From Flavobacteriaceae bacterium PS02337 (GTDB lineage Bacteria > Bacteroidota > Bacteroidia > Flavobacteriales > Flavobacteriaceae), in the NCBI GenBank assembly GCA_029959285.1, contig JASCOE010000001.1, positions 806,001 through 870,000 of the forward strand: a stretch of DNA of 64,000 nucleotides, read 5' to 3'. The position numbers were made by a program, and so were the translations under genes. This document shows positions 1 through 64,000 of the stretch, in pieces (position 1 is the stretch's first letter; each line of letters starts with the position of its first letter). Below the pieces are notes generated by a model that did not search any database, had not been told where the DNA came from, and worked only from the letters and a program-made list of their open reading frames with translations.

Positions 1-45
1 TGCCTCAGTCATATTTATTTCTTGTTTGTAATGTTTACGTTCCAT
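1..45 (-). CDS. nuoE: NADH-quinone oxidoreductase subunit E, first 15 codons only
   Basis: An ATG at 45 on the minus strand opens a frame that runs to the window edge and reads MERKHYKQEINMTEA. It lies directly downstream of nuoD, where nuoE is expected in a flavobacterial complex I operon. The visible N-terminus resembles flavobacterial NuoE starts as I remember them. The thioredoxin-like [2Fe-2S] domain itself is outside the window, so the call rests on position and these 15 residues. Confidence 0.6.
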   Translation of the reverse strand, partial: MERKHYKQEINMTEA

Positions 46-241
46 TTTATTTAAGATTTTAGATTTAAGATTTTAGATTTTTAATCTGTTGTCTTTAAAT
101 CCATATTCTGCAATCTTTATTTAAGTTTTAGATTCTTCAATCTGAATTTTCAATTCCTAATTATAATTTTTCAATCTAAATTCTAAAATCTGCATTTTCA
201 TTCAGCAATCTAAAATCTAAATTCTAAAATCTACAATTCTG
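46..241. repeat. AT-rich palindromic spacer inside the nuo operon (nuoD-nuoE gap)
   Basis: The gap is built from short variants of AGATTTTAGATT in its left half and AATCTAAAATCT in its right half, so the unit as a whole is an imperfect inverted repeat. No coding frame is visible. The same family fills the nuoB-nuoA gap and appears around 19361-19405. It resembles dispersed intergenic repeats common in Flavobacterium. On RNA it could fold into a long hairpin inside the operon transcript. Confidence 0.7.
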
Positions 242-1480
242 TTAGGCGTCTAATTCTCCTGCAATTACGTTTAAACTCGAAAGGATAACAATTGCATCAG
301 AAAGTAACGAACCTTTAATCATTTCTGGATATGCTTGATAATAAATAAAGCAAGGTCTTCTGAAATGTAATCTATATGGAGTTCTACTTCCGTCTGTAAC
401 TAAATAAAAACCTATCTCTCCGTTTCCTCCTTCAACTGGATGGTAAATTTCTGCAACTGGTACAGGAACTTCTCCCATTACAATTTTAAAATGATAAATT
501 AGAGATTCCATAGAAGTATAAACATCTTCTTTTGGAGGGAGGTAGTAATCTGGAACTTCAGCATGGTATTCGTTTCCTGCAGGCATTTTGTCTAATGCCT
601 GACGAATGATGCTTAAACTTTCCCAAACTTCAGCGTTACGAACACAGAAACGATCATAAGTATCACCTGATTTTCCAACAGGAACAATAAAATCAAAATC
701 TTCGTAAGATGAATAAGGCTGTGCAACACGAACGTCGTAATCAACTCCTGCAGCACGTAAGTTTGGACCTGTAAATCCGTAAGCCATTGCTTTTTCAGCA
801 GAAATTGCACCTACGTTTACAGTTCTATCCAAGAAAATTCTATTTCTTTCGAATAAGTTTTCGAATTCTTTCCAAGCAACTGGAAATTCTTCAAGGAAAG
901 TATCAAGTTTTTTGAAAGCTTCTGGAGACCAATCTCTTTCAAAACCACCGATTCTTCCCATATTTGTAGTCAAACGAGCTCCACAAATTTCTTCGTAGAT
1001 TTCGTAGATTTTTTCTCTAAATTGAAAAACGTATAAGAAACCAGTATACGCACCAGTATCAACTCCAAGAATCGAGTTACAGATTAAGTGGTCTGTAATA
1101 CGAGCCAGCTCCATAACGATAACTCTTAAATATTGCGCTCTTTTTGGAACTTCAATACCTAATAGTTTTTCTAAAGTCATCCACCATCCCATATTATTAA
1201 TAGGAGAGGAGCAATAGTTCATACGGTCTGTAAGAGGTGTAATTTGATAAAAAGGACGATTCTCAGCGATTTTTTCGAAAGCTCTGTGAATGTAACCAAC
1301 GGTTGGTTCAGCTTCAAGAATTCTTTCTCCATCCATTAATAGAATGTTTTGGAAAATTCCGTGAGTAGCCGGGTGAGTCGGACCTAAATTTAAAACAGAA
1401 AGTTCACTTCCGTCTTCATTAAGTCTTTCCTTAATTATTTTAGCATAGCGATGCTCTGGTGGTAATAATAGTTCTGACAT
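242..1480 (-). CDS. nuoD: NADH-quinone oxidoreductase subunit D
   Basis: This is the 49-kDa subunit of respiratory complex I, part of the membrane-extrinsic Q module that carries electrons from the Fe-S chain to quinone. The 412-residue protein has the usual family length. It carries the family motifs LGPTHPATHG near residue 32, a TVGYIHRAFEK stretch near residue 60, and the C-terminal stretch ending in GELDA. As in most Bacteroidota it is a separate gene and not fused to nuoC. It lies 25 bp after nuoC in the order nuoA-B-C-D-E, so co-transcription is likely. Confidence 0.97.
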   Translation of the reverse strand: MSELLLPPEHRYAKIIKERLNEDGSELSVLNLGPTHPATHGIFQNILLMDGERILEAEPTVGYIHRAFEKIAENRPFYQITPLTDRMNYCSSPINNMGWWMTLEKLLGIEVPKRAQYLRVIVMELARITDHLICNSILGVDTGAYTGFLYVFQFREKIYEIYEEICGARLTTNMGRIGGFERDWSPEAFKKLDTFLEEFPVAWKEFENLFERNRIFLDRTVNVGAISAEKAMAYGFTGPNLRAAGVDYDVRVAQPYSSYEDFDFIVPVGKSGDTYDRFCVRNAEVWESLSIIRQALDKMPAGNEYHAEVPDYYLPPKEDVYTSMESLIYHFKIVMGEVPVPVAEIYHPVEGGNGEIGFYLVTDGSRTPYRLHFRRPCFIYYQAYPEMIKGSLLSDAIVILSSLNVIAGELDA

Positions 1481-1505
1481 TTTATAATGTTGAATTATTT
1501 ATTTT

Positions 1506-2027
1506 TTAGCAATTTGTTGTTGTTCTTCCAAAGAATCTGTCGTCTTTATCAGTTCTTCCGCTGTCTTCCATTGGGAACTCTTTTCTCATCGGGAAAGACA
1601 CCATTTCATCCATATTCAAAATACGTTTCAATTGAGGATGTCCAATAAAGTTAACTCCGTAGAAATCGTACGTTTCTCTTTCCATCCAGTTTGAACTTAA
1701 GAAAATATTTGAAATAGATTTAATTTCTGGTTTTTCACCATTCAGATAAACTTTAATTCTCAAACGTTTGTTTTCATACCAATTATGTAAATGATATACA
1801 ATAGCAAACTGACGCTCTGTTTCATTGTCTGGATAATGAACTCCACATAAATCTGTTAAGAAGTGAAAACGTAATTCTGAATCATTTTTAAGGAAAAGAA
1901 TCAACGCAGTAATTTTATCTGCTGAAGCTTCTAAAGAAAAAATATCTCTTTCTTGTTGAAAGTTAAAAACATCGTTATTAAATGTTTCTATAAGTTTATC
2001 TTGAATTTGGGTATTTTCTAAAGCCAT
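1506..2027 (-). CDS. nuoC: NADH-quinone oxidoreductase subunit C
   Basis: This is the 30-kDa complex I subunit, a partner of NuoD in the Q module. The 173-residue protein shows the family signature in its second half: ERETYDFYGVNFIGHP followed by a KEFPMED stretch. Length and position between nuoB and nuoD match flavobacterial operons. The start ATG at 2027 sits just past the nuoB stop, so translation is probably coupled. Confidence 0.95.
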   Translation of the reverse strand: MALENTQIQDKLIETFNNDVFNFQQERDIFSLEASADKITALILFLKNDSELRFHFLTDLCGVHYPDNETERQFAIVYHLHNWYENKRLRIKVYLNGEKPEIKSISNIFLSSNWMERETYDFYGVNFIGHPQLKRILNMDEMVSFPMRKEFPMEDSGRTDKDDRFFGRTTTNC

Positions 2028-2028
2028 C

Positions 2029-2577
2029 TTATGAAATATTATATGAAGCTAATAATTCTTGGTATTCTGGTGAACTTCTGCGTCTCACAGATTCGCTTTT
2101 CACTAAATCCTGTAATCTCATAACTCCATCTACGATTTGTTCTGGTCTTGGCGGGCATCCTGGAACGTAAACGTCAACTGGAATAACTTTGTCAATTCCT
2201 TGAAGAACAGAGTAAGTATCGAAAACTCCTCCTGAAGAAGCGCAAGCTCCAACAGCAATTACCCAGCGAGGCTCAGACATTTGCTCGTATACTTGTCTTA
2301 AAATAGGGGCCATTTTTTTAGAAATAGTTCCCATAACTAGTAACATATCGGCTTGTCTTGGAGAGAAACTCACACGCTCAGAACCAAATCGAGCTAAATC
2401 GTAATGAGATGCCATTGTTGCCATGAATTCGATACCACAGCATGAAGTCGCGAAAGGAAGCGGCCATAATGAGTTAGCTCTTGCTAAACCAACAACATCG
2501 TTAAGTTTTGTAGCGAAGAATCCTTCACCCGTAACTCCTTCTGGCGGTGCAACCATATTTACTTTTGAATCGCTCAT
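2029..2577 (-). CDS. nuoB: NADH-quinone oxidoreductase subunit B
   Basis: This complex I subunit holds the terminal [4Fe-4S] cluster N2, which reduces quinone. The adjacent cysteines C46-C47 (SCCGIEF) and the later cysteines in GACASSGG and VPGCPPRPEQ are the expected cluster ligands. At 182 residues it has the usual length. It is followed within 1 bp by nuoC. A 169-bp repeat-filled gap separates it from nuoA. Confidence 0.97.
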   Translation of the reverse strand: MSDSKVNMVAPPEGVTGEGFFATKLNDVVGLARANSLWPLPFATSCCGIEFMATMASHYDLARFGSERVSFSPRQADMLLVMGTISKKMAPILRQVYEQMSEPRWVIAVGACASSGGVFDTYSVLQGIDKVIPVDVYVPGCPPRPEQIVDGVMRLQDLVKSESVRRRSSPEYQELLASYNIS

Positions 2578-2579
2578 TT

Positions 2580-2746
2580 TTATTTTAGATTTTAGATTTC
2601 TGATTTTAGATTTTTACAAATCGTCAATCCGAAATCAATATTTAAAAATCAATATTATATTTTGAGAAATTTATTTTCAAATCTAAAATTCTAAATCATT
2701 CCGAAGCTTCGGGACTAAAATCTAAAATCTGAAATCTAAAATTTCT
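2580..2746. repeat. AT-rich palindromic spacer between nuoA and nuoB
   Basis: This belongs to the same family as the spacer at 46-241. AGATTTTAGATTT-type units on the left face ATCTAAAATCTAAA-type units on the right, with a small GC-containing palindrome (TTCCGAAGCTTCGGGA, near 2700) in the right half. No gene is seen here. A short frame crossing it from the nuoB start region is a shadow. Confidence 0.7.
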
Positions 2747-3112
2747 TTATTCCCACTCTAATGCTTTCTTTTTGATGATGTAAAAGAAACCAACTAAAAG
2801 CAAAGACATGAAAACTAACATTTTTAACATTCCTTCAATTCCTAAGTCTTTGAAGTTAACTGCCCATGGATAAAGGAAAATAACCTCTACGTCGAACAAT
2901 ACGAACAAAATGGCAACTAAGAAGTATTTTACAGAAAATGGAATACGGGCATTACCAACAGATTCGATACCACACTCAAAGTTTTTGTCTTTAACTTCAG
3001 ATGTTCTTTTTGGTCCTAATTTTCCAGAAATAATGATTGTTCCTACCACAAAACCAACAGCTAGAATAAACTGCATTAAAATAGGAATGTAACTGTATTG
3101 ATCAGATTGCAT
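2747..3112 (-). CDS. nuoA: NADH-quinone oxidoreductase subunit A
   Basis: This small membrane subunit of complex I is the first gene of the operon. From the chosen start (MQSDQYSYIP) the protein has 121 residues and three hydrophobic segments: near residues 9-31, an FLVAILFVLFDVEVIFLYPW segment, and a last one near 90-112. The loop motif KNFECG and the FDVEVIFLYPW segment are diagnostic. A longer frame opens at 3172, but the -7 promoter element lies at 3144-3151. That upstream ATG would therefore precede transcription, so I prefer 3112. Confidence 0.95.
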   Translation of the reverse strand: MQSDQYSYIPILMQFILAVGFVVGTIIISGKLGPKRTSEVKDKNFECGIESVGNARIPFSVKYFLVAILFVLFDVEVIFLYPWAVNFKDLGIEGMLKMLVFMSLLLVGFFYIIKKKALEWE

Positions 3113-3143
3113 AAACTTCGTTTTTAACTTAAAAAATGAGCCA

Positions 3144-3151
3144 CAAAGATA
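3144..3151 (-). promoter_or_regulatory. -7 promoter element (TATCTTTG) of the nuo operon
   Basis: TATCTTTG on the minus strand matches the Bacteroidota TAnnTTTG consensus and lies about 32 bp before the nuoA ATG. I see no clear TTTG -33 partner. It decides the nuoA start. Confidence 0.6.
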
Positions 3152-3276
3152 ACTTGGAACTCTGTAAAACACAAGCTAAAAAAGGTTTTAAGTAGGGTGC
3201 GAAAGAGTGTTTATAGCTAATTTTTATTGATTATAAATAACATTGCGATATTTTAGTATTTTTTTAAGAAATGGGC

Positions 3277-3310
3277 AAAAAAAAACGTTTCGAAATTAAT
3301 CGAAACGTTT
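3277..3310 (-). terminator. Rho-independent terminator of the cold-shock gene
   Basis: A perfect 10-bp stem (AAACGTTTCG/CGAAACGTTT) with an 8-nt loop is followed, read on the minus strand, by a run of about nine T. It lies just downstream of the cold-shock gene. Confidence 0.85.
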
Positions 3311-3354
3311 CTGAGACCATTCAGAGGCAAAAAAAATAAATTGCTATATTTTTC

Positions 3355-3549
3355 TTAGATTACTGCTACTTTAGCAGCAACTTTCCCTTTTCTTCCTTCT
3401 TCTTCTTCATAGCTTACACGGTCACCTTCGCGTAATTCTTCCGCGTTAATTCCTGAAGCGTGAACGAAGATATCCTTTCCTGTTTCTTCGTCTGTAATGA
3501 ATCCATAACCTTTAGATTCATTGAAAAATTTTACTGTACCTGTACGCAT
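3355..3549 (-). CDS. Cold-shock domain protein (CspA family)
   Basis: This is a 64-residue single cold-shock domain, an OB-fold that binds single-stranded nucleic acid and melts RNA structure. RNP1-like KGYGFI and RNP2-like DIFVHAS motifs are both intact, as is the N-terminal GTVKFFN. The gene stands alone, with its own -7 element upstream and a strong hairpin terminator downstream. Which Csp paralogue it is, and whether cold induces it, cannot be told from the sequence. Confidence 0.95.
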   Translation of the reverse strand: MRTGTVKFFNESKGYGFITDEETGKDIFVHASGINAEELREGDRVSYEEEEGRKGKVAAKVAVI

Positions 3550-3578
3550 TGTAATTGTAATAATAATTTATAATGAAG

Positions 3579-3586
3579 CAAATGTA
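3579..3586 (-). promoter_or_regulatory. -7 promoter element (TACATTTG) of the cold-shock gene
   Basis: TACATTTG on the minus strand lies 30 bp before the ATG. A TTTG sits about 15 bp upstream, shorter than the usual 19-bp spacing, so the -33 assignment is uncertain. Confidence 0.55.
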
Positions 3587-3800
3587 AGATATAAAATCAT
3601 ACAAAAGACACTAAGGTGTTAATTTTTTGTAAAAATTATTGATTTCCAGTGTTTTTACGTGGTTTATTGCATCAAATTTTATATGAAATACGATAATTTG
3701 AGAATCGTTAATTGTAAGAATATAAAAAAGGTTGGTTTGTAGGAATTTAATATTTCAAAAAATAGTTGTTTTAAGAATATTTTTATGTTTTTTTGAAATA

Positions 3801-3840
3801 AAAAAAGCGACTGAAAATTTTCAATCGCTTTTGCTTTTTT
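3801..3840 (-). terminator. Rho-independent terminator of aspS
   Basis: On the minus strand GCGATTGAAA pairs with the complementary TTTCAGTCGC (one mismatch), followed by a T run. It lies 15 bp after the aspS stop. Confidence 0.8.
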
Positions 3841-3854
3841 ATTTTAACGATTTA

Positions 3855-5603
3855 TTAAATCGTATCAATTTTAATGTGTAATTCTTTCAATTGGGCATCA
3901 TCAATTGCTGCTGGTGCATCGATCATTACGTCACGTCCAGAATTGTTTTTAGGGAAAGCAATGAAATCTCTAATAGTTTCCTGACCTCCTAAAATGGCAA
4001 CTAATCTATCCAATCCAAAAGCTAAACCTCCGTGTGGCGGCGCTCCAAATTGAAACGCGTCCATTAAGAATCCGAATTGTGCTTTTGCTTCTTCTTCGGT
4101 AAATCCTAAATATTTGAACATTAATTGTTGTGTTGCTTTATCGTGAATACGAATAGATCCACCTCCAATTTCATTTCCGTTTAAAACCATATCGTAAGCA
4201 TTTGCACGAACTTTTCCTGGTTCTGTTTCTAACAGAGCCATATCTTCTGGTTTTGGCGATGTAAATGGGTGATGCATTGCGTGGTAACGACCGCTTTCTT
4301 CATCAAGTTCCAATAATGGGAAATCTACAACCCAAAGAGGTGCAAATTCTTCAGGATTACGTAATCCTAAACGAGTTGCCAATTCCATACGAAGTGCAGA
4401 AAGTTGTGCACGTGTTTTATTTGCTGGTCCAGAAAGTACAAAAATCATATCTCCAGGATTTGCTTCTGTAGCTTTTGCCCAGTTTGTTAAATCGTCTTGA
4501 TCGTAGAATTTATCTACAGAAGATTTGTATGTTCCGTCTTCATTGCATTTTACGTAAACCATTCCAGACGCTCCAACTTGCGGACGTTTTACCCAGTCAA
4601 TTAATCCGTCGATTTCTTTACGAGTGTAATTTCCAGCTCCAGGAACTGCGATTCCGACAACTAATTCTGCTGCATTAAATACAGGGAATTCTTTGTGTTG
4701 TGCAAATTCGTTTAATTCACCAAACTTCATTCCGAAACGAATGTCCGGTTTGTCATTTCCGTATGTTTTCATGGCGTAATCGTAGGTAATTCTTGGGAAT
4801 TTATCTACTTCAATGCCTTTAATCTCTTTTAATAAATGTCTAGTCAAACCTTCGAAAACATTCAAAATATCTTCTTGCTCCACAAATGCCATTTCGCAGT
4901 CAATCTGTGTAAATTCAGGCTGACGGTCTGCACGCAAATCTTCATCACGGAAACATTTTACGATTTGGAAATATTTATCCATTCCACCAACCATCAAAAG
5001 CTGTTTGAAAGTTTGCGGAGATTGTGGTAATGCATAAAACTGTCCTTCGTTCATACGGCTTGGTACAACGAAATCTCTTGCTCCTTCTGGAGTTGACTTA
5101 ATTAAATAAGGAGTTTCAACTTCGCAGAAATCTAAATCAGAAAGATATTTACGAACTTCCATTGCCACTTTGTGACGGAATAGTAAACTGTTTTTTACAG
5201 GATTTCTTCTGATATCCAAATAACGGTATTTCATTCTAAGGTCTTCCCCGCCATCAGTTTTATCTTCAATTATGAAAGGAGGAGTTAATGCTTCATTTAG
5301 TATCGTCAATTCTGTAACAAATACCTCAATATCGCCAGTAGGTAAATTTGGATTTTTTGATTCTCTTTCAATTACCCTACCTTTAACTTGAATTACAAAT
5401 TCACGACCAAGAGTTTTAGCCTTTTCAAAAACAAACATATCAGTTTCGTTATTGAAAAGTAGCTGTGTAATTCCGTAACGGTCACGTAAGTCAACCCAAT
5501 TCATAAATCCTTTATCGCGTGATTTTTGAACCCATCCCGCCAGTGTAACTTCCGTATTAATATTTGAGGCATTTAGTTCGCCGCAATTATGACTTCTATA
5601 CAT
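3855..5603 (-). CDS. aspS: Aspartate--tRNA ligase
   Basis: This cytoplasmic class II aminoacyl-tRNA synthetase charges tRNA-Asp. The 582-residue length is that of the bacterial type. An N-terminal OB anticodon-binding domain (to about residue 105) is followed by class II motif 2 ([14 protein letters not shown]), a GAD insert in the middle of the catalytic domain, and motif 3 (GGLAFGLDR) near residue 535. It is monocistronic, with a -7 element at 5622-5629 and its own terminator. Whether it also charges tRNA-Asn cannot be judged from this window. Confidence 0.98.
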
Positions 5604-5621
5604 GATCTAAATTTTAGACTG

Positions 5622-5629
5622 CAAAAGTA
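5622..5629 (-). promoter_or_regulatory. -7 promoter element (TACTTTTG) of aspS
   Basis: TACTTTTG on the minus strand lies 18 bp upstream of the aspS ATG, giving a very short leader. No convincing -33 TTTG is seen at the normal spacing. Confidence 0.55.
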
Positions 5630-5760
5630 AACACAAAATTCAAATTAATATAGTAAAGTGATAAGTTGATGCATAATAATTTCAAATAATTTGTTAATTA
5701 TGAAATTCCGAAGCTTTAAATTCTTTAGTTTTGATTCTCTAAAAACTAATATTAATACCT

Positions 5761-6756
5761 ATGAAGAAACTTTTTGTTGCTGGTTTGGTAATTTTTAATG
5801 CTTTGAATGTTATAGGACAAAGCAATAATTCGATTAAATTCACTGCTAAAATCGAAAATAGAAACAGCGATACTTTAACTATTAAAGGGCGTGATAATTT
5901 TAAACAGGTAATTCCAATTGATAAAAAAGGAGTTTTTGCAGCAACTTTTGATGCTCCAAAAGGATTTTACATGTTTTATGATGGAAAAGAATCTTCAAGT
6001 CTTTATCTAAAACCAAATTCTGAAGTTAATTTAACTATGAATGCAAAAGAATTTGATGAAACTATTGTATATAAAGGTAAAGGCGTAAACGAAAGTAACT
6101 TTTTAGCACAACAAGCTTTAAAAGATGAAACTTTTCAAAATGAAGCTTTTAAGAAAGAAGCAACCGAATTTACTGCGTTGCTTGATGGTAAATTAAAAAA
6201 GGATACAGAAAGTCTTGAAAAAGGTGATTTAGATCCAGAATTTAAAACAGCATTGAAACGTAGTTTTGAAAGTTTCCATCAATATGCAGCAGACGATTAT
6301 GAAAGAGTTGCTAAAGCAAATAAAATGATTGGAAAACCATCTCCTGGTTTTGACTACGAAAACTTTAAAGGCGGAAAAACGAAACTTTCTGATTTAAAAG
6401 GGAAATATGTTTACATTGATCTTTGGGCAACATGGTGCGCGCCTTGTAGAGCTGAAATTCCTTATTTGCAAAAGCTTGAAGAGAAATTTCACGGAAAAAA
6501 TATCGAATTTGTGAGTATTTCTATTGATAAATTGAAAGACAATGAAAAATGGAAAAAATTTGTAACTGATAAACATCTTGGCGGAATTCAGCTTTTTGCT
6601 GATAAAGATTGGGAATCAGAATTTGTTATGAATTATGGCGTAACAGGAATTCCTAGATTTATTTTGATTGATCCAAAAGGAAATATTTTAAAGTCTGATG
6701 CACCAAGACCATCAGATGTTGAACTTGAAAAAGAATTAAATTCATTATTGAACTAA
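5761..6756 (+). CDS. TlpA-like thioredoxin-fold protein with N-terminal DUF4369-type domain
   Basis: This is probably an exported thiol-disulfide oxidoreductase. A signal peptide covers about residues 1-19 (ending VIGQ). Residues 25-115 look like the DUF4369 beta domain often fused to TlpA proteins in Bacteroidota. The C-terminal thioredoxin fold carries the redox motif WCAPC (C226, C229) and a cis-proline in GIPRF. Family members reduce periplasmic thiols, for example in cytochrome maturation. The actual substrate is unknown. It is transcribed alone, with a hairpin terminator after it. Confidence 0.9.
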   Translation: MKKLFVAGLVIFNALNVIGQSNNSIKFTAKIENRNSDTLTIKGRDNFKQVIPIDKKGVFAATFDAPKGFYMFYDGKESSSLYLKPNSEVNLTMNAKEFDETIVYKGKGVNESNFLAQQALKDETFQNEAFKKEATEFTALLDGKLKKDTESLEKGDLDPEFKTALKRSFESFHQYAADDYERVAKANKMIGKPSPGFDYENFKGGKTKLSDLKGKYVYIDLWATWCAPCRAEIPYLQKLEEKFHGKNIEFVSISIDKLKDNEKWKKFVTDKHLGGIQLFADKDWESEFVMNYGVTGIPRFILIDPKGNILKSDAPRPSDVELEKELNSLLN

Positions 6757-6813
6757 AATATTTACGAAATTTACAACGTTATCGTAAATTTTAGTTTTTC
6801 TTAAAACACCAAT

Positions 6814-6844
6814 AAAACCAGTGCTTCAGCGCTGGTTTTTTCTT
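6814..6844 (+). terminator. Rho-independent terminator after the TlpA-like gene
   Basis: AAAACCAGTGC and GCGCTGGTTTT form an 11-bp stem (one G-T pair) around a TTCA loop, followed by T's. Confidence 0.85.
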
Positions 6845-6903
6845 TTTATATACCTTTCCAATGTTAAGTTTTTATTCAATGTTACCAAATTGTTAATTAA
6901 AAG

Positions 6904-6934
6904 TTTGTTTAATGTAAACTATTGACTATATTTG
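6904..6934 (+). promoter_or_regulatory. Bacteroidota promoter: TTTG -33, 19-bp spacer, TATATTTG -7
   Basis: TTTG at 6904-6907 and TATATTTG at 6927-6934 are separated by exactly 19 bp, the standard arrangement for the Bacteroidota primary sigma factor. The gene starting at 6968 follows, giving a leader of about 30 nt. Confidence 0.8.
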
Positions 6935-6967
6935 ATAACAATTTGATAACATTTAATACCTAAAGAT

Positions 6968-7315
6968 ATGAAAAAGTGTGTGATTTTAGCGGCTGTGTTA
7001 TTCTCTGGAATTTTAACAGCACAAGAAAGTAAACCTGAATTAGAAGCTGTTGGAAGTAAAGTAAAAGCTACTTATTACTATGACAATGGTAATGTAAAGC
7101 AGGAAGGCTTTTTTAAAGATGGGAAATTGGACGGTGTTTGGGTATCTTATGATGAAAGAGGAAATAAAACTGTAGAAGGTGAATATGCTGAAGGATTAAA
7201 AACTGGAAAATGGACATTTTTCAATGATAAAAACCTTACCGAAGTAGCTTTCGCTGACAGTAAAGTGAGTTCAGTTAAGAATATACAAAAAAACGCTGTT
7301 GCCAACAGAAACTAA
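6968..7315 (+). CDS. Exported MORN/YwqK-like repeat protein
   Basis: A 115-residue protein has a signal peptide (about residues 1-18, ending LTAQ) and two to three repeats of the form YYDNGNVKQEGFFKDGKLDGVW, typical of MORN_2/YwqK-type proteins. Databases often name this family a toxin-antitoxin YwqK antitoxin, but here it is secreted and no toxin gene lies beside it, so I do not use that name. It is monocistronic, with a very good promoter and a bidirectional terminator. Its function is unknown, probably in the cell envelope. Confidence 0.85.
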   Translation: MKKCVILAAVLFSGILTAQESKPELEAVGSKVKATYYYDNGNVKQEGFFKDGKLDGVWVSYDERGNKTVEGEYAEGLKTGKWTFFNDKNLTEVAFADSKVSSVKNIQKNAVANRN

Positions 7316-7338
7316 TTAAGATAAGTTCTTAAATAATA

Positions 7339-7367
7339 AACCGCTCTTTTTGGAGCGGTTTTTTTTA
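7339..7367. terminator. Bidirectional rho-independent terminator
   Basis: AACCGCTC pairs with GAGCGGTT around a TTTTTG loop, with a T run on the plus side. It lies between the convergent repeat-protein and PepSY genes. Confidence 0.8.
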
Positions 7368-8477
7368 TGCTTTAGATTTTTTGCTTTTGTAATTTCTTCC
7401 ATACCAAATAATAAATCCCGTGACAGGAAGTGCCGCTGCAAATAAACTTACTATAAAAGCAATAATTTTTCCAGGTAAATCTAATATTTGACCTGTATGA
7501 ATGCCGTAATTCATTTCTACAACTTGCAATCCTAGACTTTTATTTTCAAAAGGTTGTTTCTGAATTAGTTTTCCATCATTTGGATGAAAGTAATAATTGC
7601 TTTGATGATCATAGCGTAAAGTATGTGGATATGCGCCCGTACTTATAATATCTGATTTTTGCTGAGGAATCAATACAAAAAACATTTCTGCATTGGGTTG
7701 CAATTTTTGGGTTTGAATAAAAGCTTGGTCAATTGCTTTGGTAGAATTTGTTTGGATTTTTGCAGTATCAATAACAGGAAGTTTTGTTTCCAAAGCTTTG
7801 TCTCCTCCAAAATTAAATGATTTATAAATTCCGTCGCCAACCCATTCGTACGTAAAAGTAAGTCCTGTTATTGCTAAGATTAAAGCGATTAATGCAATAT
7901 AAAATCCAGAAGTATTGTGCCAATCATAATTAACGCGACGCCATTTTGCTGACCATTTTACAGTTAAACTTCTTTTTAAATCAGATCTTTTTTTCGGCCA
8001 CCATTGTATAATTCCAGAAATCAATAAAAGAATAAAAATTATGGTTGCTCCTCCAATAATATGTTTTCCGATATAATCGGGAAGTAGAAGATACAAATGA
8101 ATGTATTCAACAATAATAAAAAAGTCAGTTTCTGGATTTTCGGTTTTTAAATATTTTCCTGAGTATGGATTGAAATATAGATATAAGTTTTCAGCATCTG
8201 AATACGTGTAGACAATCACAGAACGGTTTTTTCCATAATAAGAAACCATACTGATTTTATTCTTCGGAACAATTTCTTTTGCTTTTTCTTCTAAAACAGA
8301 AGGTAAAAGAAATGGTTTGTTTTGAGGTTCAACCAAACGCCATTCTTTTCGCGTAATGTCTTTTATTTCATCATGAAAACAGAAAATACAACCCGTAACA
8401 CTTATAATAAAAACAATAAGCCCAGAAATTAATCCGAGCCATTTATGTAGAAAACGTATTTTAGTTTTGAATCCCAT
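7365..8477 (-). CDS. PepSY-associated transmembrane protein (putative ferri-siderophore reductase type)
   Basis: A 370-residue inner-membrane protein has an N-terminal membrane segment (about residues 13-33, HKWLGLISG motif), further segments near 140-160 and 190-215, and a C-terminal one near 335-360. Extracytoplasmic loops resemble PepSY domains. Histidines within the membrane segments (HKW at the start, HNTSGFY, NYGIHTG) fit heme or metal binding, as in FoxB/FpvG-type reductases that release iron from siderophores. Placement beside a TonB receptor supports an iron role, but the substrate is inferred. It is separated from the next PepSY gene by a 159-bp palindromic spacer. Confidence 0.85.
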   Translation of the reverse strand: MGFKTKIRFLHKWLGLISGLIVFIISVTGCIFCFHDEIKDITRKEWRLVEPQNKPFLLPSVLEEKAKEIVPKNKISMVSYYGKNRSVIVYTYSDAENLYLYFNPYSGKYLKTENPETDFFIIVEYIHLYLLLPDYIGKHIIGGATIIFILLLISGIIQWWPKKRSDLKRSLTVKWSAKWRRVNYDWHNTSGFYIALIALILAITGLTFTYEWVGDGIYKSFNFGGDKALETKLPVIDTAKIQTNSTKAIDQAFIQTQKLQPNAEMFFVLIPQQKSDIISTGAYPHTLRYDHQSNYYFHPNDGKLIQKQPFENKSLGLQVVEMNYGIHTGQILDLPGKIIAFIVSLFAAALPVTGFIIWYGRNYKSKKSKA

Positions 8478-8571
8478 TTTTGATTAAAAGCGTAAAAGTA
8501 TACGCAAAATCAATATAGGACAAATTATTTATGCTAATTTTAATCTATTGCTCGAAAAGTAAAATAGTTAA

Positions 8572-8630
8572 CCACGAATTTCGCAAATTTCCACAAATTT
8601 AATTCGCGCAAATTCGTGAGATTTGTGGCA
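8572..8630. repeat. Intergenic palindrome (CCACGAATT...ATTTGTGG type)
   Basis: The left arm CCACGAATTTCGCAAATTT and a degenerate right arm ending AAATTCGTGAGATTTGTGG form an imperfect hairpin in the gap between the two PepSY genes. It belongs to the same family as the palindrome at 32303-32374. Confidence 0.65.
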
Positions 8631-8636
8631 AAAAAA

Positions 8637-10187
8637 TTAAGCAACCGCTTTTTTAGGTTTTAAATGAAAAGCTACATATAGTGAAATTGAAGCTAGGAAA
8701 ATCCAGAAAACATCAATAAAGAAAATCTGAATTTTATTTTCCATAAAAGAATTCCAAAACCAATCTCCAGAAACAATTCCGTTAGTAATTGGAATTAAGA
8801 ATCCTAAAATACTTCCAGAAATCAAACAAGCTTTATTGGTAAAAGCATCATTCTTTTTTAGAATAAAGAAAATAGAAAGGATTAACCATCCGCCAAAATA
8901 AAGTGCAAATAAATTAGATTGACTTAAAGGATAGAAAATTTTACTTCCTATGAAAGATAAAGCTGTAATCGGATACATACTCAAACAAATAGCCAAATAA
9001 ATACGAACAACGGCTGCGTTAAAACGTCTTTTCTTTTCTGGCAAATTGTTTTTTTGTCTTGCAACTAACCAAATCATAACACCTGAAATAATTACAAAAC
9101 ACGTTATAATTCCTAAAATGAAACTTACGATTTTTAATGCATAACCGCCGTAATCTCCAAAATGAATTCGATATAAAACATTTTTTACAACATCTAAATA
9201 ACTCGTTTGTGCGATTGGATCTTTTTTGGCAATTTCTTTTCCGTCGGAAATTCTGTAAACCACTTTTCCGATTCCTGTAAATTTTTTGTGGCTTAATAAT
9301 TCTCCTTCAACTAAAACATGCATATTTACGTCGCCGTAGTTTTGAATGAAAACGCGTGTAATTTCAAAATCAGCCCAATTCTTTTTTGTTTTAGCAACCA
9401 GTTCATCAATATTAAATGTATTGGCTAGTTTTTTGTTTTCAAATTTATAATCAGGATCAGTGTATTCTAATTCTTTATATAATTTATCTTGATCGCCATT
9501 GTATAAAGCCATTACGGCTGGCGCAACAATTAGAAGTTTAATCATAAAAAATGCACCAGTAACTGCGTATACAAATTGAAACGGCAGGCCGATCATTCCT
9601 AAAGCCGTGTGCGCATCTGTCCAAAGTGTTTTTAGTTTTTCCTTCGGACGGAAAATGTAAAAATTTGAAACAATTTTATTCCAGTGCAATAAAACTCCAG
9701 TTACAATTGCAAATAAGAAAAACAAAGCCACAAATCCAGATAAATAATATCCAATCGGATATGGAATTTGGGCAAGAAAATGAAGACGATACAAAAGTTC
9801 TCCTAACGAATAAGATTCTTCGTAAGTAAAAGATTTGTAGTTTTTTGGATTTAAATAGAAAAACTGACCTTCTTTTTGTTTTGCTGGAGCCAAAGTGTCT
9901 TTAGTTCCTTCCATGTAAATACCAACTCTTTCTTCGATAGAAGGCTTAGAAATAGTTATGTTTCTTCCGTGCAATACATATTTTTCGTCAAGATGTTTTA
10001 GCGCTTTATCATAGTCTAATTGAATTTCTCTTGTGATTGCTGTAGATTCACTTCTTTCCCAATTGATGATTTCATCTCTAAAAAAAGAAAAAGATCCAGC
10101 AAAGAAAATTACAAATAGAACTACACTGATAACGATTCCGCTGACAGTATGAGTGTGAAAATAGATATTATAATGACGGTTGTTCAT
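8637..10187 (-). CDS. PepSY-associated transmembrane protein, long form
   Basis: A 516-residue membrane protein starts with the PepSY-TM signature (HTHTVSGIVISVVLFVIFF) and carries a second conserved block near residues 190-220 (DAHTALGMIGLPFQFVYAVTG). Several more hydrophobic segments follow, with four or five at the C-terminus. Histidines in membrane segments suggest heme or metal ligation. It follows the DUF3325 and DUF3649 genes within a few bases, an arrangement also seen beside siderophore receptors in Proteobacteria, so a role in ferric-siderophore reduction is the best inference. Confidence 0.87.
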   Translation of the reverse strand: MNNRHYNIYFHTHTVSGIVISVVLFVIFFAGSFSFFRDEIINWERSESTAITREIQLDYDKALKHLDEKYVLHGRNITISKPSIEERVGIYMEGTKDTLAPAKQKEGQFFYLNPKNYKSFTYEESYSLGELLYRLHFLAQIPYPIGYYLSGFVALFFLFAIVTGVLLHWNKIVSNFYIFRPKEKLKTLWTDAHTALGMIGLPFQFVYAVTGAFFMIKLLIVAPAVMALYNGDQDKLYKELEYTDPDYKFENKKLANTFNIDELVAKTKKNWADFEITRVFIQNYGDVNMHVLVEGELLSHKKFTGIGKVVYRISDGKEIAKKDPIAQTSYLDVVKNVLYRIHFGDYGGYALKIVSFILGIITCFVIISGVMIWLVARQKNNLPEKKRRFNAAVVRIYLAICLSMYPITALSFIGSKIFYPLSQSNLFALYFGGWLILSIFFILKKNDAFTNKACLISGSILGFLIPITNGIVSGDWFWNSFMENKIQIFFIDVFWIFLASISLYVAFHLKPKKAVA

Positions 10188-10190
10188 ATA

Positions 10191-10490
10191 TTATTTCGCC
10201 GTGTTATAAGTTTGACCCAAATAAATAAAAAGACAAAAAAGTAAAGTTAAGAGAATGTATATTCCCCAAATTTTCCAGCCGCTTTTAGCTAAAAAAGCAA
10301 TTACCATTAAACCTACCCAAAGAATAAAACCGCTAAAAGCCATTGTTATAAGTACGTCTGCACGATTAAACCAAGAAGCTAAAGCTAAATGAAATGTAAC
10401 AGAAACAAAGTAACCTCCTAAAATTGCCGCTGTAATTTTAGAAAAGCGTGGCCAAAATGCTGGATTTAAATATTTTGAATTTGCTGGCAT
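10191..10490 (-). CDS. Small membrane protein, DUF3649-like
   Basis: A 99-residue protein has three hydrophobic segments (near 20-41, 45-67 and 72-92). The pattern AAILGGYFVS ... VLITMAFSGFILWV fits DUF3649, a family of siderophore-locus membrane proteins. It ends 3 bp before the long PepSY gene, so the two are almost certainly co-transcribed. Molecular function is unknown, possibly assembly or partner protein of the PepSY reductase. Confidence 0.75.
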   Translation of the reverse strand: MPANSKYLNPAFWPRFSKITAAILGGYFVSVTFHLALASWFNRADVLITMAFSGFILWVGLMVIAFLAKSGWKIWGIYILLTLLFCLFIYLGQTYNTAK

Positions 10491-10508
10491 ATTGTAATGA
10501 AAAAAATC

Positions 10509-10841
10509 TTAATGATAATAAAACTCTAATAGTGCAATTATAATCAGCAAGGCTAAAAGTGCTTTACTGTTTACTTTTTTTAATGGTTGAAGAATAACGA
10601 TTAAACTTCCGATTGTCATTAATTGGATAAAAAACATCAAAGTGCCACAGCCTAGAGATTGTGTAAAAAGCCACATTAAATATGCTGTTAACAATAAGAA
10701 TAGTCCAATAAATTTTGTTGGTTTTGGATTGTTTTTCATCCATTTCTCAAAACCTAAATCATACGACAATACAGCTCTTTTTGAAGTGTAGTAAAGCGTA
10801 TAAAAAGCTAAAAAAACAATAAGACTGGCAATTGTAATCAT
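10509..10841 (-). CDS. Small membrane protein, DUF3325-like
   Basis: A 110-residue protein has four hydrophobic stretches (near 3-20, 45-60, 62-84 and 90-108). The order DUF3325-DUF3649-PepSY is the one seen in siderophore-uptake clusters of other bacteria, and that supports the family call more than any single motif. It lies after the TonB receptor gene, with a hairpin terminator between them, so expression of this gene may depend on read-through. Confidence 0.7.
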   Translation of the reverse strand: MITIASLIVFLAFYTLYYTSKRAVLSYDLGFEKWMKNNPKPTKFIGLFLLLTAYLMWLFTQSLGCGTLMFFIQLMTIGSLIVILQPLKKVNSKALLALLIIIALLEFYYH

Positions 10842-10855
10842 AATCTTTTAAAATT

Positions 10856-10892
10856 TAAAAAACACCTTTCCTGATTTAAGAAAGGTGTTTTT
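10856..10892 (-). terminator. Hairpin terminator after the TonB receptor
   Basis: AACACCTTTC pairs with GAAAGGTGTT (10-bp stem) and a T run follows on the minus strand. It sits between the receptor and its downstream membrane genes and may set their relative expression. Confidence 0.8.
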
Positions 10893-10904
10893 AATGATTT
10901 TTTA

Positions 10905-13385
10905 TTAGAATCTGTACGAGAAGTTTGCCGCAACAGTTCTCATATTTCTTGGATGAATTGTTGACCAACCATCGTAAGTATCAACATTTGCAATATTGTC
11001 TAATTTTAATGTCAATGTGTATTTTTCTGTACCGTAGAAAATAGAAGAATTTAAAACAGTGTAAGAAGGTAATGCAAACTGACCTACAACATTTCTGTTC
11101 ATGATTAAGTTTTTATCGGCGTAGTTTCCTCCAAAACCTAAACCAAAACCTTGTAAATCTCCTTCTTGGAATTTATAACTTGCCCAAAGATTTGCTAAGT
11201 TTCTTGGTCCAGAACTTTCTGGTCTGTGTCCAACGAAAGAAGGATCTCCAGCGTTTAAGACAGCATCAACATAACTATAACCAGCTACGATGTTTAAACC
11301 AGCAATTGGATTTGCAACGAATTCTGCTTCAAAACCTTTGTTTCTTTGTGCTCCATCTTGGTAAGCTGTTTGAGTTGTTGCACCGTAAACTATGTAAACT
11401 TGATCTTTTACTTGAATATCGTAGTAGCTGAATGTCGCGTAAAGTTTATCTTTAAACACATTTAATTTTGTTCCAATTTCGAATTGGTTTGCGTGTTCTG
11501 GTCTAAAAGTTCTTGGACGACTAGTTCCGTCTAATAAAATTTCTGTTACTGGAGCAGAATTTGCAAAACCATCCATGTAGTTAGCAAAAATCGAAACTTT
11601 ATCAAGAATTGGCTGATACACTAAACCGAATTTTGGAGAAAAAGCAGTTTGATTAAAATCGTCTGCTTTTGTTGTAACATTTCCAGCAGTCATAAAACGG
11701 TCAACACGTAAACTTGCCATCGCAGACAAAGCAGGAGTAAAGTTGAATACATCAGAAACATATGCGCTGTAAACTTCTTGTTTTGTTCTGTTGTTGCTCA
11801 TACCAGCAGAAGCGATAAGAGCATCAGTTCCAGCTTTAGTAAGATTTCCGTTATCTCCGTTTGTAACATATTTAGCAGGATCTGTAATTCCGTAAAGATT
11901 TTCGTTTACAGTCTTTAAATCTAGATTACCAATATAAATTGTACCGTTTGATACATAGTTAGAACTGTTGTCAATTACTCCTCTATTAAAGTAATCTAAA
12001 CCAGCAACAATTCTATTTCTCATGTTTCCAATTTTGAAATCACCAATGAAATTTTGCTGAATGTCTGTTGTAAGTGTTGTAGAATTTTGGTAATTCATAT
12101 AACGTCCTAAAACAATTCCTTGATTAATTGCCGCTGGAGCGTATTGTGTGCCTTCATAGATATAAGAATAATATCCGTCAGATGAAGATGAACCTCTTGA
12201 AACTACAGTCTGAGAACTCCATTGATCATTGAATTTATAATTCATCTGAGCTTGAAGATTGTAAGATGGAGTTTCGATTGCCAATTCGTTACTTGTGTAA
12301 GAACGTTTGTTATCGTAACCTAATTCATCAATATTGTGAACTCTTAATGGAGCTCCTCTATCTAAGAATAACATAGTAGCATTAGTCTGTCTGTTATTCA
12401 TGAATTCAGTATTAACGAAAAACGAAAGTTTGTCATTTACTTGGTAAGATAATGATGGAGCAAAAAAGAATGATTTTTTGAATCCAGCATCTTGAAAACT
12501 ATTTTCTGTGTGGTAAGCTGTGTTTACACGGAAATTAATTTTGTGTTCATCATCTACAGGAGTATTAACATCAGCGGTAACTCTGTTTAAGCCGTTGCTT
12601 CCTGCAGTATAGCTAACTTCTCCGCCAAAATGATCGTAAGGTTTTTTTGTTGTTAAGTTGATTAAACCTCCGTAAGAGATTAAACTACTTCCGAATAAAG
12701 TTCCAGATGGTCCTTTGATTACTTCAATTTTATCGATGTTAGCAGGATCTAAACCTCCGTTTGATAATCCTGGCAATCCGTTAATCATTGTTGGCTGAAC
12801 AGCAAATCCTCTTAAAGAGAAATATCCTGCTCCGTCTCCTCCACGTCCTGTAGAAGCCCAAAGTGGTGTTAACCCTGGAGCATTTTTAAGCGCATCGTCA
12901 AGATTTGTAACAACTTGTTCTTTTAAAAGTTCAGCAGTAATAGTAGTATAAACCTGTGGGTTTTCAAGATTTTTAAGAGGTAATCTTGATACTTGTTGTG
13001 TTTCTTTACGAGCTAATGGATTTTTACGATTACCATTTACTACGATTTCATTTAATTCTTGAGAATTTTCACTAATTCTAAAATCTTCAATAATTGAATC
13101 GCCGCCGTTTAGACTAACACTTTTCTCTTTAGAAGAATATCCAATTCCAGAAACTTTGATTACATAGTTACCTGGTTTGATGTTTTTAATTTCATAGAAA
13201 CCATTTGCATCTGTACTAGTTCCTATTTTTGTTCCTTTTAAAACTACAGAAACATTGTCTGCAGCTTGATTATTCGTTAAGCTAATTTGACCTTTAATCG
13301 TTGCTTTTTCTTGTGCAAGAGCAGATACGCTTGTCAATAAAGCAAAACAAAAACTCAAAAAAGAAATTGTAAATCTATATTTCAT
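10905..13385 (-). CDS. TonB-dependent siderophore receptor with N-terminal carboxypeptidase-like domain
   Basis: An 826-residue outer-membrane receptor has a signal peptide (residues 1-24, ending ALAQ). A carboxypeptidase-regulatory-like beta domain covers about 28-112 (GTKIGTSTDANGFYEI), typical of Bacteroidota receptors. The plug domain (about 135-250) contains APGLTPLW, FSLRGF and the plug-end signature IEVIKGPSGTLFGSS. A 22-strand barrel follows and ends in an aromatic residue (FSYRF). The overall pattern fits FhuA/FoxA-like ferric-siderophore receptors. The ligand is not evident. The linked PepSY, DUF3325 and DUF3649 genes support iron uptake. Confidence 0.92.
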   Translation of the reverse strand: MKYRFTISFLSFCFALLTSVSALAQEKATIKGQISLTNNQAADNVSVVLKGTKIGTSTDANGFYEIKNIKPGNYVIKVSGIGYSSKEKSVSLNGGDSIIEDFRISENSQELNEIVVNGNRKNPLARKETQQVSRLPLKNLENPQVYTTITAELLKEQVVTNLDDALKNAPGLTPLWASTGRGGDGAGYFSLRGFAVQPTMINGLPGLSNGGLDPANIDKIEVIKGPSGTLFGSSLISYGGLINLTTKKPYDHFGGEVSYTAGSNGLNRVTADVNTPVDDEHKINFRVNTAYHTENSFQDAGFKKSFFFAPSLSYQVNDKLSFFVNTEFMNNRQTNATMLFLDRGAPLRVHNIDELGYDNKRSYTSNELAIETPSYNLQAQMNYKFNDQWSSQTVVSRGSSSSDGYYSYIYEGTQYAPAAINQGIVLGRYMNYQNSTTLTTDIQQNFIGDFKIGNMRNRIVAGLDYFNRGVIDNSSNYVSNGTIYIGNLDLKTVNENLYGITDPAKYVTNGDNGNLTKAGTDALIASAGMSNNRTKQEVYSAYVSDVFNFTPALSAMASLRVDRFMTAGNVTTKADDFNQTAFSPKFGLVYQPILDKVSIFANYMDGFANSAPVTEILLDGTSRPRTFRPEHANQFEIGTKLNVFKDKLYATFSYYDIQVKDQVYIVYGATTQTAYQDGAQRNKGFEAEFVANPIAGLNIVAGYSYVDAVLNAGDPSFVGHRPESSGPRNLANLWASYKFQEGDLQGFGLGFGGNYADKNLIMNRNVVGQFALPSYTVLNSSIFYGTEKYTLTLKLDNIANVDTYDGWSTIHPRNMRTVAANFSYRF

Positions 13386-13411
13386 TTTATTTAGAATTGA
13401 TTTTAATAGCG

Positions 13412-13467
13412 CAAATGTAACAGTTGAATGCTAATAATACAAGCTATCTTTATTTATTCTAAATAAA
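13412..13467 (-). promoter_or_regulatory. TonB receptor promoter (-7 TACATTTG) and adjoining 8-3-8 palindrome
   Basis: TACATTTG on the minus strand (13412-13419) lies 27 bp before the ATG. A weaker CTTG (13440-13443) is a possible -33. Just upstream, 13449-13467 is a perfect palindrome, TTTATTTA-TTC-TAAATAAA. Its position at the -33 edge of an iron-uptake promoter suggests a metal-responsive operator (Fur-like), which is an inference. Confidence 0.5.
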
Positions 13468-13541
13468 ATTTTTTTTAAAGGGTAAAATTTAAGTTTGTTT
13501 AAAAAATTAACATCTTAAGCTAAAATTAAGACGATATTAAG

Positions 13542-13577
13542 AAAAAAAAGCCTGTTCAAATAAATGAACAGGCTTTT
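13542..13577 (-). terminator. Rho-independent terminator of sucAB
   Basis: AAAAGCCTGTTCA and TGAACAGGCTTTT form a perfect 13-bp stem with an AATAAA loop, followed by T's on the minus strand. Confidence 0.85.
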
Positions 13578-13601
13578 AAGTATTGTTGAAAATTATTACA
13601 A

Positions 13602-14846
13602 TTACAATTCTAAAGCACGTTTAGCATCGCCATTCATTAATAATTCTACTGGATTTTCTAAAGCTTCTTTTACAGCTACCAAGAAACCAACAGACTCGCG
13701 TCCGTCAATGATTCTGTGGTCGTAAGAAAGTGCAACGTACATCATTGGGTGAATTTCCACTTTTCCTTTTACAGCAATCGGACGCTCAATAATATTGTGC
13801 ATTCCTAAAATTCCTGATTGAGGAGGGTTGATGATTGGAGTAGATAACATACTTCCGAAAACTCCACCGTTTGTAATTGTGAAAGTTCCTCCAGTCATAT
13901 CGTCAACTGTAATTTGACCATCACGAGCTCTTAAAGCCAATCTTTTAATTTCAGCTTCAATTCCACGGAAAGTTAATAATTCAGCATTACGAACAACAGG
14001 AACCATTAATCCTTTTGGTCCAGAAACTGCAATTGAGATATCAGCAAAATCGTAAGCGATTTTGTAATCACCGTCCATCATTGAGTTTACATCTGGATAT
14101 AATTCTAAAGCTCTTGTAACTGCTTTTGTAAAGAATGACATGAAACCTAAACCTAAACCACCATGTTTAGCTTTGAAAGCATCTTTGTATTCGTTACGAA
14201 TTTGGTTGATTGGCGTCATGTTTACTTCATTGAAAGTAGTAAGCATAGCTGTTTCATTTTTAGCTGAAACTAATCTTTCTGCTACTTTACGACGTAACAT
14301 TGATAATTTTGTACGCTCAGTTCCGCGGCTTCCTCCTGTTGGAGTTCCCATAGAAGGTACTGCATTTACAGCATCATCTTTAGTAATTCTTCCGCCTTTA
14401 CCAGTTCCAGAAACAGTTGCTGGAGCAATATTTTTTTCGTCTAAAATTTTTCTTGCTGCTGGAGATGGAGTTCCTGCTGCATAACTTGTAGCTGCTGGAG
14501 CTTGAACTGGTTCTGCTTTTGGAGCCTCAGCTTTTACTTCTGCCTTTGGAGCTTCTGCTTTTGGAGCCTCAGCCGCCGGAGCTGCCGGAGCATCTCCTGC
14601 TGGTTTTGCAGCATCTGTATCAATTAAACAAACTACAGCACCAACTGCTACTGTATCACCTTCTTCAGCTTTTAGTGTAATTACACCGCTCATTTCAGCA
14701 GGTAATTCAAGAGTAGCTTTGTCTGAATCAACTTCAGCAATCGCCTGATCTTTCTCTACATAATCTCCGTCTTTTACTAACCAAGTTGCAATTTCAACTT
14801 CTTTTATTGACTCCCCTGGTGATGGGACTTTCATTTCTAAAATCAT
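13602..14846 (-). CDS. sucB: 2-oxoglutarate dehydrogenase E2 (dihydrolipoyl succinyltransferase)
   Basis: This is the E2 core of the 2-oxoglutarate dehydrogenase complex. It transfers succinyl from the lipoyl arm to CoA in the TCA cycle. A lipoyl domain (residues 1-78, lipoylated K43 in DSDKATLE) is followed by an Ala/Pro/Lys-rich hinge (about 80-120), a peripheral subunit-binding domain ([13 protein letters not shown]) and the catalytic domain with H377 and D381 in [11 protein letters not shown]. It follows sucA by 72 bp and ends at a strong terminator. The full length of 414 residues is normal. Confidence 0.96.
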
Positions 14847-14918
14847 CTTTGTTTTTGTTTAAGGTTTTTATGGTTTAAAATTTCATGTTTGAACTTGAAA
14901 CTTGAAACATTTTTTTTA

Positions 14919-17693
14919 TTATCTGAATAAATTTTTATCGAATACCATTCTAATTGCATCTGCATGACGACGTTTTGCACGTGTGTAACTTCCAGATGCT
15001 GGAGCAGCGTATGCTTTTAATGAAGCCAATCTCCATTTTACAAGATCAAAGTTCATTAACATAAAGCTGTAAGCTCCCATGTTTTTAGGTTCTTCTTGAG
15101 CCCAAACATAATCATCTGCATTTGGATATTGCGCGATAATTGCTTTTAGTTGCTCAACTGGTAATGGGAATAATTGCTCAATACGAACAACTGCAACGTC
15201 ATTTCTTCCGTTGTTTTCTCTTTCTGCAACAATGTCGTAGTAAAATTTACCTGTAACAAATACTAATGTTTTTACTTTCTTTTTATCTACTGTATTGTCA
15301 TCAATTGTTTCTTGGAAACTTCCGCTTGCGATTTCTTCAACTGTAGATACACATCTTGGATCACGCAATAAACTTTTTGGAGAGAAAACTACCAAAGGTT
15401 TACGGAAATTCGTTTTCATTTGTCTTCTCAACAAGTGGAAGAAGTTTGCTGGCGTTGTACAATCTGCAACATACATATTTTGTCTTGCACAAAGTTGTAA
15501 GTAACGCTCCATTCTTGCAGAAGAGTGTTCTGCACCTTGTCCTTCATATCCGTGAGGCAATAATAAAACAATACCGTTTTGGTTGTTCCATTTGTCTTCA
15601 CCACAAGAAATATATTGGTCAATCATAATTTGGGCTCCGTTAGAGAAATCTCCAAATTGTGCTTCCCAGATTGTTAATGCGTTCGGGTTTGCCAATGCAT
15701 ATCCGTAATCAAAACCTAGAACTCCATACTCAGATAAAAGTGAATTGAATACGCCGAATTTTCCTTTTTTGTTTTCGATAGCGTCTAAAAGAACTACTTC
15801 TTCTTCAGAATCTTCTACTTTAACAACTGCATGACGGTGAGAGAATGTACCACGCTCAACATCTTGCCCAGAAATACGAACATCAAATCCTTCAGTTAAA
15901 AGCGAACCGTAAGCCAAAGCTTCTGCAGTTCCCCAATCAACAGTATTGCTGTCGTATCCTGTTTTTCTGTCAGTAACAATTTTAGTTATTTTGTTGATGA
16001 ATTTTTTATCTGCTGGTAAAGTCGAGATTGTATTGATAATAGAATCTAATCCTTCTTTAGCAAAAGTAGTATCTACTTTTTGAAGCATTTGCGTATCAGT
16101 TACCTGAACAAATCCGTCCCATTCGTTTTTCATGAATGGAGTAATGATTGTTAAATCTTTTTTACGAGAAGCTTCTAAATTTTCTTCTAAAGCAGATTTG
16201 TATTCTTTTTCTAAACCATTTACATAAGATGCATCGATTACGCCTTCAGAAAGTAATTTTTCTGCGTAAATGTCTCTTGGGTTTTTATGTTTAGCAATGA
16301 TTTTGTATAAAACTGGTTGTGTGAAACGAGGTTCATCACCTTCGTTATGACCATATTTTCTATATCCTAATAAATCGATAAATACGTCACGTCCAAATTG
16401 CATTCTGTAATCTAATGCAAAAGAAACTGCGTGTACAACTGCCTCAGCATCGTCAGCATTTACGTGCAATACTGGAGATAGAGTTACTTTAGCAACGTCT
16501 GTACAATAAGTAGAAGAACGAGCGTCTAAATAGTTAGTTGTAAATCCAACTTGGTTGTTGATTACAATGTGGATTGTTCCTCCAGTTTTGTAACCATCAA
16601 GTTGTGCCATCTGAATAATTTCATATAAAATACCTTGACCTGCAATTGCAGCATCTCCGTGTACCGCGATTGGCAATACTTTAGAGAAATCATCAGCATA
16701 ATATTTATCTTGTTTAGCTCTTGTGATACCTTCAATAACAGCTCCAACAGTTTCTAAGTGAGAAGGGTTTGGTGCTAAATTGATATTGATGCTTTTTCCA
16801 GATCTTGTTTTTTTGTCAGCCGTAAGACCTAAGTGGTATTTTACGTCACCGTCAAAATATTCCTGATCGTAATCTTTACCGTCAAACTCACCAAAGATAT
16901 CTTGAGTAGATTTATTGAAGATGTTTGCCAAAACGTTCAAACGACCACGGTGCGCCATTCCCATTACGAATTGTTCAACACCTTTTTCGGCAGCTTGTTC
17001 GATTAAAGCATCTAAAGCTGGAATAATAGATTCTCCACCTTCTAATGAGAAACGTTTTTGCCCAACATATTTAGTGTGAAGGAAGTTCTCAAAAGATACA
17101 GCTTCGTTTAATTTATTTAAGATTGTTTTCTTTTCTTCTGTAGAGAAATTTGGCTGATTTACATTTACAGCTAATTTATCTTGAATCCATTTTACAACGC
17201 CAGGATTTCTAATGTACATATATTCAATACCAATATGCTGGCAGTAAATAGCTTTAAGGCGATTTACGATATCTTGTAAAGAAGAAGGTGCTAAACCGAT
17301 TGTTTGAGCAGCATCAAAAACAGTTGAAAGGTCAGCTGAAGATAAACCGAAGTTTTCAATATCCAAAGTTGGAGATGAAGTTCTACGGTCACGAACTGGA
17401 TTTGTTTTCGTGAATAAATGCCCGCGCGTACGGTATCCGTCAATTAATTTAAGAACGTTGAATTCTTTCTTTAGTTTTTCTGAAACTTGACTGTAATCTG
17501 TGTTGTCGCTAGTCACGTACTCAACGATCGTTTGCACTGGATTTTCGTCGTTATAAGTCGTTTGTCCAAAGTCAAAACCTTGAAAGAAACTTCTCCAGCT
17601 AGGCTCAACGCTGTCTGGGTTTACTAAATATTGATCGTATAATTGTGCAAAAAACTCGGTATGCGCTGCGTTTAAAAATGAAAACCTATCCAT
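14919..17693 (-). CDS. sucA: 2-oxoglutarate dehydrogenase E1 component
   Basis: This thiamine-diphosphate enzyme decarboxylates 2-oxoglutarate and succinylates the lipoyl arm of E2. The chosen start gives 924 residues beginning MDRFSFLNAAH, followed by the E1-specific N-terminal helix (FFAQLYDQYL). Core motifs are MGMAHRGRLNVLANI, HGDAAIAGQG (ThDP region), GYRKYGHNEGDEP and HGYEGQGAEHSSAR. A longer frame opens at 17747, but the -7 element at 17730-17737 lies inside that extension, so 17693 is preferred. Confidence 0.96.
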   Translation of the reverse strand: MDRFSFLNAAHTEFFAQLYDQYLVNPDSVEPSWRSFFQGFDFGQTTYNDENPVQTIVEYVTSDNTDYSQVSEKLKKEFNVLKLIDGYRTRGHLFTKTNPVRDRRTSSPTLDIENFGLSSADLSTVFDAAQTIGLAPSSLQDIVNRLKAIYCQHIGIEYMYIRNPGVVKWIQDKLAVNVNQPNFSTEEKKTILNKLNEAVSFENFLHTKYVGQKRFSLEGGESIIPALDALIEQAAEKGVEQFVMGMAHRGRLNVLANIFNKSTQDIFGEFDGKDYDQEYFDGDVKYHLGLTADKKTRSGKSININLAPNPSHLETVGAVIEGITRAKQDKYYADDFSKVLPIAVHGDAAIAGQGILYEIIQMAQLDGYKTGGTIHIVINNQVGFTTNYLDARSSTYCTDVAKVTLSPVLHVNADDAEAVVHAVSFALDYRMQFGRDVFIDLLGYRKYGHNEGDEPRFTQPVLYKIIAKHKNPRDIYAEKLLSEGVIDASYVNGLEKEYKSALEENLEASRKKDLTIITPFMKNEWDGFVQVTDTQMLQKVDTTFAKEGLDSIINTISTLPADKKFINKITKIVTDRKTGYDSNTVDWGTAEALAYGSLLTEGFDVRISGQDVERGTFSHRHAVVKVEDSEEEVVLLDAIENKKGKFGVFNSLLSEYGVLGFDYGYALANPNALTIWEAQFGDFSNGAQIMIDQYISCGEDKWNNQNGIVLLLPHGYEGQGAEHSSARMERYLQLCARQNMYVADCTTPANFFHLLRRQMKTNFRKPLVVFSPKSLLRDPRCVSTVEEIASGSFQETIDDNTVDKKKVKTLVFVTGKFYYDIVAERENNGRNDVAVVRIEQLFPLPVEQLKAIIAQYPNADDYVWAQEEPKNMGAYSFMLMNFDLVKWRLASLKAYAAPASGSYTRAKRRHADAIRMVFDKNLFR

Positions 17694-17729
17694 AATATGA
17701 GTGAATATACTTTTTGTTATATAGAAAGG

Positions 17730-17737
17730 CAAAAGTA
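17730..17737 (-). promoter_or_regulatory. -7 promoter element (TACTTTTG) of sucAB
   Basis: TACTTTTG on the minus strand lies 36 bp before the sucA ATG. It rules out the upstream ATG at 17747 as the main start. Confidence 0.6.
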
Positions 17738-17765
17738 CAACAATCACATTTATTTAAATCTTTTT

Positions 17766-17785
17766 TTTACGTACTTTTACGTAAA
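17766..17785. promoter_or_regulatory. Perfect 8-4-8 palindrome in the sucA/17810 divergent region
   Basis: TTTACGTA-CTTT-TACGTAAA is a perfect inverted repeat 24 bp before the 17810 ATG and upstream of the sucA promoter. It has the shape of an operator. No terminator role is likely because both neighbouring genes point away from it. Confidence 0.45.
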
Positions 17786-17809
17786 AATTTGTTAAAATAA
17801 ACGTTAAGT

Positions 17810-18361
17810 ATGAAGAAAAAACAATTTTCAATCGATTGCAAATGTTTTTTTGTGATTTTGACAGTCTTATTCTCAAGTTATTCTATTGCACAACAAAATT
17901 ATGTTATAGACAACAGTAGCCACTTCTGGGAAAAAGTTCAATTTGGAGGAGGTTTAGGTTTAGGATTTGGTTCTGGTTACACAGACATTTCCGTAATGCC
18001 AAGTGCGATTTACAATGTTAACGAAATTGTTGCCGTTGGTTTGGGTTTACAATTTGGTTACTTAAATTCAAAAAATTATTACGAATCGTATGTTTATGGC
18101 GGAAGCTTAATCACTCTTGTAAATCCGATTCCAGAAATTCAATTATCTGCTGAATTAGAGCAAGTTCGCGTAAATACAGATTACGATGCAAACTTTAACA
18201 GACCGCGATATTCTGACAATTTTTGGAACACCGCACTTTATCTTGGTGCAGGTTACAGAACTGGAAGTGTTACTATTGGTGCTCGTTATGATGTTTTGTA
18301 CAATCCGAATAAAAGTCTTTACGGTTCTGGATTTATGCCTTTTGTGAGAGTTTATTTCTAA
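17810..18361 (+). CDS. Predicted outer-membrane beta-barrel protein, unknown function
   Basis: A 183-residue protein has a signal peptide (about residues 1-28, ending SIAQ) and a glycine/aromatic-rich body with alternating strands (FGGGLGLGFGSGYTD, VAVGLGLQFGY, LYLGAGYRTGS). It ends in an aromatic residue (RVYF), as small outer-membrane barrels do. It is divergent from sucA, with a 20-bp palindrome in the shared region. I do not recognise a specific function. Confidence 0.8.
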   Translation: MKKKQFSIDCKCFFVILTVLFSSYSIAQQNYVIDNSSHFWEKVQFGGGLGLGFGSGYTDISVMPSAIYNVNEIVAVGLGLQFGYLNSKNYYESYVYGGSLITLVNPIPEIQLSAELEQVRVNTDYDANFNRPRYSDNFWNTALYLGAGYRTGSVTIGARYDVLYNPNKSLYGSGFMPFVRVYF

Positions 18362-18365
18362 GGCG

Positions 18366-18394
18366 CTAAGGTTCTGAGATACTAAGATTCTAAG
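18366..18394. repeat. Left arm of inverted repeat flanking the 18412 lipoprotein
   Basis: It contains TAAGGTTCTGAG (18367-18378) and CTAAGATTCTAAG (18382-18394). Both have perfect complements in the right arm at 18974-19009. Confidence 0.75.
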
Positions 18395-18411
18395 TTTTTA
18401 AATTCTGAAAA

Positions 18412-18978
18412 TTGAAGAAATTTATTTTTATACTTATTGGAATTATTGTCTTAAGTTGTAATAATTCGGAAAAATCAAAAAATACTAATGAAAAGGTTGT
18501 AAAAAAAGAATTACGACCTTTTTTTGATTCTGATAAAATTGATCATTATTATTTGGCTTCTAGAAGCGATTTTGAGCATTCATCTCATGATGACAGTTTA
18601 AAGGAAGATAAGAAAAAAGAGTTCTCTAGCTTTTTTTATGGAAATTATCCGGAGACTCTTTCTGATAAAAATTTTGAAAATATTTTATTGAAATACAATT
18701 ATATACAATCAAAACTTTCTTTTAAACAGCAAAAACAAATTGAAAATGTATTCAGCGAAAAAGATTCATTAAAAAATGATGCTTGCGCTTGTATTGCTGA
18801 ATATAGAGATATTTTTATCTTTAAAAAGAAAGCAAAAACAGTTGGAATAGCAAAGATTTGTTTTAAAAATGCTCGTTTCCAGATTATAGGAAGTAAAATA
18901 GATACTGAAGGTTTTGGGCTAATTAATGAATTAAATATATTAGAAAGTATAGTTCGTTCTAATGATAAAAAACCTTAG
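18412..18978 (+). CDS. Predicted lipoprotein, unknown function
   Basis: A 188-residue protein starts at TTG (no in-frame ATG fits the signal peptide) and has a lipobox (IIVLSC, Cys about residue 16), so it is probably a lipid-anchored envelope protein. The body is Lys/Glu-rich. A CACIAEYRDIFIF segment lies in the second half. I recognise no family. It is strikingly bracketed by an inverted repeat pair, and its stop codon lies inside the right arm. Confidence 0.65.
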   Translation: MKKFIFILIGIIVLSCNNSEKSKNTNEKVVKKELRPFFDSDKIDHYYLASRSDFEHSSHDDSLKEDKKKEFSSFFYGNYPETLSDKNFENILLKYNYIQSKLSFKQQKQIENVFSEKDSLKNDACACIAEYRDIFIFKKKAKTVGIAKICFKNARFQIIGSKIDTEGFGLINELNILESIVRSNDKKP

Positions 18979-19009
18979 AATCTTAGCATCCCAGAACCTC
19001 AGAACCTTA
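18974..19009. repeat. Right arm of inverted repeat flanking the 18412 lipoprotein
   Basis: CTTAGAATCTTAG (18974-18986) and CTCAGAACCTTA (18998-19009) are the perfect complements of the left-arm segments. The stop codons of both convergent neighbours lie inside this arm. Confidence 0.75.
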
Positions 19010-19360
19010 TTTATAATAATTCCGAAACCAAACCTTTTGCCATTCTCTTTTTAAAATCAAAAAAGCAACTTGTTCAGCCAAAATAACCAAATCTGAACCA
19101 TCAAGTTTTTTGATGTCATTTTCTGGAACATCAATAATATAAAGAAGGTTCAAATACTCAGCAAATTTGTACTGAATCATTCTGTAGATTTTTTCGTGAA
19201 GCTGGATTTTTAATTCGTCTGGCGAAATGCTTAATGGAAAATCGATTCCTTCATTGGCCAAATTAAAATCTTTATTAATTTGCTCAATCAAATTGAGATA
19301 CAAAGTCTCTGCTTGTGCTTGCTCTAAAAGTGCTTCTGTATTTATTGGTGCTACAAACAT
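19007..19360 (-). CDS. Conserved-looking hypothetical protein
   Basis: This 117-residue, mostly helical and soluble protein has no signal peptide or membrane segment. Features include LYLNLIEQINKDF near the N-terminus and a REWQKVWFRNYYK tail. I do not recognise a characterised family. It lies 71 bp downstream of the prenyl synthase on the same strand and may be co-transcribed with it. The gap holds AGATTTTAGATT-type repeat sequence. Confidence 0.7.
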   Translation of the reverse strand: MFVAPINTEALLEQAQAETLYLNLIEQINKDFNLANEGIDFPLSISPDELKIQLHEKIYRMIQYKFAEYLNLLYIIDVPENDIKKLDGSDLVILAEQVAFLILKREWQKVWFRNYYK

Positions 19361-19431
19361 GAGATTTTAGATTTTAGATTGCTGGTTTATGATTGTAGAT
19401 TTTACTGAAAACTGATACTGAAAACGGAACA

Positions 19432-20406
19432 CTAAACTTTTCTTCCCATTAAATTCTCTCCGAAAGTTCTTAAAACGTCTTTCTTTTCAGAATTAATTTC
19501 CATTTTTTCTAAAGTCTCAAACGCTTTAAAAGTATACATTTCGATCGCTTCCTGTGTGGCGCTTGAAGCACCAGATTCGTTAAAAATGTTTTTAGCCGTT
19601 TCTATTTTTTCTGTATTATCTTCTAATTGAAGCGTAAATAATTGTTCTAATTCTGAAGCTTTTTCAGCAGAAGAAAACTCTAAAGCTTTAAGATATAAAT
19701 AGGTTTTTTTATTTTCGATAATATCGCCACCAACTTGTTTCCCAAAAGTTTCTGGATCTCCAAAAGCATCCAAATAATCATCTTGTAATTGGAAAGCTAA
19801 TCCTAAATTTAGTCCGAAATCGTAAATTAAATCGGCTTCTTTTTCTGAAGTTTTTGCTACAATTGCACCCATTTTCATTGCCGCAGCAACCAAAACAGCT
19901 GTTTTGTATTCAATCATTTTTAAATACTCTGGAATTGTAACGTCTCTTCTAGTTTCAAAATCAACATCCCATTGTTGTCCTTCGCAAACTTCAAGAGCAG
20001 TTTTACTAAATAATTTAGCCAGATTTCTAAAAACGGTTGGTTCGTATTGTTCAAAATATTGGTAAGCCAAAATCAGCATGGCGTCTCCAGATAGAATTCC
20101 CGTGTTGAGATTCCATTTTTCATGAACTGTAATTTGTCCTCTTCGTAAAGGAGCGTCATCCATAATATCATCATGAACTAAAGAGAAATTATGAAAAACT
20201 TCTACCGCCATTGCAGCGGGAAGAGCAGTTGTATAATCAGTATCAAAAACTTCTGCAGCCATCAAGGTTAAAACCGGACGAATGCGTTTTCCACCAAGTC
20301 CTAAAATATATTCAATCGGTTCATAAAGATTAACTGGTTCTTTGTGTATGTTCTGATTTTCTAAATATTTTATAAAAAATTCCTGGTACTGAATAATATC
20401 ATGCAT
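19432..20406 (-). CDS. Polyprenyl (E-type) diphosphate synthase
   Basis: This trans-isoprenyl diphosphate synthase elongates allylic diphosphates with isopentenyl diphosphate. From the chosen start (MHDIIQYQEF) it has 324 residues. The first aspartate-rich motif is DDIMDD (D79-D84) followed by RRG. The second is QLQDDYLDAFGD. GGKRIRP near residue 38 binds substrate. Chain length (FPP, GGPP or longer, for quinone or carotenoid supply) cannot be fixed here. An upstream ATG at 20448 precedes the -7 element at 20433-20440 and is rejected. Confidence 0.92.
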   Translation of the reverse strand: MHDIIQYQEFFIKYLENQNIHKEPVNLYEPIEYILGLGGKRIRPVLTLMAAEVFDTDYTTALPAAMAVEVFHNFSLVHDDIMDDAPLRRGQITVHEKWNLNTGILSGDAMLILAYQYFEQYEPTVFRNLAKLFSKTALEVCEGQQWDVDFETRRDVTIPEYLKMIEYKTAVLVAAAMKMGAIVAKTSEKEADLIYDFGLNLGLAFQLQDDYLDAFGDPETFGKQVGGDIIENKKTYLYLKALEFSSAEKASELEQLFTLQLEDNTEKIETAKNIFNESGASSATQEAIEMYTFKAFETLEKMEINSEKKDVLRTFGENLMGRKV

Positions 20407-20432
20407 AAAATGAAATTCTGATTTAAGTGCCT

Positions 20433-20440
20433 CAAAGATA
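20433..20440 (-). promoter_or_regulatory. -7 promoter element (TATCTTTG) of the prenyl synthase gene
   Basis: TATCTTTG on the minus strand lies 26 bp before the chosen ATG and decides the start. Confidence 0.55.
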
Positions 20441-20549
20441 CAATTCAATTATGAATTATTTCCTGATAAATGTCAAATGCTGACAAAGATTTAATGTTTC
20501 TTATTAAAGGAACTCAAAATTAATTCGTTAAAAAAAAATAAAAAAACAC

Positions 20550-20628
20550 GGAAACTTTTTTGGTATTCTTAGTTTCCTGTTTATATTTGCATCGTGAAAT
20601 GGAAACTAAGAACACTATAAAAGTTTCC
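20550..20628 (+). promoter_or_regulatory. YceI promoter with two GGAAACT-N14-AGTTTCC operators
   Basis: The promoter is TTTG (20559-20562), a 19-bp spacer and TATATTTG (20582-20589). Operator 1 (20550-20577) overlaps the -33 and spacer. Operator 2 (20601-20628), extended to ATGGAAACT/AGTTTCCAT, lies just downstream of the start point. Both have identical half-sites 14 bp apart. A third copy controls the TetR gene at 21306. Confidence 0.75.
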
Positions 20629-20673
20629 ATTTGATATTTGAGTAATTTATAAACTCATTAAAATCAGTTAATT

Positions 20674-21195
20674 ATGAAAACAACATGGACTTTAGATTCT
20701 ACACAATCAGACGTTTTAATTAAAATGAGACATTCGATAATTGCTTATTTAGGAGGTACAACAAATAAATTTGGCGGTTATGTAAATATTGAAGACAATG
20801 AAATTGAAGATGCGTCGGTAGAATTTTCATTTGACATTAATAATAAAAACGAAAGCTTCCAATCTATCGATACAAATCTTCAGCTTCAAGATTTCTTTGA
20901 TGTAGATGAACATCCGATTATTAGTTTTAAATCGACTTCATTTCAGAAAGTAAATAATAACATCAACTTCTTCAAAGGAGATTTAACGATTAAAGATGTT
21001 ACCAGAGTTGTAGAACTTGATGCTGAATTTCTTGGAGTTAATAATTATAACGGAGAGAAAAAAGTTGCCTTTGAAATTAAAGGTGATATCAAACGTCAGG
21101 ATTTTGGTTTAGACTATAATTCTTTTCAGCACAATGGAGGTTTAGCTTTGGGAAGAGATATAAAATTAATTGCTAATCTTGAATTTAGCATATAA
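20674..21195 (+). CDS. YceI family protein
   Basis: This 173-residue lipocalin-like protein begins TTWTLDSTQSDVLIKMRHSI and contains the family pattern of DFFDVDEHPIISFKST and a GDLTIKDVTR segment. Classic YceI proteins are periplasmic and bind isoprenoid lipids, but no signal peptide is present here, so this one is probably cytoplasmic. Its promoter carries two copies of the operator also found at the adjacent tetR-efflux operon, suggesting control by that repressor and a link to lipophilic-compound stress. Confidence 0.92.
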   Translation: MKTTWTLDSTQSDVLIKMRHSIIAYLGGTTNKFGGYVNIEDNEIEDASVEFSFDINNKNESFQSIDTNLQLQDFFDVDEHPIISFKSTSFQKVNNNINFFKGDLTIKDVTRVVELDAEFLGVNNYNGEKKVAFEIKGDIKRQDFGLDYNSFQHNGGLALGRDIKLIANLEFSI

Positions 21196-21241
21196 TTCTT
21201 ACTAAATCAATAAATTAATGTAAAATTATTACAAATTAACT

Positions 21242-21282
21242 GGAAACTATTTTTGTTGATTTTAGTTTCCGAACTATATTTG
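21242..21282 (+). promoter_or_regulatory. Promoter and operator of the tetR-efflux operon
   Basis: TTTG (21252-21255), 19 bp, then TATATTTG (21275-21282) form a full promoter. GGAAACT (21242-21248) and AGTTTCC (21264-21270), 15 bp apart, straddle the -33 and spacer. Transcription would begin near 21287, after the ATG at 21285, which places the true start at 21306. Confidence 0.75.
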
Positions 21283-21305
21283 TAATGCAATTTGAGGAAT
21301 TTAAG

Positions 21306-21905
21306 ATGAAAGAGAAAATAATTTCAAAAGCAAGCGAGTTGTTTTTAAAGCTTGGTTTTAAGAGTGTTACAATGGATGATATTGCAAGCGAAATGTGTAT
21401 TTCTAAAAAAACGATTTACAAATATTTCTGCAATAAAGAGGTTTTGATTGAAGAAAGTACTTCGATGGTGCACAGACAAGTTCATGAAATTATGGACACC
21501 ATTGTGGCAAAAAATTATAATGCTATTCACGAGAATTTTGAAATTAGAGAAATGTTTCGTGATATGTTTAAAAACAATATCGATACTTCGCCTATTTATC
21601 AGTTGAAGAAGCATTATCCAGAGATTTATCAGAACATTTTATCTCATGAAATTGAGCAATGCACACAATGTTTTAGAGATAATATCGAAAAAGGAATTCG
21701 CGAAGGACTTTACAGAGCCGATCTGAATATAGAAACATACGTGAGATTTTATTACACTTTATTTTTTCATATTAATGAAAATACAGTTTCTGAAAGTGAA
21801 GCGCAAAGAATAGAATTAGAAGCTTTAGAATATCATACTCGTGCAATGGCAACAGTTACAGGAGTAAAAGAATTAGAAAAGCAATTGAAAACAATTAATC
21901 ATTAA
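21306..21905 (+). CDS. TetR/AcrR family transcriptional regulator
   Basis: A 199-residue repressor begins MKEKIISKASELFLKLGF. The N-terminal TetR helix-turn-helix is clear (VTMDDIASEMCISKKTIYKYF, residues 19-39), followed by an all-helical ligand-binding domain. It heads the TolC-adaptor-RND operon and is probably autoregulated through the GGAAACT/AGTTTCC site in its promoter. The same sites precede the divergently placed YceI gene's start region. The inducer is unknown. A 7-codon longer frame (21285) is rejected on promoter position. Confidence 0.92.
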   Translation: MKEKIISKASELFLKLGFKSVTMDDIASEMCISKKTIYKYFCNKEVLIEESTSMVHRQVHEIMDTIVAKNYNAIHENFEIREMFRDMFKNNIDTSPIYQLKKHYPEIYQNILSHEIEQCTQCFRDNIEKGIREGLYRADLNIETYVRFYYTLFFHINENTVSESEAQRIELEALEYHTRAMATVTGVKELEKQLKTINH

Positions 21906-21994
21906 TCATCATTCAAAAAAAATCGTCATTATTCTAAGCGGGAAAGAAAAATGACGAGACTATCTCAAAATTTAAAAATCAATATTAACTACTT

Positions 21995-23326
21995 ATGAAA
22001 AGAATCTTTCTTATATTTTTGTGTACAATAGGCTTCTCAGCCGGCGCACAAACGACTTTAACGCTGAAGGACGCTGTCAATTATGCGCTTCAAAATAAAG
22101 CCGACGCTAAAAAAGCAAAGCTTGAAGTTGAAAACAGTGAGTATAAAATTCAGGAAGTGCGTTCTAGAGCATTGCCTCAAATTAGTGCAAACGGAAATTT
22201 AACTTACAATCCGATTATTCAAACTACGGTTATTGATGGAGCAGGATTCGGACAGCCAGGAACTACAATTCAAGCGGCTTTTGGACAAAAATGGACCTCT
22301 ACTGCGGGACTTTCTTTAACTCAAGCGATATTTGATCAATCTGTTTTTACAGGTTTAAAAGCTGCGAAATCTACTCGTGAGTTTTATCAAATCAATAATC
22401 AATTAACAGAAGAACAAGTAATTGAAAGAGTTGCAAACAACTATTATTCTGTTTATGTTCAAAAAGAAAGACTTATTTTATTAGATAGTAATTACGTAAA
22501 TACTACAAAAGTTCGTGATATCGTAAAAGGTCAGTTTGATAACGGTTTAGCTAAAAAAATTGACTTAGATCGTATTGTGGTAAAAATGTCCAACATTGAT
22601 ACGGAACGTCAGCAGATTAAAAATCAAATTGCTTTACAAGAAAATGCTTTGAAGTTTTATATGGGTATGCCAATTGAAACTGTAATTGTAATGCCAAAAG
22701 AAGAATTTGAAGTTGTTCCAGCAGCTTTGACAGAAGAACCAAATATTGAAAACAGAACAGAATATTTATTGTTGAAAAAACAAGAAGAGCTTTTAGTTTT
22801 CAATAAAAAAGCGGTTCAGGCGGCATATTATCCGACACTTTCATTGACTGCAGGTTATAACTATATTGGTCAAGGTCCTGAATTTCCTTGGTTTGCAAAA
22901 CCTTCTTCTGGAGTGTATTGGTCAGATTACTCAGGAATTGGGTTGAATTTACATGTGCCAATCTTTACAGGTTTTGGAACACGTGCTAAAGTAAGACAAG
23001 CAGATGTTCAAATCAGATCACTTCAAGAAGATATTAAGGATACTAAATTATCACTTGATTTAGATTACAGAAATGCAATGACTCAAATTAACAATAGTTT
23101 GATAACCATAGAAAATCAGAGAGAAAATATGCGTTTAGCAAGTGAAATTCTAAGCAATACGAAGAATAATTATCTTCAAGGTTTAGCATCTTTAACAGAT
23201 TTATTAGATGCTGAAAATGAATCACTTCAGGCTCAAAATAATTTTACAAGAGCAGTTTTAGATTATAAAATTGCCGAAATATCTCTAATCAAATCAAAAG
23301 GCGAACTAAAAACTCTTATTAAATAA
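21995..23326 (+). CDS. TolC-family outer-membrane efflux protein
   Basis: A 443-residue outer-membrane channel protein of a tripartite efflux pump has a signal peptide (residues 1-18, ending AGAQ). The two-fold OEP repeat has long coiled-coil stretches (residues 30-60, 190-230, 330-430) and the usual QNNFTRAVLDYKIAE segment near the end. It lies 89 bp after tetR and 9 bp before the adaptor gene. A possible hairpin (TCGTCATT/AATGACGA, 21923-21957) sits in the gap. Confidence 0.94.
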   Translation: MKRIFLIFLCTIGFSAGAQTTLTLKDAVNYALQNKADAKKAKLEVENSEYKIQEVRSRALPQISANGNLTYNPIIQTTVIDGAGFGQPGTTIQAAFGQKWTSTAGLSLTQAIFDQSVFTGLKAAKSTREFYQINNQLTEEQVIERVANNYYSVYVQKERLILLDSNYVNTTKVRDIVKGQFDNGLAKKIDLDRIVVKMSNIDTERQQIKNQIALQENALKFYMGMPIETVIVMPKEEFEVVPAALTEEPNIENRTEYLLLKKQEELLVFNKKAVQAAYYPTLSLTAGYNYIGQGPEFPWFAKPSSGVYWSDYSGIGLNLHVPIFTGFGTRAKVRQADVQIRSLQEDIKDTKLSLDLDYRNAMTQINNSLITIENQRENMRLASEILSNTKNNYLQGLASLTDLLDAENESLQAQNNFTRAVLDYKIAEISLIKSKGELKTLIK

Positions 23327-23335
23327 CTAATTACA

Positions 23336-24403
23336 ATGAAGAAAACTATTATAACAATCGTAATCATAATTGCATCTCTGGGTGTAATTGGATATATCTT
23401 AAATAATAATAAGAAGAAGAATAAAGAAAAAACAGATATCGTTGCGGAGAAAAATGCTGCTGTTTCTGTAAAAATTTCAGAAGTTAAAACAGAAGAAATT
23501 TCATTGGATTTCGTTGCAAATGGAAACTTTCAGCCAATTCAACAATTAACTTTCTCAGCAGAAAAATCTGGAAAAGTAATTAGTGTTTTAGCTAAGGAAG
23601 GTGACTACGTAAGAGTGGGGCAGACTTTGTTAACGATGAGAGGTGATGCTATTAATGTAAGTGCACAACAAGCACAGGCGGTATACGCAAATGCAAAATC
23701 AGATTACGCGAGATATGAAAATGCATATAAAACAGGTGGTGTTACAAAACAACAATTAGATCAGGCTAAATTGGCGATGACAAACGCTCAGTCAAGTTTA
23801 ACTCAGGCAAATATTAATGTTGGAGATACTAAAGTAAAAGCGCCAATTAACGGATTTATCAATAAAAAATATATTGAGCCAGGTTCTATTTTAGCTGGAA
23901 TGCCTGCTACAGCTTTATTTGATATCGTAAACGTTTCTAAATTAAAATTGGTTGTTACAGTAAACGAAACTCAAGTGGCTAGTTTAAAAGTTGGAAACCA
24001 AATCAACGTAACGGCTAGTGTTTATCCTGATAAAACGTTTTCTGGAAAAATTACTTTCATTGCATCAAAAGCAGATGAATCTTTAAACTTCCCAGTTGAA
24101 ATCGAAATTACAAACAATTCTAACAACGACCTAAAAGCGGGTATGTACGGAACTGCAAATTTTGCTTCAAACCAACAAAAACAGCATCTTATGGTTGTAC
24201 CTAGAAATGCTTTCGTAGGAAGTGTAAGCAGTAACGAAATCTTCGTAGCTGAAAATGGTGTTGCTAAATTGAAAAAAGTAACTGCTGGTAGAATTTTAGG
24301 AGATCAGGTAGAAATCATCAACGGATTATCTGATGGAGAAAAAGTAATTACTACAGGTCAGATTAACTTACAAGACGGAAATACAGTAGAAATTATTAAG
24401 TAA
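23336..24403 (+). CDS. RND efflux periplasmic adaptor (membrane fusion protein)
   Basis: A 355-residue adaptor links the RND pump to the TolC channel. One N-terminal membrane anchor (residues 4-22) is followed by a lipoyl half-motif (GKVISVLAKEGDYVRVGQTLL), a short alpha-hairpin, the second lipoyl half (KVKAPINGFI), a beta-barrel (NVSKLKLVVTVNE) and a membrane-proximal domain (GLSDGEKVITTGQ). The stop is followed by a 130-bp palindromic repeat before the pump gene. Confidence 0.94.
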   Translation: MKKTIITIVIIIASLGVIGYILNNNKKKNKEKTDIVAEKNAAVSVKISEVKTEEISLDFVANGNFQPIQQLTFSAEKSGKVISVLAKEGDYVRVGQTLLTMRGDAINVSAQQAQAVYANAKSDYARYENAYKTGGVTKQQLDQAKLAMTNAQSSLTQANINVGDTKVKAPINGFINKKYIEPGSILAGMPATALFDIVNVSKLKLVVTVNETQVASLKVGNQINVTASVYPDKTFSGKITFIASKADESLNFPVEIEITNNSNNDLKAGMYGTANFASNQQKQHLMVVPRNAFVGSVSSNEIFVAENGVAKLKKVTAGRILGDQVEIINGLSDGEKVITTGQINLQDGNTVEIIK

Positions 24404-24536
24404 GCTTTAAGCTTTAAGCTGTAGGCAATAAGCTTTTTAAAAAGCCTAAAGTTTACAGCCTAAAGCCTAAAATAAAATATGAATTAAACCTTAAAGCTTA
24501 AAGCCTACAGCCTAAAGCCTATAGCATTAAAAAAAT
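24404..24536. repeat. Palindromic repeat GCTTTAAGC.../...GCTTAAAGCC inside the efflux operon
   Basis: The left side GCTTTAAGCTTTAAGCTGTAGGC faces right-side copies of TTAAAGCCTACAGCC, with CCTAAAGCCTA units between. It is a noncoding palindromic element between adaptor and pump genes, distinct from the other repeat families in the window. Confidence 0.7.
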
Positions 24537-27500
24537 ATGAAATTAGCCGAAATATCCATAAAACGTCCGTCGTTGGTAATTGTACTGTTTACAATTCTGA
24601 CTCTTGGTGGATTGTTCAGTTACAGCCAATTAGGCTATGAGCTGATCCCGAAATTTGAACAAAACGTTATTACAATTTCTACTATTTATCCAGGAGCTTC
24701 TCCAAGTGAGGTAGAAAATACAGTGACAAAGAAAATTGAGGATGCGATTGCGTCCTTAGAAAATGTCAAGAAAATTGACTCGAAATCGTACGAAAGTTTA
24801 TCTATTGTTTCGATTACATTGACATCAAACGCAAAAGTCGATTTTTCTTTGAATGATGCACAGCGTAAAATCAACGCGATTATTAGTGATTTGCCAGACG
24901 ACGTAAAAACGCCGGCATTGACTAAATTCTCGCTGAGTGATTTACCGATTATGACGCTTGGTGCCAACGGAAAAATGGATGAAGCGGAGTTTTATGACTT
25001 AATTGACAAAAAAATCGCTCCTATTTTATCTCGTGTACAAGGTGTTGCTCAGGTAAATATTATTGGTGGTTCTGAGCGTGAAATTCAGGTGAATCTTGAT
25101 GCTGTAAAAATGCAAGGTTACGGACTTTCTGTTCCTCAAGTACAACAAACTATTTTGACTTCGAATTTAGATTTCCCAACAGGAAACGTTCAAACTCGTA
25201 ATCAAAAAATATTAATTCGTTTAGCGGGTAAATATAAAAGTGTTGAAGAATTAAGAAACTTAGTGGTTTCTTCTCAAAACGGAATTCAAATTCGTTTAGG
25301 TGAAATTGCAGACGTTCAGGATACTCAGAAAATTGCTGAAAAGATTTCTCGTGTAGATCAAAAAAGTGCCATTGTATTACAGATTATCAAACAGTCTGAT
25401 GCCAATGCGGTTGCGGTAAGTGAGCAATTATTAAAAACAATTGCAATTCTTGAAAAAGATTATAAAGTAAATCAGTTAAAATTAGAAGTAGCAAAAGATA
25501 GTACAATCTTTACTCTTGAAGCAGCAGATTCTGTTGTACACGATTTATTAATCGCGGTAGTTTTAGTAGCTTTTGTAATGTTGTTCTTCTTACATAGTAT
25601 TAGAAACTCGTTAATCGTAATGGTTTCTATTCCTGCATCGTTAATTGCAACTTTCATCGGAATTTATTTAATGGGATATACTTTAAACTTAATGAGTTTA
25701 TTAGGATTATCTCTGGTTGTAGGTATTCTTGTCGATGACGCGATTGTGGTACTAGAGAATATTTACCGACACATGGAAATGGGTAAGAGCCGAATTCGTG
25801 CTTCTTACGACGGAACAGCAGAAATTGGTGGAACTGTAACGTCTATTACATTAGTAATCGTGGTTGTATTCTTGCCGATAGCAATGAGTTCTGGATTGGT
25901 TTCTAATATCATCACGCAGTTCTGTGTTACGGTAATTATCTCAACGTTGTTATCACTTTTAGCTTCGTTTACTATTATTCCTTGGTTGTCTTCTCGTTTT
26001 GGAAAATTAGAGCACATTGAAGGAAAGAATTTATTTGGAAGAATCATTCTTGGTTTTGAAAGTTATTTAACACGTTTTACTGACTGGGTTTCTGGTTTAT
26101 TAACTTGGTGTTTAGATCATTATATTAAGACTTTCATTGTTGTGATTGTTTTATTCTTAGTTTCAACAGTTGGATTAATGGGCGGAGGTTTCATTGGAGG
26201 AGAGTTTTTTGCTTCTTCTGATAGTGGAGAGTTCCTAGTTCAAATCGAAATGCCAAAAGATGCTTCGTTAGAGCAAACGAACTTCATGACTCAAAAAGCT
26301 GAGGCTTATTTGAAAGGACAAGAATATGTTCACAGCCAGATTACAACGGTTGGACAAACTTCTGAAGGTTTTGGAGCATCTCAAGCTACAGCTTACAAAG
26401 CTGAGATCGACGTAAAAATGATCGAACAAAAAGATCGTACAGATGATGCTAACGTTTACGCAGCAAAAATCAAACGTAAATTAGAGAAAGTTTTAGTTGG
26501 AGCAAAAGTAAAAACAGTTCCTGTAGGTATCTTAGGTACAGCCGAAGATGCAACTTTAGGATTAATTGTAACTGGTCCTTCAACAGAAGCAGCAATGGCT
26601 TTTGCAAAACAAGCTGAAGCTGAATTACGTACAATTCCTGGAACAACTGAGATCAAATTAACGGTTGAAGACGGAAACCCTGAAATTAACGTAAAAGTAG
26701 ACCGTGATAAAATGGCTGCTTTAGGATTAACGCTTCAAACAGTTGGTTTAACCATGCAAACTGCTTTTAGTGGAAATACAGATGGTAAATATAGAGCTGG
26801 TGAATACGAATACGATATCAACATTAGATACAATGCTTTTGATAGAAAAAGTATTGCTGACGTTAGTAATTTGATTTTCGTAAACACAGCTGGACAACAA
26901 ATTAAATTATCACAATTTGCTGATATTACAGAAGGTTCTGGACCTAGCCAGTTAGAGCGTAGAGATAAATCTGCGTCTGTAACCGTAAAAGGACAAAACG
27001 TTGGGGTTCCATCTGGAACAATTGTACAGCAATGGCAAGTGAAATTGGATAAATTGAAAAAACCAGCAGGTGTAAACTACATCTGGGGTGGAGATCAAGA
27101 AAACCAATCAGAAGGTTTTGGTACGTTAGGAATCGCTTTATTAGCTGCTATTATTTTGGTTTACCTTGTAATGGTGAGTTTGTATGACAGTTTTGCGCAT
27201 CCATTCGTAGTATTGTTTGCAATTCCACTTTCGTTTATCGGAGCGATGTTAGCTCTTGCATTAACAAACAACTCGTTAAATATCTTTACCATTTTAGGTA
27301 TTATCATGTTGATTGGTCTGGTGTGTAAGAATGCGATCATGCTTGTCGATTATACGAACCAAAGAAGAGCAGCAGGAGAATCTATCAGAACAGCTTTAAT
27401 TCAAGCCAACCACGCACGTTTACGTCCGATCTTGATGACAACAATTGCGATGGTATTCGGTATGTTCCCAATTGCATTGGCGTCTGGAGCTGGAGCTGAG

Positions 27501-27713
27501 TGGAAAAACGGTTTGGCTTGGGTAATTATTGGAGGTTTGATTTCTTCTTTATTCCTAACCTTGATTGTGGTTCCGGTAATTTATAATATCATGGAGAAAA
27601 TTATTCATAAATTCTCTAAAGGAGAAAAAATCGATTACGAAGCTGAAATGGTTGCTGATTATGAGCACACAGAATTAAGCGAAGACGATTTTAACCCTAA
27701 ACATACGCATTAA
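24537..27713 (+). CDS. RND efflux transporter permease (AcrB/HAE-1-like)
   Basis: A 1058-residue proton-driven pump has the RND start signature (EISIKRPSLVIVLF, PGASPSEVENTVTKKIEDAI), twelve membrane segments in two sets (near 10-30, 335-490, 525-545, 870-1030), and the proton-relay DD in VGILVDDAIVVLENI. The second half repeats the fold (YDSFAHPFVVLFAIPLSFIGA). It expels small lipophilic compounds, but the substrate here is unknown. It is the last gene of the tetR operon and is followed by a hairpin terminator. Confidence 0.95.
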   Translation: MKLAEISIKRPSLVIVLFTILTLGGLFSYSQLGYELIPKFEQNVITISTIYPGASPSEVENTVTKKIEDAIASLENVKKIDSKSYESLSIVSITLTSNAKVDFSLNDAQRKINAIISDLPDDVKTPALTKFSLSDLPIMTLGANGKMDEAEFYDLIDKKIAPILSRVQGVAQVNIIGGSEREIQVNLDAVKMQGYGLSVPQVQQTILTSNLDFPTGNVQTRNQKILIRLAGKYKSVEELRNLVVSSQNGIQIRLGEIADVQDTQKIAEKISRVDQKSAIVLQIIKQSDANAVAVSEQLLKTIAILEKDYKVNQLKLEVAKDSTIFTLEAADSVVHDLLIAVVLVAFVMLFFLHSIRNSLIVMVSIPASLIATFIGIYLMGYTLNLMSLLGLSLVVGILVDDAIVVLENIYRHMEMGKSRIRASYDGTAEIGGTVTSITLVIVVVFLPIAMSSGLVSNIITQFCVTVIISTLLSLLASFTIIPWLSSRFGKLEHIEGKNLFGRIILGFESYLTRFTDWVSGLLTWCLDHYIKTFIVVIVLFLVSTVGLMGGGFIGGEFFASSDSGEFLVQIEMPKDASLEQTNFMTQKAEAYLKGQEYVHSQITTVGQTSEGFGASQATAYKAEIDVKMIEQKDRTDDANVYAAKIKRKLEKVLVGAKVKTVPVGILGTAEDATLGLIVTGPSTEAAMAFAKQAEAELRTIPGTTEIKLTVEDGNPEINVKVDRDKMAALGLTLQTVGLTMQTAFSGNTDGKYRAGEYEYDINIRYNAFDRKSIADVSNLIFVNTAGQQIKLSQFADITEGSGPSQLERRDKSASVTVKGQNVGVPSGTIVQQWQVKLDKLKKPAGVNYIWGGDQENQSEGFGTLGIALLAAIILVYLVMVSLYDSFAHPFVVLFAIPLSFIGAMLALALTNNSLNIFTILGIIMLIGLVCKNAIMLVDYTNQRRAAGESIRTALIQANHARLRPILMTTIAMVFGMFPIALASGAGAEWKNGLAWVIIGGLISSLFLTLIVVPVIYNIMEKIIHKFSKGEKIDYEAEMVADYEHTELSEDDFNPKHTH

Positions 27714-27732
27714 TTGATTTAATTTTGATTTG

Positions 27733-27772
27733 AAAATCCCAGATTCCTTAATTGGAGTTTGGGATTTTTTTT
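27733..27772 (+). terminator. Rho-independent terminator of the efflux operon
   Basis: AAAATCCCA pairs with TGGGATTTT around a loop of about 18 nt, followed by a T run. Confidence 0.75.
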
Positions 27773-27790
27773 GATTGAGAATAAAATTTT

Positions 27791-27876
27791 TTTCACGCAG
27801 ATTTGGCAGATTTAGCAGATTCAATTAAGATAGATCTGCGTTTATCTGCATAAATCTTTATTAAATCTGCGTGAAA
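27791..27876. repeat. Intergenic palindrome with 14-bp perfect arms
   Basis: TTTCACGCAGATTT (27791-27804) and AAATCTGCGTGAAA (27863-27876) are perfect inverted repeats, with ATCTGC-type internal units. It is noncoding. Confidence 0.75.
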
Positions 27877-27943
27877 TATTATAGACAGTTTTCATATTGT
27901 TAATTGAAAATATGTTTATTTGTATTGCCTTACAAAAAGTACT

Positions 27944-29179
27944 ATGCTACAAAAAGATAAATCTGCAGCGATTGGTTTTATTTTCATAACCATGTTAATT
28001 GACATTACAGGATGGGGAATTATCATTCCTGTAATTCCAAAATTGATTGAAGAATTAATTCATGGAGATATCAGCGAAGCCGCAAAAATTGGAGGCTGGT
28101 TAACTTTCGCGTATGCGATAACTCAATTTATATTTGCACTCGTTATTGGAAATTTGAGCGATAAATTCGGAAGAAGACCAATTATTTTAATTTCCCTTTT
28201 CGGATTTTCATTAGACTATATTTTACTGGCATTTTCACCAACCATTATTTGGCTTTTTATAGGAAGAATTATTGCCGGAATTACTGGCGCAAGTATTACA
28301 ACAGCTTCAGCATATATTGCCGATGTAAGTACAGCCGAAAATAGAGCCAAGAATTTTGGTTTAATAGGAGCCGCGTTCGGATTAGGATTTATAATCGGAC
28401 CCGTAATTGGCGGTTTATTAGGTCAATACGGATCTAGAGTTCCATTTTACGCAGCAGCAGTTTTATGTATGGTGAATTTCCTTTACGGATTTTTCATTTT
28501 ACCAGAATCACTTAAAAAAGAAAACCGTAGAAATTTTGATTGGAAACGCGCCAATCCAGTCGGAGCTATTTTAGGATTAAAAAAGCATCCAACATTAATC
28601 GGATTAATTATCGCAATATTTCTTTTATATGTAGGTTCGCATGCCGTACAAAGTAATTGGAGTTTCTTTACCATTTACCAATTCAATTGGGACGAAAGAA
28701 TGATCGGAATTTCACTAGGAATTATCGGGTTATTAGTCGGCGTTGTGCAAGGAGGATTAATTCGATACATCAATCCGAAATTAGGAAATGAAAAAAGTAT
28801 TTACGTTGGCTTAGCTTTATATACAATCGGAATGTTATTGTTTGCCTTTGCAACCGAAAGCTGGATGATGTTTGTATTTTTAATTCCGTATTGCCTTGGC
28901 GGAATTGCGGGTCCTGCATTGCAATCTGTTGTAGCAAGTAAAGTAGATCCGACCGAACAAGGAGAAATTCAAGGAACATTAACCAGTTTAATGAGCGCTT
29001 CTTCAATTATTGGTCCGCCCATGATGGCGAATACTTTTTACTTTTTCACTCACGAAGATGCACCGTTCAAGTTTGCTGGCGCACCATTTATTTTGGGCGG
29101 AGCTTTAATGTTGTTGAGTACAATTGTTGCTTATTTTTCGTTGAAAAAGCATACAACTCCAAAAACAGAAATGGAATAA
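27944..29179 (+). CDS. MFS transporter, TetA-like (DHA1 drug:H+ antiporter type)
   Basis: A 411-residue protein has twelve predicted membrane segments. Motif A (GNLSDKFGRRP, near residue 68) and the first helix with DITGWGIIIPVIP match TCR/Tet-type exporters. The chosen ATG gives MLQKDKSAAIGF. An 8-codon longer TTG start adds a non-hydrophobic tail and is less likely. Tet family membership does not prove tetracycline resistance, and chromosomal Flavobacterium copies are common. It is bounded by terminators and stands alone. Confidence 0.88.
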   Translation: MLQKDKSAAIGFIFITMLIDITGWGIIIPVIPKLIEELIHGDISEAAKIGGWLTFAYAITQFIFALVIGNLSDKFGRRPIILISLFGFSLDYILLAFSPTIIWLFIGRIIAGITGASITTASAYIADVSTAENRAKNFGLIGAAFGLGFIIGPVIGGLLGQYGSRVPFYAAAVLCMVNFLYGFFILPESLKKENRRNFDWKRANPVGAILGLKKHPTLIGLIIAIFLLYVGSHAVQSNWSFFTIYQFNWDERMIGISLGIIGLLVGVVQGGLIRYINPKLGNEKSIYVGLALYTIGMLLFAFATESWMMFVFLIPYCLGGIAGPALQSVVASKVDPTEQGEIQGTLTSLMSASSIIGPPMMANTFYFFTHEDAPFKFAGAPFILGGALMLLSTIVAYFSLKKHTTPKTEME

Positions 29180-29183
29180 AAAT

Positions 29184-29219
29184 AAAAAAAGCCTTCATTA
29201 AGAATGAAGGCTTTTTTTA
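29184..29219. terminator. Bidirectional rho-independent terminator
   Basis: AAAAAAAGCCTTCATT and AATGAAGGCTTTTTTT form a long perfect stem with an AAG loop between convergent genes. Confidence 0.88.
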
Positions 29220-29241
29220 TTTGTTGAAACTTGAAATCTTA

Positions 29242-29679
29242 CTATTTAAGATATAAATAATGATTAAAATAGTCAATAATTGCTTTTCCTTCCAATAAAA
29301 CATCTGCTCCAATAATGCCGTGAACAGGTTTTGCTTTAAAAGATTCTAAAGCTTCATTAACGTGCGAAAGATCAAAAATTACAATGCTGAAATCTTTGCT
29401 TTTCCAGCTTCCTAATTGTAATTTATTTTGAGAAGAAATCTGCGTTTTCATTCCCGTTCCGCCAGCGCCAGAAGCTTTTGTTTTAGATTTTTTTGCAGAT
29501 AATTCAAAACGTTCAATGCTTTCAAAACCCACACAAGTATTAGATGCACCAGTGTCTAAAATAAAACTTCCAGAAATACCATTGATTTTGGCTTTTATTT
29601 GTAAATGTTGCGTTTTAGTAATTTTGAACTTTATTTTTTTATAATTCCCTTCTTTGAGAATTTCGTGAAGATTTTCCAT
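29242..29679 (-). CDS. Retropepsin-like aspartic protease
   Basis: This 145-residue protein has the catalytic motif FILDTGAS (D42) and a later GIIGADVLL, the pattern of single-domain retropepsin/gag-asp proteases, which would act as a homodimer. No signal peptide is seen, so it is likely cytoplasmic. The ATG at 29679 lies inside the 3' end of the CHAT gene (overlap 41 bp), which implies translational coupling. A start at 29712 would add a poor N-terminus. Substrate unknown. Pairing with a CHAT protease is notable. Confidence 0.85.
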   Translation of the reverse strand: MENLHEILKEGNYKKIKFKITKTQHLQIKAKINGISGSFILDTGASNTCVGFESIERFELSAKKSKTKASGAGGTGMKTQISSQNKLQLGSWKSKDFSIVIFDLSHVNEALESFKAKPVHGIIGADVLLEGKAIIDYFNHYLYLK

Positions 29680-32290
29680 TTCTGTAAAGATTGAAACCCA
29701 AAAATAAGCCAATTACAATCAATAAACTAACGATATATAAGATATAATTTACAGATTTTTCTTCAGCAGAAATAGAACCATAATACACAAAAGAGCTCCA
29801 ATAATAAGGTGATTTCTTAGCATTCGGAATCGATTTATCATTTAAATAATCTCGTTTTGAATTGGCATTTGCCTCAAAATAAGAAACATCATTTTTAATG
29901 TTTTTATAAAAATCAGTCATAAAAACCGAAGTCGTAAAATCGTTTACTTTCCATAAAGAAAACAACAAATTCTGCGCTCCAGCAAACTGAAAACCTCTGG
30001 CAATACTCATCGCACCTTCTGCTTTATACAATTTTCCAATTCCAGTTTCACAGGCACTTAAAACCACCAAATCAGGATTAATATGCAGATTATACAATTC
30101 AGAATATAAGATTTCCTGATCGTAAAATTTAATGCTCGCTGGAGTTTCAATATCGCCCGAAGAAGCGTGCGTACTCAAATGTAAAATCGTGAAATTCGGA
30201 GCATTATTTTTAAAATTAGAAAAACTCGCTTGAGCATTTTCTAAATATTTCCCTTTAAAATTACTTCGAATAGATTCTAATTCTTTCTTCGAATAACGCA
30301 ATTCAAAAGCCGTTTTTTCGAAAACTGGAAAAACTCCCAAAACCGTTTTCTCTGATTTTGAAACCGGTTTTGAATTCAAATAAATATTTGCCGAAGTATT
30401 ATAAGCGATTTTAAAATCGTTCATTAAATAATTCATTTTAGCAAAATTTGTTGTGCTTGATTCACGTGTAATTAAAGCCTCAAAAGGAAGAAAATTCAAA
30501 ATGCCATCGGGAACAATGATGAGGTTTTGATTAACAGAATTATTAGGTAATTTTAAAACATCGTAAGCTACTTTCGCATAATGATTATAACCTGAAATAT
30601 CATTTGTAATTGCGTCAGCACTATTAAAATAGTCTATAAATTGTACGATTTTAGGAATTGCAATATCAGTAATATTAATACTATTTAAAGCAATTCTGTT
30701 TTTTTGTAAAATGAAAAAATAGAGATTTTCAGACCCCATAAGATAATAAACCATCATCGCTTTATCATTTTCCAGCTTTTTAAATAATGCTTTCAAATCG
30801 CATTTTTCAGGAATATAATCGGGATTTTTAGATTGGATTTTTTTAAGTGAAATCACCAATTCATTTTGTTTTTTTATGAATTGATTAATTTTTAAAATGT
30901 CAGCAGCATCTCCTTTTTGCTGTTCTTTTAAAATGTTGTTATTTAAATTTTGAAGTTCTTGTAAAAGTTGTTTTTCTTCCGCGGAAGCGTTTTTAATATT
31001 GGAACGATAGCTTTTTAAAATTCCAGATTTGGTTTTTTCAGCCAATTGAAAAGCTTTTTCCAAATAAACAGTTTTGCCTTCTTTTCTAAACAATTCATTA
31101 TAAATCGAAATACATTTTTCAGTACGATTTCGCGATCGTAACTGCATTAAGATTTTAGAATTTTCATAAACCAAACCGTTCATTAACAAATCTTCGATGT
31201 AAAAAGAAAGCTCAAAAGCTGAAATTGCTTTTTTAGGCTGATTAATTCTTAAAATTTCTCCATACAAATCGAGCGCATCAACTAAAACAGTTTCTGCATA
31301 CAATTGATTTTGGTTTGGAAGAATATTTTTTGAATTATAATTTGGAATCAAAACTTTAAAAACAGCCGAAATATGCTTTTCACTTTCCTCGTATTTTCCT
31401 TCATCAAAAAGCAATAAAGCCTTTTCATAATACAATTTTGCCAGTTTTCGAGGCTGCTGATTGTTTGTTTGCAGAAATAATTTCTCCGCTTTTTCTAAAT
31501 AAGAATTTGCAGTTTCAAAATCCTGTCTTTGACGATTCAGCGTTGCCAGATTCCGATAAGAATTCGATAAAGTTTCCGACTGATTTTTTTCGTTTTCAAG
31601 AAATTTTATAGAAGATTCAAATGCTTTTGTTGCGCTTTGATGAGTTTCGGGTCTCATCAAATCTCCTGTTGAACTCAATAAATAATTATTTCCCAGATTA
31701 TTCCATAAAATTCCCTTTTGTAAATTGGATAATTTTTCTGTTTTCAAAGTCTTTTCTAAAAGTTCAATTGCCAAAGAAATTTTCCCTGAACTCTGATAAA
31801 CATTAGATAAATTTAGAATTGCAGCAAATTTTTGTTTTTGAGCTTCAGGATAATTTTTGGAAGTATTGACAATGAAAAAATACTGTTTTATGGTATTTTC
31901 GGCGCTGTCGTAATCGCCTAAAACGGTGTATAAATTACCAAGTGGTTTTAAGCAGAACTCAATAATATCGTAATCGCTTAATTTCTGTTTTTGATAGATT
32001 TGCCAAGCTTTTTCGTAACTCGAAATTGCATTTTGAGTTTGCCCAAACTGATTTTCATAATACGCTTTATTGCAGTTTAAAACCACAATTGCTAAGAATT
32101 CGTCTTTCGTTTTTGGTTTTGAATTTTTCCAAAAATCACTTTCAATCGTTCTTAAATTTTGTAAGGCTTTCGCGGAAGGATGTGCAACAAAACTATCAAT
32201 CGCATTATAAATTTGATCTTCCTGATTTTGTCCGAAAACATTCAGACTCAGGAAAAGGAAAATTAAACCATATAAGCGATATAAGTTCAT
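29639..32290 (-). CDS. TPR-CHAT domain protein (caspase-like protease)
   Basis: An 883-residue protein has a signal peptide (residues 1-20, ending FGQ), about ten TPR-like helical repeats (residues 40-430), a coiled-coil segment (about 430-480), and a C-terminal CHAT domain. Its catalytic pair is intact: H708 in LHLSTHAS and C747 in VVLSACETG. A membrane helix at about 849-868 and a basic tail (RNSQRREL) end the protein. CHAT is a clan CD (caspase/separase-type) peptidase fold. The topology suggests the protease faces the periplasm while anchored in the inner membrane. Function unknown. Confidence 0.9.
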   Translation of the reverse strand: MNLYRLYGLIFLFLSLNVFGQNQEDQIYNAIDSFVAHPSAKALQNLRTIESDFWKNSKPKTKDEFLAIVVLNCNKAYYENQFGQTQNAISSYEKAWQIYQKQKLSDYDIIEFCLKPLGNLYTVLGDYDSAENTIKQYFFIVNTSKNYPEAQKQKFAAILNLSNVYQSSGKISLAIELLEKTLKTEKLSNLQKGILWNNLGNNYLLSSTGDLMRPETHQSATKAFESSIKFLENEKNQSETLSNSYRNLATLNRQRQDFETANSYLEKAEKLFLQTNNQQPRKLAKLYYEKALLLFDEGKYEESEKHISAVFKVLIPNYNSKNILPNQNQLYAETVLVDALDLYGEILRINQPKKAISAFELSFYIEDLLMNGLVYENSKILMQLRSRNRTEKCISIYNELFRKEGKTVYLEKAFQLAEKTKSGILKSYRSNIKNASAEEKQLLQELQNLNNNILKEQQKGDAADILKINQFIKKQNELVISLKKIQSKNPDYIPEKCDLKALFKKLENDKAMMVYYLMGSENLYFFILQKNRIALNSINITDIAIPKIVQFIDYFNSADAITNDISGYNHYAKVAYDVLKLPNNSVNQNLIIVPDGILNFLPFEALITRESSTTNFAKMNYLMNDFKIAYNTSANIYLNSKPVSKSEKTVLGVFPVFEKTAFELRYSKKELESIRSNFKGKYLENAQASFSNFKNNAPNFTILHLSTHASSGDIETPASIKFYDQEILYSELYNLHINPDLVVLSACETGIGKLYKAEGAMSIARGFQFAGAQNLLFSLWKVNDFTTSVFMTDFYKNIKNDVSYFEANANSKRDYLNDKSIPNAKKSPYYWSSFVYYGSISAEEKSVNYILYIVSLLIVIGLFLGFNLYRNGKSSRNSQRREL

Positions 32291-32302
32291 ATTAAGATGT
32301 TT

Positions 32303-32374
32303 TTGCCACGAATTTCACGAGTTGTCACAAATCGAAAATTTAAAATTAGTGGAAATTAGTGTAATTCGTGGCAA
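32303..32374. repeat. Intergenic palindrome with 12-bp perfect arms (TTGCCACGAATT)
   Basis: TTGCCACGAATT (32303-32314) and AATTCGTGGCAA (32363-32374) flank imperfectly paired sequence. Related to the element at 8572-8630. Confidence 0.75.
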
Positions 32375-32408
32375 TACTATTTTTTGCGAAATTTTTAATT
32401 TAATAACT

Positions 32409-34361
32409 CTAAAACTTCCAAATTCCATAGACTTGAATATAATTAAAATTCTGTTCAAAATTAATCACATATCGCGCGCCTAAACTTGGGCCAATTCTCG
32501 CAAAACCAGCCGTTAAATCAAATAAAAGTCCCGTTTTTACATCGGTAAAAGTGTTTTTTACTTTGTTTGAAGTTGTAGTCGAACTGATTAAAAAGTTTTC
32601 TTTATCGCCTTCGTAAAGATCAACTTTTATGTTTTGGTTTTGCTCTGAAGAAACATTCACGTTCGCCTGAATTCCAGCGCCAACTCCAATATAATTATTG
32701 ATATTGTATCGAATTAAAACTGGAACTTCCCAATTGATATTTTTGTTTTCGGTATTTGTGGTTGTACGTTGCAATTGCCTTGTTCCGTTAGCATTTGTCA
32801 AAATTTGTTCGTCAATTTTTGTTGCACTATTATATTGATTTAGGCTATTTACCCATTCAACTTGCCAATAAAAACGATACGATTTAAATGGTGAAAGTGT
32901 CGCGCCCACAAAATAACTCGTCGATTTATCTAAATCGGGAAAAAAATTATAACCTGCTTTTACGCCAATCGAAAGTCCAGGCATAAATCGGGTAGTTGCA
33001 TAATTGGTAATAATCGGTTCGTTTTTGTCAAAAATAATTGCCGTTCGGCTTTTGGTTGTTACTTTATGAAAATCTTCGCCAAACTTCATCGAGTATTTTA
33101 CAAAACCTTTTGTAGAGTCTTTTTCATGCACATTTTTCTGCTCGCTTCCAGGAAGATAAATGTTTTTGAAAGTAAAAATAATCTGTTTTTGTTTGATAAT
33201 CGTATCGAGACAACTCACCGTTGGTTCTTCACCTTTTGGACAAATCGGACATTCTGGATACATGCTTTCTATCTGAAAAGTCTTTTTATCAAACATATCC
33301 GGAACATCGGTTTCTAAACGAATTTTTCGAGCCGGACCTTCACCATTATTTTGAAAACGGGTTTTAAAATTGACTCTTTTAAAACGCACTAATCTATAAT
33401 TCATAAATCTTCCGTTTGAGCCCATTTTGTTTGGATCGTGAGAAGTTACGATTTCCATTTCCAGATTTTTTACTTTATGGTTTTTATAACTTCTGTTGGG
33501 AACAAAAATACCACGCATGGTAACGGTTGCACTCGTATCTTTTATCATTTCTGGAGTAGTTTTAAAAGTATAAAAAACATTGCGAGTTTCGCCAGGATTG
33601 GCATCATCAAATTCTAAAACAGAAACATTATGATACGTTTTATTGGCATCTAAAAGCGAAGCGTCAAGATCTTCTTCGGTTGTCGTATTTCGGTATTTTT
33701 TGGTTTTGAAATTCCCTTCGGCGGAAGCCAGAAAAGTATTCGAATCGTTTAAATCATCAACTGAAGCGACTAAGTTTTCTTTTACTTCACGTTCTCCTGC
33801 ATACGTTCTAAAATCGCTCAATTCGAAATTATTGTGTTTGAATTGCTTTTCATTATAAAACAAATAAAGCTTTCCCCTAGAAACATAATTCTCTAGATTT
33901 TGATAACTCACTACAACTACCATTTCTTGTTCTGGAATTGGATCACAGTTCTTGATAATTGCAAAACCATTCTGATCTGCAATTGAAGCAATGTCTTTAA
34001 AATTAGTATCTGTAATGTCGTTTACAGCCACTTTTTTCGGACGAGTTGCAGGCGGTTTTCCGTTGTCGTAATTGTTTGTTACGGCAAGTCTTGTCGTATA
34101 AGTGCCTTTGTTTTTATAAACGTGTTTTGGTTCGGCTTCTTTGCTGTAATGTCCGTCACCCAATTCCCATAAATACGAATAACTAGGTTTTGGCGCACCC
34201 GCAATCGGAATCAAAGGCGGTGTTTCTGGTTTATAAGAAACCTGATTTCCGTTTTGAATAAAACCAATATTCGCTCTTCGGGTTATGGTGTCTTTTACTT
34301 TGGTTTGACCTATTGCAATAATAGAAAATAGCATCAAGAAAATAGACAGTTGTGGTTTCAT
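32409..34361 (-). CDS. PKD-domain protein with C-terminal barrel-like region
   Basis: A 650-residue exported protein has a signal peptide (residues 1-18, ending AIGQ). A PKD domain at about 45-110 is recognised by YLWELGDGHYS and GTYTTRLAVTN. The middle has beta-rich, DUF11-like segments and a cysteine pair near ECPICPKGEE. The C-terminal 190 residues contain alternating strands (LSIGVKAGYNFFPD, GVGAGIQANVNV) that resemble an outer-membrane barrel. It lies upstream of the CHAT gene in the same direction, separated by a palindrome. Role unknown, probably cell surface. Confidence 0.8.
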   Translation of the reverse strand: MKPQLSIFLMLFSIIAIGQTKVKDTITRRANIGFIQNGNQVSYKPETPPLIPIAGAPKPSYSYLWELGDGHYSKEAEPKHVYKNKGTYTTRLAVTNNYDNGKPPATRPKKVAVNDITDTNFKDIASIADQNGFAIIKNCDPIPEQEMVVVVSYQNLENYVSRGKLYLFYNEKQFKHNNFELSDFRTYAGEREVKENLVASVDDLNDSNTFLASAEGNFKTKKYRNTTTEEDLDASLLDANKTYHNVSVLEFDDANPGETRNVFYTFKTTPEMIKDTSATVTMRGIFVPNRSYKNHKVKNLEMEIVTSHDPNKMGSNGRFMNYRLVRFKRVNFKTRFQNNGEGPARKIRLETDVPDMFDKKTFQIESMYPECPICPKGEEPTVSCLDTIIKQKQIIFTFKNIYLPGSEQKNVHEKDSTKGFVKYSMKFGEDFHKVTTKSRTAIIFDKNEPIITNYATTRFMPGLSIGVKAGYNFFPDLDKSTSYFVGATLSPFKSYRFYWQVEWVNSLNQYNSATKIDEQILTNANGTRQLQRTTTNTENKNINWEVPVLIRYNINNYIGVGAGIQANVNVSSEQNQNIKVDLYEGDKENFLISSTTTSNKVKNTFTDVKTGLLFDLTAGFARIGPSLGARYVINFEQNFNYIQVYGIWKF

Positions 34362-34420
34362 AACTAGATAGTTTTGGGCGTTAAAAGCTTCATAATGAAT
34401 TTTAAAACTGGATTAAATGT

Positions 34421-34450
34421 AAAAAAAAGTGATGAGCAAATCATCACTTC
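34421..34450 (-). terminator. Rho-independent terminator of the 34474 lipoprotein
   Basis: On the minus strand AAGTGATGA and TCATCACTT pair around TTTGC, followed by a run of eight T. Confidence 0.85.
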
Positions 34451-34473
34451 TTCTTAAAAAAAGCATTTCTAAG

Positions 34474-35457
34474 TTACTGAATGGCATTAATTGCAGCAAC
34501 CAACTGAGCTTCTGTACCGACTGTTGTTTCGGCAAGGGTAAAAGTGTAAACGTCGTTGGCAGCAACGGTTACTGATTTTATTGCATATCTCCAATTGCCA
34601 TTGTCTTCAGTCGCAAAAATCACGTGACATTTTAAACCAATCGGAATTTGACCATAGTGCTCGCTAAACAGTCCTGCAGCAGTGTAAGTATCTAATTTTG
34701 CAAGCGCATTTGTTCCTTCGCCATCATAAGAAAGATAAACGGCACTGTTCGTATTATCGTAACCATCTGGAGCGTCTACTAAAAGTGTTGTTTTTGGTCT
34801 TGGATCGCTGTAAAAACGGTCAACATTTGTCCATCCGAAGTTTCCAAAAGTTACATAATAATTGGCACCTTCGCCTTGCACACCACCTTTTCCTCCAGTT
34901 CCGTCGGCGTTTGCTTTTGCTTCTCTCCAAGCCAAATCTCCCGCTTCATCAATAACTCCAGTCCATAAAGTCATTAAGTTATCAACCCCATCTGTTAATG
35001 CAGTCGGAACAATCATGTTCATTGTGCAAGAAGTTTTTAATTCGACTCCTCCCTGAGTTGCTTTGATGAAGAATTCACCGCCCGAAATCAATAAGTTTTT
35101 CTTTCCGTCTGCTGTAAGTCCCATTGTTGGTTTATTCGTTACCAACATATTTCCTTTGTCAAAAAGCTCGATATATTCAATATCTACTTGACCTGTTACC
35201 GGATTTCCGTTTTTAGTTAAACAATCTCCGTTAATGTAGAGCTTCACACCCTTTGCTGAGGTTAGGGTTACAAGACCGTTTCCAGCAGTGATCGTAAAAT
35301 TTTGCGTATTTCTTTTTATACCTTTTTCAGTAATGCCTTTAAACGCAGCCGAAGTTGGAGGCGTAATTTTGATGTCGTCTCCATCTGTATTATCGCAGCT
35401 TGCGAAAGTTGTCATTGCTAGTATTAAAAGTCCGATTTTTTTAAAATTTGTTTTCAT
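34474..35457 (-). CDS. Predicted lipoprotein, Bacteroidota type, unknown function
   Basis: A 327-residue protein has a signal peptide and lipobox (TTFASC, Cys about residue 21) followed by DNTDGDD. Asp after the Cys favours retention or surface export signals that vary in this phylum. The body has a carboxypeptidase-like beta segment (GNPVTGQVDIEYIELFDKGNM) that recurs in Bacteroidota surface proteins. It has its own terminator. The neighbours (PKD protein, CHAT protease, sigma factor) suggest a joint envelope function, which is an inference. Confidence 0.75.
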   Translation of the reverse strand: MKTNFKKIGLLILAMTTFASCDNTDGDDIKITPPTSAAFKGITEKGIKRNTQNFTITAGNGLVTLTSAKGVKLYINGDCLTKNGNPVTGQVDIEYIELFDKGNMLVTNKPTMGLTADGKKNLLISGGEFFIKATQGGVELKTSCTMNMIVPTALTDGVDNLMTLWTGVIDEAGDLAWREAKANADGTGGKGGVQGEGANYYVTFGNFGWTNVDRFYSDPRPKTTLLVDAPDGYDNTNSAVYLSYDGEGTNALAKLDTYTAAGLFSEHYGQIPIGLKCHVIFATEDNGNWRYAIKSVTVAANDVYTFTLAETTVGTEAQLVAAINAIQ

Positions 35458-35649
35458 AATTTCTAGTTTTTATAAATCTGGCTTGATTGTTTTCAAGTGG
35501 TTTTTCAGATTTGGTTAATTACATTTATAGTTAAATCAATTTGGGTTTTGTTTTGTTACCCCGTTTTCAAAAAATAATTTTTAAAGGCTTTTATATCTTT
35601 ATATCAATTGGTTTTAAAATTTGTTACCCTTCGTTTTTAATTTTTTTAT

Positions 35650-35949
35650 TTAAGCCGAAAGACATTTGTCTTCAAATAAATTTCCGTCTTCGTCTACGGC
35701 TACTAAAATGTCTTTTTTGCGAGAGCAATTCAGCGTAAAATAAATCCAGATAATTAGCCATAATCCTAAAGTCATACAACTAATAAAAAAATGAAGAGCA
35801 TGATTTATAGTTTTCTTTTCTTTTGATAAAACCACGTACGGAAGTTTTTCATTGTGTTCTTTAATAATGAAACCGTTTCGTGTTTTGGCGGCGATTATTT
35901 CGTAAAATCGATCTAGATTTTTTTCGTTTGCAAAAGAGTAACTTTCCAT
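35650..35949 (-). CDS. Small membrane protein, unknown function
   Basis: This 99-residue protein has a basic, soluble N-terminal half and a hydrophobic segment at about residues 50-72 (FFISCMTLGLWLIIWIYFTL), followed by a polar tail. No family recognised. It is transcribed divergently from the ECF sigma factor at 36080, sharing a 130-bp AT-rich region, so it may belong to the regulon. Confidence 0.6.
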   Translation of the reverse strand: MESYSFANEKNLDRFYEIIAAKTRNGFIIKEHNEKLPYVVLSKEKKTINHALHFFISCMTLGLWLIIWIYFTLNCSRKKDILVAVDEDGNLFEDKCLSA

Positions 35950-36079
35950 TTCTTTTAATTTTTTAAGAGTTTTTAAAAGACTTTTATTTTGATATATACA
36001 ATTGATTGCAATATTGTTACCTGTTGTTTTTAAAATTTTTTAAGATTCTTTTTTTAAATTAGCTGTAAAATGTCTTTTT

Positions 36080-36664
36080 ATGAGTGAAAACAAAATTCAT
36101 CTTGATCAAAAATATATCGACGGACTTGCCGCAAATGATTCGGTAGTGATTGAAATGATATACAAAAAGTTCGCTCCAAAAGTGGTGCAGTTTATAACCA
36201 ATAATTCTGGCGATAAAGATCAGGCGCAAGATGTGATTCAGGAAGTATTGATTTTGCTTTTCAATCAGGCGAAAGCCAATACACTTCAGTTGACTTGTCC
36301 GTTTGATGCTTACTTTTTTCTTTTGTGCAAAAGACGCTGGCTAAACGAATTGAAAAAATCATCTAATAAAGGGGTAACAATTTATGAGAATGTAGTATCT
36401 ATCAATGAATCTGCACACGAATTAATTGCACAAGCTGAAGAATTTGATGAAAAACAAAAGCTTTTCGATACCATGTTTCAGAAATTAGGAGAGAAATGCC
36501 AAGAAGTTTTAAAACTCAGTTTCACGCTAAAATCAATGGAAGAAGTTGCCGAAAAACTCAATGTGACTTATGGCTATGTTCGTAAAAAGAAATCGTTGTG
36601 CGTGGGTCAATTAACCGAATGGATTCAGGAAGCCAAAAATTTTAACTCTTTAAAAAACAATTAA
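36080..36664 (+). CDS. ECF-type RNA polymerase sigma factor
   Basis: This 194-residue sigma-70 family protein has region 2 with the typical acidic/aromatic pattern (DKDQAQDVIQEVLILLF, residues 45-65) and region 4 helix-turn-helix near 150-180 (SMEEVAEKLNVTYGYVRKKK). It lies 2 bp before a TPR-membrane protein that probably anchors or inhibits it. The divergent island of lipoprotein, PKD, CHAT and retropepsin genes lies next door, which makes those genes plausible targets, though no common promoter motif was demonstrated. Confidence 0.9.
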   Translation: MSENKIHLDQKYIDGLAANDSVVIEMIYKKFAPKVVQFITNNSGDKDQAQDVIQEVLILLFNQAKANTLQLTCPFDAYFFLLCKRRWLNELKKSSNKGVTIYENVVSINESAHELIAQAEEFDEKQKLFDTMFQKLGEKCQEVLKLSFTLKSMEEVAEKLNVTYGYVRKKKSLCVGQLTEWIQEAKNFNSLKNN

Positions 36665-36666
36665 TC

Positions 36667-37392
36667 ATGAACGAAGAACGCTATATATTATTCGATCAAT
36701 ATCTTCAAGGCGAACTGACCGTTGATGAAAAAAATAATTTCGAAAAACAATTAAAAGAAGATGCACAATTAGCATCGGAATTTGAAAGTTTTAAAGAAAT
36801 GCATTTTCAACTGGAAAATAAATTCGGACAAGAAGCTGAACGAGAAATTTTTACAGAAAACCTGACTCGAATTTCAGACAAATATTTCAATAAAAAGAAA
36901 ACAAAAGTCGTTTCGCTTAAGCCTTGGTATTTTGCAGCGGCAGCTTCTGTCGCCATTATGTTCGGATTGTTTTTCTTCGATTATAACCATTATCCAAATT
37001 TTGAAGATTATAATCGTCCAGAAAGCGCTTATTTTACAGAAAGAGGCGTTTCTGAAGAGACATTAAAAAAAGCCGAAGATAGTTTTAACGTAAAAAGATA
37101 TGAAAAGGCAATTCCGCTTTTTGAAAGTATTTTGAAAGAAAATAATTCACCCGAAATTAAATATTTCTACGGCGTTTCGTTATTGCAAGTTGGTAAATAT
37201 GTAAAAGCAGAAGATATTTTTAAAGAATTAGAAACAGGAAATTCTGTTTACAAAGAAAAAGCAAAATGGAATCTGGCTTTGTCTAAATTAAAGCAAGGAA
37301 AGTACCCAGAATGCAAGGAAATTTTGCAGACTATTTCTCAAGATTTTGAAAATTATGATGATGTAGAACGTCTGTTAGAAGAGTTAGAATAA
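36667..37392 (+). CDS. TPR-containing membrane protein, probable anti-sigma partner
   Basis: A 241-residue protein has an N-terminal helical region that resembles an anti-sigma cytoplasmic segment (EERYILFDQYLQGELTVDEK). One membrane helix lies at about 88-104 (WYFAAAASVAIMFGLFFF) and a C-terminal TPR domain at about 130-235. The topology, cytoplasmic N-terminus and periplasmic TPRs, fits a membrane anti-sigma factor sensing envelope protein partners. Only 2 bp separate it from the sigma gene. Followed by a hairpin terminator. Confidence 0.85.
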   Translation: MNEERYILFDQYLQGELTVDEKNNFEKQLKEDAQLASEFESFKEMHFQLENKFGQEAEREIFTENLTRISDKYFNKKKTKVVSLKPWYFAAAASVAIMFGLFFFDYNHYPNFEDYNRPESAYFTERGVSEETLKKAEDSFNVKRYEKAIPLFESILKENNSPEIKYFYGVSLLQVGKYVKAEDIFKELETGNSVYKEKAKWNLALSKLKQGKYPECKEILQTISQDFENYDDVERLLEELE

Positions 37393-37434
37393 ACTTCAAC
37401 ATAAAAAAAATTTTACCCCATTGTGGAAAACCTC

Positions 37435-37476
37435 AATCGAATTTGGAATTTTAGTTCTAAATTCGATTTTCTTTTT
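37435..37476 (+). terminator. Rho-independent terminator of the sigma/TPR operon
   Basis: AATCGAATTTGGAA and TTCTAAATTCGATT form a near-perfect stem (one mismatch), followed by T's. Confidence 0.75.
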
Positions 37477-37521
37477 ATAAGAAATTGCTCCCAAAGCGAA
37501 CTAACTTAACCAACTTAACCG

Positions 37522-39168
37522 ATGCAAAAAATTATTTTATTAATCATTATTCTGCTTTCTCAAGTTGTTTTTAGTGCTCCTAAAATTACCGAAACAGAAA
37601 AACTTACTGCAACTTGCAAAGTTTGGGGATTTTTAAAATATTATCATCCAGAAGTTGCTGGCGGAAAAGTAAATTGGGACAATCAGCTTTTAGAGAAACT
37701 TCCTAAAATAGAAAAAGCACAAACCAAAGAAGAGTTTTCATTAATCTTAGAAAACTGGATCGATGAACTTGGACCTGTACAAGAAATCGCGCCAATTGCA
37801 ATTCCAAAAGATGTGAAGTTTTTTGATAAGAATTTTGATTTAAGCTGGTTTAATAATAAGTTGTTTTCTAAAAAACTTTCTAAGAAATTGAAGTTTATTG
37901 AGGAAAATAGATTTCAAAGCACTGAAGAATTTGAATATGGTTTTGATGGTTTAAAATTTGTGAAAAACTACTTCGATCTCGATTATACGAATAAAGGTTC
38001 TCGAATTCTGATGTTGTTTGGATATTGGAATTTAATAGAATATTATTTTCCATATAAATATGTAATGGATCAAAAATGGGATTTAAGTTTAGAACAAACC
38101 TTACCATTTGTTACAAATGCTCCAAGTGAAGGAGATTTTTATTTGGCACTAAAAAAACTAACTTCTAAGTTGAATGACAGCCATGTTGAAACTCCAATAT
38201 ACGGAACAAAGGTGTCTTGGAAAGGATTAAACTATTTCCCAGCAACAGGTAAAATTATAGATGAAAAATTGGTTATTACAGAGATTTTAGGAGATAGTTT
38301 GGCAGAAGCAGGTAACATTAAAATAGGAACTGTAATTACCAAAATAAATGGAAAAACCATAAAAGAGTTAATAGAACAAAATCGAGATTTAATCTCTGCT
38401 TCAAACGAAGTTAAATTTTTAGATAAAGTAGTTAACCCAATTTTAAGAAATGAATCTGAGAATGTTGCAGTAGAGTTTTTAAAAGATGGCAAGTATGAGA
38501 CAAAAACTATGTTTTGGTCTGATTATCACGATTCACATAGAAATGAATTTAAAAAAGGTGCGATAAAACCAAAAGAGAAGTTTAAGCTTTTGGATAGTAA
38601 TATTGGTTATGTAAACATGGGCGTAATAAAACCCAAAAATATTCCAGATATGATTGATGCGCTTAAATCGACAAAGGCTATTGTTTTTGATATGAGAAAT
38701 TATCCAAATGATACTTGGAAAGAGATTTCAGATTTTTTAAATGCTGAAGAAAAGAAGTTTTGTGATTATACAGAACCGTATTTAAAATATCCTGGAAGAT
38801 ATCAATGGGTTGAAGGAAGAAAATGCGGATTTGAAAACAAAGATAATTACAAAGGAAAGGTTGTTGTGTTGTTAAACGAAAAGTCTTTAAGTCAGTCAGA
38901 ATGGACTGCGATGTGTTTTCAAACTGCAGGAAATACAACTATTATTGGGAGTCAGACAGCAGGAACAGACGGTAATGCAATTGATATAGATTTTAAAGGA
39001 TTTCATACTCGATATACAGGACTTGGCGTTTATTATCCAGACGGGAGAGAAACCCAAAGAATTGGCATCATTCCTGATATTGAAATAAAACCAACTATAA
39101 AAGGAATTCAAGAAGGCAAAGACGAAGTTTTAGATCGCGCTTTGTTGTTTATTGAAACAGGCAAATAA
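37522..39168 (+). CDS. Exported S41-family peptidase
   Basis: A 548-residue secreted or periplasmic protease has a signal peptide (about residues 1-18, ending VFSA). A PDZ-like segment lies near 235-290 (GNIKIGTVITKINGKTI). The C-terminal S41 peptidase domain has the nucleophile S457 in LSQSEW and IGSQTAGTDG after it. A close paralogue lies at 59195 in the peptide-export locus. Both share CKVWGFLKYYHP near residue 35. The substrate is unknown. It stands downstream of the sigma/TPR pair but beyond a terminator. Confidence 0.88.
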   Translation: MQKIILLIIILLSQVVFSAPKITETEKLTATCKVWGFLKYYHPEVAGGKVNWDNQLLEKLPKIEKAQTKEEFSLILENWIDELGPVQEIAPIAIPKDVKFFDKNFDLSWFNNKLFSKKLSKKLKFIEENRFQSTEEFEYGFDGLKFVKNYFDLDYTNKGSRILMLFGYWNLIEYYFPYKYVMDQKWDLSLEQTLPFVTNAPSEGDFYLALKKLTSKLNDSHVETPIYGTKVSWKGLNYFPATGKIIDEKLVITEILGDSLAEAGNIKIGTVITKINGKTIKELIEQNRDLISASNEVKFLDKVVNPILRNESENVAVEFLKDGKYETKTMFWSDYHDSHRNEFKKGAIKPKEKFKLLDSNIGYVNMGVIKPKNIPDMIDALKSTKAIVFDMRNYPNDTWKEISDFLNAEEKKFCDYTEPYLKYPGRYQWVEGRKCGFENKDNYKGKVVVLLNEKSLSQSEWTAMCFQTAGNTTIIGSQTAGTDGNAIDIDFKGFHTRYTGLGVYYPDGRETQRIGIIPDIEIKPTIKGIQEGKDEVLDRALLFIETGK

Positions 39169-39183
39169 TTTATTAATTCAAAT

Positions 39184-39287
39184 TTATCATCTTAAGGAAC
39201 GAAGGATCACACTAGTTAATTCACGGAAAAAATGGGGGTTTTCTTTGTGAAGCTTCTAGTGAGGTTCTTCGTTCCTTAGGCTGATAA
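39184..39287. repeat. Intergenic palindrome (TAAGGAACGAAG / CTTCGTTCCTTA arms)
   Basis: The left arm TAAGGAACGAAGGATCACAC with an adjoining CTAG and the right arm CTAGTGAGGTTCTTCGTTCC followed by TTA form a long hairpin with outer TTATCA/TGATAA pairs. It is noncoding and fills most of the 222-bp gap. Confidence 0.8.
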
Positions 39288-39390
39288 AATAAGAAAAGAA
39301 TAAAATCCGCTTCATCCACGCCCTCCAATCTCTACAAAATTGGTATTCTTTTAATATTGTTGTAATTTTGAATACTTTAAAATTACAGCC

Positions 39391-40170
39391 TTGAATTCAA
39401 CACCCATAATTACCGATACTCATACCCATTTATATTCTGAAGAATTTGATCAGGATCGTGATGCAATGATTCAGCGCGCTATTGATGCCGGAATTACACG
39501 TTTTTTTATTCCTGCAATCGATGCCGCCGCAACGCAGTCTATGTACGATTTAGAAAAAAATTATCCCGAAAATGTATTCCTAATGATGGGTTTGCATCCC
39601 ACTTACGTGAAAGATAATTATCTAGACGAATTACAGCACGTTGAAACTGAACTGTCGAAAAGAAAATTCTATGCTGTTGGCGAAATTGGAATCGATTTGT
39701 ATTGGGATAAAACACACTTAAAAGAACAGCAAACTGCTTTTAAAAGACAAATTCAGCTCGCAAAACAATACAAATTACCAATTGTAATACATTGCAGAGA
39801 AGCTTTTGATGAAATCTTTGAGGTTTTAGAAGAAGAAAAATCTGAAGATTTGTTTGGGATTTTTCATTGTTTTTCCGGAACTTTAGAACAAGCAGAGCGT
39901 GCAATTTCTTACAATATGAAATTAGGAATCGGCGGTGTTGTTACGTTTAAGAACGGAAAAATTGATCAGTTTTTGAGTCAGATTGATTTAAAACATATTG
40001 TTTTGGAAACTGATTCTCCATATTTAGCGCCAATTCCGTACAGAGGAAAACGAAATGAAAGTAGTTATTTAGTCAATGTTATAGCTAAATTAAGCGATAT
40101 TTATGGTGCTTCTGTAGAAGAAATTGCAACGATAACAACACAAAACTCAAAAGACGTTTTTGGGATTTAA
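39391..40170 (+). CDS. tatD: TatD-family metal-dependent hydrolase
   Basis: This 259-residue TIM-barrel hydrolase has metal ligands HTHLY (residues 10-14), a glutamate in VGEIGIDLY, HCREAF and a final aspartate in LETDSPYLAP. TatD enzymes act as 3'-5' DNA/RNA exonucleases in DNA repair and RNA quality control. The start is TTG. The next in-frame ATG would cut off the first metal-binding histidines, so TTG is required. It is followed by the acyltransferase gene after 64 bp. Confidence 0.93.
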   Translation: MNSTPIITDTHTHLYSEEFDQDRDAMIQRAIDAGITRFFIPAIDAAATQSMYDLEKNYPENVFLMMGLHPTYVKDNYLDELQHVETELSKRKFYAVGEIGIDLYWDKTHLKEQQTAFKRQIQLAKQYKLPIVIHCREAFDEIFEVLEEEKSEDLFGIFHCFSGTLEQAERAISYNMKLGIGGVVTFKNGKIDQFLSQIDLKHIVLETDSPYLAPIPYRGKRNESSYLVNVIAKLSDIYGASVEEIATITTQNSKDVFGI

Positions 40171-40234
40171 CCCACACCTTACAAAACTTTAATTTTTTTT
40201 TTGTTCTTTTGCCCACTTAAAATCAATATAAATA

Positions 40235-41371
40235 ATGCAGAGATTTGATGCCATTCGACCGTTTTATGATTCCGAAATAAATGAAGCCCTTCATGATGTT
40301 GTAAATCATCCAATGATGAAAACCATGATGAACTTTACTTTTCCGGAAGTAGAAGATGAGGTTTGGAAGGAACAATTAAAGAAAACACACTCTATTCGTG
40401 ATTTTCAATGCAATTTTATTTACAATACAATACAGAAAGTTTTAGAAAAAAGTTCTGAGGGTTTAACGACTTCAGGTTTTGAAAAACTAGAACCCAATAC
40501 TTCTTATTTGTTTATCTCAAATCATAGAGACATTCTTTTAGATACCACTTTACTAAACGTTTGTTTGTTCGAACACGGTTTGGTAATGACAGCTTCTGCA
40601 ATTGGAGACAACTTAGTAAAGAAAGCTTTCTTGGCAACTTTGGCAAAATTAAACCGAAACTTTTTGGTTTTAAGAGGATTAACGCCTCGCGAAATGCTAC
40701 AAAGTTCTAAACTTTTGGCAGAATATATGGGACAATTATTGCTTCGCGAAAATCGTTCGGTTTGGATTGCACAAAGAGAAGGAAGAACAAAAGACGGAAA
40801 CGACGAAACCAATCCGGGAGTTTTAAAAATGATCGGAATGGGTTCTGATGAAGCTAATTTGATGGATTATTTCAAAAAATTAAAAATCGTTCCAGTTTCT
40901 ATTTCTTATGAATATGATCCGACTGATGTTTTGAAAATGCCACAATTAATGGCGGAAGCAAACAACGAAGTTTACGTAAAAGATAAAAATGAAGATTTCA
41001 TGACCATTTTAAGCGGTATCATGGGAACTAAGAAAAGAATACATATTTCTGTTGGAGACGTTTTAGACACTCAAATCGATCAGATCGTGGCAGAAAATGA
41101 CAATGCAAACAAACAGGTTCAGGCTTTGGCACAAACGATAGATGATGCTATTTTGAAAAACTACCAATTATGGCCGACTAATTTTATTGCTTACGATATT
41201 TTAAACGAAACAAACCGCTTTGCTGACAAATACAAAGAAAGCGAAAAATCACTTTTTGAGCGTCGTTTAGAAATGCGAATCGGAAGCGATAATCCTGTTA
41301 CAAGACAAGGATTTTTGGCAATGTACGCGAATCCTGTTGTCAATAAATTGAAATACCAAGATGTCATCTAA
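40235..41371 (+). CDS. Glycerolipid acyltransferase (PlsC/PlsB-like)
   Basis: This 378-residue protein has the acyltransferase HX4D motif NHRDILLD (near residue 90), followed by an FLVLRGLTPRE block and the acceptor-binding REGRTKDGND. Family members transfer acyl groups to glycerol-phosphate or lyso-lipids at the membrane. The exact acceptor is not clear and no membrane helix is obvious. Its 3' end overlaps the asparaginase start by 11 bp, so the two are co-transcribed. Confidence 0.85.
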   Translation: MQRFDAIRPFYDSEINEALHDVVNHPMMKTMMNFTFPEVEDEVWKEQLKKTHSIRDFQCNFIYNTIQKVLEKSSEGLTTSGFEKLEPNTSYLFISNHRDILLDTTLLNVCLFEHGLVMTASAIGDNLVKKAFLATLAKLNRNFLVLRGLTPREMLQSSKLLAEYMGQLLLRENRSVWIAQREGRTKDGNDETNPGVLKMIGMGSDEANLMDYFKKLKIVPVSISYEYDPTDVLKMPQLMAEANNEVYVKDKNEDFMTILSGIMGTKKRIHISVGDVLDTQIDQIVAENDNANKQVQALAQTIDDAILKNYQLWPTNFIAYDILNETNRFADKYKESEKSLFERRLEMRIGSDNPVTRQGFLAMYANPVVNKLKYQDVI

Positions 41372-42389
41372 AGCAAAAATATTACTGATTTATACCGGAG
41401 GAACAATCGGTATGAGCAAAGACTTTGAAACGGGAGCGCTTAAAGCCTTCAATTTTGGTAAATTAATTCAGAAAATTCCAGAAATCAAACAATTGGATTG
41501 TGAAATCGAATCAATTTCATTTGAACATCCAATTGATTCTTCTAATATGAATCTCGAAATGTGGACCAAAATTGCCACAATTATCGAGGAAAATTACGCT
41601 ACTTACGACGGATTTGTTGTGCTTCACGGCTCTGATACTATGTCGTATTCGGCTTCGGCTTTGAGTTTTATGCTCGAGAATTTAGCCAAACCAGTTGTGT
41701 TTACAGGCTCGCAATTGCCAATTGGAGATTTGCGTACCGATGCCAAAGAAAACCTGATTACAGCGATTCAGATTGCATCACTTCTTGAAAATGGAAAACC
41801 AGTAATTACAGAAGTTTGTTTGTATTTTGAATATAAATTGTACCGCGGAAATAGAACTTCTAAAGTAAATGCAGAACATTTTAGAGCTTTTACAGCACCA
41901 AATTATCCTGAATTGGTAGAATCTGGTGTTCATTTAAAATTGAATAAACATTTATTTCTTCCCATAAATAAAGATGCTAAACTGATCGTTCATAAAAAAT
42001 TAGACAATCACGTTGCCATTATTAAAATGTTTCCTGGAATGAGCGAAATCGTGTTGGCTTCAATTCTTTCAACATCTGGTTTACGCGGCATTGTTTTAGA
42101 AACTTACGGTTCAGGAAATGCACCAACAGAAGATTGGTTCTTAAACTTAATTGAAAAAGCCATCAAATCTGGAATACACATCGTAAACGTAACACAATGT
42201 TCAGGCGGAAGCGTCAACATGGGACAATATGAAACCAGTACAGCTTTAAAATCTTTAGGTGTTATTTCTGGAAAAGACATTACAACAGAAGCTGCAATTA
42301 CAAAATTGATGTATTTGCTTGGACATAATATTCCGCAAAACGAGTTTAAAGATGTTTTTGAAACTGCGCTTCGCGGGGAGATTTCTTAG
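41361..42389 (+). CDS. Type I L-asparaginase (cytoplasmic)
   Basis: The 342-residue enzyme hydrolyses asparagine to aspartate and ammonia. The first active-site motif is YTGGTIGM (Thr near residue 14) and the second is LHGSDTMSYSASALSF (Thr near 94 with the DT pair). QLPIGDLRTDA is also typical. No signal peptide is present, fitting the cytoplasmic type I class. It overlaps the acyltransferase gene by 11 bp. The functional link between the two is not evident. Confidence 0.93.
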   Translation: MSSKAKILLIYTGGTIGMSKDFETGALKAFNFGKLIQKIPEIKQLDCEIESISFEHPIDSSNMNLEMWTKIATIIEENYATYDGFVVLHGSDTMSYSASALSFMLENLAKPVVFTGSQLPIGDLRTDAKENLITAIQIASLLENGKPVITEVCLYFEYKLYRGNRTSKVNAEHFRAFTAPNYPELVESGVHLKLNKHLFLPINKDAKLIVHKKLDNHVAIIKMFPGMSEIVLASILSTSGLRGIVLETYGSGNAPTEDWFLNLIEKAIKSGIHIVNVTQCSGGSVNMGQYETSTALKSLGVISGKDITTEAAITKLMYLLGHNIPQNEFKDVFETALRGEIS

Positions 42390-42419
42390 TTTTAAAGTCG
42401 AATTTTTCACAATCTTGTT

Positions 42420-42512
42420 ATTTCGACGAAGGAGAAATCTTCGCGAGAAGCTCGACAAAGTTTAGCATCTATTGAACGGAATTACTTGTGAAGATTTCTC
42501 CTTCGTCGAAAT
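42420..42512. repeat. Intergenic palindrome with 23-bp perfect arms
   Basis: ATTTCGACGAAGGAGAAATC (plus TTC) at 42420-42442 and its exact 23-bp complement at 42490-42512 enclose a 47-bp centre. It lies between convergent genes and might also act as a terminator. Confidence 0.85.
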
Positions 42513-42557
42513 GACAAACTAGGCTTGTTAATTCATTTAAATTCCAAATATTAGAAT

Positions 42558-43799
42558 TTAAAATTTAGAATTTCTATACTCAACCGGACAAGTTTCTAAA
42601 TCTTCAGAAGCTTTATGTTTTTTGTAATACAAATAAACAATTACAGAAATAATACAGATAACTCCTTGAATGGCAACAGTTGCCCTTACGCCAAGTGAGT
42701 GAGAAACATATCCGATAATTAAACTTCCAACAGGAATCATTCCCTGATACGCCATCATATAATAACTAATACTTCTTGAACGCATATTTACAGAACTATG
42801 AGTCTGAATGTAAATATTAATTGAAGAAGTTTGTCCCATCATTCCGATTCCGCTTAAAGTCATACATATCAAAGCAATTGTTATGCTACTTGAAACGGCC
42901 AAAATAATCACGCTAAAACCAAGAAGTAAACTGGCGCTAATCATTAATTTATTCATGTTTTCTGCTGATTTTAGATTGGCTAAATAAATGGCAGATAAAA
43001 CAGAGCCAATTCCGGCAGCACTTTCGAACCAGCTGAAAGTTTCGGCATTTCCACTAAAAATATCTTTCGCAAAAACGGGCATTAAAGTATTAAAAGAAAT
43101 CACGAATAAACTGCTACAAGTTAACATCATTAACATTCTTGCCATTTCGGTTTCTTTTTTAACGTAATCTAACCCTTCAATAAAATCTTCCAACATATTT
43201 AATTTGTTTTCAGCTTTAATGTGCGGCGTAATTTTCATCATCATTAATGAAATTAAAACGGGTACGTAGCTCACGAAATTCCCAATAAAACAAATATCTT
43301 CTCCATATTCGTGTAGAATAATTCCGGCCAGCGCTGGACCTGCAATACGGGCGAAGTTATTTAAAGTAGAATTTAGCGCAACAGCATTTGGAAGATCTTC
43401 TTTATTGTCGACAATATCAATCATCATGGTTTGACGACAAGTCATATCAAAAGCATTTATAATTCCTTGAATAAGGCTCAATGCCAAAATAAAGTTGATG
43501 TTGTAAATTTTAAGATAAATTAGCAAAGCTAAAGTTCCAGCCTGAAGCATAGCCAGAGATTGCAAGAACATCATGGTTTTGTGTCTGTCATAACGACCAA
43601 TAATGCTTCCTGCTAAAGGCGCTAAAAATAAAGATGGAATCATACTTAAAAATGTTGCTAATCCCAGTAAAAATACAGAACCTGTTATGCTGTAAACCAT
43701 CCAGCTTACGGCTGTTTTTTGCATCCAAGTTCCAATTACAGAAACAGATTGACCGTAGAAAAATAATTTGAAATTTTGTGATTTTAAGGCTTTGAACAT
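42558..43799 (-). CDS. MFS transporter (EntS/DHA3-like)
   Basis: A 413-residue protein has about twelve membrane segments. It begins FKALKSQNFKLFFYGQSVSVIGTWMQ, typical of the DHA3/EntS-like group that exports siderophores, macrolides or other small molecules. GSIIGRYDRHKTM is its motif A. It is divergent from a LysR regulator with a 90-bp shared region, so that regulator probably controls it. Substrate unknown. Confidence 0.88.
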   Translation of the reverse strand: MFKALKSQNFKLFFYGQSVSVIGTWMQKTAVSWMVYSITGSVFLLGLATFLSMIPSLFLAPLAGSIIGRYDRHKTMMFLQSLAMLQAGTLALLIYLKIYNINFILALSLIQGIINAFDMTCRQTMMIDIVDNKEDLPNAVALNSTLNNFARIAGPALAGIILHEYGEDICFIGNFVSYVPVLISLMMMKITPHIKAENKLNMLEDFIEGLDYVKKETEMARMLMMLTCSSLFVISFNTLMPVFAKDIFSGNAETFSWFESAAGIGSVLSAIYLANLKSAENMNKLMISASLLLGFSVIILAVSSSITIALICMTLSGIGMMGQTSSINIYIQTHSSVNMRSRSISYYMMAYQGMIPVGSLIIGYVSHSLGVRATVAIQGVICIISVIVYLYYKKHKASEDLETCPVEYRNSKF

Positions 43800-43867
43800 G
43801 ACTCTAAATATTTAATACAAAGGTCAGGATTATGATAGCATTAGAAAAATTAATAATTTTACTGATA

Positions 43868-43885
43868 ATAAGTATTAAAACTTAT
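43868..43885. promoter_or_regulatory. Candidate LysR operator palindrome
   Basis: ATAAGT-ATTAAA-ACTTAT is a dyad in the 90-bp gap between the divergent MFS and LysR genes. It ends 5 bp before the LysR ATG, overlapping its ribosome-binding region, which would suit autoregulation. Confidence 0.45.
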
Positions 43886-43889
43886 CAAT

Positions 43890-44759
43890 ATGGAGATTTA
43901 TCAACTGCAATATTTTATTAAAACTGCTGAGGTTTTGCACTTTACCAAAGCCGCTGAATTGTGTTTTGTAACGCAATCGGGACTTTCGCAACAAATTAAA
44001 AAACTCGAAGAAGAACTAGGTTTGCCATTATTTAAGCGAATTGGAAAAAAAGTACAATTGACCGAAGCAGGTTCTGTATTTTTAGTTCATGCCAAAAAAG
44101 TAATTGAAAATATAGAAAACGGAAAACAAGCAATTGAAGATTTGAACGAAATGATTGGTGGCGAACTACGAATTGGCGTTACCTATATTTTTGAGTTATT
44201 GATTTTGCCTGTTGTTAATGCATTTGCAAAACAATATCAGAAATTGAAAATTGTTGTAGAATATGGAACCACAGAAGGTTTGGAACATAAACTGCTCAAT
44301 AACGAATTGGATGTAGTTTTAGTAATTTCGTCGCATCCAATTGAACTTCCGATTCAGAAAGTGCCTTTGTTTACGTCGAATATGGTGATGGCGGTTTCCA
44401 AAACACATCCTTTGGCGCATTTAGACAAAATTGCTTTTAAGAAAATGGATGAAATTGAGTTGGTATTACCCGGAAAAGGATCCAACTCGAGAGAGTTTGT
44501 TGAAGAGTTATTTCAGAAGTTTAATATGACGCCTAAAATCGCAATTGAACTGCATTCGATACACGCATTATTGCAAATGGTAGAAAATAGTGACTGGGCC
44601 ACAATTGTTGCTGAAAAAGCTTTAAAAGACTGGGATCAGCTCAAATCGATTCAAATTACCGGGGTTGTTACCAAAAGAGAATCGTTTATGTTGACAATTG
44701 GCGGTTACCAGAAAAAAGCAGTAAAATTGTTTATGGAAGAATTTAGAAAGAGTATCTAA
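43890..44759 (+). CDS. LysR-family transcriptional regulator
   Basis: The 289-residue protein has the standard N-terminal winged helix (MEIYQLQYFIKTAEVLHFTKAAELCFVTQSGLSQQIKKLE) and a C-terminal substrate-binding-like effector domain (about 90-285). Divergent orientation from the MFS exporter suggests that it activates or represses that gene in response to a small molecule. Effector unknown. Confidence 0.93.
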   Translation: MEIYQLQYFIKTAEVLHFTKAAELCFVTQSGLSQQIKKLEEELGLPLFKRIGKKVQLTEAGSVFLVHAKKVIENIENGKQAIEDLNEMIGGELRIGVTYIFELLILPVVNAFAKQYQKLKIVVEYGTTEGLEHKLLNNELDVVLVISSHPIELPIQKVPLFTSNMVMAVSKTHPLAHLDKIAFKKMDEIELVLPGKGSNSREFVEELFQKFNMTPKIAIELHSIHALLQMVENSDWATIVAEKALKDWDQLKSIQITGVVTKRESFMLTIGGYQKKAVKLFMEEFRKSI

Positions 44760-44815
44760 AGTTGAGTTTTGACCTTTGTAAACTCAATTTTTTTTGTTTC
44801 TTTGCAGACCAACAA

Positions 44816-44902
44816 AGAAAGGTGTCCGAGTGGTTTAAGGAGCTAGCCTGGAAAGCTAGTATATGGGTAACTGTATCGAGGGTTCGAATCCCTTCCTTTC
44901 TG
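44816..44902 (+). tRNA. tRNA-Ser (anticodon GGA)
   Basis: An 87-nt tRNA has acceptor arms AGAAAGG/CCTTTCT, a 3-bp D stem (TCC/GGA), anticodon stem CTAGC/GCTAG with loop CTGGAAA (GGA at 44850-44852), a long class II variable arm, T loop TTCGAAT and discriminator G. CCA is not encoded. A good hairpin terminator follows. It reads UCC and UCU codons. Confidence 0.97.
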
Positions 44903-44912
44903 CTAAAATTAA

Positions 44913-44942
44913 AAAATGCTCCCGTAAAATGGGAGCATTTTT
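44913..44942 (+). terminator. Rho-independent terminator after tRNA-Ser
   Basis: AAAATGCTCCC and GGGAGCATTTT pair perfectly around GTAAAAT, followed by T's. Confidence 0.85.
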
Positions 44943-45029
44943 GTTTTGAGCCTATTTTACATAGATAGACTTTGATTAGAATATTCAATAATTAAAAAAG
45001 AAACCTTAAATTAGTTTTTAATCTATCTT

Positions 45030-45617
45030 ATGAAGAATATGAAATCAAGTGTATATGCATTTATTCTACTTTTGCTTTTGTCGTCATGTGCTGAATATTC
45101 AAACAGAATGATAACAAAAAACAAAACATATTTAACAGATAATGACTTTTTGAAATTAGAAGGAACTTATGATTTGTTTCCAGAATTTAAGTATGCTTAC
45201 AGCGGAAAAAGAGAAGCAATAGATACTCTAAGAATAGAAGCATATAATTTAAATTTTTTTATTTCATCAAACGAAATGAAATATAATATTTCTGAAAAAT
45301 ATAATGTTGATGTTAAGTTCATAAATAAAAATAGGATCCGATTTATAACGCAAAAAGACAACATTAAAATTGACACTATAGAGTTGGGTGGAAAATTAAG
45401 GAATGGACTTTTTTATTTAGACAATAAGTATCTGAAGCGAAATGGAATTCCTTATATTTTTGGAGGATACACACATCATAAAACCAGAATTGGACTTTCA
45501 AAAAATAATGGACTTTTGCTTAACTATGCTTATGATAATTCGGGTGCACTTCTGCTAATTATTGGTGCGGGAAGTTCATATAATGTAGGACTTCATTATA
45601 AACGTATCGAAAAATAA
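45030..45617 (+). CDS. Predicted lipoprotein, unknown function
   Basis: A 195-residue protein has a signal peptide and lipobox (LLLSSC, Cys about residue 20). The body is beta-rich with YDLFPEFKYAYSG and a glycine-rich hydrophobic end (ALLLIIGAGSSY). No known family recognised. The next gene starts on its stop (TAATG), so they form a coupled pair. It lies directly after a tRNA-Ser, a common site for acquired genes. Confidence 0.7.
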   Translation: MKNMKSSVYAFILLLLLSSCAEYSNRMITKNKTYLTDNDFLKLEGTYDLFPEFKYAYSGKREAIDTLRIEAYNLNFFISSNEMKYNISEKYNVDVKFINKNRIRFITQKDNIKIDTIELGGKLRNGLFYLDNKYLKRNGIPYIFGGYTHHKTRIGLSKNNGLLLNYAYDNSGALLLIIGAGSSYNVGLHYKRIEK

Positions 45618-45958
45618 TGAGTCAATATAAATACTATTTCCGTCCTGCATATAAGTCTGAAGAGCTTTTACTTGATTTTTTTGATGGCGCAGAAAACGAA
45701 TCGTTTGTTTCGGATTTTCTAAATGCAATTTCAGAATTGAATCCAAAAATGATTGATATTTTGGATTTGTGGATGAATGATGAAGTTGTGATGACTTATG
45801 ATTCTGAAGTTGGAAAATTTACGCTTTCAAAAGATATTTGGGGTTTTGGTTTTATAATGGCAGAAAATAATCAAGATGGTTTAAAGCAAATTAATTCGAT
45901 TTTAGAAAAGACAGAAATCTTTGAAAAAGTTGAGGTTGATTTTGAAAGGTATAAATGA
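45617..45958 (+). CDS. Hypothetical protein coupled to the 45030 lipoprotein
   Basis: This small, acidic, soluble protein of 113 residues (begins MSQYKYYFRPAYKSEELLLDFF) overlaps the upstream stop by one base. No domain recognised. Residues 80-113 look like helix then strand (NQDGLKQINSILEKTEIFEKV). Its close coupling suggests that it works with the lipoprotein or is an immunity-like companion, but nothing in the sequence proves this. Confidence 0.65.
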   Translation: MSQYKYYFRPAYKSEELLLDFFDGAENESFVSDFLNAISELNPKMIDILDLWMNDEVVMTYDSEVGKFTLSKDIWGFGFIMAENNQDGLKQINSILEKTEIFEKVEVDFERYK

Positions 45959-45975
45959 AAACAAAAATTTCTAAT

Positions 45976-46046
45976 CTAGCCCCGATTGCAGCGATATCCT
46001 TTTGTGGCGGGGTTCGCCATAAAAGATATAGCGGAAAGCGGGACTA
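45976..46046. repeat. GC-rich hairpin repeat (TAGCCCCG...CGGGACTA family)
   Basis: The outer arms CTAGCCCCG/CGGGACTA, middle arms GATATCCTTTT/AAAAGATATA and inner TGGCG-GGGTT-CGCCA stem form a nested hairpin. It is GC-rich unlike its surroundings. I recall near-identical copies scattered through Flavobacterium genomes. Confidence 0.8.
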
Positions 46047-46196
46047 AAGGTGTTTTGAAAACAGAATTTCTGCTTCTAAAAATAAAAAAAAACTAAATAT
46101 ATAGTGCTTGAAAATGGTATTAAAAATGCTATTTTTTGAATTATTTTATAATAGAAAATATTATATATTTGACTCCTGTTTAATATAAATAATTCG

Positions 46197-46559
46197 ATGG
46201 ATTTACCTCCTTATTCGCCAGGATTGCATAAACTGGTTACGTTGCATGTCGACAAAATTTCGAAGCTTACCAATAGCCAAGGTTTTGTTGCAGTTACCAA
46301 TTCTATTTTAGAAAAGTACGAACTAGAGAAGACAGGTTTGGTTGGGCATCAATTTGATGACGAGAGTTTTACAGTTTTGGTTAGTCTGCAAAAATCGCAT
46401 ATTTGTATTCATACTTCAACAGCATACAATCGGTTAACTTTAGATGTTTATTTGTCTAATTATTTTGAGGATAATTCAGAAAAAGTACTAAACATCACAG
46501 CAGATTATATTACTTATTTTGATGCAGAAATTATCAAAGATTTTGAAATTAACCGATAA
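46197..46559 (+). CDS. S-adenosylmethionine decarboxylase-like protein (SpeD-type, altered active site)
   Basis: A 120-residue protein has the core SpeD pattern: GHQFDDESFTVLVSL, then SHICIHT (S67-T73), then LDVYLSNYF. In active class 1B enzymes a Glu-Ser bond is cleaved to make the pyruvoyl Ser, with a downstream catalytic His and Cys. Here Ser (S67) and His (H72) are kept. The preceding residue is K66 instead of Glu, and the catalytic Cys position, counted by the family spacing, is S87. The protein may not process, or may have a different activity. Preceded by a -7 element (TATATTTG, 46164-46171). Confidence 0.75.
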   Translation: MDLPPYSPGLHKLVTLHVDKISKLTNSQGFVAVTNSILEKYELEKTGLVGHQFDDESFTVLVSLQKSHICIHTSTAYNRLTLDVYLSNYFEDNSEKVLNITADYITYFDAEIIKDFEINR

Positions 46560-46572
46560 ATACTTTTTGGGC

Positions 46573-47340
46573 TTAATTCTGCAACGCTATTTTTATTTTC
46601 GGCATCATTTTATCAACAAACATTTTATAGGCTATTTCTGAAGGGTGTAAACCATCTGAAGCAACAAGATTTGGACTGTTAAGTCCTTCGCGAGTAATTT
46701 CTGTTATTGATACAAATTCAACTTGATTGTTTTTGCAATAGTTTTCTGCAAAAGAATTGTATTTATTTATTTCTGCCGAAATTTTGGCGCTTTGGTCGCC
46801 CGCAATATTTTTTCCATATGGTGTGTAAGCGTAATCGGGAATAGAAATAACCACAACATTTTTTCTGTCACCTTTTGCAAGCATTATGGCTTTGCTGACT
46901 AATTCTGGAAATTCTTTTTCGTAAACAGAAAAATCTCTGTGCTGATATTGATTGTTAACTCCAATTAAAAGTGTGACCAAATCGTAATTAGATTCTGGTT
47001 TTTGAGAATCGATAGCGGCAAGTAAATTGGAAGTTGTCCAGCCTGTTGTAGCAATTATTTTTAAAGAAATTGTGCTAGAATACATGGCGCTTAGACTACT
47101 CTTTAATTGTTCTGGAAATCGACAAGTAGCACAAACGCTTTGACCAATTGTATAACTATCGCCCAAAGCTAAATAATTTACCATACTAGCAATTGGTATT
47201 TGTGTAGTTGGCGGAGTTACAATTGGTGGAGTTACAATTGGTGGAGTAGTAGATGTAGGAGCAGAGTCTGTTTCTGAACTGCAGCTCAAGAGAAATACTG
47301 AAAGTATAATGGTAACTATTTGTTTAAAATGTGGTTTCAT
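46573..47340 (-). CDS. SGNH/GDSL-family hydrolase, lipoprotein
   Basis: The 255-residue protein has a lipobox (FLLSC, Cys about residue 20) and a short linker in which the five-residue unit TPPIV recurs (residues 33-45). The SGNH domain has block I ALGDSYTIG (Ser), block III GVNNQY and block V DGLHPSEIAY (Asp and His). Such enzymes are esterases or deacetylases of lipids and polysaccharides at the cell surface. Substrate unknown. It stands alone. Confidence 0.88.
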   Translation of the reverse strand: MKPHFKQIVTIILSVFLLSCSSETDSAPTSTTPPIVTPPIVTPPTTQIPIASMVNYLALGDSYTIGQSVCATCRFPEQLKSSLSAMYSSTISLKIIATTGWTTSNLLAAIDSQKPESNYDLVTLLIGVNNQYQHRDFSVYEKEFPELVSKAIMLAKGDRKNVVVISIPDYAYTPYGKNIAGDQSAKISAEINKYNSFAENYCKNNQVEFVSITEITREGLNSPNLVASDGLHPSEIAYKMFVDKMMPKIKIALQN

Positions 47341-47405
47341 AATTTGTTTAAATTAGATTGATGGCTTTAAACAAATAGTTACGTTAAATATGTAGATTTG
47401 GATTT

Positions 47406-48188
47406 TTAAACCATTTCGGTTTTCATCACGATTTCTTCTTCAATGGCATTCCAAAGTCCGATACGTTTTTCTAAAGCAAGAATCGAAACTTCTTCTACTT
47501 CTTTCCATTTTTGAGCATCTTCTTCACATAATTCTGTAATCATTTGCATTGCCATTGGACCATGTTCGTCGGCATCAAGTTCGATATGTCTTTCGAAATA
47601 ATAAAGCAATTTTGCCAAATCAGTTTCTGGTAGATTTTTTTGAAAGTTTTTCAAAATCTGCGTAAACATACTCGGAATCAAATCTTCTCTTCCAAAAGTA
47701 AATGCAGCGGCAATTTCGTGAGGTTTTCCTTCTTCGATTACTCTAAAAGTAAAATCAAGGAAAGATTTCACATTCGGATGCATTGAACTTTGTTTAATTG
47801 CAACAAATATATTGTGTAGCGAATGTACTTCTGATAAAAAATTTGTAATTCCGGTTGTATCAGCTCCACAATCTTCCATTGCTTCTAGATACATTTCGTA
47901 ATGACTTTGTCTTCTTCCGTCGATTGTTAAATCGGTTTCTTCGGCAAGAACAATTTCATTAATTAAATATCGTGTTTCCGGATTTTTAGTAGCAAACCAA
48001 GGCGTTGTTGTGCAAGTAAGTTTGGCTTGTAAGGCTTTTAGTAACGACATAAAATCCCAAACTGCATAAACATGAGTTTCTAGAAAACTGTGTAAGTCAT
48101 CTATATTTTGAATCTTGTTATATAAAGAGTGGTTTAATAGTTGGTCTTTTTGTGGTTGGATGCTTTTATTAATCGCTTCAATATTCAT
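47406..48188 (-). CDS. DUF3050 family protein (heme-oxygenase-like fold)
   Basis: This 260-residue all-helical protein begins MNIEAINKSIQPQKDQLLNHSLY. Family features are HSFLETHVYAVWDFMSLLKALQ-like helix (about 31-52) and YYFERHIELDADEHGPMAM with clustered His/Asp/Glu near residues 207-225, which may bind metal. Biological role unknown. An upstream ATG at 48209 lies inside the -7 element and is rejected. Confidence 0.88.
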   Translation of the reverse strand: MNIEAINKSIQPQKDQLLNHSLYNKIQNIDDLHSFLETHVYAVWDFMSLLKALQAKLTCTTTPWFATKNPETRYLINEIVLAEETDLTIDGRRQSHYEMYLEAMEDCGADTTGITNFLSEVHSLHNIFVAIKQSSMHPNVKSFLDFTFRVIEEGKPHEIAAAFTFGREDLIPSMFTQILKNFQKNLPETDLAKLLYYFERHIELDADEHGPMAMQMITELCEEDAQKWKEVEEVSILALEKRIGLWNAIEEEIVMKTEMV

Positions 48189-48206
48189 TTTAAAAAAATT
48201 TTGATG

Positions 48207-48214
48207 CAAAGATA
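48207..48214 (-). promoter_or_regulatory. -7 promoter element (TATCTTTG) of the DUF3050 gene
   Basis: TATCTTTG on the minus strand lies 18 bp before the chosen ATG. Confidence 0.5.
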
Positions 48215-48243
48215 AAAAGCTTCTTTATTAGAAGAAGCTTTTT
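48214..48243 (-). terminator. Rho-independent terminator of the acyl-CoA dehydrogenase gene
   Basis: AAAAAGCTTCTT pairs with AAGAAGCTTTTT (12-bp perfect stem), followed by T's on the minus strand. Confidence 0.8.
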
Positions 48244-48277
48244 AGATTGATTTTGTATATATTTTAATAGATGTCTA

Positions 48278-49456
48278 TTATTTAAATGCTGGAATTCCAG
48301 TTACATCCATTCCAGTTATTAATAAATGAATGTCGTGTGTTCCTTCATAAGTAATAACACTTTCTAGGTTCATCATGTGGCGCATAATAGAGTATTCGCC
48401 AGTAATTCCCATACCTCCGAGCATTTGTCTAGCTTCGCGTGCGATGGTAATTGCCATGTTTACGTTATTGCGTTTTGCCATCGAAATCTGTGCTGTTGTT
48501 GCTTTTCCTTCGTTTCTTAAAACACCTAAACGCCATGTTAATAATTGTGCTTTTGTGATTTCGGTAATCATTTCTGCGAGTTTTTTCTGCTGCAATTGCG
48601 TTCCTCCAATTGGTTTTCCGAATTGAATTCTTTCTTTAGAATATCTTAAAGCGGTATCATAACAATCCATTGCAGCGCCGATTGCTCCCCACGCAATTCC
48701 GTAACGAGCTGAATCTAAACATCCAAGTGGAGCGCCTAAACCAGATTTATTAGGAAGAAGGTTTTCTTTAGGAACTTTTACATTGTCAAAAATTAATTCT
48801 CCAGTTGCAGATGCACGAAGCGACCATTTATTATGAGTTTCTGGAGTTGTAAAACCTTCCATACCGCGTTCTACAATTAAACCGTGAATTCTGCCTTCTT
48901 CATTTTTTGCCCAAACAATAGCAATATCAGCAAACGGAGCATTAGAAATCCACATTTTAGCACCATTTAAAAGATAATGATCGCCCATATCTTTAAAATT
49001 CGTAATCATACTTCCAGGATCAGAACCGTGATCTGGCTCTGTTAAACCAAAACAGCCGATAAATTCTCCCGTTGCCAATTTTGGAAGATATTTCATTTTT
49101 TGTTCTTCGTTTCCATATTTCCAAATCGGATACATTACTAAAGAAGATTGAACAGACGAAGTTGATCTTACACCAGAATCGCCTCTTTCGATTTCTTGCA
49201 TAATCAAGCCATAAGAAATTTGATCTAAGCCAGCTCCTCCATATTCAACAGGAATATAAGGTCCGAAACCACCAATTTCGCCAAGACCTTTTATGATTTG
49301 TTTAGGAAATTCTGCTTTTTGAGCATATTCTTCTATAATAGGAGAAACTTCTCTTTTAACCCAAGCACGAGCTGATTCGCGAACTAATTTATGTTCGTCT
49401 GTTAGCAAATCGTCTAAGTTATAGTAATCTGGAGATTGAAATAGGTCTGGTTTCAT
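48278..49456 (-). CDS. Acyl-CoA dehydrogenase, glutaryl-CoA dehydrogenase-like
   Basis: The 392-residue FAD enzyme has CFGLTEPDHGSDPGSM (FAD/substrate loop, near residue 135) and the catalytic glutamate in SVITYEGTHDIH near residue 370, which is the GCDH-type ending. The GCDH-like substrate pocket arginine cannot be confirmed by eye. Glutaryl-CoA dehydrogenases oxidise and decarboxylate glutaryl-CoA in lysine and tryptophan breakdown. It is monocistronic. Confidence 0.92.
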   Translation of the reverse strand: MKPDLFQSPDYYNLDDLLTDEHKLVRESARAWVKREVSPIIEEYAQKAEFPKQIIKGLGEIGGFGPYIPVEYGGAGLDQISYGLIMQEIERGDSGVRSTSSVQSSLVMYPIWKYGNEEQKMKYLPKLATGEFIGCFGLTEPDHGSDPGSMITNFKDMGDHYLLNGAKMWISNAPFADIAIVWAKNEEGRIHGLIVERGMEGFTTPETHNKWSLRASATGELIFDNVKVPKENLLPNKSGLGAPLGCLDSARYGIAWGAIGAAMDCYDTALRYSKERIQFGKPIGGTQLQQKKLAEMITEITKAQLLTWRLGVLRNEGKATTAQISMAKRNNVNMAITIAREARQMLGGMGITGEYSIMRHMMNLESVITYEGTHDIHLLITGMDVTGIPAFK

Positions 49457-49621
49457 GTTTTATAATTTTTAACAAACAAATTTAAGCAATATAAATATAA
49501 CAAATAAACGATAAATTGTTATATTTTTTCACATCAAAAATAAAATTAATAGGAATTTGGCAAATTAATTGTAGTTTATTGATAATTTATAGACTATTTT
49601 TGAATACCAAAAACAAATTAA

Positions 49622-51397
49622 ATGAGGCTGATCATCTCTTTTTTATTTTTATTGACACTTAATATCTCTGTGGCTCAAACAAAAAAGGAGTTTACCGAAC
49701 AAGAGTATCTAGAACTGCAGGATAAAATTCGTTTCAGCATGAATGGAAACTTTGATGAAGGTATTGCCTATGCGCTCGAGTTACAAAAATCTACAAATAA
49801 CGAACATTTAGCTTTTGCTTACGGTTCGGGATCCTATTTATATCAATTAAAAAACAATAGAACTAAATCTGATGAATGGTATTCTAAGGCATTAGCATAT
49901 TATAATAAACTTCCAGAATCGGTTCAAAAAATAAATCTTAGAGCTTACCTATATAATTATAGAGGTTTAATAGAATGGAAAAGACGAAATTTTAGTAATT
50001 CGTTGAGTAATTATCAAGAAGGAATTAAACTTTCTACCAAAACTAATGATGTTATTCAAATTGTAAAATTTAAAAGTAATATCGCTTTAGTCAACGAGGA
50101 AGTTGGTAATTATGAACTAGCTATTAGAAACCTCCGACAGAACAGCGAATTCTTAAGCAAGAATGAAAGTCTATACGATGCCGATCAATTTCAAAATAGT
50201 AAAAGTAACATTTATACAAATCTAGGAAATGTGTATGAAGGTTATTATATAAAAAATCGAAAGAAAACTATTTTACTAGATTCTGCAGAATACTTTTATA
50301 AAAGGGCAATTACATACTCTCAAAACTATATAGATAATAAAATGACGGCTACTCTTAGTCTAGGAAATATCTATTTGTTAAAAAAAGATTATAAAAACGC
50401 AGAGAAAACCTATTTTTATATTGCTTTGTATGCTAAACAAAACAATGATGAAGCTTATTACAGAATTGCAAATTATAATTTAGGAGATCTTTTTTATTCT
50501 CAAAAAAAATACGACAAAGCTTTAGTCTGCTTAAAAAAGGTAGATTCTTTATATACAAAGGGGAAAAAAGTAGATAATAGTTATTTCCAGTCCAATTATC
50601 TTCAGGCAAAAATTTACAACATAAAAAACGAGCCAGAACTAGCATTTAAACATTCTAAGATATATTTAGATTCTTATGAAAAATATGAAGGAGATCTTAG
50701 AGAAGAAGTTCTAGAAGTTAATTACAAACTTGGTACAGCAAATCTCTCCGATGAGATGTTAAGTATTCAAGAGAAATATAAATATGAGGTTTTGTGGAAT
50801 AAAGCCTTAAAAGTTTTCTATGTTATTTTGGTTGTCGGAATTGTGTTCTTCTTGATCAAAAATATTCGAGACAAAAATAAAGCACAGAAAAAAATGAATG
50901 CTTTAATTGAAGAATTTAAAGCTAATCTGGAGAAAAAAGAAATTGAAAAAGCCGAAATCGAAAAAACTATAGTAGAAGAACCAATATTTGTAGAAGTTCC
51001 AGAATTAGAAGATGTATTACTTAAAAAGGAAAATGCAAATCTTAGTATTGATGAAGCAAAAGAAAACAAGATTGTAGAAAAATTATTGGCATTAGAAGAG
51101 AAATTAGAATACTTAAATGCAGATTTTACTTTGTCTTATGTCGCTAAGAAAATTAAAACCAATACAACTTATTTATCTTATGTTGTAAATAAAAGATTTG
51201 GTAAATCTTTTGGAGAATATTCGAATGAGTTGAAAATTAATTATGTAATTAATCAAATGATTACCAATCATTTGTATCGAAAATATTCTACTCAGGCAAT
51301 TGCAGAAAGTGTTGGTTTTAAAAATGCAGTTTCATTTGCAAAATCGTTTCGCAAAAGAACTGGAGTGTCTCCAGCTCAATTTGCGAACAATATTTAG
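49622..51397 (+). CDS. Membrane-anchored TPR / AraC-type transcriptional regulator
   Basis: A 591-residue protein has a signal peptide or N-terminal anchor (residues 1-18, ending VAQ) and TPR-type helical repeats (about 30-380). One membrane helix lies at 398-415 (VFYVILVVGIVFFLIKNI), a Glu/Lys-rich coiled coil at about 418-450, and an AraC-type HTH domain at about 486-591 (LSYVAKKIKTNTTYLSYVVNKRFG and VGFKNAVSFAKSFRKRTGVSPAQF). The layout suggests periplasmic sensing with a cytoplasmic DNA-binding end. It converges on the tandem peptide genes, with only 10 bp between stops. Target genes are unknown. Confidence 0.9.
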   Translation: MRLIISFLFLLTLNISVAQTKKEFTEQEYLELQDKIRFSMNGNFDEGIAYALELQKSTNNEHLAFAYGSGSYLYQLKNNRTKSDEWYSKALAYYNKLPESVQKINLRAYLYNYRGLIEWKRRNFSNSLSNYQEGIKLSTKTNDVIQIVKFKSNIALVNEEVGNYELAIRNLRQNSEFLSKNESLYDADQFQNSKSNIYTNLGNVYEGYYIKNRKKTILLDSAEYFYKRAITYSQNYIDNKMTATLSLGNIYLLKKDYKNAEKTYFYIALYAKQNNDEAYYRIANYNLGDLFYSQKKYDKALVCLKKVDSLYTKGKKVDNSYFQSNYLQAKIYNIKNEPELAFKHSKIYLDSYEKYEGDLREEVLEVNYKLGTANLSDEMLSIQEKYKYEVLWNKALKVFYVILVVGIVFFLIKNIRDKNKAQKKMNALIEEFKANLEKKEIEKAEIEKTIVEEPIFVEVPELEDVLLKKENANLSIDEAKENKIVEKLLALEEKLEYLNADFTLSYVAKKIKTNTTYLSYVVNKRFGKSFGEYSNELKINYVINQMITNHLYRKYSTQAIAESVGFKNAVSFAKSFRKRTGVSPAQFANNI

Positions 51398-51407
51398 AGC
51401 TGAATTT

Positions 51408-51551
51408 TTAACCATTTCCACCACCTCCATTTTTTATTGGGTTGTTTTGCTCAATAGGCGGATCTCCATCGCCTCCGCGAACAACTTTCTGAGCGTCTTT
51501 ATTTAATTTTTCTACTTCGAAATCTGTTATTTTCAGTGCTTTATTTTTCAT
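51408..51551 (-). CDS. Double-glycine leader peptide 6 of the tandem array
   Basis: 47 residues. The leader begins MKNKALKITDFEVEKLNK and ends KVVRGG. The predicted mature part is DGDPPIEQNNPIK followed by NGGGGNG. No Cys, Ser or Thr occurs after the RGG. This is the promoter-distal copy if transcribed from the 52540 side. It differs from the others by EQ inserted before NNPIK. Confidence 0.8.
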   Translation of the reverse strand: MKNKALKITDFEVEKLNKDAQKVVRGGDGDPPIEQNNPIKNGGGGNG

Positions 51552-51605
51552 GACTTTATATTTTTTTGGATTGCTTTGAATTGATTTTTTGTATTGAGGA
51601 TAAAA

Positions 51606-51749
51606 TTAACCGTTTCCTCCACCGCCATTTTTGATCGGATTGTTTTGTTCTTCTTCTCCCGTTTCTCCACCGCCTCCGCGAACTACTTTTTGCGCTTCTT
51701 TATTTAATTTTTCTATTTCGAAATCTGTTATTTTCAATGAATTTTTCAT
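51606..51749 (-). CDS. Double-glycine leader peptide 5 of the tandem array
   Basis: 47 residues. Leader MKNSLKITDFEIEKLNKEAQ, then KVVRGG. The mature part is the most divergent: GGETGEEEQNNPIK, then NGGGGNG. It keeps the common C-terminal half but has an acidic N-terminal half instead of DGDPPVI. Confidence 0.8.
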   Translation of the reverse strand: MKNSLKITDFEIEKLNKEAQKVVRGGGGETGEEEQNNPIKNGGGGNG

Positions 51750-51807
51750 GACTTTATATTTTTATGGATTGCTTTAAATTGAATTTTTTCTAGTTTTAGA
51801 ATGAGAA

Positions 51808-51945
51808 TTAGCCATTTCCTCCGCCGCCATTTTTGATCGGATTGTTAATTACAGGCGGATCACCGTCACCACCGCGAACCGTTTTTTGCGCTTCTTTATT
51901 TAATTTTTCTATTTCGAAATCTGTTATTTTCAATGAATTTTTCAT
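51808..51945 (-). CDS. Double-glycine leader peptide 4 of the tandem array
   Basis: 45 residues. Leader MKNSLKITDFEIEKLNKEAQ, then KTVRGG. Mature part DGDPPVINNPIK, then NGGGGNG (19 residues). Protein sequence identical to copy 2 (52204-52341), with several synonymous base changes, suggesting selection on the peptide. Confidence 0.82.
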   Translation of the reverse strand: MKNSLKITDFEIEKLNKEAQKTVRGGDGDPPVINNPIKNGGGGNG

Positions 51946-52006
51946 GGCTTTATATTTTTATGGATTGCTTTAAATTGAATTTTTTTTTTGAATTTTAGAA
52001 TGAGAA

Positions 52007-52144
52007 TTAACCGTTTCCTCCGCCGCCATTTTTGATCGGATTGTTAATTACAGGCGGATCTCCGTCACCACCGCGAACAGTTTTTTGCGCTTCTTTATTT
52101 AATTTTTCTAATTCAAAATCTGTTATTTTCAATGAGTTTTTCAT
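52007..52144 (-). CDS. Double-glycine leader peptide 3 of the tandem array
   Basis: 45 residues. Differs from copies 2 and 4 only by I to L at residue 12 (DFELEKL). The mature part is the same DGDPPVINNPIK then NGGGGNG. Confidence 0.82.
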   Translation of the reverse strand: MKNSLKITDFELEKLNKEAQKTVRGGDGDPPVINNPIKNGGGGNG

Positions 52145-52203
52145 GACTTTATATTTTTATGGATTGTTTTAAATTGAATTTTTTTTGAATTTTAGAATGA
52201 GAA

Positions 52204-52341
52204 TTAGCCGTTTCCTCCGCCGCCATTTTTAATCGGATTGTTAATTACTGGCGGATCTCCGTCACCACCGCGAACCGTTTTTTGCGCTTCTTTATTTAAT
52301 TTTTCTATTTCGAAATCTGTTATTTTCAATGAGTTTTTCAT
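52204..52341 (-). CDS. Double-glycine leader peptide 2 of the tandem array
   Basis: 45 residues. Identical at protein level to copy 4. Leader positions relative to the cleavage site: G-1, G-2, V-4, K-6, Q-7, L-12, I-15, the usual pattern for C39 peptidase recognition. Confidence 0.82.
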   Translation of the reverse strand: MKNSLKITDFEIEKLNKEAQKTVRGGDGDPPVINNPIKNGGGGNG

Positions 52342-52399
52342 GACTTTATATTTTTATGGATTGCTTTAAATTGAATTTTTTCTAGTTTTAGGATGTGAA

Positions 52400-52540
52400 T
52401 TAGCCGTTTCCACCGCCGCCATTTTTGATCGGATTGTTAATTACAGGCGGATCTCCGTCACCACCGCGAACTGCTTTTTGAGCTTCTTTATTTAATTTTT
52501 CTAGTTCGAAATCTCCTAATGTGAATGTTTTATTTTTCAT
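52400..52540 (-). CDS. Double-glycine leader peptide 1 of the tandem array
   Basis: 46 residues, nearest the large intergenic gap and so probably first transcribed. The leader is the most distinct (MKNKTFTLGDFELEKLNKEA, then QKAVRGG), while the mature part is the same DGDPPVINNPIK then NGGGGNG. Confidence 0.82.
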   Translation of the reverse strand: MKNKTFTLGDFELEKLNKEAQKAVRGGDGDPPVINNPIKNGGGGNG

Positions 52541-53124
52541 TTTCTTTTCTTTTAAAATTATTTTTTAATACTATTAATCTTTCATAAATATTTTTGAGCA
52601 GTGTTAACAAATGCGACAAAATCGACGCTTTTAAACTTGGTTACACTAAAATTTTTTGGGTTTATTTGATTAAAAAAAGCAGTAAAATTGAACTTTCATT
52701 TATAAGTTAAATCTCACGATTAGATGTTTGATTTTGCTTTTTTTGAGAGGTAATTTTGTTTCAAATTAAGGGCCTTTTTTTATTACTTTTCGAGTTTTTA
52801 TGTACTCTTTTTGACCACTTTTTTTCTTTAAAATAATAGAGTTTTTATCCCTTGTTTTTCATGTTTTTTGATATTTGAATTATTACTTATCCAAAACTAG
52901 ATAAAAACATAAACCGTTAATCGAAAATCGCCTTTCTGAGCTTTTTAAAGAAAAAAATAACACATAAGTTATTGTTTTTCAATTATTTGTAACATGTAGT
53001 ATACTTGGTATAATTTATAAATTGTATGTGGTATAATTAATAAAATGTATGCATGTATGCGATTTTTATCAATAAAAACTCCAATCTTTGCATTGTAATC
53101 ATGAATTAAAAACGATTCAAAACG
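52541..53124. other. 584-bp divergent intergenic region of the peptide locus
   Basis: Very AT-rich and noncoding. It must hold promoters for the tandem peptides (minus) and the VKOR-containing cluster (plus). A 22-23-bp direct repeat lies at 53007-53051. I could not find a full TTTG/TAnnTTTG promoter on either strand, so these genes may need an alternative sigma factor or an activator. Confidence 0.6.
53007..53051 (+). promoter_or_regulatory. Direct repeat, two 22-bp copies 23 bp apart, upstream of the VKOR fusion gene
   Basis: Copy 1 (53007-53028) and copy 2 (53030-53051) both read GGTATAATT(T/A)ATAAA(T/A)TGTATG, differing at two positions. The 23-bp period is about two helical turns, placing both copies on one DNA face, 74-118 bp before the ATG. 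Fits an activator site. Binding protein unknown. Confidence 0.45.
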
Positions 53125-54681
53125 ATGTTAAAACTGGTCCAAAAATTTCTACAAATTAACAAATACTCAGACATCAAAAATGAGTTCAAGGATCTGTTTT
53201 TGTCTCATCCAAATTATCCGAGTTTATTTGCGATTACAGATTCGTTCGATTTGCTTTCTGTAGAGAATGCGGCAGTGAGAGTTTCGAAAGAACAAATTGT
53301 AGATTTGCCATCAAATTTTTTGGCCTATTTTAAAGATGAATTAATATTAGTTGAAAAAATAAAAAATGGTGTTCGCATCACGACAACAAAAAAAGGAAGT
53401 CAAAAATTATCTTATGATAAATTTCTTTTAGACTGGAATGGAGTAATTGTTGCGATCGAACCAAATAATGTAGTTGCCAGAGAAAATTTAAAAGTAGAGT
53501 ACAATTGGTTAAAATATTTTCTTCCTCTTGTTCTTTTAGTTGGATTATCTTTTTTCTATAACAGCTTCGATTTATTTAGTAGTGCATTTTTAGCTACTTC
53601 AATAATTGGTTTAGTGGTGAGCATATTTATTGTTCAACAAAAATGGGGTGTTAAAAACACAGTAATTTCAAAATTTTGTAATTTAAGTTCTAACTCTTCT
53701 TGTCATTCAGTAATAAGTTTCAACGACGATATTGCAAATAAGTGGTTAAGTTTTTCAGATTTGCCATTACTTTTCTTTAGTTCAAGCATTATTGCCATTT
53801 TAATACAGCCATTAAGTTCAGCAGTTTTTGTTGGTTTTTTAAGTCTGTTGGCAATTCCGATAGTAGTTTGTTCTATTTGGATTCAAAAATTTGAAATTCA
53901 AAAGTGGTGTGTAATGTGTTTAGCAGTTTCATTTATAATTCTAGCGCAAAGTATCGCTTGGTTTTCATCAGACCTTTTTACATTGAATTTTACAATAAAT
54001 GCAATTTTTCCTTATGTATTTTCTTTATTGCTTTTAATTCCAATTTGGGCAGCAGTAAAAGTGATGATTAAGAATATGTTAGATAATGAAAATTCGCTTA
54101 AAGAGCTTAAGAAATTTAAAAGAAACTATTCTCTATTAAACTTCTTATCTAAAAAAGTAAAATATACAAAAGGATTTGAAGATTTAAGAGGTTTAAATTT
54201 TGGAAATAAAAACGCAGGAGTTAAACTTTCAATTATAATTAGTCCAAGTTGCGGACATTGTTATAAAACTTTTCAAGAAGCTTTTGATTTAGTATTGAAG
54301 TTTCCAGACAAAATATATTTAAACGTTCTTTTTAATATTAATCCAGAAAACAACGACAATCCTTATAAAACAGTTGTAGAAAGATTGTTAACAATCAATA
54401 GAACAACTCCAGGGAAAACAGTTGAAGCGATTTCAGATTGGTACATTAAAAGAATGGTACATAAAAAATGGCTTAAAAAATGGCATGTTGATTCAGTAAG
54501 CATGATGATCAGCCAAGAAATTCAGAAACAATATGATTGGTGTTCGATGAACAATTTTAATTATACACCAGTTAAAATCGTAAACGAAAGATTGTTTCCA
54601 AACGAATATGAACTGAACGAATTGAAATATTTCTTAAATGATTTTGTAGAGGATGTTCAGGTTTTAGAGAGAATAGCATAA
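53125..54681 (+). CDS. C39-like / VKOR / thioredoxin fusion protein (disulfide-forming membrane enzyme)
   Basis: The 518-residue protein's residues 1-120 look like a C39 peptidase-type domain (SHPNYPSLFAITDSFDLLSVENAAVRV) without the catalytic Cys. A VKOR membrane domain (about 128-310) has a loop cysteine pair C185/C193 and the redox CxxC at C262-C265 (WCVMC). A thioredoxin domain follows with C376-C379 (SCGHC). VKOR-Trx fusions make disulfides in exported proteins. Just downstream lie three Cys-rich leader peptides, the likely substrates. The dead C39-like domain may bind their leaders (inference). Confidence 0.88.
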   Translation: MLKLVQKFLQINKYSDIKNEFKDLFLSHPNYPSLFAITDSFDLLSVENAAVRVSKEQIVDLPSNFLAYFKDELILVEKIKNGVRITTTKKGSQKLSYDKFLLDWNGVIVAIEPNNVVARENLKVEYNWLKYFLPLVLLVGLSFFYNSFDLFSSAFLATSIIGLVVSIFIVQQKWGVKNTVISKFCNLSSNSSCHSVISFNDDIANKWLSFSDLPLLFFSSSIIAILIQPLSSAVFVGFLSLLAIPIVVCSIWIQKFEIQKWCVMCLAVSFIILAQSIAWFSSDLFTLNFTINAIFPYVFSLLLLIPIWAAVKVMIKNMLDNENSLKELKKFKRNYSLLNFLSKKVKYTKGFEDLRGLNFGNKNAGVKLSIIISPSCGHCYKTFQEAFDLVLKFPDKIYLNVLFNINPENNDNPYKTVVERLLTINRTTPGKTVEAISDWYIKRMVHKKWLKKWHVDSVSMMISQEIQKQYDWCSMNNFNYTPVKIVNERLFPNEYELNELKYFLNDFVEDVQVLERIA

Positions 54682-54718
54682 AAAGAATAAAAGATAATAA
54701 CCCCAAAAACCTGCAGTT

Positions 54719-54898
54719 ATGTTAAAGAATATTTTGAAGTTGAAAGGTGCAGTAGAATTAACTGCTAACGAGCAAAAAACAATAAACGGAGGAAATGCTC
54801 CGATTTGTGATGACGGATTTAAAGCTAAAAGATGCACAGAATTTGGAACAGTGCCAGCATACTGGAGCTGTGTGCCAAATTATGTTGGAAGCTGTTAA
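54719..54898 (+). CDS. Double-glycine leader peptide with four cysteines
   Basis: 59 residues, too short for routine gene calling. Leader MLKNILKLKGAVELTANEQK, then TINGG (Q-7, K-6, I-4, L-12). The mature part of 34 residues begins NAPICDDGFKAKRC and ends SCVPNYVGSC. Cysteines are at 30, 39, 51 and 59, enough for two disulfides. It lies 37 bp after the VKOR fusion gene, whose oxidase activity would suit it. Confidence 0.8.
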   Translation: MLKNILKLKGAVELTANEQKTINGGNAPICDDGFKAKRCTEFGTVPAYWSCVPNYVGSC

Positions 54899-54968
54899 CA
54901 ATAAGATTTTTTAAGCTCCAAGTTTTAAAATTTGAAGTTGAACCATGAAAAACGTAAAATAATCAATT

Positions 54969-55100
54969 ATGTTAGAAAAAATTTTAAAAAGCAAAGAGAC
55001 TAAAAAACTGTCTAAAAAAGAGCAGAAAAACATTTTAGGAGACGAAGCATCAGAACCAAATTGTTACAATGCTACAGCAGATAAATATTATGCTTGCTAA
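54969..55100 (+). CDS. Leader peptide with GD instead of GG and two cysteines
   Basis: 43 residues. Leader MLEKILKSKETKKLSKKEQK, then NILGD. It aligns with its neighbours at Q-7, K-6, I-4 and L-12 but has Asp at -1. Mature part of 18 residues, EASEPNCYNATADKYYAC, with two cysteines for one possible disulfide. The changed cleavage residue may slow or prevent processing. Confidence 0.7.
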   Translation: MLEKILKSKETKKLSKKEQKNILGDEASEPNCYNATADKYYAC

Positions 55101-55165
55101 TTTGAATATTTAAATAGTAACAGAGCCAAAAACTCTGTTACTATATTAAAAAAATGGTATTAGTT

Positions 55166-55357
55166 ATGTTGAAGAAAATTTTAAATCTTAACGGAGCTCA
55201 AAGCATACATAAAAATGAGCAGAAAACTATGAGAGGAGGAATTCCCGAATGCTGGGTTTATGCATTGCAAGCGGGTTGCATTTTAATACCACCAGGCGAA
55301 ACTTGTCCGATAAATACATCAGCGGGTATTTGTGATACAAGTCGTCTTTGTTGTTGA
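55166..55357 (+). CDS. Double-glycine leader peptide with six cysteines
   Basis: 63 residues from the start MLKKILNLNGAQ, chosen because it aligns with the other two leaders. An ATG four codons upstream (55154) is possible. Leader ends NEQKTMRGG (Q-7, K-6, M-4, I-12). The mature part begins IPECWVYALQAGC and ends SRLCC, with six cysteines for up to three disulfides. It resembles a defensin-like or knotted peptide in Cys number only. Confidence 0.8.
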   Translation: MLKKILNLNGAQSIHKNEQKTMRGGIPECWVYALQAGCILIPPGETCPINTSAGICDTSRLCC

Positions 55358-55675
55358 TTTTTTAACTTTTTTAAGAGTAATACGATATAGCCTTATTTAG
55401 AATTTAGTCATGTTTTTTTTGAATGTATAGGCGCTCGATCGTGGAACATTGAGCATTTTCTTAGTATTGATGATTGGTACTAAGATTCTTAGGAGTTGGT
55501 CGCTGGGTTTGATTTTATTTGGTTAGGGTAAAACCGCGACCATGTCCTAAAGAAATTGTGTTGCTGCTAATTTGTTTATAAATAGCCTAACAGAGAAGAT
55601 TTATGTCTTCTCTGTTTTTTTATGGATTAACAAGAATTTTTTTTCTTAAATTGCTCTTGAATAAATCAAAATAAA
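55358..55675. other. 318-bp gap with two hairpins and a terminator, upstream of the exporter gene
   Basis: No further leader peptide is encoded. Hairpin A is CTTAGTA (55460-55466)/TACTAAG (55478-55484). Hairpin B is TGGTCGC plus GGTTT (55497-55510)/AAACC plus GCGACCA (55531-55542), with a 2-nt bulge. A canonical terminator follows at 55589-55620. The hairpins may be RNA control elements. No promoter was found after the terminator. Confidence 0.6.
55589..55620 (+). terminator. Rho-independent terminator between peptide and exporter genes
   Basis: AACAGAGAAGA and TCTTCTCTGTT form a perfect 11-bp stem with a TTTATG loop, then seven T's. It would give high peptide and low exporter transcript levels from one promoter. 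Confidence 0.9.
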
Positions 55676-57868
55676 TTGAAAAAATTCGCGCATTACAGAC
55701 AAGCCGATCATAAAGATTGTGGACCTACATGTTTAAAAATTATTGCTAAATATTACGGTAAAACGATCAATATTCAGGAGTTGAGAGATTTTAGCGAAAC
55801 AACTCGTGAAGGAAGCAATTTGCTTTTTCTGAGTGATGCCGCAGAAAAAATCGGTTTCAGAACTTTAGGAGTAAAACTATCAGTATCCAGAATTGAAGAA
55901 GCGCCTCTTCCGTGTATTCTTCACTGGAATAAAGACCATTATGTGGTACTTTATAAAATAAAAAAAGGAAAATATTACATCTCCGATCCTGCTTTTGGAC
56001 TTCTAGAATATAATAAACAAGAATTTGTAAAATTTTGGATTGGCAATAATGCTGACGACGAAACAAAAGAAGGAATCGCTCTTTTGATTGAAGCAACGCC
56101 AAAATTCTTTCAATCAGATTTTGATAAAGAAGAAAATTCAGGTTTAGGATTTAGATTTCTTTCGCAGTATTTATTTCAATATAAATCATTTCTGGTTCAG
56201 CTCGCAATTGGACTTTTTGCCAGCAGTTTGCTAAACTTGATTTTTCCGTTTTTAACCCAAAGTATTGTTGACGTCGGGATTCAGAGTCAGAATATACATT
56301 TTATCTATTTAATTCTTTTTGCAATGCTTTTTATTTTTGCAGGAAGAACGGGTTTAGAATTAATTCGAAGCTGGATTTTACTTCATTTATCAACCAGAAT
56401 TAATATTTCTCTAATTTCAGATTTCTTTATAAAATTAATGAATCTGCCCATTTCCTTTTTCGATGTTAGAATGACAGGAGATATTATGCAACGAATTAAT
56501 GACCATCGGCGTATCGAAAAAATCCTGACAACATCATCTCTAAATGTCCTTTTTTCTGTAATTAATATGTTTGTAATGGGCGCGGTTTTGGCTTATTTCA
56601 ATCTGCAGATATTCTTCGTGTTTTTTGTTGGAAGTTTATTTTATTTTGGATGGATAACATTGTTTTTGAAAAGAAGGGAAGTTCTTGACTACAAGCGTTT
56701 TGCTGAGGTTTCTAACGAACAAAACAAAGTTATGGAACTCATAAATGGAATGCAGGAAATAAAGCTTCACAACGCAGAAAAACAAAAACGCTGGGGCTGG
56801 GAATATGTTCAGGCAAGACTTTTTAGAGTTTCCATAAAAGGCTTGATTCTAGAGCAATCGCAAACAATTGGTTCTTCGGTTATTAATGAATTAAAAAACA
56901 TTTTTATCATTTTGCTTTCGGCTAAATTGGTAATCGAAGGTTCAATAACGCTGGGAATGATGTTGGCGATAAGTGCCATTGTGGGAAGTTTAAACGGACC
57001 AATTACGCAGTTAATAGAATTTGTGAGAGAATTGCAAGATGCCAGAATTTCACTTGCCAGATTATCTGAAATTCATGAAAAAGAAGATGAATTGCAGCAA
57101 GAAAGTCATCAGACAAATGAGATTCCGCATGATGTTGATATTGAAGTTAAAAATTTATCTTATCGTTATTTAGGATCAGATGTTCCAGTTTTAGACAATC
57201 TGAGTTTGGTAATTCCTGCTAATAAAGTAACCGCAATTGTTGGCGTCAGCGGAAGCGGAAAAACAACTCTGATGAAACTGCTTTTAAAGTTTTATGAACC
57301 TGAAAAAGGAGAAGTTCTAATTGGTAATTCGCAACTCAAAAATATTTCGCAGAAAGCGTGGAGATCAAATATCGGAGCAGTAATGCAAGAAGGATTTATT
57401 TTTAGCGATACAATTGCAAATAATATCGCTTTTGGAGCAGATAGAATTGACAAAGAAAGACTGGTTTATGCGGCAGATGTGGCGAATATAAAAGAATATA
57501 TTGGCGGTTTGCCTCTAGGATATAATACAAAAATCGGCGCAGAAGGTTTGGGAATGAGCACGGGACAAAAACAGCGTTTGCTTATTGCAAGAGCAGTTTA
57601 TAAAAACCCAGAAATCTTGTTTTTTGATGAAGCAACTTCTGCTTTAGATGCCAATAACGAGAAAGAAATAATGAGAAAATTAGATATCTTTTTTAAAGAC
57701 AAAACCGTCGTTGTCATCGCGCATAGATTGAGTACAGTTATGAATGCCGATCAGATTGTAGTTTTAGATAAAGGAAAAATTATCGAAATTGGAAGCCATT
57801 CTGCATTAGTTGAACAAAAAGGAAATTATTTTGAATTGGTTAGAAATCAATTGCAATTAGGAAATTAA
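55676..57868 (+). CDS. Peptidase C39-containing ABC exporter (PCAT)
   Basis: This 730-residue inner-membrane protein cleaves double-glycine leaders and exports the product. The N-terminal C39 peptidase has C15 (DCGPTC), H88 (DHYVVLY) and D104 (SDPAFG). Six membrane helices lie at about 160-450. The ATPase has Walker A (GVSGSGKTT, about 523-531), signature MSTGQKQR (about 626) and Walker B LFFDEATSA (about 647). The start is TTG. The following ATG is internal to the C39 fold. Together with the leader peptides upstream and the adaptor downstream it forms the core of the export system. Confidence 0.95.
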   Translation: MKKFAHYRQADHKDCGPTCLKIIAKYYGKTINIQELRDFSETTREGSNLLFLSDAAEKIGFRTLGVKLSVSRIEEAPLPCILHWNKDHYVVLYKIKKGKYYISDPAFGLLEYNKQEFVKFWIGNNADDETKEGIALLIEATPKFFQSDFDKEENSGLGFRFLSQYLFQYKSFLVQLAIGLFASSLLNLIFPFLTQSIVDVGIQSQNIHFIYLILFAMLFIFAGRTGLELIRSWILLHLSTRINISLISDFFIKLMNLPISFFDVRMTGDIMQRINDHRRIEKILTTSSLNVLFSVINMFVMGAVLAYFNLQIFFVFFVGSLFYFGWITLFLKRREVLDYKRFAEVSNEQNKVMELINGMQEIKLHNAEKQKRWGWEYVQARLFRVSIKGLILEQSQTIGSSVINELKNIFIILLSAKLVIEGSITLGMMLAISAIVGSLNGPITQLIEFVRELQDARISLARLSEIHEKEDELQQESHQTNEIPHDVDIEVKNLSYRYLGSDVPVLDNLSLVIPANKVTAIVGVSGSGKTTLMKLLLKFYEPEKGEVLIGNSQLKNISQKAWRSNIGAVMQEGFIFSDTIANNIAFGADRIDKERLVYAADVANIKEYIGGLPLGYNTKIGAEGLGMSTGQKQRLLIARAVYKNPEILFFDEATSALDANNEKEIMRKLDIFFKDKTVVVIAHRLSTVMNADQIVVLDKGKIIEIGSHSALVEQKGNYFELVRNQLQLGN

Positions 57869-57870
57869 TC

Positions 57871-59160
57871 ATGAACGAAGATACATTTGAATTAAGAAGC
57901 GAAGAAGTTCAGGACATTCTGACCAAAGTGCCTCATTGGATGATTCGATGGGGAACAGTCTTGATATTCGGCATTATTATTATGCTGTTTTTTGTTTCCT
58001 GGTTTGTAAAATACCCAGATGTTGTGAGAACAGAAATTGTAATTACGACAAATATTCCGCCAGAGAAAATCGTTTCAAAATCTTCTGGTAGAATTGAAGC
58101 TATTTTGGTAAAAGATAAAATGCCAGTAGCGAAAAACAGTACATTGGCAATTATCGAAAATACAGCCAATTATAAAGATGTTTTTCTATTGAAAAGTATT
58201 GTGGATAGTTACGATATCAATAATTCGAAAAAGGCTTTTCCTTTTGCTTCGCTAAAAAATACGCAATTAGGAGAAATTGAAAGCGCTTATGCTGTTTTTC
58301 AAAAAGATTATCAAGCGCAGCAATTGAATGAAAGTTTGCATCCTTTTGAAATTGAAAGCAGAGCACAAAGTTCTGAAAAAATTCAGCTTAAAGAACGATT
58401 AGACATTCTGCAGCAGCAAAAAGTGCTTAACGAAAGTGAATTGGAATTGCAGAAAAATGAAATTGCCCGTTTTGAAACGCTTTTTAATAAAGGAATCATT
58501 TCCGCGCAAGAAATGGAAGCGAAGAAGCTAGGCTATTTACAAGCTATGAAGAGTTATAAAGGGCTTTTAACTTCAATTTCGCAATTAAGGTCCTCTTTAA
58601 TTGATAATACAAAATCAAGTCAAAGTTCGCAGATAAACAGCACAAAAGAAGAAGTCAATTTAGGTCGAAGCATGGCGCAGTCTTTTTATCAATTAAAAAA
58701 AGTGATAAAAGATTGGGAGCTGGCTTATACTTTAAAATCTTCTGTCAGCGGAGTTGTCACTTTTTTGCAAGTTTGGAATACAAATCAGACCATAAATGTT
58801 GGCGATAATGTTTTTTCAATCATTCCAGACGCTAAAAACACTTTTATCGGAAAAGTAAAAGCTCCAGCGTTAAATTCAGGAAAAATAAAAGTTGGGCAAC
58901 GAGTAAATATTCGTCTGGCGAATTATCCTGATAGAGAATTTGGCGTGTTGAAAGGAGAAATTAAAAACATTTCTTTAGTTCCAGATAAAGACGGAAATCT
59001 ACTGTTGGATGTTGCTCTCCCAAACGGATTAAAAACTTCTTACGATAAACAAATTGTTTTTCAGCAAGAAATGAAGGGAAGCGCAGAAATTGTAACCGAA
59101 GATTTGCGTTTGATTGAACGAATTTTATATCAGTTTAAGAATATTTTTGAGCAAGTTTAG
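57871..59160 (+). CDS. HlyD-family secretion adaptor (membrane fusion protein)
   Basis: A 429-residue adaptor has one N-terminal membrane helix (about 28-48), a beta/lipoyl segment (SSGRIEAILVKDKMPVAKNS), a long coiled-coil hairpin (about 140-290), and a second beta-barrel half (SSVSGVVTFLQVW, then GKVKAPALNSGKIKVGQRVNI). It starts 2 bp after the exporter stop. It should bridge the ABC exporter to an outer-membrane channel. No TolC gene lies in this locus, so a TolC from elsewhere must serve. Confidence 0.92.
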   Translation: MNEDTFELRSEEVQDILTKVPHWMIRWGTVLIFGIIIMLFFVSWFVKYPDVVRTEIVITTNIPPEKIVSKSSGRIEAILVKDKMPVAKNSTLAIIENTANYKDVFLLKSIVDSYDINNSKKAFPFASLKNTQLGEIESAYAVFQKDYQAQQLNESLHPFEIESRAQSSEKIQLKERLDILQQQKVLNESELELQKNEIARFETLFNKGIISAQEMEAKKLGYLQAMKSYKGLLTSISQLRSSLIDNTKSSQSSQINSTKEEVNLGRSMAQSFYQLKKVIKDWELAYTLKSSVSGVVTFLQVWNTNQTINVGDNVFSIIPDAKNTFIGKVKAPALNSGKIKVGQRVNIRLANYPDREFGVLKGEIKNISLVPDKDGNLLLDVALPNGLKTSYDKQIVFQQEMKGSAEIVTEDLRLIERILYQFKNIFEQV

Positions 59161-59194
59161 AATATTTAATCCCTAATCATAAACTATAATTTAA

Positions 59195-60847
59195 ATGAAA
59201 AAAACTTTACTACTAGTTCTCGTTTTATTATTTCAAATTACTTTTTCAAAACCAATTACCCAAACTCAAAAACTAGCAGCAACCTGCAAAGTTTGGGGTT
59301 TCTTAAAATATTATCATCCAAATGTTACCGATGGAAGTAAAAATTGGGATGAACAATTATTTCAAATTTTGCCTAAAGTAGAAGAAGCTAAAACTTCTGA
59401 AGCATTTTCTTTAGTAATAGAAAACTGGCTAGTTTCTTTAGGAGAAATTAAAAAACAGCAAACTCTTAAAGCAGCTTTAAAAAAGGAATATTTTGATAAA
59501 AATTTTGATTTGTCTTGGATCAATAAAAATGAATTGTTTTCTAAATCACTTTCTAAAAAGTTAAAATTCATTGAAGAAAATCGAATTCAAGGAAAACAAT
59601 ATTTCGTTGATTTTGAATTAGGAAGTGACGGAGTGCCTTTAAAGTTTAAAAATGAGGTAAAATATTCAGATTTTAAATGGTCTGATAAAAACTTACGCCT
59701 TTTGGCAATGTTTAGATATTGGAATTACATTGAATATTTTTTTCCGTATAAATATCAAATGGATGAAAATTGGGATAAAGTCTTAATTGAAATGCTTCCA
59801 AGATTTTATGCTCCAGAATCGGATAAAGATTTTGGTTTAGCTATGCGTGAGATTTCTATTAAGCTAAATGACACGCACGCATCAACTCAAATGGGTCAAT
59901 TATTTGATTATTTTGGTGATAAATTTATTCCAGCAGATGTCAAAATTATAGATGAAAAAGCAATCATCACAGATTTAAAAAATGATTCGTTGGCAAAGAT
60001 CAGTGATCTGAAAATTGGAGACGTAATTACTAAAGTAAATGGAAAAACTATTGGTGAACTTGTAAAGGAAAATAGAAAATATGTAGAAGGTTCTAATGAA
60101 CCTTCAGTTTTAAAAAATGCATATTGGACGATTTTTAATGGAGAATCCCCATCAGTAGAAATTGAATATGTACGAGAAGGAAAAATAGAAGTGAAATCTA
60201 TAAAACGTTATAAATATCAAGATTTAAAAATTCAATTTCCAAATAAAGAAAAATGGAAAATTTTAGAAGGTAATGTAGGTTATGTTGATTTTGATGAACT
60301 TGATAATGAGGATATTCCGGCGCTTATTTCTGCGTTAAATAATACAAATGCAATAATTTTTGATAATAGAACACGACCACATGAAGTTATGTATCCAATT
60401 TCAGACTGGCTTAATTCTGAGGAAAAAGAATTTGCCAGATTTCTTGATCCTGATGTAAATTATCCTGGACGTTATTATTGGAGAGATGGAATTCATAAAT
60501 GTGGAAAAAGCAATCCAGATCATTACAAAGGAAAAGTAATTGTTTTGGCTAATGAAAAAGCTATAAGTCATGGTGAATTTACCATAATGAGTTTGCAGGC
60601 AGTTCCTAATTGTGTTGTTATTGGAAGTCAGACTGGTGGAGCAGATGGAGCAAATTATGGATTTCCACTAATTAAAGGATTCTATACTTCGTTTACTTGT
60701 TATGGCGTTTTTTATCCTAATAAAAAGGAAACACAAAGAATAGGAATAGTTCCTGATATTGAAGTAAAACCTACAATTTTAGGAATTCAACAAGGAAAAG
60801 ATGAAGTTTTAGAAAGAGCTATTCTTTTTGCTAAAAATGGAAAATAA
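59195..60847 (+). CDS. Exported S41-family peptidase of the peptide locus
   Basis: A 550-residue protease has a signal peptide (about residues 1-18, ending TFSK). A PDZ-like segment (SDLKIGDVITKVNGKTIG) and S41 domain follow, with nucleophile S458 in AISHGEF and IGSQTGGADGANYG after it. It lies 34 bp after the adaptor gene, ahead of a long hairpin terminator, so it belongs to the export operon. It is a clear paralogue of the S41 gene at 37522. It may trim exported peptides or protect the envelope (inference). Confidence 0.88.
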   Translation: MKKTLLLVLVLLFQITFSKPITQTQKLAATCKVWGFLKYYHPNVTDGSKNWDEQLFQILPKVEEAKTSEAFSLVIENWLVSLGEIKKQQTLKAALKKEYFDKNFDLSWINKNELFSKSLSKKLKFIEENRIQGKQYFVDFELGSDGVPLKFKNEVKYSDFKWSDKNLRLLAMFRYWNYIEYFFPYKYQMDENWDKVLIEMLPRFYAPESDKDFGLAMREISIKLNDTHASTQMGQLFDYFGDKFIPADVKIIDEKAIITDLKNDSLAKISDLKIGDVITKVNGKTIGELVKENRKYVEGSNEPSVLKNAYWTIFNGESPSVEIEYVREGKIEVKSIKRYKYQDLKIQFPNKEKWKILEGNVGYVDFDELDNEDIPALISALNNTNAIIFDNRTRPHEVMYPISDWLNSEEKEFARFLDPDVNYPGRYYWRDGIHKCGKSNPDHYKGKVIVLANEKAISHGEFTIMSLQAVPNCVVIGSQTGGADGANYGFPLIKGFYTSFTCYGVFYPNKKETQRIGIVPDIEVKPTILGIQQGKDEVLERAILFAKNGK

Positions 60848-60857
60848 TGGATGCAAT

Positions 60858-60898
60858 TCTTTGTCAAAGTTTTAAACTTTGACAAAGATGTTTTTTTA
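60858..60898 (+). terminator. Rho-independent terminator of the exporter operon
   Basis: TCTTTGTCAAAGTTT and AAACTTTGACAAAGA form a perfect 15-bp stem, followed by TG and a T run. Confidence 0.85.
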
Positions 60899-61603
60899 CA
60901 TCTTTAAATAAAAATCCTTTGTAAGGTTAATGTATTCTGGAGTATAAACGTGTCTGTCAATTTCTATTGTTAGTTCATCGATTTCAATTTCAGAAACTTG
61001 ATTTCGGCTGAAAGCTAATAAACTACGTTTGATTTCAGTTTTTGGAGTTCCTTTAACGCGCGTGATTTTTATTGGATAAAGTTCAAAATCTTTTGCTAAA
61101 ACAGTAAATTTTTCTTCTTCTTTAAAAGGAATAATAACAGCTAAAATTCCATTTTCTGAAAGCAGTAAATCGGCAGCTTCAACAATTTCTTCAAAAGGCA
61201 TTGCGTCTTGAAAGCGTGCTAAATCACGTTGTTCATTATCTGTTTTGTAATCTTCAGCATAAAAAGGAGGATTCGAAACAATCAAATCGTATTCGTCTTC
61301 AGGTTCTTCAATAAATTCATCTAAACCTGCGTGAAAACAAAACAAACGATCTCCCCAAGGAGAATTTTCAAAGTTTTCTACAGCTTGTTCGTAAGCGTCT
61401 TCATCAATTTCGAGAGCGTCAATTTGTTCGGCATGAGTTCGCTGTGCCAACATTAAAGCAATAATTCCAGTTCCAGCACCAACATCTAAAACACTAAACG
61501 GATTATGATGAATTGGAGCCCACGCACCAAGTAAAACACTATCAGTGCCAACTTTCATTGCAGTTTTATCTTGCTTTACAGAAAATTGCTTGAATTGAAA
61601 CAC
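60896..61603 (-). CDS. tRNA1(Val) (adenine(37)-N6)-methyltransferase-like protein
   Basis: This 235-residue Rossmann methyltransferase has the SAM-binding motif LDVGAGTGIIALMLAQR (near residue 38) and catalytic motif VSNPPFY (near residue 110). The N-terminal MFQFKQFSVKQDKTAMKVGTDS is typical of the YfiC/TrmN6 type, which methylates A37 of tRNA-Val. The exact target in this organism is inferred. It precedes no operon partner closely; rimM begins 109 bp upstream. Confidence 0.88.
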   Translation of the reverse strand: MFQFKQFSVKQDKTAMKVGTDSVLLGAWAPIHHNPFSVLDVGAGTGIIALMLAQRTHAEQIDALEIDEDAYEQAVENFENSPWGDRLFCFHAGLDEFIEEPEDEYDLIVSNPPFYAEDYKTDNEQRDLARFQDAMPFEEIVEAADLLLSENGILAVIIPFKEEEKFTVLAKDFELYPIKITRVKGTPKTEIKRSLLAFSRNQVSEIEIDELTIEIDRHVYTPEYINLTKDFYLKM

Positions 61604-61712
61604 TTGATATAGGATTTAAGATTAACGAGTGGTGATTTTTGATTTTTTTGAAATATGATAAAAAAGTTCTTGATTTTCGATTAAACAAATAACCGATTAA
61701 ACGAATCAACTT

Positions 61713-62237
61713 TTATAAATACATTTCCACAAGACCCTCAGGAAGGTTCATGATTACTTTTTTGTTTTCACGATCGATTTTTACCAAGAAATGATCAATC
61801 ATCGGAACTAAGATTTCTACTTCGCCATTTAAAACTTCAAAAAGCGGTTGAGCACTAGAATCATTAATAGAAGTTATTTTTCCGAAAACACCTAAACGCT
61901 GATCTTCGATTTCAAAACCAATAACTTCGTGGAAATAAAATTTGTTACCAGAAAGTTTAGGTAACATAGTTAGAGGAAGATAAATGCCGTTTCCAACAAT
62001 TGCATCTGCTTCTTCCTCATTATTTACATCTTCAAAACGTACTCTAAGAAAGTCGTTTTTGTGTAAAGAACTTGTTTCAATAAAAAAAGGAACCAAGTGT
62101 TTGTTGTGCTCAACAAACACTGATTCCAGATTTTCGTATAACTCAGGTTCGTCTGTGTCTAAATAGATCAGAACTTCACCCTTGAAACTAAATTTTTTAG
62201 CGATTTTACCTAAATAAAAACATTCTTCTTTACGCAT
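61713..62237 (-). CDS. rimM: Ribosome maturation factor RimM
   Basis: The 174-residue 16S rRNA processing protein binds ribosomal protein S19 during 30S assembly. The N-terminal RimM domain begins MRKEECFYLGKIAKKFSFKGE and the C-terminal PRC barrel includes HEVIGFEIEDQ and PMIDHFLVKIDRENK. It lies 15 bp after rpsP on the same strand, the conserved rpsP-rimM order. Confidence 0.95.
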   Translation of the reverse strand: MRKEECFYLGKIAKKFSFKGEVLIYLDTDEPELYENLESVFVEHNKHLVPFFIETSSLHKNDFLRVRFEDVNNEEEADAIVGNGIYLPLTMLPKLSGNKFYFHEVIGFEIEDQRLGVFGKITSINDSSAQPLFEVLNGEVEILVPMIDHFLVKIDRENKKVIMNLPEGLVEMYL

Positions 62238-62252
62238 TCTCGCTAAGTAAAA

Positions 62253-62825
62253 TTATGCTTCAGTTGTTTCGTTATTCTCTTCAGCAGCAGGAGCTTCTTC
62301 AGTTGCTTCAGCAACTTCTTCAGCAGCAACTTCTTCTTCAACTGCAGGAGTTGCAGCAGCGATAGCATCAGCTTCAGCCTGAGCTGCAGCAGCTAAACGT
62401 TTAGCGTTAACTTCTTTTTCAGCTTTTAAAGCTTTAGCTTTAACATCAGCTTGCGCTTTTGATAAACCATCTTTTTTAGCATCAACTTTTCCAGCTTTAG
62501 ACTCTAACCAAGCTGCTAATTTAGCGTCTGCTTGCTCTTGAGTTAAAGCTCCTTTACGGATACCTCCATCAAGGTGGTGTTTCAATAAAGCACCTTTGTA
62601 AGAAAGGATAGCTCTTGCAGTATCAGTTGGTTGTGCACCATTGTGTAACCATTTAACTGCGCTGTCAAGGTTTAACTCAACAGTTGCTGGGTTTGTGTTT
62701 GGATTGTAAGTACCGATTTTCTCTAAGTATTTACCATCTCTTTTTGAGCGTGCATCTGCAGCTACAACCCAGTAAAAAGGTTTTCCTTTTTTACCGTGTC
62801 TTTGTAATCTAATTTTTACTGACAT
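62253..62825 (-). CDS. rpsP: 30S ribosomal protein bS16 with long C-terminal extension
   Basis: Residues 1-80 match bS16 (MSVKIRLQRHGKKGKPFYWVV). The family is usually about 80-90 residues long, yet this protein has 190. The added 100 residues include a Lys/Ala-rich helix (ADAKLAAWLESKAGKVDAKKDG) and an Ala/Glu tail ending EENNETTEA. Similar extensions occur in other Bacteroidota. A -7 element (TATCTTTG, 62875-62882) lies upstream. rimM follows directly. Confidence 0.95.
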   Translation of the reverse strand: MSVKIRLQRHGKKGKPFYWVVAADARSKRDGKYLEKIGTYNPNTNPATVELNLDSAVKWLHNGAQPTDTARAILSYKGALLKHHLDGGIRKGALTQEQADAKLAAWLESKAGKVDAKKDGLSKAQADVKAKALKAEKEVNAKRLAAAAQAEADAIAAATPAVEEEVAAEEVAEATEEAPAAEENNETTEA

Positions 62826-62874
62826 AATCGTATGATTAAATTTTGAGGTACTCGACCTCTGTTAATTAAGGGCG

Positions 62875-62882
62875 CAAAGATA
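62875..62882 (-). promoter_or_regulatory. -7 promoter element (TATCTTTG) of rpsP-rimM
   Basis: TATCTTTG on the minus strand lies 49 bp before the rpsP ATG. No clear -33 TTTG at normal spacing. Confidence 0.55.
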
Positions 62883-63015
62883 TAATTTTTTTGTGAATAA
62901 TGCGTTTTTAAAAGTATTAAATATAATAGAGTTGCTTTTTTAGCATTTTTTTGACTTTTTAATTTAAGTATTTAGTTGCTAATGCAATACTTTTGCATCA
63001 AAATTCATTTTAAAT

Positions 63016-63504
63016 ATGAAAAAATACTTTTACGCTTTAACACTTTTACTTCTCATAACGTCTTGTACAGAAGATGTAAAATTTAATAATCCTGCTTTTC
63101 AAACTTTAAAAGATAATATTTTTTGGAGAGCCCGAAGTTACGCTGCCGAAACACAAACTAATGGCGTTTTTATTATTGAAGGTACTTTAGGTTACGAAAA
63201 AATAAGTTTTCAACTTCCTTCAACAGAAGAAAAAACATATGTTTTAGGTGTAGATGATACTTCTAAAGCAACATACAAAAACACGCTTTCTGGACAAGAA
63301 ACAGAATTTACAACAGGAAAAGAAAGAGGAAGCGGACAAATTACCATTACCGAATATAATACGGTTGATAAAACTATATCAGGAACATTTAAGTTTAAAG
63401 CTGTTAATGTTAAAACTGATGCTGAAAAGCAGGAAATCAATTTTACGGAAGGTGTTTTTTATAAAATTCCAGTTGGTCCGGTATCTAATCACCAAATTTA
63501 CTAA
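63016..63504 (+). CDS. Predicted lipoprotein, DUF6252-like
   Basis: This 162-residue protein has a lipobox (LLITSC, Cys about residue 17). The beta-rich body ends in a pattern found in DUF6252 proteins of Flavobacteria (TISGTFKFKAVN ... INFTEGVFYKIPV). No enzyme motif. The function is unknown. A -7 element (TACTTTTG, 62988-62995) lies upstream. Confidence 0.75.
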   Translation: MKKYFYALTLLLLITSCTEDVKFNNPAFQTLKDNIFWRARSYAAETQTNGVFIIEGTLGYEKISFQLPSTEEKTYVLGVDDTSKATYKNTLSGQETEFTTGKERGSGQITITEYNTVDKTISGTFKFKAVNVKTDAEKQEINFTEGVFYKIPVGPVSNHQIY

Positions 63505-63587
63505 GTTCCTGATTAGCCTGTATTTTATCAAATCAAAATAAAAACTTAAATAAATTAATAACATAGTAGATTACATAAAAATAAGAT

Positions 63588-63595
63588 TACATTTG
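63588..63595 (+). promoter_or_regulatory. -7 promoter element (TACATTTG) of the RRM protein gene
   Basis: TACATTTG lies 23 bp before the ATG at 63619. Confidence 0.55.
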
Positions 63596-63618
63596 CGTAT
63601 TATTATAAATAAATATCT

Positions 63619-63966
63619 ATGAATATTTTTGTTGGAAGCCTTCCATTCAGTATTGAGGAAGCAGATTTAAGAGAGTCTTTTGAGGCTTATGGAGCAGTTG
63701 ACTCTGTTAAAATTATTACTGATAAATTTACTGGAAGAAGTAAAGGATTTGGTTTTGTTGAAATGCCAAATGATAGCGAAGCACAGAAAGCTATCGACGA
63801 ATTGAACGGAGCTGTTGTTGCAGGACGTACAATCGTTGTTAACAAATCTGAGCCAAAACCAGAAGGCGAAAGAAGAAGTTTTAATAACAACCGTGGAGGA
63901 GATTCTCGCGGAGGTTACGGAAACAACCGTGGTGGAAATGACCGTGGAAACAGAGGAGGATATTAA
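63619..63966 (+). CDS. RRM-type RNA-binding protein with Gly/Arg-rich tail
   Basis: The 115-residue protein has one RNA recognition motif, RNP2 NIFVGSLPF at the N-terminus and RNP1 RSKGFGFVEM (about residues 40-49). A disordered tail rich in RGG, NRGG and GY follows (about 85-115). Such small RRM-RGG proteins are abundant in Bacteroidota and are thought to act in RNA regulation or structure. The partner RNAs are unknown. The gene is complete and monocistronic within the window. Confidence 0.94.
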   Translation: MNIFVGSLPFSIEEADLRESFEAYGAVDSVKIITDKFTGRSKGFGFVEMPNDSEAQKAIDELNGAVVAGRTIVVNKSEPKPEGERRSFNNNRGGDSRGGYGNNRGGNDRGNRGGY

Positions 63967-64000
63967 TATTTTTTTTCTACAATATAAAAGGGATCAACGA

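Follow-up and report, generated by a model that had tools for sequence, protein, structure and literature searches.

Peptide pheromone signalling is textbook biology for Gram-positive bacteria, and an older in-silico screen, reportedly that of Dirix in 2004, looked for double-glycine (GG) peptides in Gram-negatives. According to the available sections of PMC4860687 and PMC5295010, the GG-leader peptide BlpC of the blp system is exported by BlpAB and sensed by BlpH/BlpR, with activation of GG-leader bacteriocins and with direct-repeat promoter boxes; BlpC and BlpH alleles co-occur non-randomly, in an association that scales with proximity. The RRNPPA receptors of Bacillota are described, in the available parts of PMC9765709 and PMC4147580, as cytoplasmic and responsive to re-imported peptides, and the Rap-Phr propeptides, in those of PMC11343458, provide a precedent for multiple pheromone units. 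In Bacteroidales, the available sections of PMC10352776 present BGC2 and BGC9 with GG-type leaders, a PCAT and a nearby TPR gene for which a pheromone-linked regulatory role is mentioned. In the open-access literature, these sections of PMC10352776 came nearest to the peptide family, receptor and circuit reported here, of which no description was found, and no peptide quorum-sensing circuit in Bacteroidota was found among the best-ranked papers.

The window analysed here, a 64,000-nucleotide stretch of the genome of Flavobacteriaceae bacterium PS02337 (contig JASCOE010000001.1, positions 806,001 to 870,000), contains six small precursor genes, identified from the sequence:

52400..52540, - strand: peptide gene 1, promoter-proximal and HMM-positive
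52204..52341, - strand: peptide gene 2, encoding the same protein as gene 4
52007..52144, - strand: peptide gene 3
51808..51945, - strand: peptide gene 4
51606..51749, - strand: peptide gene 5, with a Thr in its core
51408..51551, - strand: peptide gene 6, distal

This array is real and not a lone orphan. As the preliminary description had it, six tandem ORFs on the minus strand at 51408-52540 span 45-47 codons each, at start-to-start distances of 196-199 bp, and all six encode leaders with an RGG end, Q-7, K-6 and L-12, followed by cores of 19-21 residues that share the C-terminus NNPIKNGGGGNG; the proteins from 51808 and 52204 are identical, and their genes differ at five synonymous sites. 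Its further statement that the cores are free of Cys, Ser and Thr holds for Cys in the six window cores but fails for Thr, which the 51606-51749 core (GGETGEEEQNNPIKNGGGGNG) contains. Across the family, Ser or Thr is present in 205 of 233 cores and Cys in 5, so the lack of these residues is not family-defining; a pattern defined in this analysis, xPx[KRNQ] plus a Gly-rich stretch, occurs in 221 of the 233. Assignment to a known curated peptide family was rejected, since none of the NCBIfam or Pfam cut-offs was reached by the four of six window copies scanned; the best NCBIfam scores were 16.2 bits for NF033471 (cut-off 23), 13.3 for NF038004 (45), 12.7 for NF038153 (22) and 10.5 for NF047798 (23.5). 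No array copies beyond the six were found in the 5.70-Mb genome, profile search included.

The array takes its meaning from its neighbours, which the preliminary description missed: a TPR-TM-HTH regulator (REC), divergent export and Cys-peptide genes, and a putative operator in between. REC is convergent with the array (tail-to-tail) and has the following parts:

49622..51397, + strand: REC, the proposed receptor, with a signal-like N-terminus, a TPR domain, one transmembrane helix and a C-terminal AraC-type HTH_18 (Pfam HTH_18 and TPR above cut-off)
49679..50701, + strand: TPR sensor region of REC, aa 20-360, fast-evolving (distances, AlphaFold model)
50810..50866, + strand: predicted transmembrane helix of REC, about aa 397-415 (read from the sequence; inside model helix 375-442)
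51122..51394, + strand: DNA-binding region of REC, aa 501-591, near-invariant (mean aa distance 0.035)

Pfam locates the AraC-type HTH_18 at aa 508-589, at the C-terminus, and gave no kinase-domain match in REC. The AlphaFold model (pLDDT 79) contains a long helix at 375-442, and among the folds ranked by Foldseek its TPR part was closest to peptide-binding TPRs, including Rap and NprR/NprX, with LGN outscoring Rap/NprR; a TPR fold by itself does not show function. REC is predicted to be membrane-anchored, with its sensor domain in the periplasm. The TPR groove positions, as assigned in this analysis, were expected to be more variable than the remainder but were not (p 0.22); their enrichment for association with the cores was weak (p 0.015, one-sided, uncorrected). 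Eight other REC-like matches at E 1e-3 or better are present in the same genome, two of them long and TPR-HTH-like at 26% identity.

On the other flank of the array, the divergent genes are:

53125..54681, + strand: VKOR/thioredoxin-like protein with an N-terminal C39-like domain that lacks a match to the first 44 profile positions (profile matches)
54719..54898, + strand: Cys-containing GG peptide precursor, proposed cargo (sequence)
54969..55100, + strand: Cys-containing peptide precursor, GD in place of the usual GG, proposed cargo (NF047798 below cut-off)
55154..55357, + strand: conserved GGIPECW...CC peptide precursor, proposed cargo (a GGIPxCW peptide in 50 of 73 loci)
55676..57868, + strand: C39 peptidase ABC exporter (PCAT) with a conserved TTG start (PF03412 117.6 bits, ABC_tran)
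57871..59160, + strand: HlyD-type periplasmic adaptor (TIGR01843 E 8e-24, below curated cut-off)

A second C39-ABC exporter (G000:C22) was considered as another home of the family and rejected; the 20 kb examined there yielded neither REC nor VKOR at E 1e-5, nor a peptide with the GG pattern defined for this analysis.

A window-peptide match at E 1e-3 was found in 40 of 250 genus genomes, its own included. REC matched at E 1e-30 in 60 of the 250, and the 42 of these with at least 62% identity comprise the 40 peptide-matching genomes plus G015 and G042, which were found through REC and hold arrays of six and eight copies; the array is thus present in all 42 close-REC genomes. In one genome (G202), REC is on another contig than the array, which sits at the end of its own. 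The 39 relatives, each viewed over at most 20 kb, share the block order of an acyl-CoA dehydrogenase gene (ACAD), REC, the array facing REC and the divergent VKOR/thioredoxin-like gene, usually with Cys-containing GG peptides and then the C39-ABC exporter and HlyD downstream. REC and VKOR flank the array in 38 of the 39, the contig stopping before REC in L069. The exporter is not always beside VKOR: in L049 it lies on the opposite side, in L043 inserts separate the two, and the stretches from L065 and L072 do not show it.

A larger set of 81 loci combined the window with the best 80 of 204 REC relatives from a contig scan with REC alignment; these 80 partly overlap the 250 genus genomes and carry the labels Flavobacterium, Flavobacteriaceae or [Flexibacter]. 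ORFs on both strands between REC and VKOR, or up to the contig end in the four loci with no VKOR in view, were scanned with a peptide profile HMM built from the window and genus genomes that partly overlap the scanned loci. Family peptides adjoin REC in 80 of the 81 loci, the exception (L157) ending 108 bp past REC, and all 234 HMM-matched peptide ORFs face REC, although both strands were searched. Copy number per locus ranges from 1 to 7, with 8 in L119. Among 299 genomes of the family, the profile search matched ten beyond the window's own, all weakly (E 8e-5 to 0.008); an occurrence of the array family outside the genus was rejected, these matches being mostly Cys-containing GG peptides that share leader similarity only. 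REC at E 1e-40 matched 1 of the 299, its own genome, with the top candidates per genome scored, so that remote versions may exist.

The region between the array and VKOR contains a putative operator and two promoter boxes:

53009..53051, + strand: putative operator, two copies of TATAATTNATAAAWTGTATG with a 23-bp period (19-bp core identical in all 77 loci)
52892..52899, - strand: array promoter -7 box TAGTTTTG, of TAnnTTTG type (near-fixed distance to the operator)
53083..53090, + strand: VKOR promoter -7 box AATCTTTG (WAnnTTTG boxes across 77 loci)

The tandem 23-bp repeat sits between the divergent promoters, with its window copies at 53009-53028 and 53032-53051. Its 19-bp core, ATAATTTATAAATTGTATG, occurs exactly and once each in the array-VKOR intergenic region of all 77 loci, window included, 103-115 bp before the VKOR start, with a second near-copy 23 bp on. 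The 77 loci have 76 WAnnTTTG boxes at 40-44 bp ahead of the VKOR start, and 75 of the loci have an array-facing TAnnTTTG box at a distance of 125-129 bp from the operator; we take both boxes to be the known Bacteroidota promoter type. From the TAnnTTTG box to the array start the distance is 28-37 nt in 45 loci and 179-536 nt in 30, and 359 nt in the window. With up to 3 mismatches allowed, the 40-bp operator has a single site in its own genome and one site in each of 42 of the 250 genus genomes, the 208 others having none; the reversed pattern has no site in any of the 250 at the same tolerance. A comparison of the lists showed the 42 operator-bearing genomes to be the same 42 that carry a close REC. 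AraC-type proteins bind direct repeats, and REC would be predicted to bind the repeat at 53009-53051.

In many Flavobacterium genomes, the position of the array between a membrane receptor-regulator, seemingly co-evolving with the peptides, and a peptide-export operon probably under its control suggests an uncharacterised chemical signalling circuit. We consider it fairly probable that the peptides are unmodified GG pheromones and that REC, as a receptor with a periplasmic TPR domain, switches on both the array and the exporter/Cys-peptide genes. In the proposed pathway, the six precursors would be transcribed from one promoter as an operon; a C39-ABC exporter would then cut them after GG and export them, and from leaders and synteny this is likeliest to be the one 3 kb away, together with HlyD. 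The mature peptide of 19-21 residues, Asp/Pro/Gly-rich and apparently unmodified, would bind the periplasmic TPR domain of REC, whose cytoplasmic AraC-type domain would then occupy the tandem 23-bp operator. Occupancy would raise expression of the array, forming a positive feedback, and also that of the VKOR, Cys-peptide, exporter and HlyD genes, with the disulfide-type peptides of the divergent genes as the putative effector cargo. Several copies with a common core tail may give a higher signal dose, and core and sensor that change together between species could create species-specific 'pherotypes'. Action between cells would require the secreted peptide to re-cross the outer membrane. To a wider proposal we give an even chance: that this is a new Gram-negative type of peptide quorum sensing with tandem unmodified GG pheromones and a transmembrane, periplasmic-TPR receptor fused to an AraC-type factor, in which one operator drives both the array and the disulfide-peptide export operon, receptor and pheromone co-diversify across Flavobacterium, and sensor-only receptor copies in some species are possible decoys.

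REC might instead sense the peptides in the producer's own periplasm and so read exporter activity or envelope state, with no quorum sensing involved. The predicted periplasmic location of its sensor, from a signal-like N-terminus and one transmembrane helix, suits such self-monitoring; no outer-membrane importer was noticed on reading the gene lists of the block, and the genomic evidence for receptor-ligand pairing fits equally well. We nevertheless regard it as unlikely, because core divergence is lower inside one genome than across genomes (0.389 vs 0.706), as would be the case for species-specific signals, and a pure flux sensor has no need of specificity.

For the pheromone reading, covariation between cores and receptor was analysed in the 65 of 81 loci that contain all five genes, 16 having been dropped with a gene missing or cut; REC aa 20-395 served as the sensor segment. 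Mean aa distances over the 65 loci were 0.375 for the REC sensor, 0.035 for the HTH, 0.219 for VKOR, 0.099 for the exporter, 0.131 for HlyD and 0.021 for ACAD. Cores co-varied with the REC sensor at a partial Mantel r of 0.352 (p 0.001, given exporter, HlyD and ACAD distances), the Mantel p-values being lenient here, as the sequences are related. Under the same controls the value for the REC linker was 0.302, and VKOR, on the other flank of the array, showed no association (0.047, p 0.26). Partial values for the remaining genes, each given the other two of exporter, HlyD and ACAD, were -0.128 for the exporter, 0.221 for HlyD (p 0.001) and a weak 0.140 for ACAD (p 0.020). The REC HTH was borderline (0.128, p 0.051) and fell to -0.034 after control for the sensor. 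Leaders correlated with the sensor at 0.154, the exporter at 0.187, HlyD at 0.208 and the dehydrogenase (ACAD) at 0.289. With within-cluster permutation the core-sensor association was always the strongest (0.56-0.70), but VKOR (0.31-0.60), HlyD, exporter and ACAD were significant too, so that the sensor was not cleanly separated from them.

Such covariation would also arise by co-inheritance if the array peptides were class II-like unmodified bacteriocins and REC answered another cue, a reading that we hold to be quite unlikely. A GG leader with a C39 exporter is a common bacteriocin layout, and linkage, assessed with synonymous distances from third-codon differences, does contribute: cores track the synonymous sites in REC 396-500 (0.274) and REC 200-395 (0.139), which indicates some local co-inheritance. 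No link was seen with synonymous sites of REC 501-591, next to the array (0.075, p 0.117), or of VKOR 1-130 (-0.060), and the core-sensor association persisted at 0.239 (p 0.001) after control for eight synonymous distances that included the REC segments and VKOR 1-130. The proximity scaling of the BlpC-BlpH association is the same caveat for the core-sensor covariation here. To us the covariation is good evidence, though short of conclusive, that cores and REC sensor co-evolve as ligand and receptor. Covariation of the cores with the sensor but not with VKOR across the array argues against bacteriocins, as do the window cores themselves, which are short and Gly/Asn/Asp/Pro-rich, without a hydrophobic helix or Cys. 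Reading the block's gene lists turned up no immunity-type gene, immunity proteins being small and poorly conserved.

Leader-like peptides that face distant receptors likewise argue against the bacteriocin reading and for the pheromone reading. We considered 20 distant REC copies of 37-52% identity, leaving out G149 and G166, where the REC matches are fragmentary, and further places in G061 and G186. A convergent small ORF with a leader-like N-terminus, as judged by eye, adjoins 18 of the 20, the exceptions being L125 and L132; L131 has two such peptides and the other positive copies one each. The leader carries a literal GG in twelve and GK, GS, AG, CG or GM in the rest. Two complete REC-peptide-VKOR modules are present in each of L122 and L137. 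The REC-peptide pairing is thus wider than the tandem array and probably older. Tandem pairs matched to the window half-site were scored in 18 upstream regions of distant modules: in 14 the pair outscored all 3600 dinucleotide shuffles, in two it was rare (0.1%), and in L125 and L126 it was not above chance.

Modification of the precursors was also considered. The preliminary description held that the window lacks radical-SAM and YcaO genes, and a genome-wide search agreed, placing 17 radical-SAM matches elsewhere in the genome, none in the window and YcaO nowhere. Its proposal of an exported, unmodified peptide stands in part: the GG leader, the C39-ABC exporter and HlyD in the block and the lack of these enzymes support export of apparently unmodified array peptides, but the argument from absent Ser and Thr fails for one of the copies and across the family. 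The 17 radical-SAM matches leave room for precursors of a modified RiPP whose enzyme is encoded elsewhere in the genome. We judge this very unlikely: no conserved modification enzyme stood out in reading through the syntenic block's gene lists, and the VKOR/thioredoxin protein suits Cys peptides, whereas the six window cores have no Cys.

The checks that the preliminary description proposed on dN/dS between copies and on stops in related strains did not refute it. The four 19-residue window cores encode the same protein, and the 18 nucleotide differences summed over their 6 pairs are all synonymous; in the remaining 9 window pairs, of unequal core length, the last 12 codons hold 45 differences, all synonymous as well. 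This count of zero nonsynonymous core changes covers full cores in 6 of 15 window pairs and the last 12 codons in 9 of 15; the N-terminal core parts of copies 51606 and 51408, which differ in protein, fall outside it. Core tails are conserved within the window array. The leader dN/dS within the array was 0.24, not near 1, and over all 81 loci the within-genome dN/dS was 0.26 for leaders and 0.46 for cores (323 pairs, non-independent). When gap frames were read through stops in the 81 loci, 1 broken fragment appeared among 238 matches: an X occurred in 4, from two terminal stops, one assembly N and the one broken fragment (L214). Tandem repeats can be neutral, but a non-functional repeat or annotation artefact is barely credible for an array whose compared core codons show synonymous changes only, that is kept in 42 of 250 genus genomes and whose promoter spacing is near-fixed.

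If the pheromone reading were confirmed, the locus would provide a complete candidate circuit of signal, exporter, receptor, operator and target genes in the genus of F. johnsoniae, a genetically tractable Flavobacterium species, of which strain CI04 (L197) has the family. It would also offer natural signal-receptor pairs by the dozen from which specificity could be decoded, and the periplasmic TPR-membrane-AraC-type HTH architecture could be sought in other Bacteroidota.

Among described peptide families, the bacteriocin-like GG peptides of Bacteroidota in NF047798 leader_Chryseo and PF14406 Bacteroid_pep share the general GG leader shape; the window peptides differ in a leader of distinct ...DF type and in a P.K/G-rich core, and the four copies scanned remain below cut-off. 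Bacteroidales BGC2 and BGC9, as presented in the available sections of PMC10352776, are alike in GG-type-leader precursors, a PCAT and a TPR-domain gene. They differ in that BGC2 has a radical-SAM enzyme and BGC9 a LanM, and those sections of PMC10352776 describe neither a tandem array without Cys, nor a pairing with a TPR-TM-HTH receptor, nor an operator.

With RRNPPA receptors (Rap, NprR, PlcR), REC shares a TPR fold of the peptide-binding type. Where RRNPPA receptors have a DNA-binding domain, it is an N-terminal XRE-type HTH, whereas the HTH of REC is an AraC-type HTH_18 at the C-terminus; moreover, REC is predicted, as read from sequence and model, to be membrane-anchored with a periplasmic TPR. 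The blp/com systems are similar in the GG leader (RGG in all six precursors), in an ABC exporter with accessory protein in the locus and in a receptor encoded in the same locus. To judge from the sections of the blp literature available, likeness extends to the co-occurrence of signal and receptor alleles, a direct-repeat operator (putative here) and GG-leader bacteriocin-like peptides as targets. By the same sections, blp uses a histidine kinase and a response regulator where one TPR and AraC-type HTH membrane protein is found here, and has a single blpC per genome where this Gram-negative genus has 1-7 signal genes per locus (8 in L119). Since blp and RRNPPA each fail a defining feature, the circuit is not a member of either family; by analogy, it rather likely works like a peptide-pheromone bacteriocin circuit.

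Two kinds of precursor variation were found among the related arrays of double-glycine peptide genes, whose cores, the parts after the GG leader, are the proposed pheromones. In the first peptide of L203, the stretch IDPSKGDGKGNT is present twice inside the core of a single precursor, and this doubling suggests that IDPSKGDGKGNT is the active unit of the peptide. In L159-L161, L165-L167, L170 and L196, the promoter-proximal copy bears a C-terminal extension past the Gly-rich tail, and these extended copies could be trimmed or have a different role.

In the window, about 350 nt (52541-52891) are predicted to precede the first peptide gene as the 5' leader of the array transcript. The box-to-array-start distance was 179-536 nt in 30 of 75 loci, versus 28-37 nt in the remaining 45. 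Upstream of the array -7 box, most of the 75 loci listed carry another conserved element, which in the window reads ATTTTCGATTAACGGTTT (52911-52928, - strand) and is possibly the site for a second regulator.

Seven extra copies of REC, the proposed receptor-regulator, occur in four loci (L209-L212), one or two per locus, for example:

L210, 11805-14473: extra REC copies

Their open frames (422-450 aa) end right past the transmembrane helix and lack the HTH, an architecture from which a role as decoy receptors can be envisaged. Two full-length RECs each were found in L213 and L215.

Start codons of the C39-ABC exporter gene (55676 in the window) and its relatives were compared across 38 loci: 37 use TTG, one uses GTG and none uses ATG. 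The window's own genome holds a further exporter locus:

G000:C22 (L227): second C39-ABC exporter locus

Within a 20-kb stretch there, searches for REC and VKOR (E 1e-5) and for array-like peptides (GG pattern) found none of these.

The 53125-54681 protein combines VKOR and thioredoxin-like domains with an N-terminal C39-like domain that matches profile positions 45/46-132 only. This domain may be leader-binding and non-proteolytic, and the protein possibly oxidises the Cys peptides. The Cys-rich GG peptide encoded at 55154-55357, GGIPxCW...CC, is strongly conserved among its relatives (50 of 73 loci by pattern match), in contrast to the array cores, which vary.
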